Assembly (NCBI RefSeq): GCF_003697815.1
Contig: NZ_RDQG01000006.1
Coordinates: 62,001-126,000, forward strand
Length of the DNA stretch: 64,000 bases
Source: Halalkalicoccus subterraneus
GTDB taxonomy: Archaea; Halobacteriota; Halobacteria; Halobacteriales; Halalkalicoccaceae
Direction: 5' to 3'
A model generated the notes under the pieces. The model ran no database searches. It saw nothing but the letters and a program-made list of their open reading frames with translations, and was not told the DNA's origin. A program made the translations under genes and the position numbers. Of this stretch, positions 1 to 64,000 are shown in pieces; position 1 is the stretch's first letter; the number at the start of each line of letters is the position of its first letter.

Positions 1-920
1 GAGCGCCCCGATGTGGCGACGACCGGCAATCCGGCGAGCATGTACTCGAAGAGCTTCGTCGGGACGTTTCGCCGACAGCGCTCCGTATCGATCAGGGCCA
101 ACCCCACGTCGGTCGCCGCGAGGACCGAAACGACCGCCTCGTACTCGACGCGCCCGAACAGCCGGACGCTCGCCTCGAGGTCGTGCTCGGCGATGAGGTC
201 GTGAGCCCGGCGCTCCGTCTCGTCGTTTTTGAACTCGCCGAGCAACCAGAGCCCGACGTCCTCGTTCGTCGTTTCCCGAAGCTGCGCCACCAGTCGCAAC
301 ATCCGGAACAGCCCACGCTCGGGGCTCAACTGGCCGACGTAGGCAAGCAGCTGATCGTGATCGCGCTCGACCGACGGTTCGACCGAGATCGACTCGATCC
401 GCGGGAAGTTCCTGATCGTCACGACCCGCTCGTGACCGCGCCGGCGAAACGCCTCGGCGGTCGGCTCGTCGGCAGTGATGATCGCGTCGAGTTCTCGGGC
501 GAACGCCGACTCGACGTACGGAAACGCACGCGAGAGCGGCCATCTGATCGGCATTGGGATCCACTCGCGCATGTAGATCGCGTCGGGGTAGTACTCATGG
601 GCGTCGTAGATCACCTTCCCGTCGGTTCGTCGGGCCAACAGCGCGCCGACGAGCAGGAGTTCTGGGTCGTGGAAGTGATAGACGTCGGCATCGAGGCGGG
701 CTGCCGTTCGGTAGGCGTCGTAGACGTGGCGCCATCGGTCGAAACGGGTGTCGACTTCGCCCAACGAGCGGATCTCGACGCCGTCTCGACGTTCGTCTCC
801 GTCGTGGTGGGCGACGGCGCTGACGTCGAACCCGCCGTCGACGAGCGCCCGGGCCTGCTTGCGGAAGATCCGCTGGTCGCTCGTCGGGTGGACGGTCGTC
901 AGGATACAGACGGAACTCAT
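1..920 (-). CDS. Glycosyltransferase family 4 (3' end beyond window)
   Basis: The frame runs from an ATG at 920 to the window edge, about 306 codons with no stop, so the C-terminus is missing. The N-terminal GT-B half reads MSSVCILTTVHPTSDQRIF, followed by HFHDPELL and YDAHEYYPDA segments typical of GT4 enzymes. Further on, the donor-binding half is beginning (a GQLSPERGLF-like stretch, then FEYMLAGLPVVAT). It probably adds a sugar to a lipid-linked glycan on the cytoplasmic face. It is the last visible gene of a minus-strand polysaccharide operon, 53 bases after the GT2 gene. The acceptor sugar cannot be told. Confidence 0.88.
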   Translation of the reverse strand, partial: MSSVCILTTVHPTSDQRIFRKQARALVDGGFDVSAVAHHDGDERRDGVEIRSLGEVDTRFDRWRHVYDAYRTAARLDADVYHFHDPELLLVGALLARRTDGKVIYDAHEYYPDAIYMREWIPMPIRWPLSRAFPYVESAFARELDAIITADEPTAEAFRRRGHERVVTIRNFPRIESISVEPSVERDHDQLLAYVGQLSPERGLFRMLRLVAQLRETTNEDVGLWLLGEFKNDETERRAHDLIAEHDLEASVRLFGRVEYEAVVSVLAATDVGLALIDTERCRRNVPTKLFEYMLAGLPVVATSGR

Positions 921-973
921 CTACACGAGGCGTTTACGCCGGGGCGACAAGAAGGGTCCGTGTCGGACGTTCC

Positions 974-1891
974 CTACCCAGTCGCGCGCCGAAGCGCGAG
1001 TTTGACCCGGTTGCGTGCGGCCTCGGCGCGGTCGTAGCCGCCCTTTCCGAGATACGTCGTGAGATACCGGAAGTAGTAGAGATAGTAGGTGGGATCCGTC
1101 CCGATCGCGCGCTTGAACTCGGCTCTGGCGCGGTCCATCTTGCCGGTGTCGGCGTACAGTGTCCCCCGGAGATAGTGGTGCTGGGCGCGGCGCTTGTCGC
1201 TGATCACGTCGCCGTACTCCTCGAGGATGAACTGCTGGCCCGCCATCTTGCGGTCGATGTCGGCCGTGATCTGCTCGCCATGGGCGTGATAGTCCACGAG
1301 CACCCGAGGGACCCCGACCATGTAGTAGTCCGACTCCGTGAGCACCCGTAGGTAGAACTCGTAGTCCTGCGAGGAGGCCAACCCCTCCCGGAGCCCGCCC
1401 ACACGGTCGAACACCTCACGGCGAAACGTCGTACACGAAAAGCCGCCGATCACGTTCGCGTCCACGATGTCCTCGCGGGTGATCCGTCCGTCGACCGCCT
1501 CGATGACTGCGTAGACCTCGCCGTCACGGATCTTCCGGTAGGAGGTCGCGATGCCGGCACACGAGTCGGGCTCCCCTCGAAGAGTATCGACCGCGACCTC
1601 GAGAGTTTCGGGGTGGAACTCGTCGTCGGAATCGAGAAACGAGACGAACTCCCCTCGTGACTCCGCGACGCCCCGATTGCGAGCGGTGTTCGCTCCCGCG
1701 TTCTCCTGATAGACGTATCGAACCCTCCCGTCGTCGTAGCCGGTGACGACGGCCTCGGTGTCGTCGGTGCTCCCGTCGTCGACGACCACGATCTCGTAGT
1801 CCTCGAACCTCCCGGCGAGGACGCTCTCGATCGCGCGTCCGAGACGACCGGCCCGGTTGTACGTCGGGATTACCACGCTGACGACGGGCAT
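974..1891 (-). CDS. Glycosyltransferase family 2 with C-terminal TPR-like tail
   Basis: A 305-residue GT-A enzyme. It starts with SVVIPTYNRAGR, has VVVDDGST near residue 36 and the metal-binding DSDD at 87-90, followed by the SSQDYEFYLR segment often seen in GT2. Residues about 230-305 are helical and TPR-like (ARAEFKRAIGTDPTYY). The protein at 20374 has the same architecture, so the two are probably paralogues. It lies 42 bases downstream of the membrane GT2 in the same operon. Likely cytoplasmic or membrane-associated; substrate unknown. Confidence 0.9.
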   Translation of the reverse strand: MPVVSVVIPTYNRAGRLGRAIESVLAGRFEDYEIVVVDDGSTDDTEAVVTGYDDGRVRYVYQENAGANTARNRGVAESRGEFVSFLDSDDEFHPETLEVAVDTLRGEPDSCAGIATSYRKIRDGEVYAVIEAVDGRITREDIVDANVIGGFSCTTFRREVFDRVGGLREGLASSQDYEFYLRVLTESDYYMVGVPRVLVDYHAHGEQITADIDRKMAGQQFILEEYGDVISDKRRAQHHYLRGTLYADTGKMDRARAEFKRAIGTDPTYYLYYFRYLTTYLGKGGYDRAEAARNRVKLALRRATG

Positions 1892-1933
1892 TGTTTCCCG
1901 ATAGCCCGTCGAGGGTGTTGTAGCTTGCTGGAT

Positions 1934-3118
1934 TCACTCCCGCTCTACGGTCTCCCAGGTGACGACGTTTCGCCCCGCGAGGAAGTTCTTCAGCCCCAGC
2001 GCCATCGCGTAGTTCGAACTCAGGAAGTAGTACGGGATCGAGACGAGCCGCCCCGTCGGCCGGCCCGTCCGCTCGGCCAGCCCGCCGACCCCCGCTAGCG
2101 CGTAACAGGCCGTCTGACCGACGAGCGAGAGCGCGTAGAGCCAGCCCGCACCCAGCGCCACCAGCCCGACGTTCGCGAGAAAGGCGATCCCCAGAAAGAC
2201 CGGTGAGAGCCACCGCAACAGTTTATGCGAGGTGAGCTGGAAGGCGACCCTCGGGCGGGCGACGGGATCGAGCAACGACGGATATCGCACGAGGGTGTGC
2301 CACGCGCGGGTGGTGATCCGCACGCGCCGATCGAACTCCGAGTCCACCGAGTCGCCGGTGTCCTCCCAGGCGATCGCCTCAGGGGCGTACGTGACCCGCT
2401 CGCCGGTCTCGATGACCGCCAGCAGCTCCGCGAAGTCGCTGATCTCGTCGGAATCGAGCGGGACGTACGACGAGCGCCGAACGGCGTAGATCGAGCCGTT
2501 GCCCGAAACGAGCGTGCCGATCCGCGATTCGAGGGTCCTGAGCCGGCGTTCGTAGCGCCAGTAGACCGACTCGCCCTCGACGCCGGCCTCCCGGTAGCGG
2601 AGCTCACCGACGACACAGCCCACACCCGGCTCGAAGCGCTCGACGAGCCGCTCGATCGCGTCGGGTTCGTACATTCCGTTGGCGTCGGAGAAGACGACGA
2701 CCTCCGAGTCACAGTCCTCGACGACCGCGTTCTGACAGGCGGTCTTGCCGACCCGGCCCTCGATGCGCCGCAGCTCGACGCCCCGGTCGGCGTACGAGGC
2801 GACGATCTCGTCGGTCCGGTCCGAGGAGGCGTCGGAGAAGACGACGACCTCCAGCTTGTCGTCGGGATACTCGAGTTCGAGGCTGTTTTCGATCTTCTCG
2901 GCGATGACTCCCTCCTCGTTGTACGCCGCGATCACGAGGGTGACGGTCGGGTACTCGTGGTTTTGATTTCGATCGCTCTCCGGCTCCGAACGGCCCGCGA
3001 GTGCGCCGAGGAGCGCGCCGTACAGTACGTACGTCTGGGCGAGCGCGAACAGCGCGCCCCAGAACAGCGCCGCGAGCGCCGCCGTCGCCACGCGTCGGAC
3101 TGCACTGATCCGAGTCAT
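1934..3118 (-). CDS. Membrane glycosyltransferase family 2
   Basis: 394 residues. The ATG at 3118 is chosen because it overlaps the stop of the upstream sugar transferase (ATGA), the usual sign of translational coupling; an upstream extension in this frame reads as low-complexity Arg/Pro shadow. One N-terminal membrane segment (about 10-40) precedes a GT2 catalytic domain with VTLVIAAYNEEG at about 58-70 and the acidic VVFSDAN motif. Two or three membrane helices follow at the C-terminus. The layout resembles processive or EPS-type GT2 enzymes. Probable role: elongation of a surface polysaccharide at the cytoplasmic membrane. Confidence 0.88.
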   Translation of the reverse strand: MTRISAVRRVATAALAALFWGALFALAQTYVLYGALLGALAGRSEPESDRNQNHEYPTVTLVIAAYNEEGVIAEKIENSLELEYPDDKLEVVVFSDASSDRTDEIVASYADRGVELRRIEGRVGKTACQNAVVEDCDSEVVVFSDANGMYEPDAIERLVERFEPGVGCVVGELRYREAGVEGESVYWRYERRLRTLESRIGTLVSGNGSIYAVRRSSYVPLDSDEISDFAELLAVIETGERVTYAPEAIAWEDTGDSVDSEFDRRVRITTRAWHTLVRYPSLLDPVARPRVAFQLTSHKLLRWLSPVFLGIAFLANVGLVALGAGWLYALSLVGQTACYALAGVGGLAERTGRPTGRLVSIPYYFLSSNYAMALGLKNFLAGRNVVTWETVERE

Positions 3119-4116
3119 CGTCCCCAGAGGGCGAACGCGTCTCGAAGGACGATTCTGATTTGATGGCCGACTAGACGCAGGTCGAACGCAAACGACTGGC
3201 GGTGGATGTATTCGAGGTCCCATTCGAGCTTTCGTTCCGGTGAGAAGCTCGTCGCGTCGTTGACCTGCGCGAGCCCCGTCAAACCGGGCTTGACGAACCA
3301 GCGCTGGGACCACTCGGGAAGCGACGTGGCGATCCGAGCGTCGATCTCGGGGCGCTCCGGGCGCGGTCCGACGACGCTCATCGGCCCCCGCAGGATCAAC
3401 CATAGCTGGGGGATCTCGTCGAAGTGTGTCCGTCTGAGGAGTCGGCCGACGCGAGTGACGCGCTCGTCCGACCCGCCGGCGTTCTCACTGCTCAGCGTCG
3501 CGCCGGTTTTGACCTCGGCGTTCTCGACCATGCTTCTGAACTTCGGGAGCTCGAAGGTCCGGCCGAAGCGCGTCGTTCGCAGCTGGGTGTAGATCACGGG
3601 TCCGGCGCTGTCGAGCTTGATTAGGACCGCGATCAGGACCATCAGCGGCAGGAGAGACACCAGCCCCACGGCGGCGAACAACACGTCGAACCCCCGTTTC
3701 AACGCTCGCTCGGATCGACTCCACGGCTCGAGGTCGACCCGCAGCAACTCCCCGTCCGCATCGGGGACGGTCAACACCCGGTTCGCTTGGTTCCGGTGGA
3801 CCGCGACCGGGATCCCGCGCTCGTAGCAGGTCGTCAGCTGGTCGACGAACTGCCCGCGCCCGAGCGCCTCGAACGCGAGGACGACCGCGTCGACCTCGAG
3901 CTCCGAGAGAACCCTCTCGAACTGGGAGGGGGAACCGAGCCAGCCGAGTGCGTAGGCGCGCTTCCCGCCGTCGGTCATCGAGAGAGCGTCCTCGAGCTCC
4001 CGGTTGACGTCCTCGGAGACGAGATAGCCGACGAACGGTTCCGATCGCTCCGCGAGCCGCCGGATCTGCTCGGGGTCGTCACCGACGACGAGCGTACGCG
4101 ACGACACTTCGACCAT
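3115..4116 (-). CDS. Polyprenyl-phosphate sugar-phosphotransferase, short form
   Basis: 333 residues with an N-terminal Rossmann-like domain (about 1-130), one membrane helix (about 143-168) and a bacterial sugar-transferase domain. Family motifs are PKFRSM (191), DEIPQLW (233), GPRPE (250) and KPGLTGLAQV (276). Such enzymes move a sugar-1-phosphate onto polyprenyl phosphate, the first step of repeat-unit assembly. The start at 4116 (MVEVSSRT) is preferred; a longer frame to 4461 is Arg-rich and unlike the family. Compared with its relative at 38409-39815 it lacks the N-terminal four-helix membrane region. It overlaps the next gene by four bases. Confidence 0.88.
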   Translation of the reverse strand: MVEVSSRTLVVGDDPEQIRRLAERSEPFVGYLVSEDVNRELEDALSMTDGGKRAYALGWLGSPSQFERVLSELEVDAVVLAFEALGRGQFVDQLTTCYERGIPVAVHRNQANRVLTVPDADGELLRVDLEPWSRSERALKRGFDVLFAAVGLVSLLPLMVLIAVLIKLDSAGPVIYTQLRTTRFGRTFELPKFRSMVENAEVKTGATLSSENAGGSDERVTRVGRLLRRTHFDEIPQLWLILRGPMSVVGPRPERPEIDARIATSLPEWSQRWFVKPGLTGLAQVNDATSFSPERKLEWDLEYIHRQSFAFDLRLVGHQIRIVLRDAFALWGR

Positions 4117-4489
4117 CGTTACCGCCCCCCGCTCGTCTGGACCGCCGACTGATCGACCCCCGTCCCCGTTCTGACGGCCTGTTTCGGCCCGCTGTAGGCG
4201 TGTTTCATCGGCGGAGCATCCCCTCATGTCGGGCTCCGAATCGAACACTGCGTCCGATCGCGCGATCCGTTCGCTTCGTTCGGCTGTTTCTCCGTCGACA
4301 GTAAAAGGATACCTATTCATACACCCCGACGCCGGGGGCCGTTCGCGGGCCGCCTTCCTAGCCGACCGGGACCGACACGACAGTCTCATCGTTCCTCTCG
4401 GCGTGCGACGGCGATCGTCCTGATGGCCGAGCCGCTGCTTCGACGCGTGTGCCGACAGCACCGCCGAGAATACGGAACGGTTGTCGCGT

Positions 4490-5941
4490 TCAGTCGTCGT
4501 GACGGAGGGACTCCATCGGGGACGACGGTACCGCCGGTAGCCCGGTCACGAACTCCACGTCGTCGGATTCGGACCGATTGATGTCGGCCGGCGTCGACAC
4601 GGCGCGGCCGCTCTCGATCAGGCTGGTGATGACGTAGCCGACCGCGAGCGCACCGAGCACTGAACCATGGCCGAACTGAAAGAGGGTGTAGCCCTCGAAG
4701 AGCTGGTGGACCGCAAACCCCGCCGCCAGCGCGAACATTCCCGTCTCGACACGCTTGAACCGCCACGCGCCGTGAACGAGGGGGCCGACCACGAGCAGAC
4801 AGTACGCCACCCCGCCGACGATCCCGGTTCTGATCGCGATCGAGAGATACGAACTGTGGACGGACTCTCCCCGCGCGGAGTACGGTTCGAGCGCCTCGCT
4901 CGTGCCGACGATCCCCTGGCCGAACAGACCCGAATCGTAACGCACGGCCTCGAAGCCGGCCTGCCAGAGCGTAAAGCGGTTCGTCGGGTCGATTGGAACG
5001 ACGCCGATGGAGATCGCGAGCAGGAACCCGGGGATCGCGATCGCGGTGAGCGCCACTGCGGCGGGCAGGACCCGCCGCCCTTTGAGGGCCGTCGAACCGT
5101 AGATTCCGAGTGCGACGGCGGCCGCGAGCAGGCTCGCTCGGCTGTTCGAGAGGAGCAAACCGAGTACGGACGTCCCGAGTGCGGCCGCCGCCAGCCCCGT
5201 CCGCACCGACGGCACCTCATTCCGGAACGACCGATGACAGAGGACGGCGCTCGCAACGACGCCGGGAAAGGCGAGCAGGCCGAGCGTGTTGGGGTTCGCG
5301 AACACCGAGCGGATGATCGGAACCCCGCCGAACCACGCGGTTCCGTCCCACGTCCGGACCTCGAGGTGCCAGACCGAGAACTCGCCGACGACGATCGCTG
5401 CGAGACCCAGTAGCGATACCGCTCCCGAGACCGCGGCGATCGACCAGTAGGCGTCATCGGCCGAGACGTATCGCGGGATGACGAAACAGTTGAACGCGAG
5501 GACGATCCCCGCGAGCACCGGAAACAGCCCCAGCCCCGAGCCCGCTCCGTGGACGCGCCCGTGGTAGAGAAAGAGCCCGAACAGGATGACGAACGCCGCG
5601 AGATACGGCGCAGTCGTCGGGATCGACCGGCGAAGGCCCGCGTGTGCGAGGACGAACGTGAACACGAGCGCGAGCACCGCGAGCAACTCGAGGCTCCGCA
5701 GCCCGAGTCCGCCGACGACGAGCGTGATGAGCGAGACGCCGATCGCGAAGACGAGTGCGGTCTGCAGCGAGTGCAAGGGGGAGATCCCGTCGTTCTCGTC
5801 GTGGTCGCGGACGGTGAGCGCGATCACGACGAAAAGGAGGTACGCGAGCACGAGATGGATCGCCTCGAAGTAATCAGTCGCAAGCGTTAGCACGGCTAAT
5901 CCGAGGAGAACCGCGAAAAGTGGGGCGAGCAGCGGATGCAT
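4490..5941 (-). CDS. Wzy/O-antigen-ligase-like polysaccharide polymerase
   Basis: 483 residues with about 12 predicted membrane helices and a large outer loop. The loop carries an ESVHSSYLSIAIRTGIVGG segment, matching the H-x-x-Y-L...G-I-x-G signature of the O-antigen ligase/polymerase family. Likely joins lipid-linked repeat units outside the membrane. First gene of the minus-strand operon; the spacer to the divergent gene at 6139 is A+T-rich and probably holds both promoters. The soluble C-terminal tail of about 30 residues has no recognisable domain. Confidence 0.82.
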   Translation of the reverse strand: MHPLLAPLFAVLLGLAVLTLATDYFEAIHLVLAYLLFVVIALTVRDHDENDGISPLHSLQTALVFAIGVSLITLVVGGLGLRSLELLAVLALVFTFVLAHAGLRRSIPTTAPYLAAFVILFGLFLYHGRVHGAGSGLGLFPVLAGIVLAFNCFVIPRYVSADDAYWSIAAVSGAVSLLGLAAIVVGEFSVWHLEVRTWDGTAWFGGVPIIRSVFANPNTLGLLAFPGVVASAVLCHRSFRNEVPSVRTGLAAAALGTSVLGLLLSNSRASLLAAAVALGIYGSTALKGRRVLPAAVALTAIAIPGFLLAISIGVVPIDPTNRFTLWQAGFEAVRYDSGLFGQGIVGTSEALEPYSARGESVHSSYLSIAIRTGIVGGVAYCLLVVGPLVHGAWRFKRVETGMFALAAGFAVHQLFEGYTLFQFGHGSVLGALAVGYVITSLIESGRAVSTPADINRSESDDVEFVTGLPAVPSSPMESLRHDD

Positions 5942-6138
5942 TGCCCGCAGTTAATTCTATTTACCTTTAGTTATCTAGTTACAAAAGAATATCCTATGAC
6001 CGTTATGCGCCTTTCGGCTGTCGATCGTCGGGCGAAGAGTAATGAACAACGCCTATATCCGCCCGCGCGGAACGCGTCATCAGAACTCGATGAATCGACG
6101 ATCGGAACGCATCCATGGACTCACCGTAGGGACCGATC

Positions 6139-7551
6139 GTGTCGTCTAGGAGCGCTCGGATCCGCTCAGGACTCACCCGTACCCGGTTTCGAACCCTGTT
6201 CGCGGCGATCATCGTCCTCTCGATCGCCGTCCTCGCAAGCGGTGCGACCGGGGGCGGGCTTTCGACGGCGTCCGAGGCGGACGTCCCGCGCGCGGAATCG
6301 ACCGGGAACCATACGGTCATCACCGAATCGGGTCGGGCCGGAACGATCACCGCCTACGAGCCCGACGGGAGCGTCCTCTACTACGAGAACGAGCGAACGA
6401 AGTACTTCGACGTCGACCCCGTCGAGGGCGACCCGCTGACCGTCGAGTACACGGCGACCGACACCATCCACACGGAGGGGCCGACCTGTGACTCCCCGCC
6501 CTGTGCACGGAACGTCATCGAGCGAACCGACCTCCAGACCGGTGAAACCGAGGTGCTCGCCGAGCGTTACGAACCTCAGGAGACCGCCGCCGAGTGGCAC
6601 GACGCCGACCGGATCGGCGAGGATCGGTTCCTCGTCGCCGATATCCACGCCGACCAAGTGTACGTCCTCAACGTCGAGACGGGCCTGATCGAGTGGACCT
6701 GGGACGCTCAGGCCGACTACCCGGTCGAGGGTGGCGGCTCCTACCCGACTGACTGGACGCACATCAACGACGTCGAGTACGTCGAGGACGAGGGCCACGA
6801 ACTGAACGGCACGGTCATGGTTAGCATGCGTAACCAGGACCAGGTCGTCTTCGTCGATCCCGACGAGGGCGTCCTTGAGGACTGGACGCTCGGCTCGGAC
6901 GACGAGTACGACGTGCTCTTCGAGCAGCACAACCCCGATTACATCCCGACGGACAACGGCGGGCCGGCGATCACCGTCGCCGACTCGGAGCACGGCAACG
7001 TCGAGGAGTACCAGCGCGAGGACGGCGAGTGGACCCAGACGTGGGAGTGGTCCGACGGACAGATGCAGTGGCCCCGCGACGCCGACCGCCTCCCCAACGG
7101 GAACACGCTGGTCACCGACAGCCACGGGAACCGAGTGATGGAACTGAACCCCGAGGGCGAGATCGTCTGGGAGGTCGCCTCGACGATGCCCTACGAGGCC
7201 GAACGCTTGGAGACCGGCGATGAGAGTACGGGCGGGGAGAGCGCCCAGCAGCTCGGCTACGAGTCGCGCACGGCCGACGAGAGCGCCGACGAGAGTAGTG
7301 GAGACGGCTTTAGCCCGCTCGATCCGCTCATCGGGCTCTTCGATCGCATCGGGGCCGTCATCGAGTCGCTGCTCCCCCACCGGATCACCAACGGAATCCT
7401 GTTCGTCAGCCCGGTGTGGATGGGGACGGCCCACTTCGCCGCCATCGGGGTCGGCCTCCTGACGCTTCTCGTGTGGATCGGGTCCGAACTCGGCTGGCAG
7501 CTCTCCGATCGGGGGATTGGGATGCGTTCGCCGTTCTATCGGAACCGGTAG
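6139..7551 (+). CDS. Arylsulfotransferase (ASST)-like beta-propeller membrane protein
   Basis: 470 residues. An N-terminal signal-anchor (about 17-36) is followed by an extracellular propeller with repeated Asp/Glu-rich blades and conserved WTHINDVEYV and FEQHNPDY segments, as in the haloarchaeal ASST family. A second membrane helix lies near 415-445 (after a Ser/Glu/Asp linker), leaving a short tail. PAPS-independent ASST enzymes move sulfate between phenols, but activity has not been shown for this archaeal branch, so an adhesive or glycan-modifying role is also possible. Divergent from the polysaccharide operon. Confidence 0.78.
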   Translation: MSSRSARIRSGLTRTRFRTLFAAIIVLSIAVLASGATGGGLSTASEADVPRAESTGNHTVITESGRAGTITAYEPDGSVLYYENERTKYFDVDPVEGDPLTVEYTATDTIHTEGPTCDSPPCARNVIERTDLQTGETEVLAERYEPQETAAEWHDADRIGEDRFLVADIHADQVYVLNVETGLIEWTWDAQADYPVEGGGSYPTDWTHINDVEYVEDEGHELNGTVMVSMRNQDQVVFVDPDEGVLEDWTLGSDDEYDVLFEQHNPDYIPTDNGGPAITVADSEHGNVEEYQREDGEWTQTWEWSDGQMQWPRDADRLPNGNTLVTDSHGNRVMELNPEGEIVWEVASTMPYEAERLETGDESTGGESAQQLGYESRTADESADESSGDGFSPLDPLIGLFDRIGAVIESLLPHRITNGILFVSPVWMGTAHFAAIGVGLLTLLVWIGSELGWQLSDRGIGMRSPFYRNR

Positions 7552-7605
7552 GCCGGAACATCGTTCACACGACGGTCCGTTTTGCTGTGTCGAACTCCCG
7601 ACTGC

Positions 7606-7713
7606 TCATAGGACAAAGCGAAGAATCGTTAGATAGAGGCCAAGCAGATAACGGAACTTGATCTCCTTGATAGCTGTCAAAAATTGCGTGCTGACTACAG
7701 AGATGTATTCAGC
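7606..7713 (-). pseudogene. C-terminal fragment of an unidentified protein
   Basis: An open stretch of 36 codons, bounded upstream by a stop and with no start, reads as a hydrophobic tail ending FRYLLGLYLTILRFVL before a TGA. The residue pattern looks like a genuine protein terminus, not chance. No family could be assigned; a membrane protein or transposase remnant are both possible. It sits at the left edge of an A+T-richer patch. Confidence 0.35.
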
Positions 7714-7771
7714 ATACGGTCATCGTTCAGTCCAGTTTGTCAGGAATCAAATAGCTGGTGGGTAGGCGTAC

Positions 7772-8545
7772 TCATTGATCGATAAGCTCGGCCTGTTCAT
7801 CAAGTACATCTTTGTGTTCCTCAATCGCGTCTTCGTGAGCATCCACATTGCCCTCGGCACGGTTAGAGAGTTCCTGCAACCGGCTTTTCTTTCCGTATAG
7901 GACAACAGTGTCGTCAGGATGTATCTCCGTATCTGATCTTGGGGCACCGATGTAGTCGCCATTTCGCCGAATGCCGAGCAAGAGCACGCCCTCTTCAGCG
8001 AGGTTCATTTCGTCGGCGCTATTGTTCGAGATCCAGTCGTCCTGGCTCACGTCTACTTCGGCGACCCGATACTCGCTTTGGAGTCCAAGCATCTGGGTAT
8101 AGTCTTTGATCTCTAAGTCTGTCGTCCGTTCGAGAGCCCGTTCAATGAGTGGTGTAACGGCTTCATTAAGCAACTGACTCTTCGCGGCGGCAATAATCAG
8201 AAGTACGCCCCCAAGAACGTAGACGAGCGTAAGCGAATTTTCGCCACCAGAGTTGATGAATGACAGGAGAAGCGACGCAAGTGTACCCACGACACCGATA
8301 CTCCCAATGCGAATTAACCATAAGACAGTGGTTCGTCTGCTGGGCTCAGAAACCGCAAATTCGGCCTCTTCAGTCGTAAAACCGGCTCCAGAGAACGCCG
8401 ATGCGGCCTGAAATGAGGAGACATCGGGCGACAGTCCGGTCATCCGAAGCGCAACTGAGCCAATCCGAATGACAAGTAGAGAGAGTGCGAAGATAATGAA
8501 GATCGAGAAAATTTGGGTTGATGCAACCATGTGCGTATCTACCAT
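7772..8545 (-). CDS. TrkA-C domain membrane protein
   Basis: 257 residues from ATG 8545 (MVDTHMVAST; ATG 8530 also possible). Three membrane helices lie in the first 120 residues. A loop FQAASAFSGAGFTT resembles the pore-loop segment seen in this family and loosely in TrkH/KtrB. The second half ends in a TrkA-C (RCK-C) regulatory domain (GVLLLGIRRNGDYIGAP and DDTVVLYGK) and a charged helical tail. Probably a ligand-controlled ion-conductance or transport regulator in the membrane. It is more A+T-rich than flanking glycan genes. Confidence 0.72.
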   Translation of the reverse strand: MVDTHMVASTQIFSIFIIFALSLLVIRIGSVALRMTGLSPDVSSFQAASAFSGAGFTTEEAEFAVSEPSRRTTVLWLIRIGSIGVVGTLASLLLSFINSGGENSLTLVYVLGGVLLIIAAAKSQLLNEAVTPLIERALERTTDLEIKDYTQMLGLQSEYRVAEVDVSQDDWISNNSADEMNLAEEGVLLLGIRRNGDYIGAPRSDTEIHPDDTVVLYGKKSRLQELSNRAEGNVDAHEDAIEEHKDVLDEQAELIDQ

Positions 8546-8895
8546 GGTACTGTTAAAGAATCCTCGCACGTGACCAGGACACAATTAGTATCCTGTACTG
8601 AGCGGTCACACCTCTTTGGCAACCGACTTTCAGATCGTGTTGTATCTACGCTCTGTATTCAGCACGGCTCCGTCAGCACATCTATTATCTACTATGAATA
8701 ACCGCGTTAGGTTCGTATCTCTACGCAACAGCTGCTTCATTCATTCTGGCTGGGAACTAATGGTGGCATCAACCGTTATATACAGGGAACTCTCCCGTCG
8801 AGTCAAACGGATGCAAAACTTATCAACCGTCAGTGAGAAGATTGTCAGAAGATAATGAAATCGTTTACCAGAACGAGAGAGGAGGAATAATACCA
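8546..8895. other. Divergent intergenic region with promoter
   Basis: No gene is supported in this 350-base stretch between the divergent TrkA-C and SHOCT-like genes. A TATA-like TTATATA lies at 8776-8782 on the plus strand, upstream of the 8896 gene, implying a leader of roughly 90 bases. GGAGG at 8881-8885 is a good ribosome-binding site for ATG 8896. The rest shows no repeats or coding signal. Confidence 0.5.
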
Positions 8896-9324
8896 ATGTC
8901 CTCACTGCTGGGGTCTGATGATCATTGGTTCACTCTCGCCGTTGGAACTCTCATCGTTTTAGGATTGTATGTGGGATTCTCGGTCCCGTGGTACTGGGCG
9001 TTGGTTGCAGCGATGCTTGTCTCTGGAGTGATGGAATTCGCGATTAAAGAGGTTCCACCGGATCCAGATGCGTATGATTCGAGTCAGTATCACCTCTGGA
9101 ACACAGCGTTTGGAGACTCCCAGAGTCCCTCTGAAAGTGCTTCAAAAGAGATATCCACTGATTCAGCCGACTCGCTCGAAATTCTTCAGAGTCGATACGC
9201 CCGTGGAGAACTCACTGACGAACAGTTTGAGCAGAAAGTAGAGAAGCTGTTGGAAACCGAGTCGGTAAATAAGTCCACAGAACGGGACAAAGCACGAGAA
9301 CGACTAACGGATCATACCAACTGA
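8896..9324 (+). CDS. Small membrane protein with SHOCT-like C-terminus
   Basis: 142 residues. ATG 8896 is chosen over the in-frame TTG at 8833 because a strong GGAGG stands ten bases upstream. Two hydrophobic helices (about 10-50) are followed by a linker and a C-terminal SHOCT-type segment: ILQSRYARGELTDEQFEQKVEKLLE, quoted here as ILQSRYARGELTDEQFE at about 99-115. SHOCT segments are common short oligomerisation motifs in haloarchaeal membrane proteins. Function unknown. Confidence 0.72.
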   Translation: MSSLLGSDDHWFTLAVGTLIVLGLYVGFSVPWYWALVAAMLVSGVMEFAIKEVPPDPDAYDSSQYHLWNTAFGDSQSPSESASKEISTDSADSLEILQSRYARGELTDEQFEQKVEKLLETESVNKSTERDKARERLTDHTN

Positions 9325-9469
9325 AATAGAGAACTGGTTCATTCGCACGAACTATCTAACGGTTGTTCCAGCGAAGAAATTATAGCCACTGAATCCACAC
9401 CCAGTCTGCGTGTCTATCGAGCGGTCACCTTGACGAAAATATTGTTTGAGAGCGGAGAGCGACTACCGT

Positions 9470-9739
9470 TTAGGTGGACACGTGGCTACGCAGCCAGCCA
9501 GGGTCATGACCGGTGCGGTCTATGATATCAGACCGACACGCCGGACAGTAGTCGGGGGTGACTGATTCGTTTCGGGGAACGTACACCGCGCCGCCACACT
9601 TCACGCACGCATCCGCGACGATGGTCGTGCAGTCCGCACAGACGCTGAAGTGGTCAACCGTGAGTTCGCGCAGGGGTTCGAGTTGTTTATCGAGGAGATA
9701 CTCGTCGATGACCGTCTGGCAGTTCTGGCATGGTTTCAT
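9470..9739 (-). CDS. Small multi-CxxC zinc-ribbon protein
   Basis: 89 residues from ATG 9739. Four Cys pairs are visible: CQNC near the start, CADC about residue 34, CVKC about 47 and CPAC about 66, enough for two zinc sites. Such small haloarchaeal proteins are common and mostly uncharacterised; roles in nucleic-acid or protein binding are guesses. The first ten residues of the longer frame (to 9769) are disfavoured because the Cys-rich core starts directly at MKPCQNC. Confidence 0.7.
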   Translation of the reverse strand: MKPCQNCQTVIDEYLLDKQLEPLRELTVDHFSVCADCTTIVADACVKCGGAVYVPRNESVTPDYCPACRSDIIDRTGHDPGWLRSHVST

Positions 9740-9848
9740 GGCGATACATACCATACCTCGTGACCGCACGGTAAATATCTACCCCGAAACAGAACTGGTC
9801 ACCGAAATCCGAACGAACTGTACGTACGACCAATCGTTTGGCGTGTAT

Positions 9849-10227
9849 AGTGAACTACCCCGTCCTACCGCGCTCGGGGCTACCGGCCCCTCGCTTCTTG
9901 AGGGCGGGGCTTCCTGTTTCTGTGTCGGAATTTATACCCAAAGGCACAGGGATTCCAGACTCCGCAGGCGATTTCCCTTGACGGGCGATTCGGAGTGTCC
10001 CGCTCCTACCAACTCGACACTCGGGCCACACGACCGATGCAGGCGTGTTCTTGCCTTTGAACATCGGACGCATCGTGGTGAGCATCTTACTACCCTGTTC
10101 GACCGCGCGGGTAGTAATTATATTGATATATTTTGTTTCAAAGACGATGACGACGGGCGTATCCCCTCCCTACTCGCTTCGCTCGTTGAGGAAGGAGCCT
10201 TACCCGCCTGCGGTTCAGGTAAAACAG
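9849..10227 (-). mobile_element. Decayed non-autonomous IS1341-type (IS200/IS605) element, copy 1
   Basis: The minus strand keeps the tail of a tnpB-like sequence out of frame (VGAGHSESPVKGN in one frame, ETGSPALKKR in another), then the element end with AGTGAACTAC at 9849-9858. The far side keeps a GCTCGTTGAGGAAGGAGCCTTA block at about 10181-10202 and GGTTCAGGTAAAACAG ending at 10227. The same pieces occur in the same order at 13978-14239, so both are internally deleted relics. No transposase remains. The right end of tnpB elements encodes the guide (omega/re) RNA in active systems, so a residual RNA cannot be excluded. Confidence 0.66.
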
Positions 10228-10251
10228 ACCAGTGGTATCACGACACTCGGA

Positions 10252-10260
10252 AGTGTTATC
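10252..10260 (+). promoter_or_regulatory. cspA promoter element (copy 1)
   Basis: AGTGTTATC lies exactly 27 bases upstream of the cold-shock ATG at 10288. The same nine bases occur at the same distance before the second cold-shock gene (54316-54324 minus). This spacing fits a TATA-type element giving a leader of about ten bases. Confidence 0.6.
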
Positions 10261-10280
10261 AGTCACTGGAGACTACAGTT

Positions 10281-10296
10281 GTTTGTAATGGCAAAC
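10281..10296 (+). promoter_or_regulatory. Hairpin over the cspA start codon (copy 1)
   Basis: GTTTGT-AATG-GCAAAC can fold as a six-pair stem (one G-U) with the start codon inside the loop. The second cold-shock gene has the same structure with a perfect stem. A possible RNA switch controlling initiation; inferred only from the sequence. Confidence 0.45.
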
Positions 10297-10494
10297 GGAA
10301 CGGTTGATTTCTTCAACGATACTGGCGGCTACGGTTTCATTTCGACTGATGACGGCGACCTCGACGACGACGAAGACGTCTTCTTCCACATGGAGGATGT
10401 CGGCGGAGAGGACCTGACAGAAGGTACTGATGTCGAGTTCGACATCGAGTCCTCCCCGAAGGGACCTCGTGCGGCGAACGTCGTCCGACAGTAA
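10288..10494 (+). CDS. cspA: Cold-shock protein, CspA family
   Basis: 68 residues, a single cold-shock (OB-fold) domain. RNP1-like GGYGFIS at 13-19 and RNP2-like VFFHMEDV at 31-38 are intact. An acidic insert (DDGDLDDDED, 21-30) between them is longer than in the copy at 54094. Binds single-stranded RNA or DNA, probably as an RNA chaperone in the cytoplasm. A longer frame to 10045 is only read-through of the mobile-element relic upstream. Confidence 0.92.
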   Translation: MANGTVDFFNDTGGYGFISTDDGDLDDDEDVFFHMEDVGGEDLTEGTDVEFDIESSPKGPRAANVVRQ

Positions 10495-10703
10495 TACCGA
10501 GACACACTCGTCGCTCACAGCGACAAACACTACCTTCGATTTTTCGAACGATTACACGTTCCAGCTGAGGCTCTCTTTCTTCGAGGAGAGAGTCCCGCCG
10601 TTTACCCCGGGGAGGATGGCACGTATCCCTGAGAGCATTGACCGACTAGAATATCGACGGAGCCGTTCGGTGCCGTTTGACTGTTCCCCGTGTTGCGGTT
10701 CCC

Positions 10704-11246
10704 TCAGACGAGCAGGTAGTTATCGAGGACGAACTGGTAATCGACGAACAGGTACAACGCCGCCAGGATAGACTGAAAGGAGAGCGAGCCGAGAACGGAG
10801 AGAACGACAAAGGTTCGTCCGTTCATATCGGAGAGTCCGGCTGGGATCGTCAACAGACCGCGCACGAACAACATCGTGTTGCTGACCGGGACGGCGACCG
10901 GGCCCCAGCGATCGAACCAGCCGTCGACCCGTTCGAGCCGGGATTCGGTCACCGGAACCCACGATTTCTGGAGGATGTAGTTCCGGCCCGCCCGGCGGAC
11001 GAGACGGAACAGGAGGAACTGCCCGACCGTCGTCCCGACGACCACCACCGCGACGATCGCGATCACGTCGGGAACCGACGACCCGATCAACAGGAGTGCG
11101 CTCGGGACGACCAGTTCGCTCGGCATGAACCGCAGCATCATCGTCCCCTCGAGGACGCTGATACCGAACAGGACGACGAGGGCGAACTCCGAGGTAAACA
11201 GCATCTCGACCTCCGTCGGGACGTGGTCGAGCTGCAGCGGATCCAT
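10704..11246 (-). CDS. DedA/VTT-domain membrane protein
   Basis: 180 residues with about five hydrophobic segments. It matches the DedA (SNARE-associated/VTT) family: an early FALVVLFGISVLEG segment, PSELVVPSALLL, and the FVRGLLTIPAG motif near residue 130, close to the family's F-x-R-x-x-x-P-x-x-A-G. DedA proteins act in lipid or undecaprenyl-phosphate recycling in bacteria, so a carrier-lipid role beside glycan genes is plausible but not shown. Confidence 0.82.
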   Translation of the reverse strand: MDPLQLDHVPTEVEMLFTSEFALVVLFGISVLEGTMMLRFMPSELVVPSALLLIGSSVPDVIAIVAVVVVGTTVGQFLLFRLVRRAGRNYILQKSWVPVTESRLERVDGWFDRWGPVAVPVSNTMLFVRGLLTIPAGLSDMNGRTFVVLSVLGSLSFQSILAALYLFVDYQFVLDNYLLV

Positions 11247-11305
11247 TGCTAATTCGTTGGAGGGGAGCCGGAGTTAAACCTTCTCTCTTCCTGAACGCGA
11301 CCGGT

Positions 11306-12325
11306 TCACGCCACTGTTCGCGCGCTAAAGGCCGCCATCGAACTACCGCCGATGACCACTGGCAGCCAGTAGATCGCCCCGCGGTAGATGACGACCGCCG
11401 CGGTGACAGTTGCGGCGGGAAGTCCGGTCGTCGGGACGAGCAGCGCGACGAACGCGGCCTCGATGCCGCCGAGCCCGCCCGGCAACGGGGTCGCGCCGGC
11501 GAGGTTTCCAAGGGGGATCACGAAGACGAGGATGTGCACTGGAACGCTGTGGCCGAGGGCCGCGAACGCAGCCAGCAGTGCGGCCGCCTGCAGCAGCCAC
11601 CCCACCGTCGACAGACCGAACGCCACGGCCAGTCGACGGCGCTGGACTGCCATTCGCTCGATGTGGGCGAAGAACCGCCGCAGTCGCTGGGAGACGTCCT
11701 CGGCGATGGCGTCTGAATCGGACCCGCCGACCGGGAGCCGCACGACCGCAGCCGCAGCCGCCCCCGAAAGGCGGGCGACGATCGCTTCTTGGTAGCGCCA
11801 GACGAGATACAGCAGGACCGTGACGCTTGCGACGATGACGATCGCCGACTGGACGGCGACCGCCAACCGCCCGCCGATGGTGGCCGTCGTCGCGTAGTAG
11901 CCGACGCCGACGGCGATCAACGAGAGCGATGAAACGACGTTGAGGGCGTCGACGGTTGCGATCCCGGCCAGCCCTGTCTCGTAACGTGCGTCCGAGACCT
12001 TCGAGATGAGTAGCGCCGCGATCGGTTCGCCGCCGGCCTGCCCGAACGGCGTCACGTTGTTGGCGAAGACGGCCGCAGCGTAGACGAGCAGCGACCGGCC
12101 GGTCGGGAGATCGACGCCGAGGGTTCCCAGCACCGTCTGAAGCACGAACCCCCACGCGCCCAGCCATAGGACGGCACAGCCGACCGATACGGCGACTAGT
12201 AACGGGTCGGCGGTCGCCAGCGCTTCGAGGACGTCACCGGCACCGACGACGGCGAACAGGCCGGCAATGAGGGCAAACGCCCCCATGAACCCGACGACCA
12301 ACGCCCGCCAGTTCCGGCGTTCCAT
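11306..12325 (-). CDS. Flippase-like UPF0104 / LPG-synthase-TM membrane protein
   Basis: 339 residues from ATG 12325 (MERRNWRALV), about eight helices. The TPFGQAGGEP and GNLAGATPLPGGLGGIEA motifs are characteristic of the lysylphosphatidylglycerol-synthase transmembrane (UPF0104) family. Family members may move lipids or lipid-linked sugars. It is divergent from a sulfatase-superfamily gene at 12426, 100 bases away; the relative at 33446 also has such an enzyme close by. Confidence 0.85.
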   Translation of the reverse strand: MERRNWRALVVGFMGAFALIAGLFAVVGAGDVLEALATADPLLVAVSVGCAVLWLGAWGFVLQTVLGTLGVDLPTGRSLLVYAAAVFANNVTPFGQAGGEPIAALLISKVSDARYETGLAGIATVDALNVVSSLSLIAVGVGYYATTATIGGRLAVAVQSAIVIVASVTVLLYLVWRYQEAIVARLSGAAAAAVVRLPVGGSDSDAIAEDVSQRLRRFFAHIERMAVQRRRLAVAFGLSTVGWLLQAAALLAAFAALGHSVPVHILVFVIPLGNLAGATPLPGGLGGIEAAFVALLVPTTGLPAATVTAAVVIYRGAIYWLPVVIGGSSMAAFSARTVA

Positions 12326-12425
12326 ACCGTATAGGAGACCCGAGTCCCCTTTCAACCATCTGATTTCGACGCCGATCCGCCGGATGTCGACCGATTTATC
12401 GCCGTCCGGGCCCGACCACCGGGCG

Positions 12426-13982
12426 ATGGGCCGTCAGCAGCCGTCCAACGTTCTGTTCGTCGTCCTCGATACGGTTCGGAAAGACCACCTCACGCCGTAC
12501 GGCTACGACCGCCCGACGACGCCGGAACTGGGGACCTTCGCCGAGGAAGCGACCGTCTTCGAGTCGGCCGTCGCGCCCGCGCCGTGGACGCTCCCCGTTC
12601 ACGCCTCGATGTTCACCGGGCTGTACCCGAGCCAGCATGGCGCCGACCAGGAAAGCCCGTATCTGGAGGACGCCCCGACGCTCGCGTCGGTCCTCTCCAA
12701 TGCGGGCTACGACACGGCGTGTTACTCCTCGAACGCCTGGATCACGCCCTACACCGAACTCACGCGCGGGTTCGACGAGCAGGACTCGTTTTTCGAGGTC
12801 CTTCCCCAGGACCTGCTCTCGGGGCCACTCGCGCGCGCATGGCGGCTGGTCAACGACAACGAGCGCCTCAACGACATCGCGACCCGGCTCGTCAGGCTGG
12901 GTGCTCAGGTCCACGCCACACTCGCAAGCGGCGAGGGCGCCGACTCGAAGACCCCGGCGGTGATCGACCGGACGAAGTCCTTTATCGAGGGAAGCGACAG
13001 CGAGGCGGGGTGGTTCGCGTTCGTCAACCTGATGGACGCCCACTTGCCCTATTACCCCCCCGAGGAGCAGCGCGAGGCGTTCGCCCCAGGTGTCGATCCC
13101 TCGACTGTGTGCCAGAACTCCAAGGAGTACAACTCCGGGGCGCGCGACATCGACGACGAGGAGTGGGAATCGATTCGAGGGCTGTACGACGCTGAACTCG
13201 CTCACATGGACGCCGAACTCGGGCGGCTGTTCGCGTGGCTGCGCGAGACCGGCCAGTGGGAGGACACCACCGTAATCGTCTGTGCGGATCACGGCGAACT
13301 CCACGGCGAACACGACCTCTATGGCCACGAGTTCGCCCTCTACGACGAGCTGATCAACGTCCCACTGCTCGTGAAACACCCCGATCTCGATGCCGGGCGG
13401 AACGAGGAGTTGGTCGAACTGCTCGACCTGTATCACACGACGCTCGATTCGCTTTCGGCCGATACCGACGGTATGCCGGGCGCAGTCGAGTTCGACCCCA
13501 CCCGGTCGCTGCTGTCGAGCGAGTACCGGGCGTTCGAGCGCGTCGATTCACCCGATATCGGCCAGCAAGCGGTTCTCGGCAGCGACGGCGAGGACGAGGA
13601 CTACGCCTTCGTCGAGTACGCCCAACCAGTGATCGAACTCCACCATCTGGAGGAGAAGGCGAGCGAAGCCGGGATCACCCTGCCCGACGATCACCGAGCC
13701 TACGCCCGGATGCGCGCCGCTCGCGGGGCGGACGCGAAGTACGTCCGGGCCGACCGTATCCCCGACGAGGGCTATCGACTCGACGAGGATCCCGAGGAAC
13801 GCTCATCACTCACACCCGAGGGTGACGAGCGGGTTGCGGCCGCCGAGCGGGCGCTCTCGCGGTTCGAGGGCGAGGTCGGCGGGGCGTGGACCACGCCCGC
13901 GGAGGTGAACGCCGAGGAGGCACTCGACGAGGCCGACGCGGAAACCAAGGACCGCCTGCGAGAACTGGGGTATCTGGAGTGA
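12426..13982 (+). CDS. Sulfatase-superfamily hydrolase with Thr nucleophile motif
   Basis: 518 residues from ATG 12426 (MGRQQPSN). Metal ligand region VVLDTVRKD at 12-20, then WTLPVHASMFTG with Thr55, and CADHGELHGE about residue 283. The formylglycine sulfatase signature C/S-x-P-x-R is replaced by T-L-P-V-H, so classic formylglycine chemistry is unlikely; a phosphodiesterase or phospho-group transferase with Thr nucleophile fits better. The C-terminus RLRELGYLE matches the other two paralogues. The stop codon lies within the first bases of the mobile-element relic. Confidence 0.82.
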   Translation: MGRQQPSNVLFVVLDTVRKDHLTPYGYDRPTTPELGTFAEEATVFESAVAPAPWTLPVHASMFTGLYPSQHGADQESPYLEDAPTLASVLSNAGYDTACYSSNAWITPYTELTRGFDEQDSFFEVLPQDLLSGPLARAWRLVNDNERLNDIATRLVRLGAQVHATLASGEGADSKTPAVIDRTKSFIEGSDSEAGWFAFVNLMDAHLPYYPPEEQREAFAPGVDPSTVCQNSKEYNSGARDIDDEEWESIRGLYDAELAHMDAELGRLFAWLRETGQWEDTTVIVCADHGELHGEHDLYGHEFALYDELINVPLLVKHPDLDAGRNEELVELLDLYHTTLDSLSADTDGMPGAVEFDPTRSLLSSEYRAFERVDSPDIGQQAVLGSDGEDEDYAFVEYAQPVIELHHLEEKASEAGITLPDDHRAYARMRAARGADAKYVRADRIPDEGYRLDEDPEERSSLTPEGDERVAAAERALSRFEGEVGGAWTTPAEVNAEEALDEADAETKDRLRELGYLE

Positions 13983-14239
13983 ACTACTCTACCGCTCGCC
14001 TGACGGCTCGCGCTTGAGGGTAGGGCTTCCTGCTTCCACGACGCGCTTTGCAGATACGGATGTATCCACAGGGAGCGCAGTCTCCACAGGCGTTGATTCG
14101 GAGCGTCCCGCCCCTAACCGCTTCTTGATACCGCGAGAAAGGATGTTCCACGCCGCATTCGCGTCTCTATCCGCTTCGAACCTACACGTCGTCGCTCGTT
14201 GAGGAAGGGGCCTTAGCGCCTCGATTCAGGTAAGACAGT
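13978..14239 (-). mobile_element. Decayed non-autonomous IS1341-type element with tnpB tail, copy 2
   Basis: On the minus strand an open frame (about 14202 to the TAG at 13989) encodes a TnpB C-terminus: CRFEADRDANAAWNILSRG, then SESTPVETALPVDTSVSAKR and GSPTLKREPSGER. The rest of tnpB is gone. GCTCGTTGAGGAAGGGGCCTTA lies just upstream and GATTCAGGTAAGACAG ends at 14239, as in copy 1. The zinc-finger Asp/Asn residues are kept but the RuvC core is absent, so it is not a nuclease. Confidence 0.78.
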
Positions 14240-14276
14240 CGGAAGCGATTCCGACCCGAGCGGGTCGAAACCAACA

Positions 14277-15170
14277 GTGATAGGTGGGCGCGAGGGGAAC
14301 TTCGAGCAACGAATGGAGGACCACCGCTTTCTCGAATCCGACTGGGACTACTGCGTGGTGCTCGACGCGTGTCGCTACGACGTCTTCAGCGAGATCTACG
14401 ACGAGTACCTCGACGGCACGCTCGAAAAACGCCGGAGCAACGCTTCCTCGACGCCGGAGTGGGCCTATCGGACCTTTACCGACAGCCACGACATCGCGTA
14501 CTTCTCGGGCAACCCCTTCATCAACAACCTCGGTATCCCGCTGAACGAACTCAAGTGGGGGGCCAGCTGTGACTACGAGTGGGCCGCCGCGGATCACATC
14601 AGCGAGGTGTTCGATGTCTGGAAACACGGCTGGGACGACGATCTCGGCACGGTTCCCCCCGAGAGCCTCGCAGCGTCGTTTCGTGAACACCCTGAGGCCA
14701 TCGAGCGTGCCGACCGGACGGTACTGCACTACATGCAGCCCCACGCACCCTATCTCGGGCGCGGGAAGGGACAGAAGCTCAAGCAGATCCGCAAGGGGAT
14801 CGACCGACAGGGCCAACAGGAAGCGAGTGCCGATGGCGGGGGTGCGCTGTCGTCGGTCAGTGACGCCGTCCGCCCGAAAGTCGAGAGCGCACTCGATGGC
14901 AGCAAGCTCGCCCAGAAGGCGGGGTTGTGGCTCGAACTTGATCCCGCCGATCTGGTGCGCAACGGCACCCGCGAGGCGGCCATGGAGCTCTACGAGGAGA
15001 ACCTCCGGATCGCCCTCGAATCGGTCGCCGACCTCGTGGACGATCTCGATGGTCGGGTGATCGTCACCGCCGACCACGGCGAGGCCTTCGGCGAACAGGG
15101 AGTCTGGGAGCACCACATCGAGACGCACATTCCGCCGCTCGTCGAGGTGCCGTGGCTCGAACTCGAGTGA
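14277..15170 (+). CDS. Short sulfatase/alkaline-phosphatase-superfamily protein
   Basis: 297 residues from GTG 14277; ATG 14313 is an alternative start. It opens with WDYCVVLDACRYDVF (metal ligand and probable nucleophile region) and closes with VIVTADHGEAFGE near residue 260, the superfamily's second metal-binding site. It is much shorter than the other hydrolases here and lacks their WTxPxHASxFTG motif, so it is a separate subfamily. Probably acts on envelope glycans or lipids; substrate unknown. It starts 38 bases after the mobile-element relic. Confidence 0.76.
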   Translation: MIGGREGNFEQRMEDHRFLESDWDYCVVLDACRYDVFSEIYDEYLDGTLEKRRSNASSTPEWAYRTFTDSHDIAYFSGNPFINNLGIPLNELKWGASCDYEWAAADHISEVFDVWKHGWDDDLGTVPPESLAASFREHPEAIERADRTVLHYMQPHAPYLGRGKGQKLKQIRKGIDRQGQQEASADGGGALSSVSDAVRPKVESALDGSKLAQKAGLWLELDPADLVRNGTREAAMELYEENLRIALESVADLVDDLDGRVIVTADHGEAFGEQGVWEHHIETHIPPLVEVPWLELE

Positions 15171-15318
15171 TCGTATAGAAACTCCACCAAAAACGGCTGA
15201 ACGATCTATTATATCCGATTATATTTAGTATACAATATATCTCTGATAAGCCCAACTCGCGCCCGGGACTGAAAATGTTCATAAGTGCCCTATCGACTAC
15301 TACCCAGTACGAGGAAGG

Positions 15319-16290
15319 ATGGACGTCAGTCACTACTTCGAGTTCGAGCGCTACGTTACTGGCGGGATACAGGAGTCGGTCAGACACCAGCGCAAGATGC
15401 ACGACCGGCTCGGTATCGACCGAGTGACGGATCCGGATCTCGACTCGGACGTCCTTCATCTCAACCTGATGGGGCCGCGCTCGGTCTGGTACGCGAAGCG
15501 CGCCCGGGACCGCGGCGTGCCGGTCGTCGCTCACACCCACGTGACCGCGGAGGACTTCGGCGGCAGTTTCCGATTGACCGACCGCCTCGCGGGGCCGCTC
15601 AGGCCGTACCTCGAGCGGGCGTACGGGCTGGCCGACGCGCTGATCTGCCCCTCCGAGTACAACCGCCGTCTCATCCGCGGGTACACCGACCGGCCGACGA
15701 CGGTGATCTCAAACGGGGTCGACCGCGAGAAACTCGCCGGTTTCGAGGGATTCGAAGCGACGTACCGCGAGCGCTACGACCTCGATTCGCCGACGGTCTT
15801 CACCGTCGGCCACGTGATGAAGCGAAAAGGGCTCGAGACGTTCGTCGAGACGGCCCGGCGGATGCCCGAGTTGGACTTCGCCTGGTTCGGTCCCCTCGAC
15901 CGCCGGCTGAAGGGACGCGAGACGAAACGCTTGATCGACGGCTCGCCCGATAACTGCGTGTTCACCGGTTACATCGACGACATCCGCGGCGCGTACGCCG
16001 CCGGCGACGTCTTCTTCTTCCCGACTCATGAGGAGAACGAGGGGATCGCGCTGCTGGAGGCGATGACGACCGCTCACCCGGTTCTCGTTCGGGACATCGA
16101 GACGTTCTCGTGGCTCGAAGACGGCCACGACTGCCTGAAGTCGACGGGGTCGTTCGCGGACGACCTCGAACGGCTAAAGGACTTGACGCTGCGCGATCGA
16201 CTCGGGGAGAACGCCGCCCGGACCAGCGAGCGGTTCGCCCTCTCGGAGACGGCCGGGCAACTGAACGCACTGTACGAGGCGGTGGTCTGA
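15319..16290 (+). CDS. Glycosyltransferase family 4
   Basis: 323 residues, a compact GT-B enzyme. The N-terminal half has DVLHLNLMGPRS and VPVVAHTHV; the donor half has VISNGVDREKL, FTVGHVMKRKGLETF and the E-x7-E signature in HEENEGIALLEAM. It ends exactly where the next glycosyltransferase begins (TGA then ATG), so the pair is co-translated. Expected to extend a surface glycan in the cytoplasm. Confidence 0.9.
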   Translation: MDVSHYFEFERYVTGGIQESVRHQRKMHDRLGIDRVTDPDLDSDVLHLNLMGPRSVWYAKRARDRGVPVVAHTHVTAEDFGGSFRLTDRLAGPLRPYLERAYGLADALICPSEYNRRLIRGYTDRPTTVISNGVDREKLAGFEGFEATYRERYDLDSPTVFTVGHVMKRKGLETFVETARRMPELDFAWFGPLDRRLKGRETKRLIDGSPDNCVFTGYIDDIRGAYAAGDVFFFPTHEENEGIALLEAMTTAHPVLVRDIETFSWLEDGHDCLKSTGSFADDLERLKDLTLRDRLGENAARTSERFALSETAGQLNALYEAVV

Positions 16291-17439
16291 ATGCGGATCG
16301 GCTTTTTCACCGACAGCTACTTCCCGGAGATCGACGGCGTGACCTACACCATCGACCTCTGGCGCGAACGGCTGGAGGACGCCGGCCACGAGGTGTCCGT
16401 CGTCTATCCCGACGGCGATTACGACCCCGACGAGCGCGAGTACCCCGTCGCGTCGCTGCCGAACCCCTTCTATGCCGGTTACAACGTCCCGCTGTTCAGA
16501 CGCCCCTCGACGCTACCCGAACTCGATATCGTCCACTGTCACGGACCGGCTTCGGTCGGGCTACTGGGGCGCTATTACGCTTACAAACACGATCTACCGT
16601 CGATCTACACGCATCACACACCCCTCGAGGAGTACTTCCACCAGAGCCTCGGCTCGCGGTGTGCGGCGTGGCCGTTGAAAAAGGCCTACGTCCCGCTGGA
16701 GAACGCCTTCCTGCGTAGTTTCGATGTGGTGACCGCCTCGACCGAGCGGATCGACCGTGACGTCGACCACGTGAAACTGCCCGTCGGGATCGACATGGAC
16801 TTCTTCCAGTCTGCCGAGGAGGACTGGTATCCGGATCGGACCGTGATCGGCTACAGCGGTCGTCTCAGTATGGAGAAAAACGTCAGCGAGCTCCTTCGCC
16901 TCGCCGACCGACTGCCGGAGTACGACTTCGTCATCGTCGGCGAAGGGCCCTTCAGGGAGTCCCTCGAACGCGAGGCCCCGGGGAACGTCCAGCTCCGATC
17001 GTTCCTTCCGCGCGAGCAACTGCCGGTCTTTTACAGCTCCATCGACGTCTTCGTCACCGCTTCGACCGCCGACACGCTCGGGCTCTCAACGCTGGAGGCG
17101 AACGCCTGTGGGACCCCGGTCGCCGCGGTCGACGCCCCGCCGTTCGACCGCACGATCGAACCCGAAAACGGCGAGCGCTTCGAGCCGGGCGACGTGACCT
17201 CGATGATCGACTGCGTCGAGCGGTGTCTCGAATCGGACAAGCCGACCCGTGCGGCCGTCGAACGCTACTCGGCCGACCGGACCATCGACCTCCTTGAGTC
17301 CCTTTACTCGAGCATCGCGCCCTCACATTCCCGGTCGACCGACGGCGGTTCGGGTCCGGTCGTCGAACGCGAGACGCTGTTCGATCATCCGGCCTCGCTC
17401 GCCCGGCGCGTTCGAGATCTCCGGGAAAACGCCGATTAA
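16291..17439 (+). CDS. Glycosyltransferase family 4
   Basis: 382 residues, starting immediately after the stop of the preceding GT4. It shows MRIGFFTDSYFPEIDGVTY, HCHGPASVGLL and THHTPLEEY in the acceptor half, GYSGRLSMEKN and VGEGPFRESL in the donor half, and DTLGLSTLEANACGTPV as the E-x7-E signature. The layout resembles mannosyl- or sulfoquinovosyltransferase-like GT4 enzymes. The last 35 residues are a variable tail. Confidence 0.9.
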   Translation: MRIGFFTDSYFPEIDGVTYTIDLWRERLEDAGHEVSVVYPDGDYDPDEREYPVASLPNPFYAGYNVPLFRRPSTLPELDIVHCHGPASVGLLGRYYAYKHDLPSIYTHHTPLEEYFHQSLGSRCAAWPLKKAYVPLENAFLRSFDVVTASTERIDRDVDHVKLPVGIDMDFFQSAEEDWYPDRTVIGYSGRLSMEKNVSELLRLADRLPEYDFVIVGEGPFRESLEREAPGNVQLRSFLPREQLPVFYSSIDVFVTASTADTLGLSTLEANACGTPVAAVDAPPFDRTIEPENGERFEPGDVTSMIDCVERCLESDKPTRAAVERYSADRTIDLLESLYSSIAPSHSRSTDGGSGPVVERETLFDHPASLARRVRDLRENAD

Positions 17440-17497
17440 CCCCTCCATCTCGGCCGGTTGGGTCTGGCCTCGATCGCGTCCTCCTCTCATCACACCG

Positions 17498-17507
17498 TAT
17501 ATATAAT
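17498..17507 (+). promoter_or_regulatory. TATA-box-like element
   Basis: TATATATAAT stands about 45-54 bases upstream of ATG 17552 in an otherwise G+C-rich spacer, implying transcription start near 17530 and a short leader. A haloarchaeal-type core promoter for the membrane protein gene. Confidence 0.5.
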
Positions 17508-17551
17508 CTATCGAAAGGGCTATCCTCCTCGGTCGGTTCCCCACTGTATCG

Positions 17552-18841
17552 ATGAGACGCCGTCGGCTACTTTTGCTTGGATTTCTCGTGCTTGTCGCCA
17601 GCTATCTGGTGGCCGGCGGCGCGATCGACCTCGTTACGGACTCGACCGAACCCGAGACGCTCGAGCGCGACCAGCTGATCCAGGTCGAGGACGGCGGGAG
17701 CTACCTGTGGCCCTACACCAGTCGCGATCTGACCACTGAGGGACGGACGCTGGCGATCAACATGATCATCCACGGCGACGACGACCGCGTCCGGCAGGCG
17801 CTCGTCGACAGCTCGGAGCTGGAATGGGAGGAGGCCGATCCGGACGAACAGGACGCCGAAACGGACACCTACGAGGCCGACCCCGAGGAACGAACGATCA
17901 GCTGGGACGACGCCCGTGGTTCGACCCGCTACACCTACATCGACACCGGGCCACACGGCGGGGGCGGAATCTGGTTCGACGAGAGCTATCAGCTCCACGC
18001 CGGGTCGTATCTCGGCAGCCGGTATCATATCAGGGCCTACACGACGACGTGGGACGACTGGACCGCCGTCCAGGCCCACCAGGAGTACTGGGACTGGTTC
18101 CGCCTCCGACACACCGTCACGGACATCCAGGACGCGCGCAACGTCCTCGAAGCCGACTTCATCGACCAGCCGTACGTCAACGAGGTCAGCCGGGAGTACC
18201 ACGGGACGACCGGGGGACGAAACGACGGATGGCTGTCCGTCATCAGGCTAGTGACGGTCGTCCCGCTTGCCGCGCTCGGTTTGTTCGGGAGCAGCGTCGA
18301 GCGAACACGGGCGCTGTGGCGCGAGACGACGCGGCTGCTGCAGTGGGTTCGACGGAACAGCCGCGGGTTCATCCTGGCGGCGGTGCTGGCGGGGCTGTTC
18401 CTCGGCGTTCGAAGTGCCGGCTTGCTCCTCGAGACCACCCTCTCGTGGATCACGCCGAAGGCGTTCGTCGCGATCCTCTACCCGATCCTGGTGGTCGGAC
18501 TGCCGCTCGCGGCGGTCGTGTTTAGCCGGCCGCTCGAGACGGCCACCCGATTCGTGCGCCTCCAGTGGGGGATCAGCTGGCTGGGTGAACCACTCCGGCC
18601 CCAGTCGGCCTTCGTCTTCACCGTCGTCGGCCTCGGGCTCGCCTTCATCCTCGACTTCGCGGGGCTCGGAATCTCCGTGTTGCCGATCGAACTCATGCTC
18701 CACCGTCTCGGGCTGTTGTTCGCACTGGGGCTGATCGCGGCCGGTGCCGCCCGAACCGATCTCGAGGGTAACAGTCTCCTCGCCGTCGGCACTATCGGGT
18801 GGATCGTCGGGCTGGCGATGCCGCTGTTGGGCTATATCTGA
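17552..18841 (+). CDS. Membrane protein of unknown function, large outer domain
   Basis: 429 residues. A signal-anchor (about 5-28) precedes an outer domain of about 200 residues rich in Asp, Tyr and Trp, with a Gly-rich turn (GPHGGGGIWFDES) and a His/Tyr/Trp-rich region. The C-terminal half (about 225-429) has five or six helices. No family is recognised. Its position after glycosyltransferases suggests an envelope role, but it has its own promoter. Confidence 0.75.
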   Translation: MRRRRLLLLGFLVLVASYLVAGGAIDLVTDSTEPETLERDQLIQVEDGGSYLWPYTSRDLTTEGRTLAINMIIHGDDDRVRQALVDSSELEWEEADPDEQDAETDTYEADPEERTISWDDARGSTRYTYIDTGPHGGGGIWFDESYQLHAGSYLGSRYHIRAYTTTWDDWTAVQAHQEYWDWFRLRHTVTDIQDARNVLEADFIDQPYVNEVSREYHGTTGGRNDGWLSVIRLVTVVPLAALGLFGSSVERTRALWRETTRLLQWVRRNSRGFILAAVLAGLFLGVRSAGLLLETTLSWITPKAFVAILYPILVVGLPLAAVVFSRPLETATRFVRLQWGISWLGEPLRPQSAFVFTVVGLGLAFILDFAGLGISVLPIELMLHRLGLLFALGLIAAGAARTDLEGNSLLAVGTIGWIVGLAMPLLGYI

Positions 18842-19144
18842 CGCCGACGCGGCGAGGGCTCGACTTGGATCACCCGTTGTGAAACTCCGACTCGGGGTGG
18901 AACCGTCTCTCGATCGAAAACAGGACTTTGACACCCTTTACAGTCGTATTTTATCCATTTCCGATCCGGCCGTCCGGTATGGTAGAGGCAAGATATACCG
19001 GCACGGGCAAGGCGAGGGGCCTTATCAGTGGGCAGTCGAGGGAGGTGATACAGGACGACGACCCTACCGACGATTTTCGGGATCTGTCCCGCGTCGGCGC
19101 TGCACTGACACGCAACCGCCTGACGTCCGATACATCATCACATC
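18842..19144. other. Intergenic region, no gene supported
   Basis: About 300 bases. An ATG at 18979 opens a frame that runs into and past the start of the next gene out of frame, and its protein has no recognisable pattern, so no gene is called. The stretch around 18945-18960 is T-rich and may hold the promoter of the 19145 gene. Confidence 0.4.
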
Positions 19145-20296
19145 ATGCAACTGAGTCTCGAACTCGAATACTGGACGGTCGATACGACGGGTGCGCTTGC
19201 ACCCGCACAGCCGGTCATCGAGCGGATCGACGCTATCGACGCCGAAAGCGCCGATCCCATGCTGGAAGTCGTCACCGAGCCGTGCGACGACGTCGCAGAA
19301 CTCCAAGCGGAGGTCACGGAGCGACTCTGCGAGGTGCTGGCGGTCGCCCACGAGGAAGACCGCCGTCTCGTCCCGCTCGCCACGCCGCTCTGTGCCGAGT
19401 CGATCGATACCAGCGAGTGTCCGCGAACCCGGATCCAGCGACGGGTGCTCGGCGAGGAGTTTGGAAACGCCACGCGCTGTGCGGGCACCCACCTCCACAT
19501 CGATCAGATCTCCGGTTCCGAAACGGACCAGTTGAACCTGCTGACGGCGCTGGATCCCGCCTTCGCGCTCGTCGCGAGTTCCTCCCACGACCGGGGCGAG
19601 TACGTCGCCGGGTGTGCCCGGTCGGCGATCTATCGGCGGGGGTGTTACGGCGACCATCCCGAGCTGGGTCGGCTGTGGCCCTACGCCGGATCCGTCGACG
19701 AATGGGAGGACCGGATCGACCGCACGTTCGATCGGTTCCGCCGGCAAGCGCTGGCAACGGACGTCGACCCGGCGACGTTCGACGACCACTTCGCGCCCGA
19801 GGATTCACTTTGGACGCCGATCCGGCTCCGTGAGACGTTCGGGACGATCGAGTGGCGCGCCCCGGACGTGACGCTCCCCGTCGAGACGTTACAGCTCGTC
19901 AGGGACGTTCGGGACGCGATGGATCGGGTCGTCGACCGCGGCCTCGAGATCGGCCACCGGCCCGGGATCGCGGGCGAGCGCGTGACGATCCCGGAGTTCG
20001 ACCGGCTCGGGCGCCACGTCCGGACGGCCATGGACTCAGGCATCGAATCGCCTGCAGTCGGCGGCTATCTGGAGGCGATGGGGTTCGACCCTACGGACTA
20101 CGATCCGGTCGCACGGGAGTTCGACGGCGTAACGTCCCTCTCGACGACCGATGCCGAGCGGCTTCGACTCCGCTACGCCGACCGGCTCGAACGCGAGGTC
20201 GACGCACTCGCCACCGAACGGGAGGCAGGACGACCGGCGGTATCCCACACGAAAGACCTGCGCCGCGTCTCGCCGCTTCGCGGTCGCATCAGCTGA
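19145..20296 (+). CDS. gshA: GCS2-family glutamate-cysteine ligase-like enzyme
   Basis: 383 residues, close to the usual length of GCS2 enzymes. It begins with SLELEYW (Glu ligand), has EVVTEPCD near residue 38 and CAGTHLHID near 116, which are the family's metal and substrate motifs, then TPIRLRETFGTIEWRAPD near 225. Predicted to form gamma-glutamylcysteine, the main low-molecular thiol of haloarchaea, in the cytoplasm. A YbdK-like ligase with another amine acceptor is the alternative. Confidence 0.82.
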   Translation: MQLSLELEYWTVDTTGALAPAQPVIERIDAIDAESADPMLEVVTEPCDDVAELQAEVTERLCEVLAVAHEEDRRLVPLATPLCAESIDTSECPRTRIQRRVLGEEFGNATRCAGTHLHIDQISGSETDQLNLLTALDPAFALVASSSHDRGEYVAGCARSAIYRRGCYGDHPELGRLWPYAGSVDEWEDRIDRTFDRFRRQALATDVDPATFDDHFAPEDSLWTPIRLRETFGTIEWRAPDVTLPVETLQLVRDVRDAMDRVVDRGLEIGHRPGIAGERVTIPEFDRLGRHVRTAMDSGIESPAVGGYLEAMGFDPTDYDPVAREFDGVTSLSTTDAERLRLRYADRLEREVDALATEREAGRPAVSHTKDLRRVSPLRGRIS

Positions 20297-20373
20297 TCGC
20301 CAGTCGTAAGACGATCGCTCCGGTCGTCTCCGGTATCGATGTGCGATCGTCCCTCGGATAGGCGTCCGCCCCG

Positions 20374-21345
20374 GTGGCCCACTCGGGCGGGGACAACCCC
20401 GTGACCGACCCGCTGGTGAGCGTCGTCGTCCCGACGTACGACCGGCTCACGATGGTACGCCGGGCGGTCCGCAGCGTCGCTGCCCAGACCTACTCGCCCG
20501 TCGAGCTGATCGTCGTCGACGACGGCTCGTCGACCCCGATCGACGGTTCGGAGCTCGATGTCTCGGCCTTCAGCGCCTGCCGGCTCCGCCGCCACGATCA
20601 CACTCGTGGGGGGAACGCCGCCCGCGCCACGGGCATCGAGGCCGCCCGTGGGGAGTATGTTGCCTTCCTCGACGACGACGATACGTGGGCACCCGAAAAG
20701 CTCGAGCGTCAGGTCGCCGCGTTCGATCGGGTCCCGGCCGACGTCGGCCTCGTCTATACCGGCGTCCGGCAGGTCGACGCCGACGGCCGGACTAACGCGG
20801 TTCGTACCCCTCGAATCGGCGGGGACGTGACCGAGCGCCTGCTGTACTGGAACTTCGTCGGGACGTTTTCGGCCGTGATGATCCGCCACGCCGTGATCGA
20901 GCGGATCGGGCTCCCCGACGATCGGTTCCCGAGCTGGCAGGACTGGGAGTTCTACCTGCGGATCTCGAGGACGTATCGCTTCGGCGCCGTTCCCGAACCG
21001 CTCGTGGTCCGCCACAACCGTACGGACGATCAGATCAGCCGGGACTACACCCGGAAACGCGACGTGACGGTCCCGCTGTTCGAATCGACGTTCGAACCGC
21101 TCGCGATGGAGTACGGGTCGGGGTGCTGGCGGCGGGTTCGAGCCCGCCTTCGCTACCAGCTCGGCCGCTCGGCGCTTCGGGCCGAACGCTACGACGAGGC
21201 CCGCCGCCAGTTCCTCCGGGCGGTCCGGATCTCCCCCACCGAGTTCGCCGTTTACCCGTATCTCCTGGCGAGCCTCGGCGGCGCGCGGACGTACGAGCCC
21301 CTCCAGCAGGCAAAGCGCCGTCTCGTGCGGTGGCGCGACGGCTGA
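20374..21345 (+). CDS. Glycosyltransferase family 2 with TPR-like tail
   Basis: 323 residues from GTG 20374; GTG 20401 is also possible. GT-A motifs are SVVVPTYDR (15-23), VVDDGSS (47-53) and LDDDD (99-103), plus SWQDWEFYLR about 188-197. The C-terminus (EARRQFLRAVRISPTE) is TPR-like and the protein ends with a basic helix, the same design as the protein at 974-1891, so the two are probable paralogues. Confidence 0.88.
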   Translation: MAHSGGDNPVTDPLVSVVVPTYDRLTMVRRAVRSVAAQTYSPVELIVVDDGSSTPIDGSELDVSAFSACRLRRHDHTRGGNAARATGIEAARGEYVAFLDDDDTWAPEKLERQVAAFDRVPADVGLVYTGVRQVDADGRTNAVRTPRIGGDVTERLLYWNFVGTFSAVMIRHAVIERIGLPDDRFPSWQDWEFYLRISRTYRFGAVPEPLVVRHNRTDDQISRDYTRKRDVTVPLFESTFEPLAMEYGSGCWRRVRARLRYQLGRSALRAERYDEARRQFLRAVRISPTEFAVYPYLLASLGGARTYEPLQQAKRRLVRWRDG

Positions 21346-21451
21346 GGCGATCTTTTCGTGTCCCCCATCCCCGTTGGCCGCGCTCACAGAGCGATCCCCG
21401 ACCGGCGGTGCCTATAAGAAAACCTTAGTTGCCGCGTCGATCGGGTAGGGT

Positions 21452-22714
21452 ATGGTCGAGGAACTAGCTGCCGTTCAGCAGACCCTGGCGACCTCCTCCA
21501 CGCCGGGGGACGAATTCCAGGCCCTGTCGCTTTCGCGCCAACGGGAGGTCTTCTTCCAGCTCCCCGAGACGACCCAACAGCGGGTCGTCGACGATCTCTC
21601 CCAGCAGCACCTGCACCGCTTCGTCCGACATCTCGATCCCGACGAGGCGACCGACGTGCTGGCGTTCGCCGAGGAGGACCGCCAGGAGGCGATCCTCCGT
21701 CGGCTCAACGACGACCGGCGGGAGCGCATCGAGTTTCTCCTCGAGTTCGACCCCGAGAGCGCCGCGGGGCTCATGCACCTCGATTACGTCACCGTTGACA
21801 GCCGGAGTAGCTTCGAGACGGTGACCCAACGCGTTCGGCGCTACGAGGACCGGACGGGCCGGTTTCCCACGATCTTCGTGATGAAACACGGGCGACTGGT
21901 CGGCGAGCTACCCGGGCAGGCGCTGGCGATGGCCACGTTCGATTCCGAGGCGATCACCGACTACGTCAGGGATACGCCGACGACGAGTTTCGACGACGAC
22001 CAGGAGGACGTCCTCGAGGTCTTTCGTACGAACCCCGAAAGCCGGGTCGCGGTGCTCGACCCCGAGGACGGCCAGGACACGATTCTGGGCGTCATCTACG
22101 CGGAGGACCTCCTTCGGGTCGTCGAGGAACAGACCGGTCAGACCCTCTATGAGTTCACGGGCGTTACCGAGGAAGAAAGCATCCTCGACGGGCCGCTCTC
22201 GAAGGTCCGCAACCGCTACAAGTGGCTGATCGTCAACCTCGGGACGGCGTTTCTGGCCGCCGCCGTCGTGGGGCTGTTCGAGGATACGATCGCCGCGTTC
22301 ACGCTGCTGGCCGTCTACATGCCCGTCGTCGCCGGGATGGGTGGGAACGCCGGTACGCAGTCGATGGCCGTGACGGTTCGTGGCCTCGCGTTCGGCCAGG
22401 TGTCGCTGCCGACCGGCGGTCGCGCGATCCTCAACGAGGTCATTGCCGGGGCTGCAAACGGGACGATCACCGGCCTCCTCGTCGCCGCGATCGCGACGGT
22501 GTTCAACCAGAGTCCGCTGTTGGGGCTGGTCCTCGGTATCGCGATGGTGTTCAACCTCGTCATCGCTGGGTTTTTCGGCACGATCATCCCGCTCGTGCTC
22601 GATCGCCTCGAGATCGACCCCGCGACCTCCGCGACGATCTTCATCACGACCGCGACGGACGTCCTCGGGTTCTTCGTCTTCCTCGGGCTGGCGCAGGTGA
22701 TCCTCGGTATCTGA
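21452..22714 (+). CDS. mgtE: MgtE-type magnesium transporter
   Basis: 420 residues with the family's three parts. An N-terminal helical MgtE-N superhelix covers 1-125 (LPETTQQRVVDDLSQQHLHR), a CBS pair about 130-250 (MHLDYVTVDSRSSFETV; ILGVIYAEDLLRV), and five membrane helices follow from about 265. The Mg-site motif AGMGGNAGTQSMA is intact near 290. Channel-like Mg2+ uptake in the cytoplasmic membrane, normally gated by Mg2+ bound between N and CBS domains. Confidence 0.94.
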   Translation: MVEELAAVQQTLATSSTPGDEFQALSLSRQREVFFQLPETTQQRVVDDLSQQHLHRFVRHLDPDEATDVLAFAEEDRQEAILRRLNDDRRERIEFLLEFDPESAAGLMHLDYVTVDSRSSFETVTQRVRRYEDRTGRFPTIFVMKHGRLVGELPGQALAMATFDSEAITDYVRDTPTTSFDDDQEDVLEVFRTNPESRVAVLDPEDGQDTILGVIYAEDLLRVVEEQTGQTLYEFTGVTEEESILDGPLSKVRNRYKWLIVNLGTAFLAAAVVGLFEDTIAAFTLLAVYMPVVAGMGGNAGTQSMAVTVRGLAFGQVSLPTGGRAILNEVIAGAANGTITGLLVAAIATVFNQSPLLGLVLGIAMVFNLVIAGFFGTIIPLVLDRLEIDPATSATIFITTATDVLGFFVFLGLAQVILGI

Positions 22715-22813
22715 TCCGACGAGGCTCCTGATGCCAGTTTGTTGATCCACTCACGGAAGCGGACGTCGAGTACGGAACTACAAGGAAACGGTTCGTCTTT
22801 GAGGGTGACGCCA

Positions 22814-23386
22814 TCACCCGAGGACGTAATCGAGTTTGGGGTACTTCTCGATCAGGGGCGTTCCGTCGATCTCGTAGCGTTCGATGATCGCGTCGAGCCC
22901 GAGGATCCGGCCGGCGCCGAAGGCCGCCACGGCGAGGAACACGAGCATGTACGCGAAGTCACCGTTGATCAGGCCGTGAGCGACGTCCCAGTTGGCGAAG
23001 TAGAACATCACCATCATGAACGCCCCGAAGAACGCTGCCAGACGGGTGAACGCACCCACGAGGAGCCCGAGCCCGATCGCGACCTGACCGAACGGGACGG
23101 CGATGTCGAGGATCGTGAGCATCCAGCCCGTCTCGCCCATCCAGACGAACAGGTCGACGAGCGGGCCGCCGTTGGCCGGGACCGCCCCGAGGAGATAACC
23201 TTGGGCGCTAAAGGGTTCCGCGCCGAGCAGTTTGTCGAGCCCGGCATAGAGGAACGCAAATCCCATCATGAGCCGGAGCGCGAGGACGAACCAGGCGCTC
23301 AGGCTGTGTGCCCGCCCCCGAAGGGTGATTCCGGCGATGTTGCTCTCGAAGACGTTCACGTCCGATTTGGGGGGTGTGGTCGTCAT
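22814..23386 (-). CDS. DoxX family membrane protein
   Basis: 190 residues from ATG 23386 (MTTTPPKS). About four helices with DoxX features: LRLMMGFAFLYAGLDKLLG, then GVSTMLTILD-like and GLGLLVGAFTRLAAFFGAF segments. DoxX relatives are thiosulfate:quinone oxidoreductase subunits or oxidative-stress membrane proteins; haloarchaea have several of unknown role. The neighbours give no clue. Confidence 0.82.
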   Translation of the reverse strand: MTTTPPKSDVNVFESNIAGITLRGRAHSLSAWFVLALRLMMGFAFLYAGLDKLLGAEPFSAQGYLLGAVPANGGPLVDLFVWMGETGWMLTILDIAVPFGQVAIGLGLLVGAFTRLAAFFGAFMMVMFYFANWDVAHGLINGDFAYMLVFLAVAAFGAGRILGLDAIIERYEIDGTPLIEKYPKLDYVLG

Positions 23387-23594
23387 TTTTATCACTTACA
23401 GTTGTATCATGGCTGGCTACAGTAGTATAGAGAACGGACGGTTCTCAGGAACTGAGAACCAGAACACGGTGTTTTCACCTCCTCCGTTCTCGTTTGTTGT
23501 ATTCTACGGATCCGCCCGACGCTCGGGACGAGAGGGGAAGCTTCCAGCCGCGGAAAGCTCAACCGTTATCGCCTAGAGTTGAGAGGATTCACCG

Positions 23595-24938
23595 ATGAGT
23601 AGTGTCGCGCTCGTAGTTCTGGATACGGTCCGAAAGGACGCGTTCGACCAGCAGTTCGGCTGGCTGTCGGGTCGTCGGTTCGACCACGCCTGGTCGACGG
23701 CCAAGTGGACGATGCCCGCACACGCGTCGTTGTTCACGGGCAAGTACGCGAGCGAAGTCGGGGTCAACGCCAGATCGGAGGGACTCGACTGTCCGGACTC
23801 GACGCTCGCAGAGCGCCTCAGTGCGGCGGGCTACACGACGCGTGCGTTCAGCGCGAACCTCATGGCGTCACCGGTGTTCGGTTTCGATCGCGGGTTCGAC
23901 TCGTTCGATGGGACCTGGCGGGTCAATGCCAACAGCAAGGGCCTGTCCGGCTGGCGCGAACTCCTTCAAAACGGCCGTTCGGGCATCGACAGGTATCTCG
24001 CGTTTCTGAAGCTGGCCACGAGCGGCCAGTATCGCATCGGGCCCTCGATCGCAGCCGGACTGCTCAGACGGCTCTCGGACAGTACGTGGCTTCCCGACGG
24101 CGGCGCTCGGAACCGGGACGATGGGGCGACGACGCTGCTTGACTCCCTACAGCAAGATGTCTATTCGGACGCGGATTTTCTCTTCGTGAACCTGATGGAA
24201 GCCCACGCACCGTACGCGCCGCCGAAGCCCTACCGAACGAGCGGCGATCCCTCATACGACGAGGTCGCGGCGACGCTGACGAGTCACGAACCCGACGCTC
24301 GTATCATACGAGAGGCGTACGACGGCTCGGTCCGGTATCTCTCCGACCGGTATCGCCAGATATTCGCCGCCCTCAAGCGACGTTTCGAGTACGTCATCAC
24401 GCTTGGCGATCACGGGGAGCTGTTCGGCGAACACGGGAGTTGGCGCCACCTTCACGGCGTCTATCCTGAGTTGACGCACGTTCCGCTCGTGATCTCCGGG
24501 GCGGGGCTCTCCGGGACCTGTTCGAAGACGGTGAGCCTTCTCGACGTCCATCGCACGATACTCGACTTGCTGCACGTCGACGGCTCGTCCCGTGGGCAGG
24601 TCCTGCTCGAGGAGGTCGAGGATCGACCGGCGTTCGTCGAGTACGAGGGGCTTCGGACGGCTCGCATCGAGATGATGCGCGAGGCCGGCTACTCCGAGCA
24701 GCTGATCCGGTCGTACGACCGCCCGTTAGCCGGCCTCGCGATGGACGGTGGCTACTACGGCTACGAAACGCTCGATGGATGGACGGAACACGGAACCCCA
24801 CCCGAGAGCGTGAGTGATCCACACGAACAGCTACGAGCGTTTCGCTCGTCGCTCCCGACCCGTTCGACGCCCGATCGAACGGCCACTGACGTGTCCGAGG
24901 CGGTCCAAGCGCGGCTTGAGGACCTCGGCTACGCGTGA
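23595..24938 (+). CDS. Sulfatase-superfamily hydrolase with Thr nucleophile motif
   Basis: 447 residues. VALVVLDTVRKD (4-15) binds metal; WTMPAHASLFTG has Thr39 where sulfatases carry the formylglycine Cys or Ser; ITLGDHGELFGEHG lies about residue 274-287. NLMEAHAPY and the C-terminal RLEDLGYA are shared with the 12426 and 35777 proteins. No signal peptide, so it may act inside the cell or be anchored by other means. A phosphodiesterase or phospho-group transferase fits as well as a sulfatase. Confidence 0.82.
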   Translation: MSSVALVVLDTVRKDAFDQQFGWLSGRRFDHAWSTAKWTMPAHASLFTGKYASEVGVNARSEGLDCPDSTLAERLSAAGYTTRAFSANLMASPVFGFDRGFDSFDGTWRVNANSKGLSGWRELLQNGRSGIDRYLAFLKLATSGQYRIGPSIAAGLLRRLSDSTWLPDGGARNRDDGATTLLDSLQQDVYSDADFLFVNLMEAHAPYAPPKPYRTSGDPSYDEVAATLTSHEPDARIIREAYDGSVRYLSDRYRQIFAALKRRFEYVITLGDHGELFGEHGSWRHLHGVYPELTHVPLVISGAGLSGTCSKTVSLLDVHRTILDLLHVDGSSRGQVLLEEVEDRPAFVEYEGLRTARIEMMREAGYSEQLIRSYDRPLAGLAMDGGYYGYETLDGWTEHGTPPESVSDPHEQLRAFRSSLPTRSTPDRTATDVSEAVQARLEDLGYA

Positions 24939-25066
24939 GCGGTCCCTGGATTGAAGCCTCCCGCCACCGACTGCTGTCCCTTGAGGGGGGAGGATCCATG
25001 AGGACACATAACACGTATCTATACTAGGGTGGAGAGAGAGGTAAAACCACACTATGGGAAACCCCC

Positions 25067-25486
25067 ATGGATCGTGATACAATGGAGACGCTAACACTCG
25101 CCGACGCAAAGGAAATGATCGACGCAGCGGAGACCGAATCCGACGAGATCGGGGTGCCGATGTGCATCGCGGTCGTCGATGCCGGTGCGAACCTTCTTGG
25201 CTTTCACCGTGTCGACGATGCCCTGCTTGCGAGCATCTCGATCGCGCAGAACAAGGCGTACAGTTCGGTGGCAATGAAGATGCCGACGGAAGACATCGGC
25301 GAGGCCGCCCAACCCGGAGAGCCTCTCTATGGGATCGAGACCACTGACGACGGTCGCATCGTCACGTTCGGCGGCGGGTTCCCGGTCGAATCCGATGGCA
25401 GCGTGATCGGCGCGATCGGCGTCAGTGGCGGCTCGCCCGACGAGGACATGACCGTCGCGCGTGCCGGCCTCGACGCGATCAACTGA
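25067..25486 (+). CDS. GlcG/HbpS heme-binding-like protein (PduO C-domain type)
   Basis: 139 residues, a single GlcG/DUF336 domain: LTLADAKEMIDAAE near the start, VPMCIAVVDAGANLLGFHR (about 29-47), and FGGGFPVESDGSVIGAIGVSG before the C-terminus (quoted as FGGGFPVESDG and IGAIGVSGG). In bacterial propanediol operons the same domain forms the C-terminal half of PduO, which binds heme. Here it stands alone, near and convergent with the dehydratase operon, so a role in B12-enzyme maintenance is plausible. ATG 25082 is an alternative start. Confidence 0.85.
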   Translation: MDRDTMETLTLADAKEMIDAAETESDEIGVPMCIAVVDAGANLLGFHRVDDALLASISIAQNKAYSSVAMKMPTEDIGEAAQPGEPLYGIETTDDGRIVTFGGGFPVESDGSVIGAIGVSGGSPDEDMTVARAGLDAIN

Positions 25487-25578
25487 ACGTTCACCCCGGC
25501 AGTGTGCTTTCGGACTCCCTATCCGGACGGTCAGCATGCGGGGAACACAGTTATTTGATCCGGAGTGAAGAGGGGTTC

Positions 25579-25869
25579 ATGAGCGAGGATGCCTCGACGG
25601 ATCCGGTGAACCCGTCGAAGGAGATGCTTCTGGAAACGATCGACCGGAACAAACGAAGAACGTGGACCGAGTACGCCGAACGGTTCCAGTTCACGCTCCG
25701 TGGCGACGAACTGGTGGAGATGACCGCGGCCGACGACGACGAGAGAACGGCTACCGTGACGCTCGCCGGAGGGCGAGCAGTGACGTGCAGTTGCTACAGT
25801 CACGCGACCGCGTTCGGGCGAACCGATTGTCGACACATGCGTGCGGTCGATGCCCACCCACGGCTCTAG
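25579..25869 (+). CDS. Small SWIM-type zinc-finger protein
   Basis: 96 residues from ATG 25579 with GGGG-type site upstream. The C-terminus carries CSCYSHATAFGRTDCRHMRA, matching the SWIM pattern C-x-C-x(n)-C-x-H. The N-terminal half is a helix followed by beta strands (FQFTLRGDELVEM). SWIM fingers bind DNA or proteins. Convergent with the dehydratase operon and 92 bases after the GlcG gene. Confidence 0.72.
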   Translation: MSEDASTDPVNPSKEMLLETIDRNKRRTWTEYAERFQFTLRGDELVEMTAADDDERTATVTLAGGRAVTCSCYSHATAFGRTDCRHMRAVDAHPRL

Positions 25870-25920
25870 TCGATCGTTGCGTGGTCGCTGATCGGAAGTG
25901 TGTGCTTCCCGTACGGATAA

Positions 25921-26106
25921 TCACTGGTCGGATTCGATGCCGTCCACGATGTCTTCGACGGACGCTTCGTGACCACAGTGCGGACAGTAAAGCACGCGTC
26001 CTTCGAGCGTCTCCGTCGAGAGGTCGCTGAGACCCCAGTACGAGTCACAGTTCCCACAGTTCATATGCGCGAGCGTCTCGATGTACGCGGTGTGTTTCTC
26101 GGTCAT
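25921..26106 (-). CDS. Zinc-ribbon protein coupled to the dehydratase operon
   Basis: 61 residues with CGNC (17-20) and CPHC (41-44), a single zinc ribbon. Its ATG lies three bases after the stop of the small reactivase gene, so it is almost surely the last cistron of the operon. No family with known function recognised. The tight coupling suggests a role linked to the dehydratase or its reactivase, but this is inference. Confidence 0.75.
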   Translation of the reverse strand: MTEKHTAYIETLAHMNCGNCDSYWGLSDLSTETLEGRVLYCPHCGHEASVEDIVDGIESDQ

Positions 26107-26109
26107 TGT

Positions 26110-26523
26110 TTACTCGCGTTCGCGGTTCTCGGAGTCCTCCTCGATCGGTTCGAGGGGCATGCGCTTTGCTAACCGCGCGGCGTTCGCCCCGACCGCTCTC
26201 GCTTGCGAGTCCGTTTCGACGCGAGCACGCTGTACCGGCTCCTCGGGTGGGAGCCGGGCGTGATGAAGCGTGTGTCTGGCGTCTCGGTCGATCCCGATCC
26301 CGATCTTCAATCCTGACTCCGAGGCCGCTCGGAACGCCAGTTCGCGGGACGGCTCGTCGGGACTGTCTTCGTCCTCTTCCACTGCGTGTGTCCGCCACGG
26401 AACGCCCTCCTCTTCGATGCCGTGTTCGATGTACTCGAGCGTGGACGGTTCCTCGCCCACATAGCGAATGTGAATTCGCGGGACGGCCTCGTCGGCTGCC
26501 GACTGTGTTCGAGTGTCGCTCAC
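26110..26523 (-). CDS. ddrB: Diol/glycerol dehydratase reactivase, small subunit
   Basis: 137 residues, similar in length to PduH/DdrB. Family features are IHIRYVGEE at the start, IEHGIEEEGVPW, and the conserved ARLPPEEPVQ and NAARLAKRMPL segments. It pairs with the ATPase subunit to free damaged cobalamin from the inactivated dehydratase. Starts 28 bases after the large reactivase gene. The C-terminus is very acidic, as in haloarchaeal proteins. Confidence 0.86.
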   Translation of the reverse strand: MSDTRTQSAADEAVPRIHIRYVGEEPSTLEYIEHGIEEEGVPWRTHAVEEDEDSPDEPSRELAFRAASESGLKIGIGIDRDARHTLHHARLPPEEPVQRARVETDSQARAVGANAARLAKRMPLEPIEEDSENRERE

Positions 26524-26551
26524 GGACGACCTCCATGCAGTGAACCTGCGT

Positions 26552-28456
26552 TCATGAGCGACTATCCCCGACGATTTCGGTCGTTCCGACGGATTTCGCG
26601 AGCCCGTCGGGGACGGTCACGTCGAACTCCGTTCGATCCCCGACGTAGGACAGACAGAGTCCGGTCGCGACTGCGTTTCGTGGCCCGGTCGTGCTGCGGA
26701 TGTTCCCGCGCCCGCAGACGATGCCGTACTCGGCGAGCGCATCCGAGATCATCTCCGGGATCTCGAAGTCCAATGCCGACCGACCGACCATCACGACAAA
26801 GGAGTGGTATCGCGTGCTCTCCGTCGGCGAGATCCGTCGGAGTGCGCGCTTGGCGTTCGTGACGAACACCTTCTCTTTGGCCTGGCGTCTGGTCCGTCGA
26901 ACCGTCTCGACGGACTCGTCGAGACCGACCGGTTCCAGTGAACCGTCGTCCTTGAGGAGGACGACCCGTCCGAACGTCTCCGAATCGACCGCCTCATCGA
27001 GAAACGTGACCGTGCCGTCCTCGTGGCGGATACTGAACAGCGTCTCCACCTTCGCGACGGGATATTTCTTGAGCCCTTCGGCGAGTTCCCGATCGACCCC
27101 GAGCTCCGAGGCGATCAGCATCGTCACCATATCGCCCGCCCCGGCCAGATGGGTCGACGTGATCTCGTTCGTCTCGTTGATGTACGCCGCATCGGTCGAG
27201 CCCCCGCCCATATCCAGAATGGCAAAGGGGACGTCCGTTCCCGGCGTCGTGAGCGACCCCAGGATCGCCATGTTCGCCTCGATACCCTGAATGGTGACCG
27301 CCGTTTCCAACCGGTCTTCGACCTCGTCGGCGATCTGTTGCATGGGAAGCTCGCTCGTTTTGACCATCGCCGCCAGCCCAACGGCGGTCTCCATGCTGTG
27401 TTCGCTCGCGACCGAACCCTCGACTTTCTGTGGGACGAGCGTATCGACCGCCATGATGTCCCGAATGTTGATCTCCGAGAGTTCCTGGCCGGTCACCTCA
27501 CCCATCTGTTCGCGCGCCCGGCTCAGCATCCCGCCGATGTTCGAGCCCCGCTCGCCCCTGATGTCCGCGATCGGCCAGTGTTCCTCGACGTGGGCCATGA
27601 TCTCGTCGGCACCCTGATCGATATCAATCGACACCGAATTGCCTCCTTCACCGATGACGGTCAGCGAGCCTGCCGGGATCGTCCGCTCTTCGACGTCACC
27701 AGCCGGTGTTTTGATGACGACCGCGGATTTGTTCCCGACGAGGGCCCGCGAGACGGGGATGATCTTCTGGGTTTCCTCGGATGAGAGCTCGAACAGCGTC
27801 GCAAGACCGTAGGGGTTCGAGAGCTGGTCGATCGTCTGTCCCGAGCCGCCCGTCGCGACCTCGACGGCGGCCGGTTGCCCGCGGGGGATCTCCTCGATCT
27901 TGCCGACTTCATCGACGATGGGGATCTCCCGGTCAATGCGGTTGTTGATCAGGACCGCGTCGTCCTTCTGGACGATCGCTCCCTGAATGTCGATCCCCTG
28001 CTCGACCCACTCGTTGATCGTCCCTGCGGCGTCCGCGAAGTCGACTGTCGCCGGCACGACGACGATGACCGACGGTTCGTCCGTGAGTGTGTCGCGATCC
28101 GTGGTTATCTCCACGACCGTCCCGGTTCCGAGCCCGGCTCCGCCCGGTGTCGATGGATCGTGGCCGATCATCGTCGATTCCGTGATCACGGTCTCGGTAA
28201 TCGTCTCCATCGCGACGTCCCCGATAACCGGTGCGGCTTCGTTGAGGAGGATCCGGTCGATCTCGTCGACCGAAATGCCTGCCGTCTCGGCCGCCCGTTC
28301 GAGGGCATTTACGACCCCCGGAACGTTCTTTACGGTCCCTTTCAGCCCGGTTGTTCGAAAGAGGCTGGTCGCGACGAACTCGTAGCCGTCGTTGTTCCGA
28401 ACCAGTGCGACCTCGGTGCTCGAATTGCCAATATCTACGCCTGCGATATACTCCAT
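26552..28456 (-). CDS. ddrA: Diol/glycerol dehydratase reactivase, large subunit
   Basis: 634 residues, near the 610 of bacterial DdrA/PduG. An actin-like ATPase: AGVDIGNSSTEVAL at 5-18 (phosphate 1), ILDMGGGSTDAAYI near 415 (phosphate 2), and a swivel domain between. TMIGHDPSTPGG and RGNIRSTTGPRNAVATG are family-specific. Uses ATP to exchange bound cyanocobalamin-like forms for intact adenosylcobalamin. Follows the small dehydratase gene by 80 bases. Confidence 0.95.
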   Translation of the reverse strand: MEYIAGVDIGNSSTEVALVRNNDGYEFVATSLFRTTGLKGTVKNVPGVVNALERAAETAGISVDEIDRILLNEAAPVIGDVAMETITETVITESTMIGHDPSTPGGAGLGTGTVVEITTDRDTLTDEPSVIVVVPATVDFADAAGTINEWVEQGIDIQGAIVQKDDAVLINNRIDREIPIVDEVGKIEEIPRGQPAAVEVATGGSGQTIDQLSNPYGLATLFELSSEETQKIIPVSRALVGNKSAVVIKTPAGDVEERTIPAGSLTVIGEGGNSVSIDIDQGADEIMAHVEEHWPIADIRGERGSNIGGMLSRAREQMGEVTGQELSEINIRDIMAVDTLVPQKVEGSVASEHSMETAVGLAAMVKTSELPMQQIADEVEDRLETAVTIQGIEANMAILGSLTTPGTDVPFAILDMGGGSTDAAYINETNEITSTHLAGAGDMVTMLIASELGVDRELAEGLKKYPVAKVETLFSIRHEDGTVTFLDEAVDSETFGRVVLLKDDGSLEPVGLDESVETVRRTRRQAKEKVFVTNAKRALRRISPTESTRYHSFVVMVGRSALDFEIPEMISDALAEYGIVCGRGNIRSTTGPRNAVATGLCLSYVGDRTEFDVTVPDGLAKSVGTTEIVGDSRS

Positions 28457-28536
28457 GTTCTCTCTGATTAGGTCCCGGTCGTGCTCCGCCCTGATAATTC
28501 GTTCCCGTCCCTGTGCGCCGTCGATCGCGGTCGGGT

Positions 28537-28941
28537 TCAGACGACGCCGCGCTTTTCGTACACCTCGATCGCCTCTCGAACCAGCGCGGCGTTGATCTGG
28601 GCGTCGTACTCGGTTTCGAGTTCGTCGGCCATCCCTTCGAGCGTCTCCTTGTCCGCCCCACTGGGTCGCAGTGCGTTGTAGATCTCGAGAATCCGCTCGT
28701 CGGGAATCGCCGTCAGCTCGGCCGCTCGGCGGAAGTTTTCCGCGAGCTGTGGCCGTCCTTCCTGTTCGGCTACTTGTGCTTGCTTTTCGAGGGTGTCCGG
28801 TGAAATCGCGATGTCGTCGCCGTCGATATCGCCGTCGACGACCGCATCGAGCGTGATCTCCGAAAGCGCCGTTCCGTTCGGCGTTTCGACCTGTTCCGGG
28901 TTGTCGGACAGCGGGTATTCGATCTCGTCTGAGTTGCTCAT
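28537..28941 (-). CDS. pduE: Diol/glycerol dehydratase, small subunit
   Basis: 134 residues. RAAELTAIPDERILEIYNAL is the family core, with ISPDTLEKQA before and REAIEVYEKRG after. Compared with about 173 residues for Klebsiella/Salmonella PduE, the first 30 or so are missing: it begins directly at the YPL...NPEQ segment. That missing extension is the part that affects solubility and microcompartment packing in bacteria. Nine bases after the medium subunit. Confidence 0.93.
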   Translation of the reverse strand: MSNSDEIEYPLSDNPEQVETPNGTALSEITLDAVVDGDIDGDDIAISPDTLEKQAQVAEQEGRPQLAENFRRAAELTAIPDERILEIYNALRPSGADKETLEGMADELETEYDAQINAALVREAIEVYEKRGVV

Positions 28942-28950
28942 TGGTGGTAG

Positions 28951-29523
28951 TTAGTTGAAGTCGACGTCTATTTCGATCTGGCCGCGCTCCTCATCGAGAC
29001 ACTGCGTCTCTTTGATGTGCCAGATCGCGGCCATCGCCTGGAACTTCGGTCGCGTCATCGGGTCGTTTTCGACTGTTACCGGTGCGGGGCTCTCCCCTTT
29101 CGCGTACCGGGCGGCGTTTCGCCCGATCGCACGGAACGTTTCGGGGACCAGTAGCGGCCCTTGGGGAAACAGCTCCAGGTTGTCGAGCTGCAACAGATCC
29201 TCCTGGTGGATGAGCGTGGTCCCTCTCGATTGTATCGCAATACTGATTCCCGACCCGCTGAGATTCGAGGAGACGAGTCCCATCCGCCCCAGATCGACGG
29301 TGTCGTAGACCCGGACGACGCGCATCGAGGCGCCTTCCTCTTCGATCCCGGCCATCACTTCGCGAATGATCTCCGCGTGGGAGACGCCCGAAAGCGTTTC
29401 CGTACTGATCTCGCCAAAGCCCGGGCTCAGGGCGATGACGACCTCGTCGGGGGCCGTCCCCTTCTCGGCCGGGCCGGTGTCCTCGAATGTGACCGTTCGT
29501 TCTCGCTGTGTCGCTTGACTCAT
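28951..29523 (-). CDS. pduD: Diol/glycerol dehydratase, medium subunit
   Basis: 190 residues against about 224 for PduD. Core features: DEVVIALSPGFGE, IREVMAGIEEEG, LSGSGISIAIQSRGTTLIHQ, LELFPQGPLL and IGRNAARYAKGESP, which build the cobalamin-binding face. The amphipathic N-terminal encapsulation helix of PduD (a KLLRQIIEDVLSEM-type sequence) is absent; residues 1-18 are polar. Separated by 90 bases from the large subunit. Confidence 0.94.
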   Translation of the reverse strand: MSQATQRERTVTFEDTGPAEKGTAPDEVVIALSPGFGEISTETLSGVSHAEIIREVMAGIEEEGASMRVVRVYDTVDLGRMGLVSSNLSGSGISIAIQSRGTTLIHQEDLLQLDNLELFPQGPLLVPETFRAIGRNAARYAKGESPAPVTVENDPMTRPKFQAMAAIWHIKETQCLDEERGQIEIDVDFN

Positions 29524-29613
29524 GGTATTGACTGTCCTCCGTTTCGTCCTCGCGCTCGTTCGTGCTCGGCTACCGGTTCCCGACGCTCGCCGTGGAGAGT
29601 GCTAGGAGCCATG

Positions 29614-31335
29614 TTAGACGTCCTTTGGATCGACGGCGTGTCGGTAGTTCTTGATCTCCTCCCAGCGCTCCTCGCTCATCCGGTAGCCGGTTCCGGGGCC
29701 CTCGTAGTCGTTCGGGTTATTCACCGCGCTCACGACGTTGAACTCCTCGTCGAGGATCGCCGACGTATGGAGGTAATCGCCAGAGACGCGCGATTTGAGC
29801 ACGCCGAGAATGTTCTCCGCGATCTCCTCGAACCCGCGCTCGACCAGGATGGTGACGATATCGGCGCCGGTGACTTCGCGCTCCATCATCTCCTGTGCGG
29901 CGTCGATGTCCTGTGCCTGGTTCCGATCCGGCATGTCGTCGCTGCCGTCGGCGTACGTCGCAGCCTCGACCTCCTCGTCGGTGATCGGCGGGAAGCCCAG
30001 TTCCTCGAAGACCGCCTGGAGGGCTTTGACCGCCCGGTTGCGATACTTGATGACCTCCTCCTCTTCGACGTCTTTGGTCCCGCCGTCGACCTTGAAGTCC
30101 CGTTGTATGAGGTTGTAGTCGTCGAAATCCGACGAATCGAACGTCGAGCCGGCGAACATGTCGTCGTAGTTCGGTACGGCGCTGTACCCCGAGAAGATGA
30201 AGTCGGTCCCGGGGAACATCTGGGGGATCATGTGGGCCGTCCGGCGCGTCTCCGAGTGCGTAAACGTCTGGTCGTTCCCGGAGGCCATCTCCAAGTCGAC
30301 CATCCCAGCGATGAGGTTCTCCGCGAGGATACACCGCAGCCCGGAGGGAACCGCCGCCGGGATCGCGACGGTGCTGATCGATCCGTTCTGGAGCCCTTGG
30401 ACGCCACAGCCCTTCGTCACCAGCACGCATTTCGTCTCCAGATACAGCATGGATTTGCCCTCCGCTTGGCCCATGTTCACCTCGGAGCCCGATCCCGAGG
30501 TGAATCGCATCTTCACCCCTCGCGAGGCGTAGCCGGAGGCGAGAAACGCCTTCGAGTACGGGGTGTCGTCGCCGTCTTTGAACACGTCCTCGGTGCCGTA
30601 CACGGAGACCGTCTCGGCGTAACTGGTCATCCCGCGCATTCCCAGTTCGAGTTCGGTCGCCTCCTCAACGGCACACTGCGTCAGAACGCCGCCCCTGCCA
30701 CATTGGGTCCCGATCAACAGCGAGAGCGCGTTGAACGGTGCGATGCGTGTGATCCCGACCGTCGTCTCGGCTTCGTCGAATCCCCGAAGGGCGGATTCGG
30801 CCGCATCGGCCACCAGCTGTGCGGGATGATCCTTTACGCTCGTGACGTGACACTGGTTTCCAGGGTTTTTGCGAGTGCGCACCTTCTGGAGCGCCATCAT
30901 CATCTCCACCGTGTTCATCTGGTTGACGACCTCGGTGAGCTTCGCCGGCGTCATCCCGGTCGCGAGCCGCTTGATCTCCTCGCGCGGGACGTTGATGTCC
31001 GCAAGCATATGTGCGAACTCCACCGAGTCGAGCTCGAGTGCCTCGTCGGCTACCTCCGGATCGATCGCGTAGTCCGCGATGAACTGGTCGACGAAATCGA
31101 ACTCTTCGCGCTCGATGCCGTCCATCTCGACGATCGTTCCGTCCTCAACCGTTATCGAGGGATCCGGATCGTCAGGAGATTCCATCGCGACGAACCCGAC
31201 CTCCGGCCACTCCTCGACGATTCCGTCTTTGTTGACGGGTCGGTTATCGAGGGTCTCGAACCGCTTGGACCGCTTCCGTTCGACATTGTCGGTCGCTTGC
31301 GACGCGTCCTCGGAGTTTGGTTCCTTGTTAGCCAT
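29614..31335 (-). CDS. pduC: Adenosylcobalamin-dependent diol/glycerol dehydratase, large subunit
   Basis: 573 residues, 554 in Klebsiella PduC. Nearly every core block is kept: QCHVTSVKDHP with His163 (PduC His143), RGFDEAETT with Glu190 (PduC Glu170), GRGGVLTQCAVEEATELELG, SRGVKMRFTSGSGSEVNMG, SNDQ-type ASGNDQTFTHSE, and PGTDFIFSGYSAVPNYD. A TIM barrel that turns 1,2-propanediol to propanal or glycerol to 3-hydroxypropanal. First gene of the operon. Whether glycerol, abundant in brines, or propanediol is the true substrate cannot be read from the sequence. Confidence 0.97.
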   Translation of the reverse strand: MANKEPNSEDASQATDNVERKRSKRFETLDNRPVNKDGIVEEWPEVGFVAMESPDDPDPSITVEDGTIVEMDGIEREEFDFVDQFIADYAIDPEVADEALELDSVEFAHMLADINVPREEIKRLATGMTPAKLTEVVNQMNTVEMMMALQKVRTRKNPGNQCHVTSVKDHPAQLVADAAESALRGFDEAETTVGITRIAPFNALSLLIGTQCGRGGVLTQCAVEEATELELGMRGMTSYAETVSVYGTEDVFKDGDDTPYSKAFLASGYASRGVKMRFTSGSGSEVNMGQAEGKSMLYLETKCVLVTKGCGVQGLQNGSISTVAIPAAVPSGLRCILAENLIAGMVDLEMASGNDQTFTHSETRRTAHMIPQMFPGTDFIFSGYSAVPNYDDMFAGSTFDSSDFDDYNLIQRDFKVDGGTKDVEEEEVIKYRNRAVKALQAVFEELGFPPITDEEVEAATYADGSDDMPDRNQAQDIDAAQEMMEREVTGADIVTILVERGFEEIAENILGVLKSRVSGDYLHTSAILDEEFNVVSAVNNPNDYEGPGTGYRMSEERWEEIKNYRHAVDPKDV

Positions 31336-31373
31336 TACCGATTCACTGCTTGGCGTCCACCGTAATAGGTTTA

Positions 31374-31379
31374 CTTATA
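31374..31379 (-). promoter_or_regulatory. TATA box of the dehydratase operon
   Basis: On the minus strand GAATATAAGTAAACC places TATAAG about 40 bases before ATG 31335, predicting transcription start near 31352 and a leader of about 16 bases. The surrounding DNA is markedly A+T-rich relative to the gene. Confidence 0.6.
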
Positions 31380-31388
31380 TTCAAAATT

Positions 31389-31409
31389 ATAGGCGATGAT
31401 ACTGCCTAT
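31389..31409. promoter_or_regulatory. Inverted repeat upstream of the dehydratase TATA box
   Basis: ATAGGC-(9 bases)-GCCTAT, a perfect six-base inverted repeat ten bases upstream of the TATA box. The position suits an activator site. No regulator gene for it was recognised in the window. Confidence 0.4.
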
Positions 31410-31731
31410 CCAACCAACAAATTTGGCTGCTAGACGCTAGAAACACACATTTGGTTGCAGTAGGACAACTGTACTTTCATCGGTTCGCTGAAAACATTAC
31501 CTCACTACTATCTCAGTTTATCCGTACGGGCACGCTCCCTCTGTGGCCGATGACTCCCCTGTGGCTCGTGGGTTCTACAAACCGAATCGGTCACTACTAA
31601 CGATTCTGGCTCTGGGACTCCGTTTTCATCCTTCACTCCACTTGATCGACCGACCCCTCGATCGGATCGTCCGTTATCCGTGTCGGTTCACTTCGGACTA
31701 CTCGACTCGGTGACGGACTGATGACAGTCGT
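31410..31731. other. Intergenic region between two minus-strand genes
   Basis: About 320 bases with no supported gene. It lies between the dehydratase promoter and the stop of the CBS-domain gene, which is transcribed toward it. No repeat or RNA signature seen. Confidence 0.4.
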
Positions 31732-32808
31732 TCACGCTGTCGAATCGTCCGCGGCCTCATCGAGTGGGTCCTCGAGTTCGCCGACGACGGCTTCCATCGC
31801 GTCCGTGGCGGTCACCAGTCCGACGAGATCATCCTCCTCGGAGCGAACGAGTGCGAGCTCCTGGTGTTCCTCCTGGAATCGATCGATGACGTCGCTGACG
31901 GTCGTCTCTTCGGAGACGGTCAACGGTGGCGCAGCGATATCCTCGATGGTCTTCTCTCCCGCTTGGAGGGCATCGATCTCGTCGAGGACCGCCGAAACGT
32001 AGACGATCCCGCGGAAGTCGTCGGGATCCTCACCGATCAGCGGATACCGATTGTGCAGCGACCCCGAGAGCCGTTCGAGGTTCTCCGAGAGGGGCAGGTC
32101 CGTCGAGAGGAACACGATCTCCTCCCGGTCGACCATGATGTCGCTGACGGTCATCCGCCCGACTGCGAGCGCACCGAGGACCTCCTCGTAGCGTTCGTCG
32201 TCGAGGTTGCCCTCCGCGAGCAGCCTCTCCATTCGATGGCGGAGATCGGCCCGGCTCTCGATGACGTCCTGTTCGGTTTCGAGCCACGCGCCGGTCATCT
32301 CGACCCCGAACAGTCCGAGCGTCCCCTTCGCGACCCAGTCGCCAAAGCGGATCAGCGGGGCGATCGAGCGCGCGAACCAGTACAGCGGGCGCGCGCCGTA
32401 TCGACAGACCTGTCGCGAGCGCTCGACGCCCAGATACGTTGGGGTCTGCTCGCCGTGGGTCAGATGGATCATGTTGATGATAAAGAACGCGAGCAGCGAG
32501 GCGGCCCCGACCGAGGCAAGCGTGGTGTTCGCGAAGATCGGCTCCAGCAGTGCCGCCAGCCCGGGTTCTGCGATGATCCCCAGCGCAATACTGGTGCCCG
32601 AAATCCAGATCTGACAGGTCGTCAGGTACAGTTCGAGGTCGTCGGTCATGTCCCAGGCCCGTTGGAGTGCTGGGTCACCTCCGACGAACTCCTCTTCGGT
32701 GAACTGGCGTGCGCGGGTCAGCCCGAACTCGGTGGCGACGAAGAATGCGTTCGCGACGATGAGGAGCGCACCGGCGAGGAGTCTAGCAGCGATCTCTAGA
32801 GTAACCAT
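31732..32808 (-). CDS. DUF21/CNNM-CBS membrane protein (hemolysin C/CorC-like)
   Basis: 358 residues: a DUF21/CNNM membrane domain (1-165, four helices, with NAFFVATEFGLTRAR), a linker, then a CBS pair at about 205-330 (MTVSDIMVDREEIVFLS; TVSEETTVSDVIDRFQEEHQ, quoted as TVSDVIDRFQEEH). The CorC acidic C-terminal domain is missing; the tail is only acidic. Family members affect Mg2+ or Na+ movement. The usual PxxHGE motif of these proteins is visible as HLTHGEQTPTYLG. Confidence 0.86.
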   Translation of the reverse strand: MVTLEIAARLLAGALLIVANAFFVATEFGLTRARQFTEEEFVGGDPALQRAWDMTDDLELYLTTCQIWISGTSIALGIIAEPGLAALLEPIFANTTLASVGAASLLAFFIINMIHLTHGEQTPTYLGVERSRQVCRYGARPLYWFARSIAPLIRFGDWVAKGTLGLFGVEMTGAWLETEQDVIESRADLRHRMERLLAEGNLDDERYEEVLGALAVGRMTVSDIMVDREEIVFLSTDLPLSENLERLSGSLHNRYPLIGEDPDDFRGIVYVSAVLDEIDALQAGEKTIEDIAAPPLTVSEETTVSDVIDRFQEEHQELALVRSEEDDLVGLVTATDAMEAVVGELEDPLDEAADDSTA

Positions 32809-32931
32809 TCGATCGGATCGTGACGACCGAGACTCAAAGGGAATTCGATGAACAGGGAGTACCCGCGGATACTGCCCGTTTCGTAGGGATCCCGTATCCG
32901 GTCTTACCCGAGGGTGGCTGTCGGGACGGAC

Positions 32932-33345
32932 TCAGATCACGAGGACAGGGGTATCGGTGAGGCGGATCACGCGATCGGTGACACTGCCCAGTAACGTCTC
33001 CTTGAGACGGCTGCGATCACGCTTTCGCATGACGATCACGTCGATGTCGTGGGTCTCGTCGTACTCGAGGATCGCCTCGTCCGGAACGCCCTGGATGGTC
33101 TCCGTTTCGACCGTGATCGCGCGCTCGCGTGCGGCCTCGGCGAACCGCTCGACCGCCTTCGTCGCTTCGCTTTCCAACGTATCGACCACCTCGCCGCCGA
33201 GGTTCGTCACGCTGTCGCGGTTGGTGTCGGCGACCGACAGGATCGTGATCGTCGCTCCGTGCTGTGCTGCGAGCTCGTAGATTGGCTCGTATCGTTCGTC
33301 GGGCGTCGCGTCGGTCGAGACGGGCAACAACACGTGATCATACAT
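32932..33345 (-). CDS. Universal stress protein, UspA family
   Basis: 137 residues, one Usp domain: YDHVLLPVSTDATPDE at the start and LLGSVTDRVIRLTDTPVLVI at the end. The ATP-binding signature G-x2-G-x9-G-S/T is degenerate: the first two Gly positions read KRDRS, with only the final GS kept. Nucleotide binding may be lost or altered. A single-gene unit. Confidence 0.88.
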   Translation of the reverse strand: MYDHVLLPVSTDATPDERYEPIYELAAQHGATITILSVADTNRDSVTNLGGEVVDTLESEATKAVERFAEAARERAITVETETIQGVPDEAILEYDETHDIDVIVMRKRDRSRLKETLLGSVTDRVIRLTDTPVLVI

Positions 33346-33445
33346 ACGTCTCCGTAGCGCTCGAAGACGTATAGGTCTGGATGTGCGATTCGGGGTCTCG
33401 ACTATTCTTGTCGACCGGCCCGACCTCCGACGAGAGGACCGGGAT

Positions 33446-34501
33446 TCAGTCGGTCGTCGGCCGCCAGCCCCGAAGATACGCGGTACAGATACCCCCAGCG
33501 ATCGCGCCGAACGGGAGGGAGACGGTTCGAACGACGAGGACCGCCGCGGTCGCAGCGGTCGCGGTGGCGCCGGTCACGACGACGAGCGCACCGCCCAGCA
33601 GGAGATCGTACGCCCCCAGACTCCCCGGGATCGGCACGACGCTCGCGATCTGTGGGAGCGGCACGATCACGAGGATCGGGAGGAACGCAACGGGAGCGCC
33701 GACGCCGGCGATCGCCACCCAGAGGGCCGCCGCCGTCAGCAGTTGCTCGATCACGCCGCCGAGGACGATGAGGGCGAGCAACTCCGGGCTTCCGCGAAAC
33801 TCGACGACCCGCTCCCAGTACCGCTCGACGGCCGCGACCACGACCGCTCGGTCGTGCGGTTGGTCCCGGTACAGCCCGGAGATCCGCGTGATGAGCGGTG
33901 CGCCTACCGTGACGATCCCCCGCGAGAGGTGCTCTCGCGAGAGCAAGACGACCCCGCCGACCACGAACACGCCGGCGATCGAGACCCCGAGCGTCGAGAG
34001 CAACCCGGACGCGTCCGGCGTCCCGAAGAGGACGATCAGTCCGAGCAGACCCGAAAGCGTCAACTGGGCCGCCGATTTCACGTACTTCGCCACCGACCGG
34101 ACGCCGAGCGCCTCGGAGTAGCCCGTGTTCGTCGAGACGCTGATGAACCGGGCCATGATCGGCTCGGAGCTCACCGGCCCGGCCGGGCTGAGGATGTCGA
34201 AGAAATCGCCGGCGAGCGCGAACTGCGCGCTTCGGGCCCCCGATAGCCCGCCGTTCAGCGGCGCCAACGAGGCCCACACGCCGATCCCGTCCGCGAGCCC
34301 CTCCAGGACGACGAGCACGATCACGAGCGCGAGCGCCCACGGCGCGACCGCCAGCGCGCGATCGAGCACGGTGTCGGCGCCGACGGTGTAGAGATAGCCA
34401 CCGAAAACCGCTAGCCCGGCGGCGACGCCGACGAGAAACCGCAGCGAGCGTCTCACGGCTTGCGGTTCGCTTCGGCCGAAGAAAAACGTGCCGAAGGACA
34501 C
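33446..34501 (-). CDS. Flippase-like UPF0104 / LPG-synthase-TM membrane protein
   Basis: 351 residues, about eight helices. It has LSPAGPVSSEPIMARF (the family's P-x-G...E-P element) and VPIPGSLGAYDLLL near the C-terminus (PxPGxxGxxE position, with Asp in place of Glu). Same family as 11306-12325. Possible lipid or lipid-sugar translocase. Divergent from a GT4 gene at 34634. Confidence 0.83.
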   Translation of the reverse strand: MSFGTFFFGRSEPQAVRRSLRFLVGVAAGLAVFGGYLYTVGADTVLDRALAVAPWALALVIVLVVLEGLADGIGVWASLAPLNGGLSGARSAQFALAGDFFDILSPAGPVSSEPIMARFISVSTNTGYSEALGVRSVAKYVKSAAQLTLSGLLGLIVLFGTPDASGLLSTLGVSIAGVFVVGGVVLLSREHLSRGIVTVGAPLITRISGLYRDQPHDRAVVVAAVERYWERVVEFRGSPELLALIVLGGVIEQLLTAAALWVAIAGVGAPVAFLPILVIVPLPQIASVVPIPGSLGAYDLLLGGALVVVTGATATAATAAVLVVRTVSLPFGAIAGGICTAYLRGWRPTTD

Positions 34502-34633
34502 GAACCGGCTCTCCGGCTGGTCCCCGTCGAGCCCGCGACGGTCGACGCGAAAGAGCTATGCGGGTTTCCCCGCGAGTTCGCCCCAGCCGGACGGGAGCCG
34601 TTCGACCCGTTGTTTCCCTTCGGTGCCCGACCC

Positions 34634-35749
34634 ATGCATGTTCTCGCGCTGTTCAGCCACATCGGCCACACGACGATCGCCTACGACCTCACCGAGCGCC
34701 TCGCAACGGCGACGGACGCGACCGTCACGGCCGTCTCCGTTTTCGACCGCTCGCGCGAGTCGATCGACGTGCCGATCGACGACGCCGTTACCGTCGTCGC
34801 CCTCGGCGCGCGCTCGCGGGTCGACCCGCGGGCAGTCGCCTGCCTGCGCGTGCTGCTCGCGAGCGGCCGCTACGACGTCCTCCACACCCACCACAACTTC
34901 GTCGGCTCGCTGGGTCGCCTCCTCGCCCCGCGCGACCTCGCGATCGTCGACACCGAACACGCCGACCACCGCGCGCACTACTCGCTCGCCCAGAACCTGG
35001 TGAACGCACCGACGCTGCCCCGGGCTGACCGCGTCGTCGCGAACTCCGAGCAGACCCTCCGGTCGTTCTATCGTGCGGAGCGATGGTTGCTCCGCGATGA
35101 GCGCCTCAGGGTAATCTACAACGGTATCGATACCGACCGGATCGACCGCGCGCTCGTCACCTCGGCGACCCCCTTCGCGATCGACGGCCGGCGAATCGTG
35201 ACGGTTGGCCGGCTGATCGGGACGAAAGACCAAGCGACGCTCCTGCGTGCGTTCGCCGCGCTTTCCGCCCGCCAGCCGGACGTGCGCCTGACGATCGTCG
35301 GCGACGGCCCACTGAGAACGCGCCTCGAAGCGCTCGCGGCGGACCTCTCGATCAGCGAGCGCGTCGAGTTCACCGGCACGATCGAGCGCGAGGCCGTCTA
35401 TCGGATGCTGGCCGCAAGCGACGTCTTCACGCTCCCGTCGCGCTCCGAGGGGTTCTGCGTCGCGGCGGTCGAGGCGATGGCCTGTGGTCTCCCGGTCGTC
35501 GCAAGCGACATCCCCGTCCTCCACGAGGTGATCGGCCCGGTCGGAACGTTCGCCCCCGTGGGCGATGCGGCGGCATTCGCCGACCGGCTCAACAGCCTTC
35601 TCGTCGATGACGACGCTCGACGAACCGCCGCGACGCGCCTGCGAACGCGTGCCCGGACGCGGTTTCCGCTCGAACGAACCGTCGAGGAGTACTACGCCCT
35701 CTACGAGCAGCTGCTGGCCGAGCGCCGTGCCGCCGCGGCCTCGTCTTGA
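34634..35749 (+). CDS. Glycosyltransferase family 4
   Basis: 371 residues from ATG 34634 (MHVLALFSHIGH); the longer frame reads upstream into the promoter region. Acceptor half: DVLHTHHNFVGSLGRLL, VDTEHADH. Donor half: VIYNGIDTDRI, VTVGRLIGTKDQATLLRA, VGDGPLRTRLEAL, and SEGFCVAAVEAMACGLPVVA with the E-x7-E pair. Likely cytoplasmic glycan extension. It converges on the sulfatase-like gene at 35777. Confidence 0.9.
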   Translation: MHVLALFSHIGHTTIAYDLTERLATATDATVTAVSVFDRSRESIDVPIDDAVTVVALGARSRVDPRAVACLRVLLASGRYDVLHTHHNFVGSLGRLLAPRDLAIVDTEHADHRAHYSLAQNLVNAPTLPRADRVVANSEQTLRSFYRAERWLLRDERLRVIYNGIDTDRIDRALVTSATPFAIDGRRIVTVGRLIGTKDQATLLRAFAALSARQPDVRLTIVGDGPLRTRLEALAADLSISERVEFTGTIEREAVYRMLAASDVFTLPSRSEGFCVAAVEAMACGLPVVASDIPVLHEVIGPVGTFAPVGDAAAFADRLNSLLVDDDARRTAATRLRTRARTRFPLERTVEEYYALYEQLLAERRAAAASS

Positions 35750-35776
35750 TCCCTCTAACACGCGCGCCCGCGACCG

Positions 35777-37237
35777 TCACTGCAGGTAGCCCAGGTCGTC
35801 GAGGCGCTCGCGCGTCGCTGCCGCCATCGACGTGTTCGTTTCCGATTTCGACTCTCCTTCAAAGGAACGCGGGCCCCGCTCCTCGTACAGTCGCTCGCAC
35901 AGCCGATCCCGGACGTCTTCGCGTTCGGCCGCGAGATCGATCGTTTCGTCCGGATCCTCGTCGATCCGGTAGAGCTCATGCTTCCCGTCGCTCGCCTCGA
36001 TCAGTTTCCATTCGTCGGTGCGGATGCTGCGAAGCGCCCGGTCGTAGCGGCGTGCGGAGGCGGGCAGCGTTCCCAGCGTTCGCTCGAGTGCCTCCATCGA
36101 CGGCTGTGGCGTGAGATACTCGGCGATGACACGCTCGCGGGACGCACCATCCGATAGGATCCCCGTGGTCGAAACGGTTTCCGCTGTGGGTGTCGCTACA
36201 CCGGCGAGGTCGAGGATCGTCGGATAGAGGTCGCGCAGTTCGACGAGATCGCTCACGGTCGTCCCGGCGTCGATGCGTTCGGGGTAGTGCATCACCAGCG
36301 GGACGTGCAACAGGCTGTCGTGGAGGCTGTACTGGTGGTCCATCAGCCCGTGATCGCCGATGTTCTCGCCGTGATCGCCGACGAGCACGAGTACGGTGTC
36401 CTCGAGCAGTTCGTGGTGGTTCAGTCGGTCGTAAAGTCGGCCGATCCGGTGGTCGAGGTAGTTGAGCTCCGCCTCGTACAGCGCCTCGAGCGTCTCGAAC
36501 TCCCGATCGCTCATGTCGGTCAGCCCCGTGACGTAGGCCCACGCGTCCTGGTTTACGTCCGTGGCACGTTCCTCGGAGACGAACCGCTCGCGAAAGCGCC
36601 GCGGGGGATCGTATTGGAGGTGCGGTTCGAGATAATTGACGAACAGGAAAAACGGTCGGTCGGGCTCTCGTTGCTGTTCGAGCCAGCGCCCGATCCGGTA
36701 GTTCGTCATCCAGGCGCCGTCGTCGTACGCCCGCCGCAGAAAGCGCGTATAGAGGGCGTTGACGAGCGTTCGGTGCCCGCCTTCGGCGCGGAGTTCGCCG
36801 AGTACGGCCCGCGTTCGGTCGACGAACCCCGTCTCGGATTTCGAGATCGAGGCGAGGTCGGTCCCGCCCGCGAGGAGCTCCCAGCCGACGAGAAACTCCT
36901 CGAACCCGTCGTCGAACCCGAACTCCGGGCTCACCCAGGTGTTGTTCGACACCGCGACGGTCTGATAGCCAGTCGTTTGGAGGCGGGCCGCGAGCGTCGG
37001 TACCGCGGGATCGAACGATTTCGTGTCCGCGTCCGTCCCGTGCTCGGCGGTGTACTGGCCGGTGAACATCGACGCGTGCGACGGCAGCGTCCACGGCGCC
37101 GTCGCGAAGGCGTTCGTTACCCTCGCGCCCGCCTCGGCGATCGCGTTCAGGTTTGGCATGACGTGCGGATCGGTCGCGTTCGCGACGCGGGCCGTATCCA
37201 TCACGACGAACACGACGTTCGGCCGGCGCTGTCCCAT
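35777..37237 (-). CDS. Sulfatase-superfamily hydrolase with Thr nucleophile motif
   Basis: 486 residues. NVVFVVMDTAR (7-17), WTLPSHASMFTG with Thr50 in place of the formylglycine residue, and LVGDHGENIGDHG about residue 285-297. C-terminus ERLDDLGYLQ as in the 12426 and 23595 proteins. The catalytic Arg of the usual motif is His. Third gene of a minus-strand glycan operon, 48 bases after a GT4 gene. The context fits removal or transfer of a charged group on a glycan. Confidence 0.84.
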   Translation of the reverse strand: MGQRRPNVVFVVMDTARVANATDPHVMPNLNAIAEAGARVTNAFATAPWTLPSHASMFTGQYTAEHGTDADTKSFDPAVPTLAARLQTTGYQTVAVSNNTWVSPEFGFDDGFEEFLVGWELLAGGTDLASISKSETGFVDRTRAVLGELRAEGGHRTLVNALYTRFLRRAYDDGAWMTNYRIGRWLEQQREPDRPFFLFVNYLEPHLQYDPPRRFRERFVSEERATDVNQDAWAYVTGLTDMSDREFETLEALYEAELNYLDHRIGRLYDRLNHHELLEDTVLVLVGDHGENIGDHGLMDHQYSLHDSLLHVPLVMHYPERIDAGTTVSDLVELRDLYPTILDLAGVATPTAETVSTTGILSDGASRERVIAEYLTPQPSMEALERTLGTLPASARRYDRALRSIRTDEWKLIEASDGKHELYRIDEDPDETIDLAAEREDVRDRLCERLYEERGPRSFEGESKSETNTSMAAATRERLDDLGYLQ

Positions 37238-37285
37238 TCGTCGCCCGCTACGCGAGTCGACAGGAAAAAGCGAGTGGTCCGCCGG

Positions 37286-38374
37286 TCAGTCCGCCAGCCG
37301 CTCGAGCGCTCGGGTCGTCGCCTCGACGGTCGTTTCCCACCGGTGTTCGCGTTCGACGTACTCGCGCCCGTCGGGTCGTTCCTCGAGCGCCGTCGCGAGC
37401 CGCTCGGCCAGCTTCCCTGTCTCGCCGATCGGGGCGGTGTAGCCGCCGGCCTCGACGATCGATGTGATCTGTTCGAGGTCCGAGGTGACGACCGGGAGGC
37501 CGCTCGCCATCGCTTCGAGCACCGTCCGCGGGACGCCCTCGGCGCGGCTCGGCAGGACGAGCGCGTCGGCCGCCCGGTAGATCGCCGGCATCTCGTCGTA
37601 CGGGCGCTGTCCGAGGAACGTCACCGCCCCCGTCAGCCCGCGCTCCGTGACGCTCGCTTCGAGCTCCTCGCGCAGCGGTCCGTCCCCGCAGAAATACAGG
37701 TGGACGTCCGGGTATCGCGCCCGCAGTTGCGCGACGGCGTCGAGCGCGTCCTGCGGTCGTTTCCCGTCGACGAGCCGCCCGACGAAGAGGACGGCCGGTC
37801 CCGGAGCGATGTGCTCGCTGCGCTCGCCCGCGGGCCGAAACCGGTCCGTATCGATTCCGTTCGGGATCACCTCGATCGGGGTCCGGACCCCGAGCTCGCG
37901 AAGGCGCGTTCGTTCGGTGTCGGTATAACAGAAGACGGTGTCAGCCCGATCGAACGTCCACCGGCCCGCCGTCCGGAGATACCACTCGAAGAGCTGTTGG
38001 GGGGCGTTCTGGGAGTACAGTCCGTGGTTGGTGATGGCCAGCGGTGGTCCCCCGACCGCCCGCCGGAGCGCCGCGAGGTTCGTCGAGAAGTACAGATGCG
38101 AATGGGCGTGCAACACGTCGTACGAGTCGAGCGTCGCCAACTCGCGGGCGATGCCCGTCGAGATATCGTTTCCCAGCAGGCTCGCCGTCGGCGAACGGCG
38201 GACGACGGTGTAGCCGTCACGCCGTTCGCGTCGCGGTCGGTCCGTGTGATCGACCGTCAGGACGGTCACGTCGTGGCCGCGTGCGGCCTGATCGCGGCTC
38301 AGCGCGTGGACGTGATACGGCCCCCCGCCCTTCACGTCGGGGTAGCACTTCTGTGCGATCCGAAGGAGCTTCAC
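37286..38374 (-). CDS. Glycosyltransferase family 4
   Basis: 362 residues. GT-B features: GGGPYHVHALSRDQAARGHD at the start (quoted as GGGPYHVHALS), DVLHAHSHLYFS, EVIPNGIDTDRF, FVGRLVDGKRPQDALDA, FCGDGPLREELEAS and AEGVPRTVLEAMASGLPVV (E-x7-E). It follows the sugar-transferase gene by 34 bases, so it probably adds the second sugar of the repeat unit. Confidence 0.91.
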   Translation of the reverse strand: MKLLRIAQKCYPDVKGGGPYHVHALSRDQAARGHDVTVLTVDHTDRPRRERRDGYTVVRRSPTASLLGNDISTGIARELATLDSYDVLHAHSHLYFSTNLAALRRAVGGPPLAITNHGLYSQNAPQQLFEWYLRTAGRWTFDRADTVFCYTDTERTRLRELGVRTPIEVIPNGIDTDRFRPAGERSEHIAPGPAVLFVGRLVDGKRPQDALDAVAQLRARYPDVHLYFCGDGPLREELEASVTERGLTGAVTFLGQRPYDEMPAIYRAADALVLPSRAEGVPRTVLEAMASGLPVVTSDLEQITSIVEAGGYTAPIGETGKLAERLATALEERPDGREYVEREHRWETTVEATTRALERLAD

Positions 38375-38408
38375 TGGCGGTTGCCTCCGACGGTACGAAC
38401 CGTCCCCC

Positions 38409-39815
38409 TCATCGACTTTCCGACCCCTCGATCAGTAGCGAACGCACGCGAGTCACCACGAGCCGGACCTGCTGGAGCACGATGGCGACATCGAGCCGGG
38501 CCGACTGGCTGTCGATGTACTCGAGGTCGTAGTCGAGTTTCCTGCGAGGCTCCCTGCTCGAGGCGTCGTGGATCTGTGCGAGGCCGGTCAGACCCGGTTT
38601 GACGAACCAGCGGCACTTCCAGCCGGGAATGGCCGCCTCGAAGCGCCGTTCCTCGTCGATCCAGATCGCCCGCGGGCCGACCGCGCTCATCCGTCCGGTG
38701 AGGATCGACAGCAGCTGCGGGAGCTCGTCGAGGTTCGACTCGCGAAGCAGGCGGCCGGCCCGCGTGATTCGACCGTTCTCCTCGTCGCTGCCGAGATCGG
38801 TCGCCTCGCTGTCGCGCCGCATCGTCCGGAATTTCGGGACCGCGAACGTCTCGCCGAAGACGGCGGTTCGCTCCTGAACGTAGAAGACGGGCCCGGGACT
38901 GTCGAGTTTGACGGCGATCGCGATGAGCACGAACACCGGTGCGAGCAGCACGAGCCCAACGGCGGCGAACGCGACATCGAACAGGCGCTTCACGACGTGA
39001 TCCTGCATGTTCCAGGGGTCCAGATCCACCACGATCAGTTCGTCGTCCTCGTCTTCGTCGCTCACGAAGACGTCGACGCCGTGGTCCGCGAACGTCTTTA
39101 CCCGCACGCCGCGCTCGCGACAGAGCGTCAGTGTCCCGAAGAACTCCCCCCGGTCGGTCTCCGGCAGGGCGAGTAACACGGTGTCGATTCCGTGTTCGTC
39201 GAGGGCGGCGTCGATCCGCGAGAGTCCGCCGAGTCGTCCGACACTCGGGCGTGTGATCCCCCCGTCGGCGATCGCCATCGATCGGGACGCCGTCGTTCGT
39301 TCTACGCTTGCCGGCGAGAGATAGCCGACGACCGGCACGTCCGCCGCGGCGATCATCCGCTCGATCTGCGCGGCGTCCGTTCCGATAACAAGCGCTCGAT
39401 CACGCCGTTCGACGGGCCGTGCGCGGACGACCGCCAGCCACACGGGCAGGACGATCAACAGCAGTCCTGTCGCCATCACGAGCGTCGTCTGCGGTACGGA
39501 CACCCAGTTAAAATATCCGAGCGTCGCTAGGAGAACCGCGGCGCGGAGGACGCGCGTCTCGGTGTGGACGACCGTATCGAGTCGCCGGTCAGTCTGCGGG
39601 TCGGATAGCGTGAGGAACGACCCGACGACGACGGCGACGGCACTGACCAGCGCGATCGTGTCCGTCTGTCCCGGTCGGAGAAATGACGAACCATTGAGAA
39701 ATGAGCGATATGTCGTGTCGATGACCTGAACTGGTGGACTGGTGGCGAGGCTAAAGGCTAGTGCCGTCAAGAGGAGCACCCCGCCCAGGTTCACGAGTCG
39801 ATATCGCCACCCCAT
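38409..39815 (-). CDS. Polyprenyl-phosphate sugar-phosphotransferase, full-length
   Basis: 468 residues from ATG 39815 (MGWRYRL); ATG 39863 would add 16 residues. Four N-terminal helices (1-130), a Rossmann-like domain (VIGTDAAQIERMI), then the sugar-transferase domain with a membrane helix at KRLFDVAFAAVG, PKFRTMRRD, LDELPQLLSILTG and KPGLTGLAQIHD. Starts glycan assembly on polyprenyl phosphate. Homologous to 3115-4116, which lacks the membrane region. First gene of its operon. Confidence 0.92.
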   Translation of the reverse strand: MGWRYRLVNLGGVLLLTALAFSLATSPPVQVIDTTYRSFLNGSSFLRPGQTDTIALVSAVAVVVGSFLTLSDPQTDRRLDTVVHTETRVLRAAVLLATLGYFNWVSVPQTTLVMATGLLLIVLPVWLAVVRARPVERRDRALVIGTDAAQIERMIAAADVPVVGYLSPASVERTTASRSMAIADGGITRPSVGRLGGLSRIDAALDEHGIDTVLLALPETDRGEFFGTLTLCRERGVRVKTFADHGVDVFVSDEDEDDELIVVDLDPWNMQDHVVKRLFDVAFAAVGLVLLAPVFVLIAIAVKLDSPGPVFYVQERTAVFGETFAVPKFRTMRRDSEATDLGSDEENGRITRAGRLLRESNLDELPQLLSILTGRMSAVGPRAIWIDEERRFEAAIPGWKCRWFVKPGLTGLAQIHDASSREPRRKLDYDLEYIDSQSARLDVAIVLQQVRLVVTRVRSLLIEGSESR

Positions 39816-39882
39816 ACGTTCGTTGTGTGTCGTCGTCGGGAGACGTATTTCTACCGAAGTCACTGCTTTGGTGTTTCTGTGG

Positions 39883-39898
39883 CTACTGTCGACAGTAG
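39883..39898. promoter_or_regulatory. Perfect 16-base palindrome in a divergent promoter region
   Basis: CTACTGTCGACAGTAG is a perfect palindrome in the spacer between the divergent sugar-transferase and epimerase genes. A single CTACTGT half-site recurs at 39920-39926. A TATA-like AGTATAAGT follows near 39940-39948 on the plus strand. Candidate operator for both glycan genes. Confidence 0.45.
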
Positions 39899-40050
39899 TT
39901 CATTTGCCGTCGTGTCCGTCTACTGTACTGCTTGGCATCAGTATAAGTCTCACCTGTAGTGGCGTCCTTTCCCCCGTTCTCGATGAGTGATCCGACCATT
40001 CCCGGTGGTCTTCGGCAGTCTTTTGCTCTCAGATTAGCGTCGATAGAGTG

Positions 40051-41037
40051 ATGGACCTTCTCGTGACTGGGGGAGCAGGATTTATCGGCGGTCACCTCTC
40101 TGCACGGTTTCTCCGGCGTGGCCACGATGTGACTGTGCTCGATAATCTCGATCCGGACTACAACCACGATCTCAAACAACGTGTTCTCGAACGCTGTCGT
40201 CGATCGGCCGCCGAGGGGGATGGACGGTACGAACTGGTATTCGGGGACATTCGCGATGCGAAAACCGTAGAGAAGGCCGTTTCAACCGCTGATTACATCT
40301 TTCATCAGGCCGCTCAGACGGGCGTCCGCACCAGTGTCGAGATCCCGACCAAGCTCAACGAAACGAACGTGGACGGAACGATCAACGTCCTCGAAGCCGC
40401 TCGTAACAGCGATATCGAGCGGGTCGTCGTCGCGAGCTCCTCGTCCGTGTACGGCAAACCCCAGTACTTGCCCTACGACGAGGTCCATCCCACGACGCCG
40501 GTTAGCCCCTATGGCGTCTCGAAACTCGCGGCGGAGCAGTACGTCCGGGTGTATTCCGAGATCTATGGGCTGCCCACCGTGTCCCTGCGCTACTTCACCG
40601 TCTATGGCCCATGGATGCGCCCCAACATGGCGATCTCGAACTTCGTCTCGCGCTGTCTGCATGGAGAGTCGCCCGTCATCTACGGCGACGGCTCACAAAC
40701 GCGGGATTTCACCTACGTCGACGACATCCTCTGGGCGAACGAACGGCTCCTCGAAACGGACGTTGCCGACGGGGAGATCATGAACGTCGGCAGTACCGAC
40801 AACATCGATATCAAAACGCTCGCGGAGGTCGTTCGCGATCAGCTCGCCCCCGAACTCGAGCTCCAGTACGGCGAGCGAAACGAGGCCGACGCCGAACACA
40901 CCCATGCCGACATCTCGAAAGCCAACGAACTGCTGGGCTACGAACCGACGACGGACATTCGCGAGGGCGTCTCGAAGTTCATCGAGTGGTATCGAGCGAA
41001 CGAGGGCTGGTACGATCCGCTGGTTCGGAATTCGTAG
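40051..41037 (+). CDS. NAD-dependent nucleotide-sugar epimerase/dehydratase (extended SDR)
   Basis: 328 residues from ATG 40051. GGAGFIG at 7-13 binds NAD(P); VVVASSSSVYGKP (about 126-138) carries the catalytic Ser, and YGVSK (Tyr154, Lys158) completes the active site. RYFTVYGPWMRPNMAISNF and YGDGSQTRDFTYVDD follow the UDP-glucose/UDP-glucuronate 4-epimerase pattern. It probably makes UDP-galactose or UDP-galacturonate for the local glycan. Confidence 0.93.
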   Translation: MDLLVTGGAGFIGGHLSARFLRRGHDVTVLDNLDPDYNHDLKQRVLERCRRSAAEGDGRYELVFGDIRDAKTVEKAVSTADYIFHQAAQTGVRTSVEIPTKLNETNVDGTINVLEAARNSDIERVVVASSSSVYGKPQYLPYDEVHPTTPVSPYGVSKLAAEQYVRVYSEIYGLPTVSLRYFTVYGPWMRPNMAISNFVSRCLHGESPVIYGDGSQTRDFTYVDDILWANERLLETDVADGEIMNVGSTDNIDIKTLAEVVRDQLAPELELQYGERNEADAEHTHADISKANELLGYEPTTDIREGVSKFIEWYRANEGWYDPLVRNS

Positions 41038-41048
41038 TCAGGACACTG

Positions 41049-41372
41049 TCACGCCACTGATTCAGTTCCCCTGGGCAATGGAGAACGTAGCCCAGCAAAC
41101 GTCAGGTAGCCCTGTGACCCCCACGTTCGCTCATAGAGGTAGTACGTTCCCGTCTTCACGACGTTCGTTACGCGACCGATATTCAGCGCATCGCTCACAT
41201 CTCCGATGATCAGCCAAGCACCGCTGACTGTGAGTGATCCGCCGACTCCCTCCACTTCGATCCGTCCTCGGCCCTGGGTGCGTTCGCTGCGTCGATATCC
41301 TTCATCTTCAATCGTACGGTAGAGCCCGTCTCTGACGAAGAAAGCGGCGATATTGCGATGGGATCCGCCAAC
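41049..41372 (-). pseudogene. Truncated gene of unknown family
   Basis: An open frame of 107 codons from after a stop (41373-41375) to a TGA, with no ATG upstream. Its protein is coherent: AAFFVRDGLYRTIEDEGY, then TVSGAWLIIGDVSDALNIGR and GTYYLYERTWGSQGYLTF. GTG 41255 could start a shorter form. The beta-rich tail suggests the end of a surface or viral protein. No family assigned. The remaining bases to 41587 hold no clear gene. Confidence 0.4.
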
Positions 41373-41587
41373 TTATCCACGGGACGATTCTCGGTGAAAA
41401 CGACTGGCTTCGTCATGGAGTGGACATGCACGCCGACGGTACAACCGAACGGAACTTCTCCCCTTGCTACTGGACGCAGGACCGTTTTCAGTCCAGCTTC
41501 GCGTCGTCCAGTGGCCCCGAGGCGCTTGGTCGAAGCGACCGGTGTCGACCGTCTCGGCCGCCGGAATCATGCCGGTCGTGATACGGT

Positions 41588-42874
41588 ATGACGACTCCCT
41601 CGTCCGAAACGGTCGATCTCTCGACGCGGGCCTACGAGGAGCTCGGTTTCTCGCGATGGTGGCAACTCGTCGCCACAGCCGTGATGATGGGGCTCGTCAG
41701 TCCGTACAAATACGTCTGGACGGCGATTCAGGAGCCCCTCGCCAGGGATCTCGGGCTCTCGTTGGCCGCTCTCGGAGCGGCGTTTACGCTGTTCGTGGTG
41801 TTTCTGTCGATCTCGCAGTTCCCGGCCGGTCTGTATCGGGATCGGTTCGGACCGCGTAACCTGTCGATTCTTGCCGGCATGCTCGCGGGTGGTGGCTACG
41901 TCGGTCTCGCATACGCGACGGCGCTGTGGCACGTCTACCTGTTCTACTCGCTGGGTGCGATCGGCGTTGGGGTCGTCTACACCGTCGGGACCAACAGTGC
42001 CCTCAAATGGTTTCCTGACAAGCGAGGCTTCACCACCGGCGTCGGAACGATGATGTATGCGGGCGGAAGCGCCGTGTTCATCCCCTACGTCCGTGCGAAT
42101 GCCACGGTTGATGCGTTCCCCGGTGCCGTCCAGAACATCGGCATCCTGATCTGTGTCGGCGTCGTCGCCAGTGCGGTCGTGCTTCGCGACCCCCCGACAG
42201 GGTGGATGACCGATGGGGGCGCCCGATCCGACTCGTCCACGCAGGAGACGGATCATTCCTCGACGGAAACGATCGAGATGGTAACTCGGCAATATACCTG
42301 GCGGGAGATGATTCGAACCCGACAGTTCCGTATCCTGTTCGCCATGTTCGCCGGTATCACGAGCGTCAGCTACATGCTCGCCGGAAACATCGTTCTCTTC
42401 GCCGAGAACAGCGGGATCGGGGCCGGAATCGCGACGGCGGCTGCGACGGCTCTTCCGATTGCGGACGGCCTCGGCCGGGTCGCCATCGGCGGGATCTCGG
42501 ATCGATTGGGTCGCGAACGATCGATGCTCATCGCGTTTTCGGCCTGCGGGATCGGCGCTCTCCTGGTCGTGTTGAGCAGCGTCCTCGGCCTCTCGACCGC
42601 GTTTCTCGGCGCCGTCGTCTTCGCGAGCTTCTTTCAGGGAACACAGTACACCTTGGTTCCGAGTCTCATGGCCGGGTACTTCGGGGACGAACATTCCTCG
42701 GCGAACTACGCCATCGTCTATTTGATGGAGATCGGTGGCGGGGTCTTTGGCGGTATCGGCGTCGGCTGGCTAGCTCCCACCGTCGGGTGGTCGACGACCT
42801 TCGTACTGGGCGGTGTGCTGGGGATCCTTGCTGCGCTTGGAGCCGTGGGCCTTCGATCACCCTCTCACGGCTGA
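41588..42874 (+). CDS. Major facilitator superfamily transporter
   Basis: 428 residues with 12 helices in two halves joined by an acidic loop (about 195-230). The first-half motif A region reads GLYRDRFGPRNLSI and the second GGISDRLGRERSML, both standard MFS signatures. Best fit is the oxalate/formate antiporter (OFA) branch. Substrate cannot be told. It is flanked on both sides by decayed genes, but itself appears intact. Confidence 0.88.
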   Translation: MTTPSSETVDLSTRAYEELGFSRWWQLVATAVMMGLVSPYKYVWTAIQEPLARDLGLSLAALGAAFTLFVVFLSISQFPAGLYRDRFGPRNLSILAGMLAGGGYVGLAYATALWHVYLFYSLGAIGVGVVYTVGTNSALKWFPDKRGFTTGVGTMMYAGGSAVFIPYVRANATVDAFPGAVQNIGILICVGVVASAVVLRDPPTGWMTDGGARSDSSTQETDHSSTETIEMVTRQYTWREMIRTRQFRILFAMFAGITSVSYMLAGNIVLFAENSGIGAGIATAAATALPIADGLGRVAIGGISDRLGRERSMLIAFSACGIGALLVVLSSVLGLSTAFLGAVVFASFFQGTQYTLVPSLMAGYFGDEHSSANYAIVYLMEIGGGVFGGIGVGWLAPTVGWSTTFVLGGVLGILAALGAVGLRSPSHG

Positions 42875-43083
42875 TCGGTGCCCGATGGATCCCCCTGTTC
42901 CCTACTGATACTGGATGCCCGCCGGTTGTCTTCGTTCACGGAGCGATCCTCGATCACATCCAGTGGAAACCCCGTGATGAATTCGTTTGAGAGCATCTGA
43001 TACGTGGAGGCCACAGTCCCGCTCTTCACATCCATCCCTCTCGGTCAGATACAGTCGATCACCTCACTGATGGGTCCGCGATC
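42875..43083. other. Spacer with a doubtful 56-codon minus-strand frame
   Basis: A minus-strand frame from ATG 43035 to a TGA at 42865 would give 56 residues (opening MDVKSGTVASTYQMLSNEF), overlapping the MFS stop. It has no family and may be a remnant like its neighbours. Nothing else seen here. Confidence 0.25.
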
Positions 43084-43356
43084 TCAGTCGTCGGCCGACG
43101 CTTCGAGATCGGGCTGGGGACCGAGTGGTTCCTTTGGCTTGATGGGCGAGCCCTCGCTGGGGTCGCGATCAGCGAGCGCCATACTACCCAGCACCTCGAT
43201 AATCAGACGGTTCGCGAATCCGGAGGTGATCCCACCGTTGTAGGAGTTCGTGTCGCTGACGTCGTACTGCGGGGCGACCTCGACGACATCGAACCCGAAG
43301 TTGTCGGGATCAAGCTGGGTGACCGCATCCCGGACCATTTTGATAGCCAGCTTAGT
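43084..43356 (-). pseudogene. Agmatinase/arginase-family C-terminal fragment
   Basis: Reads TKLAIKMVRDAVTQ, then LDPDNFGFDVVEVAPQYD, and ends after ITSGFANRLIIEVLGSMAL, the C-terminal strand and helix of ureohydrolases. All His/Asp manganese ligands lie upstream and are absent, so it is inactive. It is fused out of frame to the remnant of another gene at about 43357. Former role: hydrolysis of agmatine or a related guanidine. Confidence 0.75.
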
Positions 43357-43359
43357 ATC

Positions 43360-43706
43360 GGGCCATGTGGGGCAAAGACGACGATTGAGAAGCGTTTTGG
43401 AATCGAACGTTCATCCGTTCGCGTGTGCCCGGATGGTGAGCGAGCGCTTGTATGGGAATGATAGAACACCCGTGGTGGCGGCGGTACTCGCTCACCGATA
43501 ACGGTCCTAAACCGTCGCCTCGGGTTCGTTGCATCGTTCGGTAAGGGCACGTGATGGGTGGCGTGTAGTCGACTACCACGGCGCGTACACGCGAGAAACC
43601 CGCCCGCTTCCTCCGGGTGAGTGTCGGCGACGTAGCTGTCGATAGTGCGGCGGATCTCCGATGGGATGACGATCCCCCGTACCGGCTGCGGGAACACGGT
43701 TACCAT
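43360..43706 (-). pseudogene. Truncated JAMM/MPN metalloprotease-like gene
   Basis: From ATG 43706 about 115 residues of a JAB1/MPN domain: HPEEAGGFLA (catalytic Glu region), then FYHSHTSARSPSGHTRTDER with H-x-H and the downstream Ser and Asp of the JAMM motif, ending at VFAPHGP. Beyond this the frame runs into the agmatinase fragment in the wrong phase. The zinc site may still be complete, but the last strands and helix are missing. HvJAMM-like enzymes cleave ubiquitin-like SAMP tags. Confidence 0.68.
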
Positions 43707-43844
43707 AGCAGCGGCACTACTACACTTCTTTCGGCCCGTGATACGGTACTTGGCAACACCTTGTTGGGGAGGACAGCCCAGTCTGCTTCTCTTCGAACCC
43801 AAAAGCCGTTAGATTCGTAACAATGGGACTGAAAACGGAACTAA

Positions 43845-44120
43845 ATGCCGACTCATCGCCGCCAACGGTTCATCCACGGCCAGACCGCCTGGATGCTCGT
43901 GACGATCGTCCTGCTTTCGCTGTTGAACTCGCTCTCCTTGGAGCTGTTTTTCGTTCTCTCGCTGATCGGGTTCTTGGTCGTCACCGAGCTCACCGCACCG
44001 TTCAACGTTACGCCCGAGTGGCGCACGCGCCTGCGCTGGATCATCGTCATCGGGCTCGCGGTCTTCGGCTATATCGTCCTCCAGCGCATTCTCGCCATCC
44101 TTCCGGAGGGGGTGTTCTAG
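43845..44120 (+). CDS. Small membrane protein of the MoxR cluster
   Basis: 91 residues with a basic N-terminus and two or three hydrophobic helices (LVTIVLLSLLNSL; FFVLSLIGFLVV; IIVIGLAVFGYIVL). It ends one base before the GTG of the DUF4350 gene, so they are co-transcribed. No known domain. Probably a membrane partner of the DUF4350/MoxR pair. Confidence 0.75.
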   Translation: MPTHRRQRFIHGQTAWMLVTIVLLSLLNSLSLELFFVLSLIGFLVVTELTAPFNVTPEWRTRLRWIIVIGLAVFGYIVLQRILAILPEGVF

Positions 44121-44121
44121 C

Positions 44122-45180
44122 GTGGACGTGTCGCTGTCCGACCGCTCGCTGCCGGAGCTGATCGCCGGCGCGTACATCGTCGTCGTCATCGTCGCGCTCA
44201 TCGTCGCAGCGAGCACCTCCGGGGCGGCCTTCGGCGCGTTTACCTTCTCCTGGGAGGGGACCTCCGACCTCCGAGGGGCGGCCGATGCGTCCGACGCCGA
44301 CCTGCAGATCGTCACGAACACCGCCCAGTACGCGGACCAGCCCGCGAACAACTCCGTCGCGTTCGTCCTCTCGCCCGACGAGGCGTATACCGGCGAGGAT
44401 CGCGAGCGCCTCCAGACGTTCGTCGAGAACGGCGGGACGCTCGTCGTCGCCGACGCGTTCGGATCCCACAGCAACGCGCTGTTGGACGACGTCGGTGCGA
44501 GCGCCCGGTTCAACGGCGACCCGCTGCGCGACGAACAGGAGTACTACCGCTCGCCGGCCCTGCCGGTGGCGACGAACGTCAGTGACCACCCCTACGTCGC
44601 CCAGAGCGAGTCGATCACTATCAACCGCGGGACGGTCGTTGAGCCCGGCGAGGCGACAGTGCTCGCGGCGAGTTCCGAGTACGGCTATCTCGACACCAAC
44701 CGGAACGAAGAACTCGACGACGCGGAGACGCTCGGATCGTATCCCGTCGTCACCGCCGAGGAAGTCGGTGACGGCGAGGTGGTCGCGGTGAGCGACCCGA
44801 GCGTCTTCATCAACGCCATGCTCGAACGGCCCGGCAACGAGGCGTTCGCCGAGGGCTTGTTCGCGCTCCACGATCGGATCCTGTTCGATACCTCCCATAG
44901 CACGGACATCCCGCCGACCGCCATGGCCCTCCTGACGCTCCGTGAGTCCGCCGCCCTGCAGCTCGCACTCGGCGGCGGGCTCGTCCTGTCGATCATGACG
45001 CTGGGTCAACGGACCCTCGGCGGGCGTTCGGACGACCCCGATGCCGACGAACGCGTGGGCCTGAGCGAGCCGGAGCTGCGGCGGCTCCTGGAGGATCGGC
45101 ATCCAGACTGGGAGGACGATCGCCGTGAACGGGTCATAACAACCATAATGTCTCGGAAAAAAAGGTCAGAGAATGACTGA
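44122..45180 (+). CDS. DUF4350-domain membrane protein
   Basis: 352 residues from GTG 44122. One N-terminal helix (about 11-32), an outer domain with the DUF4350 pattern (VAFVLSPDEAYTGEDRERL, FVENGGTLVVADAFG), and a second helix near 265-290 (ALQLALGGGLVLSIM) with an acidic cytoplasmic tail. DUF4350 proteins usually sit beside MoxR and DUF58 genes. The gene overlaps moxR by eight bases. Confidence 0.82.
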   Translation: MDVSLSDRSLPELIAGAYIVVVIVALIVAASTSGAAFGAFTFSWEGTSDLRGAADASDADLQIVTNTAQYADQPANNSVAFVLSPDEAYTGEDRERLQTFVENGGTLVVADAFGSHSNALLDDVGASARFNGDPLRDEQEYYRSPALPVATNVSDHPYVAQSESITINRGTVVEPGEATVLAASSEYGYLDTNRNEELDDAETLGSYPVVTAEEVGDGEVVAVSDPSVFINAMLERPGNEAFAEGLFALHDRILFDTSHSTDIPPTAMALLTLRESAALQLALGGGLVLSIMTLGQRTLGGRSDDPDADERVGLSEPELRRLLEDRHPDWEDDRRERVITTIMSRKKRSEND

Positions 45181-46171
45181 TCCCCAAGAAACGTACACCA
45201 CCATTCGCGACGAGGTCCAGACCGTTCTCATCGGCAAAGAGGAGGTCGTCGAGCAACTGACGATCTCGCTGCTGACGGGCGGTCACGTCCTCCTTGAAGG
45301 GGTCCCGGGGATCGCGAAGACGACGGCCGCGAGCCTGTTCGCCCGCGCCAGCGGGCTCGATTCCTCGCGTATCCAGATGACGCCCGACCTGCTTCCCGCG
45401 GACATCACCGGGACCCACGTCTATCACGAATCGAGTGGCGAGTTCGTCCTCCAGCGCGGGCCCGTCTTTGCGAACCTCGTGCTGGCCGACGAGATCAACC
45501 GCGCGACGCCGAAAACCCAGAGCGCGCTGCTGGAAGCGATGCAGGAACGCCAGGTCACAATCGAGGGCGAGACGCTCTCGCTGCCGACGCCGTTTATGGT
45601 GATCGCCACGCAGAACCCCATCGAGATGGAAGGGACCTTCGAGCTGCCCGAGGCCCAGCGCGACCGCTTCCAGCTCAAACTCATCGTCGATCTCCCCGAG
45701 CGCGACGATGAGAGCGAACTCCTCGACCGATTCGATCAGACGCCCGATCTGAGTCCCGAGGCAATCGAACAGGTGATCGACCCCGCCGATCTGCTCGATG
45801 CTCGTGAGATGGTCGTCGACGTCCACGTGAGCGACGAGATCAAAGGCTACATTCTGGATCTGGTGGGCGAGACCCGGGACCACCCCGATACATCCCACGG
45901 GGGATCACCGCGGGCGACGCTCGCCTTTCTCAACACCTCGAAGGCACGGGCGGCGATCCACGGCCGGGACTATGTCATCCCTGACGACATCAAGGCGCTC
46001 GCCGAGCCGATCCTCACCCACCGCCTCCTGTTGACGCCGGAAGCCGAGCTGAGCGACGTGACGAGCGAGGACGTGATCGAGGAGATCGTCTCGTCAGTTG
46101 AGCCCCCGGGCAGTTCCGTTCCCGACGACCGACCGACCGTCAGCGACAACCCGATTCCCCACAACGAGTAG
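45173..46171 (+). CDS. moxR: MoxR-type AAA+ ATPase
   Basis: 332 residues. Walker A GVPGIAKTT at 43-51, Walker B LVLADEI at 102-108, sensor 1 in IATQNPIEMEGT, and the MoxR-type LPEAQRDRFQLKL arginine-finger region; a lid domain follows. MoxR proteins act as chaperones in assembling metal or membrane complexes with DUF58/VWA partners, found here at 47845. Translated together with the DUF4350 gene. Confidence 0.95.
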   Translation: MTDPQETYTTIRDEVQTVLIGKEEVVEQLTISLLTGGHVLLEGVPGIAKTTAASLFARASGLDSSRIQMTPDLLPADITGTHVYHESSGEFVLQRGPVFANLVLADEINRATPKTQSALLEAMQERQVTIEGETLSLPTPFMVIATQNPIEMEGTFELPEAQRDRFQLKLIVDLPERDDESELLDRFDQTPDLSPEAIEQVIDPADLLDAREMVVDVHVSDEIKGYILDLVGETRDHPDTSHGGSPRATLAFLNTSKARAAIHGRDYVIPDDIKALAEPILTHRLLLTPEAELSDVTSEDVIEEIVSSVEPPGSSVPDDRPTVSDNPIPHNE

Positions 46172-46405
46172 CTGTCCTCTCTCGAGTACTCCCGTTCTTC
46201 GACCGATAGAAGTCTATTTGAAACGATATTGTGACCATCCCCAAATCCACCATGTGAAATATACCCACTATTCACTCGAAATACGTGAATGTTGAAAAAT
46301 ACGAAATCAATACTTGTCCGATTCATGTACCCTATTCGCTTCTGATAACTGTGGCGTTAAATATTGAGATAACCATAAGCCGTCGCCGGTCGTGGCTAAT
46401 ACTAG

Positions 46406-46522
46406 ATGTCACAAACACAGATGGGATACTGCGAGCAGTGTGAGGCGGATCGAGAGATCCGTTTTACGGTGGCATGGCAACCGAACTTCTGTGCCGTCTG
46501 TGGCGCAGAAATGGACGACTAA
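46406..46522 (+). CDS. Tiny zinc-finger protein (38 residues)
   Basis: 38 residues: YCEQCEADREIRF, then FCAVCGAEM before the stop. Two CxxC pairs can hold one zinc. It begins in a spacer of normal composition after an A+T-rich region with TTAAATATTGAG about 50 bases upstream and ends one base before the stop of the convergent gene. Many similar micro-zinc-finger proteins exist in haloarchaea. Confidence 0.65.
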   Translation: MSQTQMGYCEQCEADREIRFTVAWQPNFCAVCGAEMDD

Positions 46523-46523
46523 C

Positions 46524-47372
46524 CTATAGTTCTCGACAGGTCACGACGTAGTTTCCGTCTTCTGTCTCCGTGACGTCGAGTTCGACCGGAGTGGTTCGTT
46601 CGGCCGCGACGGCGGTAGCGACCGTTGACGCGACCGGGTGGTCGAACCGATCCACGGGACCGTAGGCACTACCGGACACTTCGACCGAGAGTCGGCCGTT
46701 TTCGGGGTCCGTATTCGGCGTCGCACCGTCGACGAGTTCGAAGACTTCGACCAGCCCGTCGGCGAGTTGACCCGCCAGGACGTCGAGGTCACTTCCGAGG
46801 TCGCCGTTCGTCGCCGATCGCAGCTCGTCGACGAGCGCGTCGCCCGTCGGTTCGAAGGCGACCCCGCGTCCGCGATCGTCGGCGGGAAGGACGAGCACCG
46901 AGTCGAGTTCCTCGTCGTCGGGGATCGAATACTCCGTTTGCTGGGGGACGAACAGCCGGACGGCGGGATTACTGTCCGTGTCGATGGGCGTATACAGCTG
47001 CGTTTCCCCGAGCCCGAGTTCGTTCGTCAGCGACTCGTGATCGGTCGCGAGCGCCTCGTAGATCCGGCGGCCGACCGTCGCGGAGACGAACCGCTCGGGT
47101 GTGAGATAGCGGATGAGCAGCGCCGTGAACAGACCGGTCCCCCCGAGGGCGAACAGGACTGTGCTCGCGACGGGAAAGAAGAACGCTCCGACGATCGCCA
47201 CCAGACCGACCAATCCGGTGCCGAAAGCGGCCCGTCGGTAGCGCGCTTGGCGTGCTTGGGCCAGTTCGCGGCGAAGGCGATCGTTTTCGGCTTCCAGCAG
47301 ATCGACCCGTGCGGTGGTCACGTCCGGATCCGTCTCCGGTTCGTCGTCGGTGAGCGACTGTCCGAGGCTCAT
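46524..47372 (-). CDS. Coiled-coil membrane protein of unknown function
   Basis: 282 residues. An acidic N-terminus and short coiled coil (about 22-45, VDLLEAENDRLRRELAQARQ quoted as LEAENDRLRREL), two helices (about 50-92), and a cytoplasmic alpha/beta domain of 190 residues without known motifs. Its start overlaps the stop of the gene at 47369 (ATGAGCC region), so it is the last cistron of the DUF58 operon. Confidence 0.75.
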   Translation of the reverse strand: MSLGQSLTDDEPETDPDVTTARVDLLEAENDRLRRELAQARQARYRRAAFGTGLVGLVAIVGAFFFPVASTVLFALGGTGLFTALLIRYLTPERFVSATVGRRIYEALATDHESLTNELGLGETQLYTPIDTDSNPAVRLFVPQQTEYSIPDDEELDSVLVLPADDRGRGVAFEPTGDALVDELRSATNGDLGSDLDVLAGQLADGLVEVFELVDGATPNTDPENGRLSVEVSGSAYGPVDRFDHPVASTVATAVAAERTTPVELDVTETEDGNYVVTCREL

Positions 47373-47848
47373 GTCGCTCCCTCCACGAGGTCGAGCGAAA
47401 CGAGTTCATAGCGATGCATGCCGTAGGCGACGAGCGCGCCGACGACGACCAACGCCAGCGCGCCTATCCAGAGCGCCTCGCTCGAGACGAAGGCGATCCC
47501 GAAGACGAAGACGAACAGTCCGAAGACGAAGACCGTCATCGAGGTCACCGCGCCGCGATCGTAGAACGTCGGTATCGCCGCCACGAGCATTCCAAATAGA
47601 CCGAGCTCGGCGACAGCGATTGCGAGCGTCTCAAATCCGTCGACGGTGAGCGCCACGACGAGCAGGTGACCCAGCGCGACCGCATAGATCACCGGAAGGG
47701 TCAGCCAGAGAAGGCCGATCGCGACTCCGCCGGCGATGCCGATGGGGGCGAAATCCCCGAGGAGAGCGAACCCGGCGGCCGCGATGAGGACGGCGAGAAA
47801 CTCTGTCCACGAGCGCTCGGTGATCGCTCGGTTCGACTCGTCGATCAT
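47369..47848 (-). CDS. Small polytopic membrane protein of the DUF58 operon
   Basis: 159 residues from ATG 47848, which overlaps the DUF58 stop by four bases. Five hydrophobic segments (FLAVLIAAAGFALLG; LTLPVIYAVALGHLLVV; MTVFVFGLFVFVFGIAF; ALWIGALALVVVGALVAYG). Probably the membrane partner found after DUF58 in haloarchaea. A longer frame upstream lies inside DUF58 and is rejected. Confidence 0.78.
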   Translation of the reverse strand: MIDESNRAITERSWTEFLAVLIAAAGFALLGDFAPIGIAGGVAIGLLWLTLPVIYAVALGHLLVVALTVDGFETLAIAVAELGLFGMLVAAIPTFYDRGAVTSMTVFVFGLFVFVFGIAFVSSEALWIGALALVVVGALVAYGMHRYELVSLDLVEGAT

Positions 47849-49278
47849 GCGACGGCCCTCCGTGCCTGCCGACCGCTCGAGCGGACGGCGGCCAGTCGAT
47901 CGCTGGGGGCGATCTCGAGGGCCGAGACGCGATCCAGCCGGTCGAGCGATCGCCGGAACGCCTCGAACTCGCTGTAGCCCTCGTACGCAGCCGAGAGGTC
48001 GGCCAGTTCGTCGGATTCGAACATCACCGTCGGCGTCAGCATCACGAGGACGCGACGGCCCTGGTGGCGAGCGAGCAGTGCCGCCTCGCGGACCTCCGCG
48101 CGATGGGTGTCGTCGGTGAGGATGATCGTCCACGTCCCGCTTCCCAAGCGGCGAATGTGGGTCCTGACGGCAGCGGCCAGCGGGTCGTCCTCGACGGCCT
48201 GCGTCTCGTTCATCGTCATCGAACCGCCGTAGGGGCGAAGCCGCGTCGAGAACGGCGAGGACTCGTCGAGATTCGCCAGCTCTCGCGTCCGCGCGGTCGA
48301 CCACTGGTCGCGATCGGTTCGGACCGGAGCGTCACCCGGCGTGACCGCGAGGTCATGAATTCGGGAGCGGACGGCGGCGTAGTGACCAGTCGAGTTCCGC
48401 GGTGGGAGGCGCTCGGTCACGCCCTCCCCGTCGACCGCGTAGAACCCGAGCGGATCGGTACTCCCCTGTACTTGTTCGGCGAGCGAGAGCGCGACGTGGC
48501 GGGCGTAATCGAGCTTCGTCTCGTCTTCGGGACCATCACCCATACTGCTTCGATGGTCCATCAGCAACACCGTCTTTCGGTCGGTTTCGGATTCGAACTC
48601 GCGGACGTGCGGATAGCCCATTCGAGCGGTCGATTTCCAGTCGATGATGCGGGCGGCGTCGCCGGGCATGTACTCGCGGATCTCCTCGGGGTCCATACCC
48701 GATTCGAGGGGATCCGACTCGTGTTCGCCGAACGCCCGGCGGATGCGCTCACCACCTTTGCCGACGTGGACGTTTCGCGGCCCGCGTGGCTCGACCGTGA
48801 CCGTCGGCGTCGCGCCCCCCATGAGGGTCTCCTCGAACAGTCCGAGTGGATCGCGCGCGCTGATCGTCGCCGGATCGAACTCGAAGGTTCCGGCGATCGG
48901 CCAGCTGATGTCGACGACCCGCTCCGACACCCGTTCGTCCGGCCCGAGGGTAAGTTCCGACTCGCCCTCGACGCTCGCTCCGACCGGGATGCCCGGTTCG
49001 AGCGCGATTCCTAATGGGGTCTGTTGAGTGAGGGTAGCGCGAAAAGCAAGCGGTGTGGGACGCTCGGCGACGACGCGATCGCGCGCGAGGGTCTGGTCGA
49101 TCGAAAGTGCGGCCATCGTCTCACCGAGCGCCCGCGCGAAGGCGTACTGGCGGGCGATCAGCCACGCGCCGATCATCGCCGCGCCGACGACGAGTACCGG
49201 CCGCGCAAGAGCAACGCCGCCGGCCGCGAACGCCGTCGCCAGCGCGACGACCGCCCAGAACTGCCGGGTAACATGCAT
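47845..49278 (-). CDS. DUF58-domain protein (VWA-like)
   Basis: 477 residues. Two N-terminal helices (1-45), a beta-rich domain, then the DUF58 signature YMPGDAARIIDWKSTARMG near 205 and a VWA-like LLMDHRSSMG, whose DxSxS motif is altered to DHRSS. Works with MoxR in envelope or cell-surface maturation. First gene of a minus-strand operon; divergent from the secreted protein at 49344. Confidence 0.9.
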   Translation of the reverse strand: MHVTRQFWAVVALATAFAAGGVALARPVLVVGAAMIGAWLIARQYAFARALGETMAALSIDQTLARDRVVAERPTPLAFRATLTQQTPLGIALEPGIPVGASVEGESELTLGPDERVSERVVDISWPIAGTFEFDPATISARDPLGLFEETLMGGATPTVTVEPRGPRNVHVGKGGERIRRAFGEHESDPLESGMDPEEIREYMPGDAARIIDWKSTARMGYPHVREFESETDRKTVLLMDHRSSMGDGPEDETKLDYARHVALSLAEQVQGSTDPLGFYAVDGEGVTERLPPRNSTGHYAAVRSRIHDLAVTPGDAPVRTDRDQWSTARTRELANLDESSPFSTRLRPYGGSMTMNETQAVEDDPLAAAVRTHIRRLGSGTWTIILTDDTHRAEVREAALLARHQGRRVLVMLTPTVMFESDELADLSAAYEGYSEFEAFRRSLDRLDRVSALEIAPSDRLAAVRSSGRQARRAVA

Positions 49279-49343
49279 ACTTCTGTAGTATTTCGAGAGG
49301 TAATTGAACCTACCGACGAGAGATTTTTATCCTTCGCTGTCAG

Positions 49344-51389
49344 ATGCGGGAGTACGTGTCTTCCAATCGCCGCCTCCTGACGCTGGTCGTCCTCGGGCTC
49401 TGTGTCTCGCTTGTCGCCGTTGGCGGCGTTGCGCCCACCGATGTGGCCGCACAGAACGCGACTACGAACGAAACGGGGGCGGATGCACCACACACCAATC
49501 CCGACGAGGCCAGCGAGGACGGCGACAGCGAGCGTGTCGCCAATTGGCTCCAGCAGCGACTCGGGAGTTCACTCGGCGAGAGCTCAGTACAACTCAGTGA
49601 GGGCCAGTACGACCAAGCGCGCGAGACGCTCGGTGACGACTACAACGGCTATCTCACCCAGTACGCCGAGATGGTGGGCGAGGACAATGCCACGGAGTTC
49701 GAGCAAGCCCAAACCAATCAGACCGAACTGATCAACGCGACCGAGGAGTACAACCAGACCTACACGGAGTATCAGGACGCACAGGCGGCGGGTGACGACG
49801 AACGCGCGCGCGAGCTCGCCCGCGATCTGAACGATCTCTCCGAGGACGTCGAAGAGAACAGTCAAGCGGTCCAGCAACGCCAGCAGACGATCGAGGAGGA
49901 AACCGGAACCGACACGTCCGATACGCGCGCGACAGTCGAGGACGTCAGCTCGAACGTCGCAACGACCCAACAAGAGGTTCGCAACACCGAGTTCGTCGTG
50001 ACCGAACTGACCGTCGAGACGGACTCCAGGACGGCCTCCTTTGGGGATCCGATGACGATCGACGGCACGATCACGACGACGGCCGGGCAGCCGGTCGCGA
50101 ACGAACCGATCGTCCTCGAGATCAACGAGCAGACGATCGAGACGACGACCGACTCGACCGGGTCATTCTCGGTCGAGTACCGACCGACGACCGAATCGCT
50201 CGACCTGACCGAACTCGAGATTGGCTACACGCCCCAGGCCCAATCCGAGTACGCCGAGGCCGAAACGAGCGTTCCCGTCCGCATCGAACAGACACAATCG
50301 TCGATTGACATCACCAACGCGACCGAGAGCGTCGCGTACGGCGAGGAGTTCACCGTTACCGGAACCGTCGAGGCCGCCACCGTCGGCATCGAGGGCGTGC
50401 CGGTCGCCGTGTTCGCTGACGGGAATCGGATCGGCGAAACAACCACCGACGAGAACGGCAGCTTCGAATCCACGACGACCCTTCCCGCAGACATCCGCGC
50501 AGACGACATCGAGGTCCGGGCGAGCACCGCACTCAACGAGCAGGCACTCGCCAGCGCCGAGACGACCACCGTGGCGACGGTCTCCGAAACCCAGAGCGAA
50601 CTCGAGGTGGCGGCCAACCACACCGACGACTCGATCTACGTCCAAGGGGCGCTCAGCACTAACGATGGCACGCCTATTGCCGGCGAAGTCGTCACGCTCG
50701 ACTTTGCCGGTCAGAGCACGACCATCGAGACCGCGGGAGACGGGAGTTTCGAGACGCTCGTCGACGTGCCCGAGACCGCGGGCGCGTTCGTCACGGTCGA
50801 GGCGACGTACGCCGAGGACGACAGTAATCTCGGCGAAAGTACGGCGTCGACCGACGTCCAGGTCGGGGAGGTGACGTTGCTCACGCAGCTCAGTGAGGTG
50901 CTCGGAATTGGCTGGCTCGATACGAGCCTGTCAGGGCTCGAAACCCAACACTGGCTCACGTTCGCAGGATCCGTTCTCCTGGGACTGACTGGGGCGTACT
51001 TCCTGCTTGGCCGACGCGGTGAGACGACGGACAGCCCGGACCTGAGTGGTGATGACGCCACGAATACAGGCGCATCGAGCCAGCAAGACGCGGCGACGCT
51101 TCGGGCAACGTTACTGTCGTCCGCACGTGATCTGGCCCAGTCCGGCGATCCGAACCGAGCCGTCGAACGCGCGTACGTCGCGATCCGGCAGGACGACAGC
51201 GACGAAAGCCGGACGGCGACACACTGGGAGTTCTATCAGTCCCATCAGGACGGGTTCGCCGCCGAGCAGATCGATGCGCTCCGCTCGCTCACCCAGCGTT
51301 TCGAACAGGCGGCCTTTTCGGCACTCGGCGTCTCCTCGGACGACGCGGACGCGGCGGTCGACGAGGCGGAGACGATCATCGACGAGTAA
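49344..51389 (+). CDS. Secreted, membrane-anchored Ig-repeat protein (DUF4129-like tail)
   Basis: 681 residues. A signal sequence (about 8-30, LLTLVVLGLCVSLVAVG) and a coiled-coil region (about 60-185) rich in Gln, Glu and Asn precede three or four Ig/CARDB-type beta domains (e.g. SFGDPMTIDGTITTTAGQPV, quoted start SFGDPMTIDG). A helix near 535-560 and a cytoplasmic helical tail follow (RAVERAYVAIRQDD), resembling DUF4129. Many N-x-S/T sites suggest glycosylation. Part of the MoxR/DUF58 surface module. Confidence 0.85.
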   Translation: MREYVSSNRRLLTLVVLGLCVSLVAVGGVAPTDVAAQNATTNETGADAPHTNPDEASEDGDSERVANWLQQRLGSSLGESSVQLSEGQYDQARETLGDDYNGYLTQYAEMVGEDNATEFEQAQTNQTELINATEEYNQTYTEYQDAQAAGDDERARELARDLNDLSEDVEENSQAVQQRQQTIEEETGTDTSDTRATVEDVSSNVATTQQEVRNTEFVVTELTVETDSRTASFGDPMTIDGTITTTAGQPVANEPIVLEINEQTIETTTDSTGSFSVEYRPTTESLDLTELEIGYTPQAQSEYAEAETSVPVRIEQTQSSIDITNATESVAYGEEFTVTGTVEAATVGIEGVPVAVFADGNRIGETTTDENGSFESTTTLPADIRADDIEVRASTALNEQALASAETTTVATVSETQSELEVAANHTDDSIYVQGALSTNDGTPIAGEVVTLDFAGQSTTIETAGDGSFETLVDVPETAGAFVTVEATYAEDDSNLGESTASTDVQVGEVTLLTQLSEVLGIGWLDTSLSGLETQHWLTFAGSVLLGLTGAYFLLGRRGETTDSPDLSGDDATNTGASSQQDAATLRATLLSSARDLAQSGDPNRAVERAYVAIRQDDSDESRTATHWEFYQSHQDGFAAEQIDALRSLTQRFEQAAFSALGVSSDDADAAVDEAETIIDE

Positions 51390-51501
51390 CGTTCCGATCG
51401 GACTCGGTCGAGCCGAGCCGTGCTGTCCTCTTCCTTTGGTTGATCAGAACCCGGATTTCGTATCGACCGATTTTTTTACGACCGAAACGAAAGTAGCGAT
51501 A

Positions 51502-52503
51502 ATGCAATCGGATCGGGGCTGGTGGTTGATTTTGCCGCGGCCAGTCCGCCGGCTTCCAGCCGATCTCGCGGCCGTGATCGTCCTGACGCTGCTGACGGTG
51601 CTTGCGGTGTTCCTGCCGATCGTTCGCGAGACGTCCCTTCGCGTTCTCTTCGGATTGCCGTTCGTGCTCTTCCTTCCCGGCTACGCGTTCATCGCCGCGT
51701 TGTTCCCCGAACGAGGGAGTGTACCGACCGACGAAGAAACCGTAAGCAGGGGTGGAGGGATCGATCCGATCGAGCGGGTCGCGCTCGCCTTCGGGACCAG
51801 TATCGCGATCGTCCCCCTGCTGGGATTGATTTTGAACTTCACGCCATGGGGACTCCGGCTGACACCGATCGTTCTGAGCGTAAGCGCGTTCACGATCGGG
51901 TGTACTATCGTAGGCGCTGTTCGACGATGGGAGTTAGAGCCCGAGAAGCAATTCTCGGTGCCGTATCAGGAGTGGCTCGTCGCTGGGCGTGCGGAGCTCT
52001 TCGAACCTGACGATCGAATCGATGCTGCACTGACCGTGGGGCTCGTTTTGGCGTTGTTGCTCGCGGTCGGCAGTGTGGGTTTTGCCGTCGCCTACCCACA
52101 GCCCGGCGAATCGTTCTCCGAGTTCTATCTGCTGACTGAGAACGAAGACGGCGACCGCGTCGCTGATAACTACCCGGAGGAGTTTGTACAGGGCGAGCCC
52201 CAGTCGCTGATCGTCGGGATCGGGAACAACGAACACGAGACGGTTGACTATTCAGTGGTGGTCCAGCTCGAACGGGTCGAAGGGGAGGGCAACCAATCCG
52301 AGGTGGTCGAACGCGAGGAGCTCGACCGGTTCGGAACGACCCTTGAACACAACGAAACCTATCAGGAGTCCCAGACGGTGACGCCGACGATGGCCGGTGA
52401 GGAACTCCGGCTGAACTTCTTGCTGTATACGGGAGAGATACCCGCTCAACCGACCCGCGAGAACGCCTATCGGGAGACCCATCTCTGGATTGACGTCGAG
52501 TAA
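51502..52503 (+). CDS. DUF1616 membrane protein
   Basis: 333 residues from ATG 51502. Four to six helices in the first half (DLAAVIVLTLLTVLAVFLPI; VLFGLPFVLFLPGYAFIAAL quoted as LFLPGYAFIAALFPE) with the PGYxxxAALFP family motif. The second half is an extracellular beta domain (SVVVQLERVEG; LRLNFLLYTG). DUF1616 genes are typical of archaeal surface-glycan regions. A decayed N-terminus of a relative lies at 55925. Confidence 0.87.
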   Translation: MQSDRGWWLILPRPVRRLPADLAAVIVLTLLTVLAVFLPIVRETSLRVLFGLPFVLFLPGYAFIAALFPERGSVPTDEETVSRGGGIDPIERVALAFGTSIAIVPLLGLILNFTPWGLRLTPIVLSVSAFTIGCTIVGAVRRWELEPEKQFSVPYQEWLVAGRAELFEPDDRIDAALTVGLVLALLLAVGSVGFAVAYPQPGESFSEFYLLTENEDGDRVADNYPEEFVQGEPQSLIVGIGNNEHETVDYSVVVQLERVEGEGNQSEVVEREELDRFGTTLEHNETYQESQTVTPTMAGEELRLNFLLYTGEIPAQPTRENAYRETHLWIDVE

Positions 52504-52851
52504 ACCCCCGCTCTACTCGGACTCGACGTTGCAGGATCTGGTGAGTCCTCTGGACTAGTATGGTTTGACTGTCCATGATGCACTCATCGAGAAGTGTCAA
52601 CTATTTCTAATTATCTCTAGCTTGTCCTGTATTTCTTTGTCACCCATCGTTCGTTTTCTTTTTGGTCAGTAATCATGCAAAATCCAAATAATCCGACAGT
52701 GTATTATTATTTGTATAAGAAGCAATCAAATATCTGTAAAATAGATGTGGACTATGTGAACGAAATGGATTAACTATCTTCCATTCATTACGAAGATAGT
52801 GTACTTCTGCGGACATTTATTGTCTTCCCGATTCTGGGATGAAGGAGGGGA
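52504..52851. other. A+T-rich intergenic region with 9-base inverted repeat
   Basis: About 350 A+T-rich bases. ACTATCTTC (52773-52781) and GAAGATAGT (52792-52800) form a perfect nine-base inverted repeat with ten-base loop, 52 bases before ATG 52852, possibly an operator or leader hairpin. A 32-codon A+T-rich frame at 52675 is not considered a gene. A GGAGG-type site precedes ATG 52852. Confidence 0.45.
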
Positions 52852-53949
52852 ATGACTGATACTCAACACTCCGAGTCAGCAGAGCAGGCATCTACCCAAT
52901 CGGAGGTCTTTCTATCAAGTGCGCAGGAATCGGTTGTGGACGGGACGCGAACAGTTGATAGCTCTTCCGAGACATTTGACATTAATACTGAGGAATTATT
53001 CGAGACCCTCGAAGCCGACGTGGAGTGGGAGGATACGTACGTTCTCGTCGGTATCCCGGCGTACAACGCCGCGGACTCGATCGGCCGGGTCGTCAAGAAG
53101 GTCAAAGCCTTCGCTGATCACGTACTCGTCGTTGACGATGGAAGCGCCGATGCAACGGCCAAACAAGCACGCGAGGCCGGTGCAGAGGTCGTTTCCCACA
53201 AACGCAATCGCGGGTACGGTGGGGCACTCCAGACTATCTTCCGGCAGGCCAACGACCATGGCACGGATCTTCTGGTCACACTTGATGCCGACGAACAACA
53301 CGATCCACGGACTATTCCACGACTAATCGAAGCTACGACCACCTCCACCGCTGATATCGTCATCGGAAGTCGGTATACGGACGACGCCGCCACGGACCTG
53401 CCGTTCGTTCGGTCGATCGGGTTGGGGATCGTGAATCTCCTCACGAACTGGAGTATGGGACGACTTTCGCCCCACAACTGGATCTTAGATACGCAGAGCG
53501 GTTTTCGGGCGTACAGTAGCGAGGCCATCGAGTCGCTTGCCTTCACCGATCGGATCGGCGATGGGATGTGGGCGAGCACCAATATCCTCTATCACGCCCA
53601 ACAGGAGGGGTTTGACTTTACAGAGGTCGGGACCACTATTCGCTACGATGTCGAGCAGGGGAGTACGGAAGGGGCACTCTCACACGGATTCGGGTTGGTG
53701 AAGAACATCTCCCGATTCGCCCAACGAACCCACCCGCTCTTGTTGCTCGGCGTACCGGGCGTTCTCTGTGCGATTATCGGGATCTTCGTCGCCATCCTCT
53801 CACTCCAATTCGTCCTCCTATCGCAGTTCTCACTGGCGTTAGTCGCGTACGTGGTCTCCTCGGCTGGTCTGTTGCTCTTTGGGTTCTCGCTCATGTTTTT
53901 GGGAGTGTTGTTACATGCCTTCAACATCCATCCGTTCTTCGACGAGTAG
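52852..53949 (+). CDS. Glycosyltransferase family 2, dolichyl-phosphate sugar synthase-like
   Basis: 365 residues. A polar, low-complexity N-terminal extension (1-60) precedes a DPM1-type GT2 domain: VGIPAYNAADSIGRVV, VVDDGSADAT, LVTLDADEQHDP (acidic motif), TQSGFRAYSSEAI. Two C-terminal helices (about 300-350) anchor it. Likely makes a polyprenyl-phosphate sugar or starts an N-glycan, as AglJ-like enzymes do. GGAGGGG precedes the ATG by a few bases. Confidence 0.9.
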   Translation: MTDTQHSESAEQASTQSEVFLSSAQESVVDGTRTVDSSSETFDINTEELFETLEADVEWEDTYVLVGIPAYNAADSIGRVVKKVKAFADHVLVVDDGSADATAKQAREAGAEVVSHKRNRGYGGALQTIFRQANDHGTDLLVTLDADEQHDPRTIPRLIEATTTSTADIVIGSRYTDDAATDLPFVRSIGLGIVNLLTNWSMGRLSPHNWILDTQSGFRAYSSEAIESLAFTDRIGDGMWASTNILYHAQQEGFDFTEVGTTIRYDVEQGSTEGALSHGFGLVKNISRFAQRTHPLLLLGVPGVLCAIIGIFVAILSLQFVLLSQFSLALVAYVVSSAGLLLFGFSLMFLGVLLHAFNIHPFFDE

Positions 53950-54093
53950 TCCCACCAGACCGTATCTCTAATAGAGTATCTTTGATATATCTGAGATGAG
54001 TCGAAGAGATATCAGAGCGCCAGCTACGGGTGTAGCGTTCGGAAAATCGGAGTCGATAGCTAGTCGCCGTGAGGCGACAGCTGAAATCCGGTA

Positions 54094-54288
54094 TTAATTG
54101 CGGACGACGTTCGTCGCGCGGGGGCCCTTAGGGGCTTGTTCGATGCCAAATTCGATTTCCTGCCCTTCTTCGAGGTCCGGGCCGCCAACGTCCTCCATGT
54201 GGAAGAAAACGTCATCGTCCGCATCCTCAGTGGAAATAAATCCGTAACCGCCAGTATCGTTGAAGAAATCAACTTTTCCGTTTGCCAT
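54094..54288 (-). CDS. cspA: Cold-shock protein, CspA family
   Basis: 64 residues from ATG 54288. RNP1-like GGYGFIS (13-19) and RNP2-like VFFHMEDV intact, with the short DADDD insert between them. Shares promoter, leader and hairpin with the gene at 10288. Nucleic-acid chaperone of the cytoplasm. The three extra residues of a longer frame are rejected because the conserved hairpin places the ATG at 54288. Confidence 0.93.
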   Translation of the reverse strand: MANGKVDFFNDTGGYGFISTEDADDDVFFHMEDVGGPDLEEGQEIEFGIEQAPKGPRATNVVRN

Positions 54289-54295
54289 TGCAAAC
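54280..54295 (-). promoter_or_regulatory. Perfect hairpin over the cspA start codon (copy 2)
   Basis: GTTTGC-AATG-GCAAAC on the minus strand: a perfect six-pair stem with the start codon in its loop. The copy 1 version keeps pairing through one G-U change. Possible temperature-sensitive control of initiation. Confidence 0.5.
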
Positions 54296-54315
54296 AAATG
54301 TACACCCGAGAGGGA

Positions 54316-54324
54316 GATAACACT
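54316..54324 (-). promoter_or_regulatory. cspA promoter element (copy 2)
   Basis: AGTGTTATC on the minus strand, exactly 27 bases before ATG 54288, identical in sequence and spacing to copy 1 although the bases between differ. Confidence 0.6.
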
Positions 54325-54405
54325 TGCGAGGGTCGCGGTATCATACCCTCTTCGATTTCGTATCGTGGTAGATGGGCGCTCGTTCCAGAAAACGCCTCTC
54401 AGTAT

Positions 54406-54585
54406 TCACTCCTCCGTGTTCATTGGTACGACGTTATTCGCGCCACAGTCCGGGCATTCCTCGTCGTAGATATTGAACCGCGACTCACACGTCCGGCATC
54501 GATAGGACGCGTTCTCTTCGGCGCTTTCCTGCGCAGTCTGCTTGAACTGCTCGACCTCTCGTCCGATCTTTTCGAAGAATCCCAT
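54406..54585 (-). CDS. Small zinc-ribbon protein
   Basis: 59 residues from ATG 54585 (MGFFEKIGREVEQFKQ). An N-terminal amphipathic helix is followed by CRTC (about 30-33) and CPDC (about 44-47). This arrangement recurs in small haloarchaeal proteins of unknown function. A longer upstream frame is Arg-rich shadow. Confidence 0.7.
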   Translation of the reverse strand: MGFFEKIGREVEQFKQTAQESAEENASYRCRTCESRFNIYDEECPDCGANNVVPMNTEE

Positions 54586-54815
54586 CAGTTTGCTACTACG
54601 TGGTGGGCGAGCGGGATAAGCGTTCACCAGACCACGAGTAGATCTACACGCTCTCCTCACGCGTTCCCTGACATCTGAACTGGGTCGGTGCCTTCTCGTT
54701 GTCGTCAAGCGACTGTGAATCGAGCCCGACGAGCCTCACGTCCGATTGCATCTCGGGGTGTCGTCCACGATGTCGGTCACAGTATCTCACTCGCAGAACG
54801 TGGTATACGGAACCG

Positions 54816-55781
54816 TCACTCGGCGTTCAGCTGTGTATATTCGCCGATGAGCGCGCCGTCGAGATTCACCGACCGCACCTCTGCCTCGTGATCGATGATC
54901 GAGTGATCGATATCGCTGTCCTCGACACGGGCACTCCCGAAGATGACCGAGTGGTCGACCGTCGCGTTCTGCAGTACTGCGTTCCCGAGGATATGGGCGT
55001 TCGTCCCCAGTTCCGTGTTCTCGACGATCGCATCGTCCGCCACGTAGCTCTCGCCATTCATCTGCCACTCGAGGGCCTCGAGGTAGCTCTCGGCGGTCCC
55101 GATGTCGAACCACGCCTCGTCGAACGTGTAGGCGTACACCGGCTGATCCTCGTGGAGCCACTGGATGAACCAGCCCGGTTCGTCGGGGTTGTTGCCCGCC
55201 TCGAGATACTCGTCCAATCGGTCCAGGGTTGCGGCCGGGAACGCATAGCAGGCGATCGAGACGAGGGTGCTTTTGGGGTCGTCGGGCTTCTCCTGGAACG
55301 CCGTGACCCGGTCGCCCTCGAGGTCGACGAGCCCGTAGGATTTCGCCTGTTCGCGGCTCTCGACGTCGTAGGCCGCAAGCGTCGGCTCGCCGTTCGCCTC
55401 GAATGTATCGAGGAAGTCACTCAGGTCGAAGCTGATGACGTTGTCCCCGGCGACGATCAGGGTGTCCTCGTCGACCTCCTCGCGATCGACGAGCTCAGCC
55501 AGCGCGCCGACCACGCCCAGTTTCTCGTCTTCCCGTGTGGTGCCCTCGATCGACAGCGTCGGTTTCTCGAACCGGCTCTCGGCGAGGTACTCCCGGAAGT
55601 CCGTCTCGAAACACTCGTTCGTGCTCACGAAGACCTCCGAAATTCGTTCGTCAGCCTCGAGACCGGCGAAGATCCGATCGATGACCGTCGTCTCGCCCAT
55701 CGGTAGGAACATCTTGGGACGCTCCTTCGTAATGGGCCAGAGCCGTGTCGCATATCCTCCCGCGAGTACGATTGCCTTCAT
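54816..55781 (-). CDS. Sugar-1-phosphate nucleotidyltransferase
   Basis: 321 residues. LAGGYATRLWPITKERPKMF at 6-25 (quoted as LAGGYATRLWPIT and RPKMF) is the nucleotide-binding signature G-x-G-T-R-L...K; VAGDNVISFD near 114 holds the Mg-binding Asp, and WFDIGTAESYLEA near 226 the substrate site. The C-terminal 80 residues are a left-handed beta-helix of hexapeptide type (VLQNATVDHSVIFG). Probably makes UDP- or dTDP-sugar for glycan synthesis. Confidence 0.92.
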   Translation of the reverse strand: MKAIVLAGGYATRLWPITKERPKMFLPMGETTVIDRIFAGLEADERISEVFVSTNECFETDFREYLAESRFEKPTLSIEGTTREDEKLGVVGALAELVDREEVDEDTLIVAGDNVISFDLSDFLDTFEANGEPTLAAYDVESREQAKSYGLVDLEGDRVTAFQEKPDDPKSTLVSIACYAFPAATLDRLDEYLEAGNNPDEPGWFIQWLHEDQPVYAYTFDEAWFDIGTAESYLEALEWQMNGESYVADDAIVENTELGTNAHILGNAVLQNATVDHSVIFGSARVEDSDIDHSIIDHEAEVRSVNLDGALIGEYTQLNAE

Positions 55782-55924
55782 CTCTCTATTCTCTCTTTCA
55801 GTAGGCTTGTATATATGATTTTACCTCAAAGTTCTCTATATCGATACTATGGCATTGATTATCATAATTATTCGAACGACGAATATCGGTCGGTTTTTGA
55901 GAGCTGCTCAGAGAACCCCTAGTA

Positions 55925-56092
55925 ATGAGTCGAGGACGCTTTCTTCGGTCGGTTTTTTCTCAATCACGCCGGACGGTTTGTTCCGATCTCGCGGCGGTGA
56001 TTGGAACCGTCGCCGCGATCGGATGGCCTCGCTCGCAGAACCGGGTGCGACGACGACCGGAGCGCTGTGAGAAAACGGAGCTTCGGTGGTGA
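55925..56092 (+). pseudogene. Possible N-terminal remnant of a DUF1616 protein
   Basis: A 55-codon frame includes SRRTVCSDLAAVIGTVAAIG, which resembles the DUF1616 protein's RRLPADLAAVIVLTLLTV segment, then degenerates into Arg-rich sequence and stops over the start of the next gene. The remainder of the 55782-56085 spacer is A+T-rich and probably holds promoters for both flanking genes. Confidence 0.35.
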
Positions 56093-57261
56093 ACGCAGTA
56101 GTCAAGCCGCCGACGTGGGGCGGGCCGGTGGTCGCACTCTGTTGTGTGCTGGCGAGCATCTGTGTGACGGTCTGGTTTCTGCCCTCGCAGATCGGCTACC
56201 TGCTGTCGGGTGGCATGCTGCTTGTCGCGATCGGCTATGGCGTGCTGACAGGGGTGTCCATCCGGACGGATCGCGTCTTTTTGGTCCTGTTCGGGCTGTA
56301 CTGGCTGGCCCTCGCCGGGAACTACTACGTGACGCGAACCGACCCACTGCTGTTGTACGTCCTCGTCACCCCGATCGCAGTCGGAGCGACCGTGGTCGTT
56401 CTGCCGGCTCTGATCGCGGACGACCGACTGGTGTTCGCGAAGCTACTTACCGGGGTGAGTCTCCTGCTTACGTTTGTGGGGCTTGGGATGCTCGCGATGG
56501 AGACGCGGACCGACGAGCAGCTGTTCGCGTACGTGGCTGGCCCAGTGCTAGGCTACGAGGGCTATCGGATCACTTCCGTGTTCAGCTACTGGAACACGTA
56601 CGGCTTCCTGATGATGGTCGGATTCTTGAGTTCCCTGTACGTGTATCTGGAGGAACGGGGCGTGCTGTGGGCGCTGTCTCTTCTGATCGCGTTCGCCGGG
56701 CTCGTACTCAGTAACGGGGAGGCTGCCTACGTTGGTGCCGGTGCCGGAGGGATTGTTATGGCTGCCGGGTACAGTTTCTCTGTCTTTCTCGGATTCTTGC
56801 TTCTGGGGATTGCTAGTACGGGTACGATGGTCCGGACCGGCCAGCTGCAGGCGCTGTTCGATTCCGGACTGTCAGGGCGATTATCCCTGTGGGAGGGGAC
56901 CGTTCGTCGGCTCCTAGATGACCCCTACGTCGGGATCGGCTTCGAGAATCCCGGCGCCGAGATCATGCCGTATAGCGACTGGAAGACTGGTGTTGGCCCC
57001 CACAACGCCTACCTACATATTCTCCTCAATACCGGTATCATCGCCGGGTCGATCTACCTCGTCGCCCTTGCCTACGGTGCGCTCCGGTCGATGTGGTCCC
57101 TGACGACGACCTGGGACTTCTACGTCGTCGGAGTTCTAATCGCGATTCTGGTCCATATCGTCTTCGAGTCGGTCACGCTTGGTGGATTGAGCATGACGTC
57201 CGTGTTCTTCGGCCTGTTTCTCGGCCTCAGTCTGTATAATTATCCTCCGACTATTCATTAG
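56086..57261 (+). CDS. Wzy/O-antigen-ligase-like polymerase
   Basis: 391 residues from GTG 56086 (GTG 56089 is equal). About 11 helices; the outer loop has YSDWKTGVGPHNAYLHILLN, matching the family H-N-x-Y-L...G signature with the following TGIIAGSIYL. Likely repeat-unit polymerase or ligase of the third glycan locus. Different from the gene at 4490 in sequence and length. The spacer 57262-57473 is A+T-rich with no gene. Confidence 0.84.
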   Translation: MVNAVVKPPTWGGPVVALCCVLASICVTVWFLPSQIGYLLSGGMLLVAIGYGVLTGVSIRTDRVFLVLFGLYWLALAGNYYVTRTDPLLLYVLVTPIAVGATVVVLPALIADDRLVFAKLLTGVSLLLTFVGLGMLAMETRTDEQLFAYVAGPVLGYEGYRITSVFSYWNTYGFLMMVGFLSSLYVYLEERGVLWALSLLIAFAGLVLSNGEAAYVGAGAGGIVMAAGYSFSVFLGFLLLGIASTGTMVRTGQLQALFDSGLSGRLSLWEGTVRRLLDDPYVGIGFENPGAEIMPYSDWKTGVGPHNAYLHILLNTGIIAGSIYLVALAYGALRSMWSLTTTWDFYVVGVLIAILVHIVFESVTLGGLSMTSVFFGLFLGLSLYNYPPTIH

Positions 57262-57473
57262 TATAGATAATGATATATATTCCACTAATTACCACATACC
57301 TATTGATACGTTTATACAGAAACATTTTTATGCAATGTAGTATATGTCTTCCATAGGACAGAGCTTCGGACAAAAATAAGCTGATTGACAGCAGGTGGGA
57401 ATTGCTGATACCCTCTTCTTGAAGGTAATATCCGGTGCCCCGGCCTGCTGATCTCTTGCACCCACTACTATAA

Positions 57474-58691
57474 ATGTCAACAAAAAACCAACAAACGACC
57501 CAGAGCGGCTACGAACAGTCGGTCTCTGAGCAGGAACGCGGGCAGGAACTCCTTCTCAGAGCGGATAGTGCGACCACTCCTCGACTTAGCGTCGTCATGC
57601 CGACGCTCAACGAGGAGGAAGGAATCACCGAGTGCATCGATCGCATCAGGACCGCGATCCACGAGCTGGGCATTCCCAGCGAGATCATCGTCAGCGACAG
57701 CTCGACCGACCGCACCCCCGAGATCGCCCGCGAGATGGGGGCGATCGTGGTGACGCCCGACGAGCCGGGCTATGGCTACGCGTACCGGTACGCCTTCGAG
57801 CACGCCCGTGGGGAGTACATCGTGATCGGCGACGCCGACACGACCTACGACTTCGAGGACATTCCGCGATTGCTCGACCATCTGCAAGAGGAGGACGCGG
57901 ACATGGTCATGGGCAGTCGCCTCGGCGGTGAGATCAAACCCGGTGCGATGCCCGCGCTGCACCAGTACGTTGGCAATCCGGCGTTGACGAAGTTCCTGAA
58001 CACGTTCTATGGCGCTGGTGTGAGTGACGCCCACAGTGGGTTCCGGATCATCCGGAGTGACTCGTTGGAGGCGCTCGATCTGAAGACCAATGGGATGGAG
58101 TTTGCCAGCGAAATGATCATGGAGGCCGGGGCTAGTGACATGAAGATCGTCGAGGTGCCCATTACGTATCACGAGCGCGAGGGTGAGGCGAACCTCGAGA
58201 GCTTTACCGACGGGTGGCGCCACGTCCGGTTTATGCTCGAGAACGCCCCTGGGTACCTGTTCTCGGTACCGGGGATCGTGCTGACTGCCATCGGGATGCT
58301 GGTGATGGGGCTTTCGACGTTCGGGGTGCCGATCAGTGGTGTCGCCCCTGGTGTGCATTCGATGATTGCCGGCAGCCTGCTGACGATCGTTGGTTACCAA
58401 GTGATCAGTCTGGGTGTGTTCGCCGCGGTGACGAGCGACCCGATCCAGAAACCCACGGACCCGATCACGACGTGGGCCGTTGAGAACATCGGACTAGAGT
58501 ACGGAGCAGGAGCCGGAGCGGTGATCTTCGGGCTCGGGGCGATCGGTGCGCTCTTGCTTATTGGACAGTGGGCCGCCTCCGGATTCTCGACGTTGACCTT
58601 TACAACGTTGTCGCTTGCTTCGTTTACGGCGATCGTGATCGGGACCCAGACCGTGTTCTCGTCGTTCTTCTTGAGCGCGGTCAATCAGTAG
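57474..58691 (+). CDS. Glycosyltransferase family 2 with C-terminal membrane domain
   Basis: 405 residues. A polar N-terminus (1-35), then SVVMPTLNEEEGI, VSDSSTDRTPEIA, VIGDADTTYDFEDIPRLL (acidic D-x-D), and SGFRIIRSD; four helices from about 265 on. Resembles polyprenyl-phosphate glucose or mannose synthases. ATG 57474 is directly preceded by ACTATAA, unusual for a leader and perhaps chance. Its 3' end is partly duplicated at 61191-61241. Confidence 0.9.
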   Translation: MSTKNQQTTQSGYEQSVSEQERGQELLLRADSATTPRLSVVMPTLNEEEGITECIDRIRTAIHELGIPSEIIVSDSSTDRTPEIAREMGAIVVTPDEPGYGYAYRYAFEHARGEYIVIGDADTTYDFEDIPRLLDHLQEEDADMVMGSRLGGEIKPGAMPALHQYVGNPALTKFLNTFYGAGVSDAHSGFRIIRSDSLEALDLKTNGMEFASEMIMEAGASDMKIVEVPITYHEREGEANLESFTDGWRHVRFMLENAPGYLFSVPGIVLTAIGMLVMGLSTFGVPISGVAPGVHSMIAGSLLTIVGYQVISLGVFAAVTSDPIQKPTDPITTWAVENIGLEYGAGAGAVIFGLGAIGALLLIGQWAASGFSTLTFTTLSLASFTAIVIGTQTVFSSFFLSAVNQ

Positions 58692-58834
58692 TTCGGTCGA
58701 TCTGTTTTTCGACTGAGGAGTTGGTCGTCGGCATATTTCGTGTTACCCACGATTGTAGTCCGCGAAGTCCTGTCTCCATACTGGGTCACGTTGCACTGGC
58801 ATTCTAGACTACCACCACTCCCACGTAGTGGTGA

Positions 58835-58948
58835 GTCGCGAATATTCTTTCTGAAGACGGTTATACCGCATTCTCACTCAAGAACGGCGCCGCATACAAC
58901 GACGAGGTCACGATCGAAGGGCGTACTCGACAAGCCGCCGTAGTGTAA
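58835..58948 (+). pseudogene. Short C-terminal coding remnant
   Basis: After a stop at 58832-58834, 37 open codons include EDGYTAFSLKNGAAYNDEVT and end EGRTRQAAVV before a TAA. Composition and pattern look like a true protein tail. Family unknown. The remaining spacer (58692-58834, 58949-59095) shows no gene. Confidence 0.3.
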
Positions 58949-59095
58949 GCGACAAACACGCTCGCTACTGATCAGTAATCGTATAGGGGGATCAGGTTCG
59001 GCGTCGCGACTCGGTGTTGTCCGCTACTAGAGTTGGGACGGCGTTCGTGGGAGGACATTTGAGCTGCTTGAGCGGAGAGGTGAGGACAGGACAGA

Positions 59096-59629
59096 TTAGG
59101 GAATTCGCTCCTCGATCGCATCACCCAGTAGCGCGGATGCAGAGCCCAGCGAGAGCAGTTGCCAGCCTTCCTCGACGAACTCGGATTCGTCGTTCGAGCC
59201 CACCCAGTAGCCCGGCACGATGTCGTTCTCTTGGGACGCTCTGAGCACGCGATCGACGGCGTTCTTGAACTCTGTCGAATCAGGACTCACGCCCATGAAG
59301 TTCGAGAGGTCGTTCGGGCCGACGAGCAACGAGTCGATTCCGTCGATCGCCGCCACTTCTTCGATCTGCTCGATGATCTCCGGTGTTTCGACCTGTTCGA
59401 CTTCCTTTGGATCCCCGGCGGGGATCCGGACAAGGCCGGCGGTGTCGTCGGGGAACGTCGCCATCTTGTGGCGGATCTCCTCGATCCAGATGGCGCCGTG
59501 CTCGCCGTCGACCCACACCCAGTCGGTCGTCGGATGTTGCGAGACGATTGCCGCAGAGTCGATGCCCTGCATCGGGTCCGAGATCTCGTAGAGAGGGTTG
59601 CCGCTCTCGAGTTTTTCGGAGAAACTCCT
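59096..59629 (-). pseudogene. HpcH/HpaI aldolase with internal deletion
   Basis: About 177 codons against 250 in the family. The start is lost: the similarity begins at SFSEKLESGNPLYEIS with no usable start upstream (ATG 59572 is internal). WVDGEHGAIWIEEIRH (His base) and AGLVRIPAGD (Arg) are kept, and so are VETPEIIEQ (metal Glu) and LLVGPNDLS (metal Asp). Between GDPKEVEQ and VETPE about 60-70 residues, two barrel units, are missing in frame. Almost surely inactive. Confidence 0.75.
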
Positions 59630-59879
59630 ACCCGTGTCGTGTGCGTGTTGACGATCTTCCCTTTTGAGAATTATATTGACACTTTCGCGATTTCGTGTAG
59701 TCCGGGTTGCTTGATCGGATACTCAATGGGACAGTGAGATTGCGAGACTGGGCTGTTGTCTGTGGCTTGTAGTGTCCGTAGTTTGGCCACAGTGCTTGGT
59801 GATGATCAGAAACGTGTGGATCGCTCGACCACGATCCAGCGTCAATGACGCTTTCTACGAACGACTCGTGTGCGTTGGG

Positions 59880-61034
59880 CTACTCGATCGACGAGGGGGC
59901 GACGACGTCGATCCCGTACTTGCCCTCAGTCACGGAGTCCCGCACGCCCTCCAGATCGGCGCTGATCGAGAGGGCGACCATCATGTGGAGGCGGGCCTTC
60001 CATGCGTTGAGGTCCTCCATGATGACGATCGGACTCTCCTCGTCGATGAGTCGGAGCGGTCCGTCGTGAACGCGTGTGGAGCGGGCGACCGGAATGCCGG
60101 CTTCAAGTGCTTCCTGACTCGCCTCGGTGATCGACGGTGAGGTCCCACCCCACCAGCCCGTCGCTTGGACGAGGATACCGTCGACGTCGTACTTACCCGC
60201 GCTCGCTTGTTCGATCAGATAGGCGTCGGCCCCGGCGCCGGTGGTGACGATCGGCACGACCATATCACAGGTCGCATCCAGATCGGCGTTCGCGAGGTTC
60301 GACGAGTAGCTCCCTGGTTCGCGGTACAAGACGAGCTGCTCGTCGGTGAAGACGGCGATCGGTCCTGCCGCGCCGGATTCGAACGTATCGACCTTCGTAG
60401 TGTGTGTTTTCGTCACGTCGCGTGCCGCATGGATCGTCTCGTTCAGGACGACGTAGACGCCGCTTGGTTCGTCTTTCAGGTGGAACTCCTCACGGGTGAT
60501 CATTCGGGCCGCGGTCAGTAGGTTCGAGGGACCGTCGGCGCTCACGGCGTCTGCGGCGCGCATCGCTCCGACAAACGCGACGGGAATGTCGAGATCTAAC
60601 ACGAGATCGTTGAAGTAGGCGTCCTCCTCGATCGCGTCCGTGCCATGTGTGACGATCACGCCGGCCGCGCCGTCGGCTTCGGCCCGCTTGGCCGCTTTGG
60701 CCACGCCGACGTAGTCCTCTACGAGCAGACTCGAGCTCCCTTTCTGGGCGACGCGGTCGACCTCGATATCAATGAAGTAATCCAGGACCGGCACGGCCTC
60801 AACGATCGCGTCAGCCTCCTCGGAGACGGAGTAGCCCGAGCCTTCGGCCGCCTCTTCCGTGCTTGCGATCGTCCCGCCGGTCGTGACGAGCCTGACCAGT
60901 GGTCGGTCGCTTTTATCGGGTAGTTCGACGTCGGCGAGTAGCTCCTCTGTGGAGTCGGCGGCGGCCGTACCGGCCATCAGCCCTGCACTTCCGGCGGCGC
61001 CAGTGAGCTTGAGGAACGATCTCCTATTTGGCAT
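59880..61034 (-). CDS. Tat-exported type II L-asparaginase-like amidohydrolase
   Basis: 384 residues from ATG 61034. The signal NRRSFLKLTGAAGSAGLMAG has a twin-Arg motif and hydrophobic core. Catalytic motifs TTGGTIAST (51-59, Thr55) and THGTDAIEEDA (129-139, Thr132-Asp133) plus MRAADAVSADGPSNL are intact. Predicted to deamidate asparagine outside the membrane. Single gene between a decayed aldolase and the flippase gene; not obviously linked to glycans. Confidence 0.9.
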   Translation of the reverse strand: MPNRRSFLKLTGAAGSAGLMAGTAAADSTEELLADVELPDKSDRPLVRLVTTGGTIASTEEAAEGSGYSVSEEADAIVEAVPVLDYFIDIEVDRVAQKGSSSLLVEDYVGVAKAAKRAEADGAAGVIVTHGTDAIEEDAYFNDLVLDLDIPVAFVGAMRAADAVSADGPSNLLTAARMITREEFHLKDEPSGVYVVLNETIHAARDVTKTHTTKVDTFESGAAGPIAVFTDEQLVLYREPGSYSSNLANADLDATCDMVVPIVTTGAGADAYLIEQASAGKYDVDGILVQATGWWGGTSPSITEASQEALEAGIPVARSTRVHDGPLRLIDEESPIVIMEDLNAWKARLHMMVALSISADLEGVRDSVTEGKYGIDVVAPSSIE

Positions 61035-61190
61035 AAAACTTCCAGATTCGCTAGTATCTGTTTTACTTTTTGTCTGAGTACGTTTTTTCATTCGGCAGAT
61101 CGAGACAAACAGGGTGTTAGAATAAAACCTCGGTATGGGGCAAAACTGGGGAGTGGGGGTTGGTGTGGGGATTGTTCAACACCCAGGTCC

Positions 61191-61241
61191 GTCATTGGAG
61201 TTCAGACCGTGTTCTCGTCGCTTTTCTCTGGTCTCGGTTGA
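61191..61241 (+). pseudogene. Duplicated 3' tail of a GT2 gene
   Basis: VIGVQTVFSSLFSGLG then TGA mirrors the end of the GT2 at 57474 (IGTQTVFSSFFLSAVNQ). The 18 bases CAGACCGTGTTCTCGTCG are identical at 61203-61220 and 58647-58664. A leftover of a tandem paralogue or a recombination scar. Confidence 0.6.
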
Positions 61242-61279
61242 GTAAGAGGACGTTCTCTAAGCGGGTTGTCTACGGTATA

Positions 61280-62740
61280 TCACCTATCTGGTAGAGTCTT
61301 GCTCGCGTACTCTCTGACTATCTCTACGGGGATGTAGCCCGCCGTGACGTTCAATGAGAGGAAAATAATGAATCCGAGTGGCGGGAAGACAAGCAGGGAG
61401 ACTAACGGCGAGAGGTTAACGAGCGAGACGATCGCGATGAATACGGCGAAGAACGCGATCTGCACTCCAATCAGTTTGACCGCCCAGCTGAGGGGGACGA
61501 CTTCGAGTGGGGAACGCCTCCATAGGAGGACGTTCCCGACGAAGATCGCGACATACGAGACACCCGTTCCGATCCCCGCCCCTATGATACCATACTCAGG
61601 GATCAAAAGGAGATTCAAGACGAGATTGACTACCAGCCCGAGCACGGTGATAAATTCCGATTCGCGAACCCAACCTGTTGCGTGTAACACTGGTGTGACC
61701 ACCCGTGTTGTCCCCAAAAAGAACGTCCCGACGAGGAGGATCTGCAGCGTGGTTGATGACTCTACGTAGTTGGGCCCGAAGTAGACGCTGAGGAACGGTT
61801 CCGCGAGGGCGAACAAACCGATTCCAAACAGCGATAGTGACAGGACAGCGTATTTAACACCTTCCTGTAGATTTCTGTTGATCGTGTCCGTCCTATCGTT
61901 TGACCACAGATGTGCCGTATGCTGTAAGAACGCTGCCTGGATTACTGATGGAACGAACCAGATCATCTCTGCAGGAACGATCGCGCTCTGATAAAGTGCG
62001 GCCGCGTTCTGTCCATTGAAGAACTCGACGAGGAGGATATCGGTTCTATACAACAGTAGTGCGCTCACACCGCCGATAAGCTGGTAGCCGCCGAACGAGA
62101 CAATCTCGCGCCCATATTTGGAAACGTCGTCTCTCGATGGAAGATTGAACGGGATCCTACTGCTCAGTACAACTAAACCGATTACACTGAGAAGGACGAA
62201 TGAGAGCGTATAGCCCACGAATACACCGACAACCCCGTATCCGACGTACGCGAGTAGTAGTGCAGCTGCGCTGTAAATCAACTGACGGCTGATATTTAGT
62301 ATCTCGGCGATCGATTCGCGCTGCACACCGTAGAACGCGGATCTGACGACAGCATACACGTTTCCAAAGAACACGACAATAATGATGGCCCAAATGTAAG
62401 GGACATACGTTGAGGGAACGATTCCCAATTCGGCCGAGAGGGATATTGCGGCAATCGTCAGCGCCGCGTAGACGACGCTGATCAGTAACGATACAGAGAC
62501 GACCTTTGATACCCGCTGTCGGTCGTCTTTCCCATCACCAACTACCTTTCTGGTTGCATCGAAGAGCCCGCCTTTCGCGATAAGCGTGACAATGCTGAAC
62601 CCTGCCATTATCGTCGCAAATAACCCGTACTGTGACTGTGAGATAATTCGTACGAGAATTGGTGTAAAGAGAATTCCGACGAGTAGCGTCAGAACACGTC
62701 CCGAAAGGATAGAAGCGATCGACCGCAGTAACGATGGCAT
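61280..62740 (-). CDS. Polysaccharide flippase (Wzx/MATE-like)
   Basis: 486 residues from ATG 62740 (MPSLLRSIASILSGRV); a longer frame to 62983 is A+T-rich spacer. About 14 helices, with the family's FTPILVRIISQSQYGLFATI start and repeated Pro/Gly breaks. Moves lipid-linked repeat units across the membrane. More A+T-rich than the loci to the left, like the next gene, suggesting separate origin. Confidence 0.88.
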   Translation of the reverse strand: MPSLLRSIASILSGRVLTLLVGILFTPILVRIISQSQYGLFATIMAGFSIVTLIAKGGLFDATRKVVGDGKDDRQRVSKVVSVSLLISVVYAALTIAAISLSAELGIVPSTYVPYIWAIIIVVFFGNVYAVVRSAFYGVQRESIAEILNISRQLIYSAAALLLAYVGYGVVGVFVGYTLSFVLLSVIGLVVLSSRIPFNLPSRDDVSKYGREIVSFGGYQLIGGVSALLLYRTDILLVEFFNGQNAAALYQSAIVPAEMIWFVPSVIQAAFLQHTAHLWSNDRTDTINRNLQEGVKYAVLSLSLFGIGLFALAEPFLSVYFGPNYVESSTTLQILLVGTFFLGTTRVVTPVLHATGWVRESEFITVLGLVVNLVLNLLLIPEYGIIGAGIGTGVSYVAIFVGNVLLWRRSPLEVVPLSWAVKLIGVQIAFFAVFIAIVSLVNLSPLVSLLVFPPLGFIIFLSLNVTAGYIPVEIVREYASKTLPDR

Positions 62741-62825
62741 AATGTGATGGTTGTCGCCCTGCCCGAAACTTAGTTCAAATGATTTGGTGTTAATTATATA
62801 TTGAATCGGTGATCTAAACACTGAA

Positions 62826-63854
62826 TCACTCTGCAGCCTCGAATAGCAGATCGAAGTTCTCTCTCGCAGCTGTCCGAAGCCGGTCAACGCCCGATGGTGA
62901 GACGAACTCGATCTTAATGTCTTTATGTGGCTTGTAGTACGGTAGATCGAGACGCTCTGCGACCTCTTCGACTTTCGGCTCATATGCTAACGGCAGGATG
63001 GGCTTCCTACAAATCGACGCGAAGACAAGCGAGTGGTATCGTGTGGCGACCATTCGTTCGACGTTTGAAACCCGCTTAAGCGTCTTCTCGACGGAGAACG
63101 TATACGGCCAGATCGGGATATCAAGGTATTTCTGTGCGAACTTCTCGTCTTTCGGCGTGAACGGGATGAATACTGGATTATCAACAAATTTGCATATTCG
63201 TTTTATATTCTCGATATACCGCTCGGTCGCGTTCTCTAAATCGGTGTAGCCAAAGTGGTCTCTCAGTGCACTTTCCGACATATCCTCTTTTTCTCCGAAG
63301 TATGGTCGGAAGTTTATCCCTGTTCGATCTGAGGTCGGCTCTTGGGGATCATCGTAGAGCCAAACAGGACATGCTGTGACAGTGACGTCCGTGTCACAGA
63401 CGGCTTCGATGTTCGATTTCGACCATTCGTCACGAACCGTGATTAGGTCCAATTCCGGGAGTACGCGCGACGCCAGATCGCGCCCCTCCGGTGACTGGAA
63501 GCCGGGGACACCGACACCGATGGCGAACGCCTTTTTACCGCCAGTTGCGTACGCCAGACGCGTTTTGAGATGCTCCGTGCCGTACCAGTCGTGCAGGACA
63601 CCGCCGCCACCGAGGACCCTATTCGGCGCATTACTGCTCTCTGTCGTGTGGTTAAACATCTCGACGCTTCTCCCTCTTGCCTGTATCTCTTCATAGAAGC
63701 GTTCTCCCAGAGCTTTATCTCCGATGTTACCCGTCCCATAACTGCCCTGTATACCGAAGTCATGCGATCTTCGCAGCCGAATTTGCGTGCTGATTTCGTC
63801 CATCGCTTCGGCGGGATTCCTTAATCCGTACGATAAGTCACTAATTGAATACAT
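62826..63854 (-). CDS. Polysaccharide pyruvyl transferase family protein
   Basis: 342 residues. GSYGTGNIGDKALG at about 37-50 and LGGGGVLHDWYGTEH are the GT-B-like family motifs; VATRYHSLVFASICRKPILP about 268-287 is the characteristic H-S/A motif region. Adds pyruvate ketals to glycan hexoses using phosphoenolpyruvate, giving negative charge. Precedes the flippase gene by 85 bases on the same strand. Confidence 0.87.
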   Translation of the reverse strand: MYSISDLSYGLRNPAEAMDEISTQIRLRRSHDFGIQGSYGTGNIGDKALGERFYEEIQARGRSVEMFNHTTESSNAPNRVLGGGGVLHDWYGTEHLKTRLAYATGGKKAFAIGVGVPGFQSPEGRDLASRVLPELDLITVRDEWSKSNIEAVCDTDVTVTACPVWLYDDPQEPTSDRTGINFRPYFGEKEDMSESALRDHFGYTDLENATERYIENIKRICKFVDNPVFIPFTPKDEKFAQKYLDIPIWPYTFSVEKTLKRVSNVERMVATRYHSLVFASICRKPILPLAYEPKVEEVAERLDLPYYKPHKDIKIEFVSPSGVDRLRTAARENFDLLFEAAE

Positions 63855-63964
63855 GATGTATGTGATTTCTCTACTTCACTTGATTGTTTGGCTTCGCGAG
63901 ACCGCTGTCCACGTAGCTGCGCCGACCTTGGATCGCAAAAAACGAACTCTTCGTTCAGAGCCCA

Positions 63965-64000
63965 TCAACGCGTGATTATCTCCTTGAACACTCGCTCTAG
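63965..64000 (-). CDS. Possible 3' end of a gene continuing beyond the window
   Basis: On the minus strand the window begins in an open frame ending LERVFKEIITR then TGA at 63965-63967. Such Arg-rich helical ends are common in glycosyltransferases, and a glycan gene would fit here. Too short to be sure. Confidence 0.3.
   Translation of the reverse strand, partial: LERVFKEIITR

Follow-up and report, generated by a model that had tools for sequence, protein, structure and literature searches.

The window analysed here, a 64-kb stretch of DNA from Halalkalicoccus subterraneus, carries genes for a B12-dependent diol/glycerol dehydratase and its reactivase. Enzymes of this type are encoded in bacteria by free dha loci or by loci of the Pdu microcompartment. 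The genome is a 3.6 Mb draft (101 contigs, 95% complete) with one large-subunit gene, whose PduC is 95% identical to that of the nearest named relative, Halalkalicoccus paucihalophilus.

Dehydratase and reactivase genes

The five genes are found on the reverse strand. The pduC/dhaB1-type large subunit (29614-31335, 573 aa) matches PF02286 (Dehydratase_LU) with 979 bits over 552 of 552 positions. It scores above the cut-off of the curated family model NF011979, as do the medium subunit (pduD/dhaB2-type, 28951-29523, 190 aa) for NF011616 and the small subunit (pduE/dhaB3-type, 28537-28941, 134 aa) for NF011975. The large (ATPase) subunit of the reactivase, pduG/DhaF (26552-28456, 634 aa), reaches 880 bits with TIGR04491 (cut-off 400) and features PF08841 and PF18427. 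It adjoins the small subunit pduH/DhaG (26110-26523, 137 aa; PF02288, 87.6 bits), and the two remain together in relatives. All five genes are kept across 8 haloarchaeal genera. Judged from their sequences, PduCDE and PduGH of the window are a known enzyme type, the B12-dependent diol/glycerol dehydratase.

The best solved relative of PduC is the Klebsiella glycerol dehydratase 1iwp, with which it aligns nearly end to end (838 bits). In the alignment with the Klebsiella oxytoca diol dehydratase 1dio (792 bits) query residue 22 pairs with chain residue 2, and this offset of 20 makes His163 and Glu190 the counterparts of His143 and Glu170, which we take to be the catalytic residues in 1dio numbering. 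PduC also has Gln161, Glu241, Gln316, Ser321, Asp355, Gln356 and Ser382 at active-site positions; the roles of those presumed to bind substrate or K+ were assigned via 1dio and 1iwp. The nine residues are invariant in 10 haloarchaeal copies, and those checked do not discriminate between glycerol and 1,2-propanediol. The family matches and the 1dio alignment bear out the first-pass annotation, made from the sequence alone, which had described five intact genes with His163 and Glu190 in place. Salt adaptation of the proteins is plausible in view of their acidic composition.

Subunit extensions and shell genes

The alignment of PduD to 1iwp chain B (194 aa) starts at residue 3, the best solved relative of PduE is 1iwp chain G (141 aa), and both subunits begin where these glycerol dehydratase chains begin. 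Alignments with solved and bacterial chains thus agree with the initial description of a medium and a small subunit without the N-terminal extensions of bacterial homologs. The relation between extension and shell was assessed in the best 80 relatives from the genome collection, with 71 bacterial loci that have a small subunit. Small subunits with at least 15 additional residues were counted as extended, and loci with BMC genes no more than about 10 kb away as carrying a shell; Pfam confirmed the identity of the queries for BMC and EutN. BMC genes accompany the extension in 45 of 45 bacterial loci and are absent from 25 of the 26 loci without it. Extension and shell genes go together almost perfectly in bacteria, a comparative link that is new. 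PduP is encoded in 40 of 46 shell-type bacterial loci, in which PduO is mostly fused, and DhaT in 25 of 25 shell-free ones, in which the HbpS-like protein stands alone.

No shell gene was found in any of 17 haloarchaeal loci, a number that exceeds that of distinct genomes as loci L028, L034 and L035 repeat genomes counted under other identifiers. The haloarchaeal subunits are short; apparent extensions in a few of them, like the figure of 611 residues for L014, probably reflect upstream in-frame starts included in the longest ORF. In the draft genome of the window's organism the BMC domain (PF00936) has no match even at E<=1, an absence that is strong but, with 101 contigs, not absolute. None of the 11 dehydratase-positive haloarchaeal genomes has BMC genes above cut-off, and the absence is equal in the 10 others, several of which are in few contigs. 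Among the window proteins scanned, which represent part of its ORFs, there is no match to aldehyde-dehydrogenase, alcohol-dehydrogenase or BMC families, and a PduP- or DhaT-like ORF was found neither in the 64-kb window nor in any haloarchaeal locus sampled. The earlier proposals that the window codes for no shell protein, aldehyde dehydrogenase or alcohol dehydrogenase, and that the enzyme is cytosolic, are in line with these searches, including that for shell genes elsewhere in the genome, and with the way in which the extension tracks the shell. A free, shell-less enzyme in haloarchaea appears to be right.

Short subunits without a shell are the ordinary state of bacterial dha enzymes and are therefore no archaeal peculiarity. 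The view that they are unusual among homologs did not hold: the bacterial dha form is equally short and shell-free, and a complete dha regulon was reported for Halalkalicoccus jeotgali in 2016 (PMC4777399), a species whose dehydratase genes are already named in RefSeq. The interpretation as a free enzyme is only partly new, the kind of system being already published for the genus.

Relationship to bacterial loci

The four-gene tree unites the haloarchaeal loci in a single clade (support 100), positioned on the side of the shell-type pdu loci, and places the bacterial shell-free loci in another clade (support 99) apart from haloarchaea. The union of haloarchaea with the bacterial shell-free loci is rejected with four genes under LG+G4 (p-AU 3e-5) and under a mixture model with a reduced set (p-AU 1e-11). 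It is not rejected (p 0.26) with two genes and a very distant, long-branch outgroup. This outgroup, a Shinella sequence with 47% identity, was the only one reached for telling shell loss from a primitive lack of the shell; its branch measures 4.5 changes per site, and the stretch read there has no annotated shell gene. H. jeotgali was also apart from the Klebsiella/Clostridium group in a published analysis, where it was grouped with Synergistota and Desulfatibacillum sequences (PMC4777399) that are not in the 80 loci kept here. Two separate shell-free lineages, one haloarchaeal and one bacterial, are likely on the basis of these trees; the placement of the haloarchaeal loci in a single shell-free clade, distinct from the bacterial one in the four-gene trees, is new.

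These results bear on the possibility that a complete dha regulon was transferred to haloarchaea and that its glycerol dehydratase serves to form 1,3-propanediol as an electron sink. Such an origin would account for the Klebsiella glycerol dehydratase being the closest solved structure for both the large and the small subunit, and for a layout (short subunits, stand-alone OrfY-like protein, stand-alone adenosyltransferase) that is the one of dha loci. Homologs of dhaT and dhaDKLM were assigned to H. jeotgali (PMC4777399), and Fe-ADH genes (PF00465) are present in the genome of the window. The latter are, however, also present in dehydratase-negative relatives, while the DhaT of every free bacterial locus is found in none of the haloarchaeal loci and the four-gene trees, if not the two-gene one, reject the union with the dha clade. 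The transfer of a complete dha regulon is considered unlikely.

Distribution and mobility

The dehydratase gene is present in 11 of 394 genomes of the class and in 7 of 86 genera, some members of the window's own genus being devoid of it. When genomes were drawn across the phylum, the gene turned up in 2 of 394, both from Halalkalicoccus. DNA similarity between four Halalkalicoccus copies starts and stops near the edges of the cassette (25074-31384 in the window), which is located on a plasmid in H. jeotgali and in Halomarina and is flanked in the window by regions rich in surface-glycan genes. The dehydratase unit is a mobile cassette moving between haloarchaea, which is a new finding. That neither PduP nor DhaT is aboard, unlike in both bacterial types, is a new feature as well. 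The best bacterial relatives show 66–70% identity to PduC of the window; given large subunits this similar, an acquisition from bacteria suggests itself, and it was proposed earlier (PMC4777399). We infer a bacterial origin of the cassette from this similarity.

Patchy distribution, plasmid location in two species, unrelated flanks with many surface-glycan genes and the lack of a dedicated downstream enzyme are features that a recently acquired passenger cassette, devoid of physiological role, would also display. A passenger would hardly be expected to maintain five intact genes with invariant catalytic residues in 8 genera, nor to retain its accessory proteins in spite of a shuffled gene order, and this explanation is very improbable.

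Cofactor supply and aldehyde enzymes

The genome search identified one PduO-type adenosyltransferase (195.6 bits), encoded on another contig; in three other haloarchaea the adenosyltransferase gene is inside the dehydratase locus. General aldehyde dehydrogenases are encoded in the genome and Fe-ADH (PF00465) has three matches. Two candidates for a dedicated partner were discarded: the closest matches to PduP elsewhere in the genome have 24–28% identity, as would be expected of ordinary aldehyde dehydrogenases, and an Fe-ADH tied to the cassette is contradicted by the presence of Fe-ADHs in dehydratase-negative relatives. With DhaT and PduP missing from the locus, reduction and oxidation of the aldehyde alike would fall to enzymes encoded elsewhere.

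A full glycerol kinase is found in 14 of 14 genomes examined, dehydratase-positive or -negative. This speaks against growth on glycerol depending on the dehydratase, and glycerol use is probably independent of the cassette. The enzyme may, as the first-pass annotation proposed, act on glycerol from brine algae, but neither the kinase distribution nor the active-site residues checked single out glycerol. A second glycerol route would then be unneeded, which favors 1,2-propanediol (e.g., from deoxysugars) as the substrate, its dehydration to propionaldehyde being followed by conversion to propionate or propionyl-CoA and entry into central metabolism. General aldehyde dehydrogenases are available for this pathway, and the haloarchaeal clade lies in the four-gene tree on the side of the shell-type pdu loci, which mostly bear PduP. 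The haloarchaeal locus itself lacks PduP, of which the genome has no close homolog, and no propanediol-forming gene was identified in it. Taken together, the propanediol pathway has a chance that we place a little below even.

Accessory proteins

The cluster extends beyond the five genes, which the first-pass annotation had placed correctly. An HbpS-like gene (25067-25486, forward strand) and a SWIM-like gene (25504-25869, forward strand) were missed, and a zinc-ribbon gene (25921-26106, reverse strand) that lies inside its range was left unmentioned.

The stand-alone HbpS-like/DUF336 protein (PF03928, 148.6 bits; conserved start probably at 25082) is the counterpart of OrfY and of the PduO carboxyl-terminal domain (PduO-C) and is encoded in most haloarchaeal loci. 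Its best solved relatives are 2a2l, named OrfY (PMC8153426), EfgA (6bws) and PduO-C (5cx7). Whole-length alignment with EfgA, HbpS and PduO-C shows that the three residues implicated in EfgA, K57, S114 and D121, correspond to K63, S120 and D127, which are invariant in 11 haloarchaeal copies. These residues are reported to be largely conserved across the family (PMC8153426), so their match to EfgA proves no aldehyde sensing. The haem ligand His18 of PduO-C is Lys15 in the HbpS-like protein; the haem-binding mode of PduO-C is therefore not kept. Note that PduO-C binds haem and is needed for effective use of 1,2-propanediol (PMC4923194), and that EfgA senses formaldehyde, an overlap with PduO through aldehyde having been suggested by its authors (PMC8153426). 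A role of the HbpS-like protein in aldehyde or cobalamin handling would be reasonable by analogy with these relatives.

The SWIM-like protein (probable start 25579, 96 aa) carries a CxCx11CxH motif that conforms to CxCx(n)CxH, the signature of SWIM zinc fingers. Residues C95, C97, C109, H111 and M26 are invariant in its alignment. The window copy matches no Pfam family at E<=1 and no NCBIfam model. Strong matches (E<1e-37) occur in 8 of 11 positive genomes, as a single copy at the locus, and in none of the 383 dehydratase-negative genomes, in which no match is better than 2e-11 and the weaker hits resemble SWIM-type proteins in general; the locus in G342 has a SWIM-like fragment only. The zinc-ribbon protein (61 aa, CxxC...CPHCG) is found in 6 of 11 positive and 0 of 383 negative genomes, and its relative in locus L023 matches DUF7836 above cut-off. 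The query alignments used in both searches were built from positive loci and have limited sensitivity to distant forms. Co-occurrence with the dehydratase gives Fisher values, uncorrected for shared ancestry, of 1e-14 for the SWIM-like protein and 9e-11 for the zinc ribbon, neither of which is present in the bacterial relatives sampled. Their predicted structures are of low confidence (mean pLDDT 60.5 and 65.7, respectively).

Gene order is shuffled among haloarchaeal genera while the set is kept (pduCDE, pduGH, mostly the HbpS-like gene and often the zinc genes). Brz, a small zinc-finger protein of haloarchaea, regulates its adjacent gene (PMC2253796), a precedent that makes local regulation the first guess for the zinc proteins. 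Both zinc proteins would most likely act in local regulation or in assembly. The tie of the DUF336 gene and of two undescribed small zinc proteins to the dehydratase is new, and the zinc proteins are the part most worth following. The cassette might even represent a third architecture, shell-free, mobile and separate from both the Pdu shell type and the bacterial dha type, in which the two haloarchaea-specific zinc proteins and the DUF336 protein are dedicated partners providing aldehyde tolerance or control with neither shell nor aldehyde enzyme; we hold this to be doubtful.

Proposed working of the locus

The reading that we favor, with a probability of roughly 0.85 when taken whole, is a functional AdoCbl-dependent PduCDE with its PduGH reactivase, free in the cytosol and encoded by a cassette derived from bacteria. 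Family membership and conserved residues suggest AdoCbl radical dehydration with ATP-dependent reactivation; activity, substrate and aldehyde fate are deduced here from the genes. PduCDE would remove water by a radical mechanism from a 1,2-diol, yielding propionaldehyde from 1,2-propanediol or 3-hydroxypropionaldehyde from glycerol. PduGH would swap damaged cobalamin at the expense of ATP, fresh coenzyme being probably supplied by the PduO-type adenosyltransferase whose gene lies on another contig. General enzymes from outside the locus, rather than a dedicated PduP within a shell, would take over the aldehyde. The DUF336 protein may assist cobalamin or aldehyde handling, and the SWIM-like and zinc-ribbon proteins would be haloarchaeal additions acting in local regulation or assembly. 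The cassette, of which bacteria would be the original source, would move between haloarchaea.

Several observations are counted against the favored reading. The locus has no dedicated downstream enzyme, the closest PduP matches of the genome (24–28% identity) do not stand out from ordinary aldehyde dehydrogenases, the haem ligand of PduO-C is not kept in the HbpS-like protein, and H. jeotgali is listed as aerobic while organisms known to make 1,3-propanediol live without oxygen or facultatively so (PMC4777399).

A shell-free B12 diol dehydratase is clear across at least 8 haloarchaeal genera. It opens to experiment the question of how 3-hydroxypropionaldehyde or propionaldehyde is dealt with in cells that lack a shell, and may offer salt-tolerant dehydratases for production of 3-hydroxypropionaldehyde or 1,3-propanediol.

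Comparison with known systems

The closest known system is the plasmid locus of H. jeotgali B3 (NC_014298, HACJB3_RS15280 to RS15265 and RS18910), which has the five genes in identical order, a PduC 93% identical to that of the window, the adjacent HbpS-like gene and also a SWIM-like gene. It differs in its location on a 406-kb plasmid, in its flanks and in the lack of the zinc-ribbon gene. The bacterial dha type (Klebsiella/Citrobacter/Clostridium; reactivase, adenosyltransferase, OrfY, DhaT) shares with the window short subunits, the absence of a shell and a stand-alone OrfY-like protein. It differs from the haloarchaeal loci by the DhaT present in every free locus sampled and by its separate clade in the four-gene trees. 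The bacterial Pdu microcompartment type has the catalytic subunits and the reactivase in common with the window, its large subunit being about 65–70% identical, whereas its N-terminal extensions, BMC genes, PduP and mostly fused PduO are all features that set it apart from the window locus.

Genomic context of the dehydratase cassette

Surface-polysaccharide genes are abundant on both sides of the dehydratase and reactivase cassette (window 1-24000 and 33400-63000), whose flanks code for glycosyltransferases, Wzy_C-type proteins and sulfatases, together with a flippase-like protein and a sugar-nucleotide epimerase. The comparison of four Halalkalicoccus genomes brings out a putative control region upstream of the dehydratase large-subunit gene pduC (window 31340-31480, minus strand) that features a TATA-like TGAATATAA element and, farther upstream, a AAAGTnnnnTTG...AAA block, both partially conserved. 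They are a possible promoter and operator. The SWIM-like gene of the cassette (window 25504-25869) codes for a small putative zinc protein that is matched by no Pfam model. For its copy in the H. jeotgali plasmid (NC_014298.1 107639-107908), the PLSDB gene table, which is itself incomplete, lists no annotation.

Candidate partner enzymes and bacterial loci

Adjoining, divergent genes coding an Fe-ADH and an aldehyde dehydrogenase are found in genome G000 (C78:189528-191555). A similar pair is present in G227 (C1:916074-918131), while none is among the matches listed for G060 or G217. The paired enzymes are possible partners acting on the dehydratase product. In the bacterial comparison, locus L089 (Candidatus Epulonipiscium MAG) is the only one sampled that combines BMC genes with a small subunit that appears short. 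The medium subunit of this locus does carry an extension, so the fault may lie with the start call or with the assembly.
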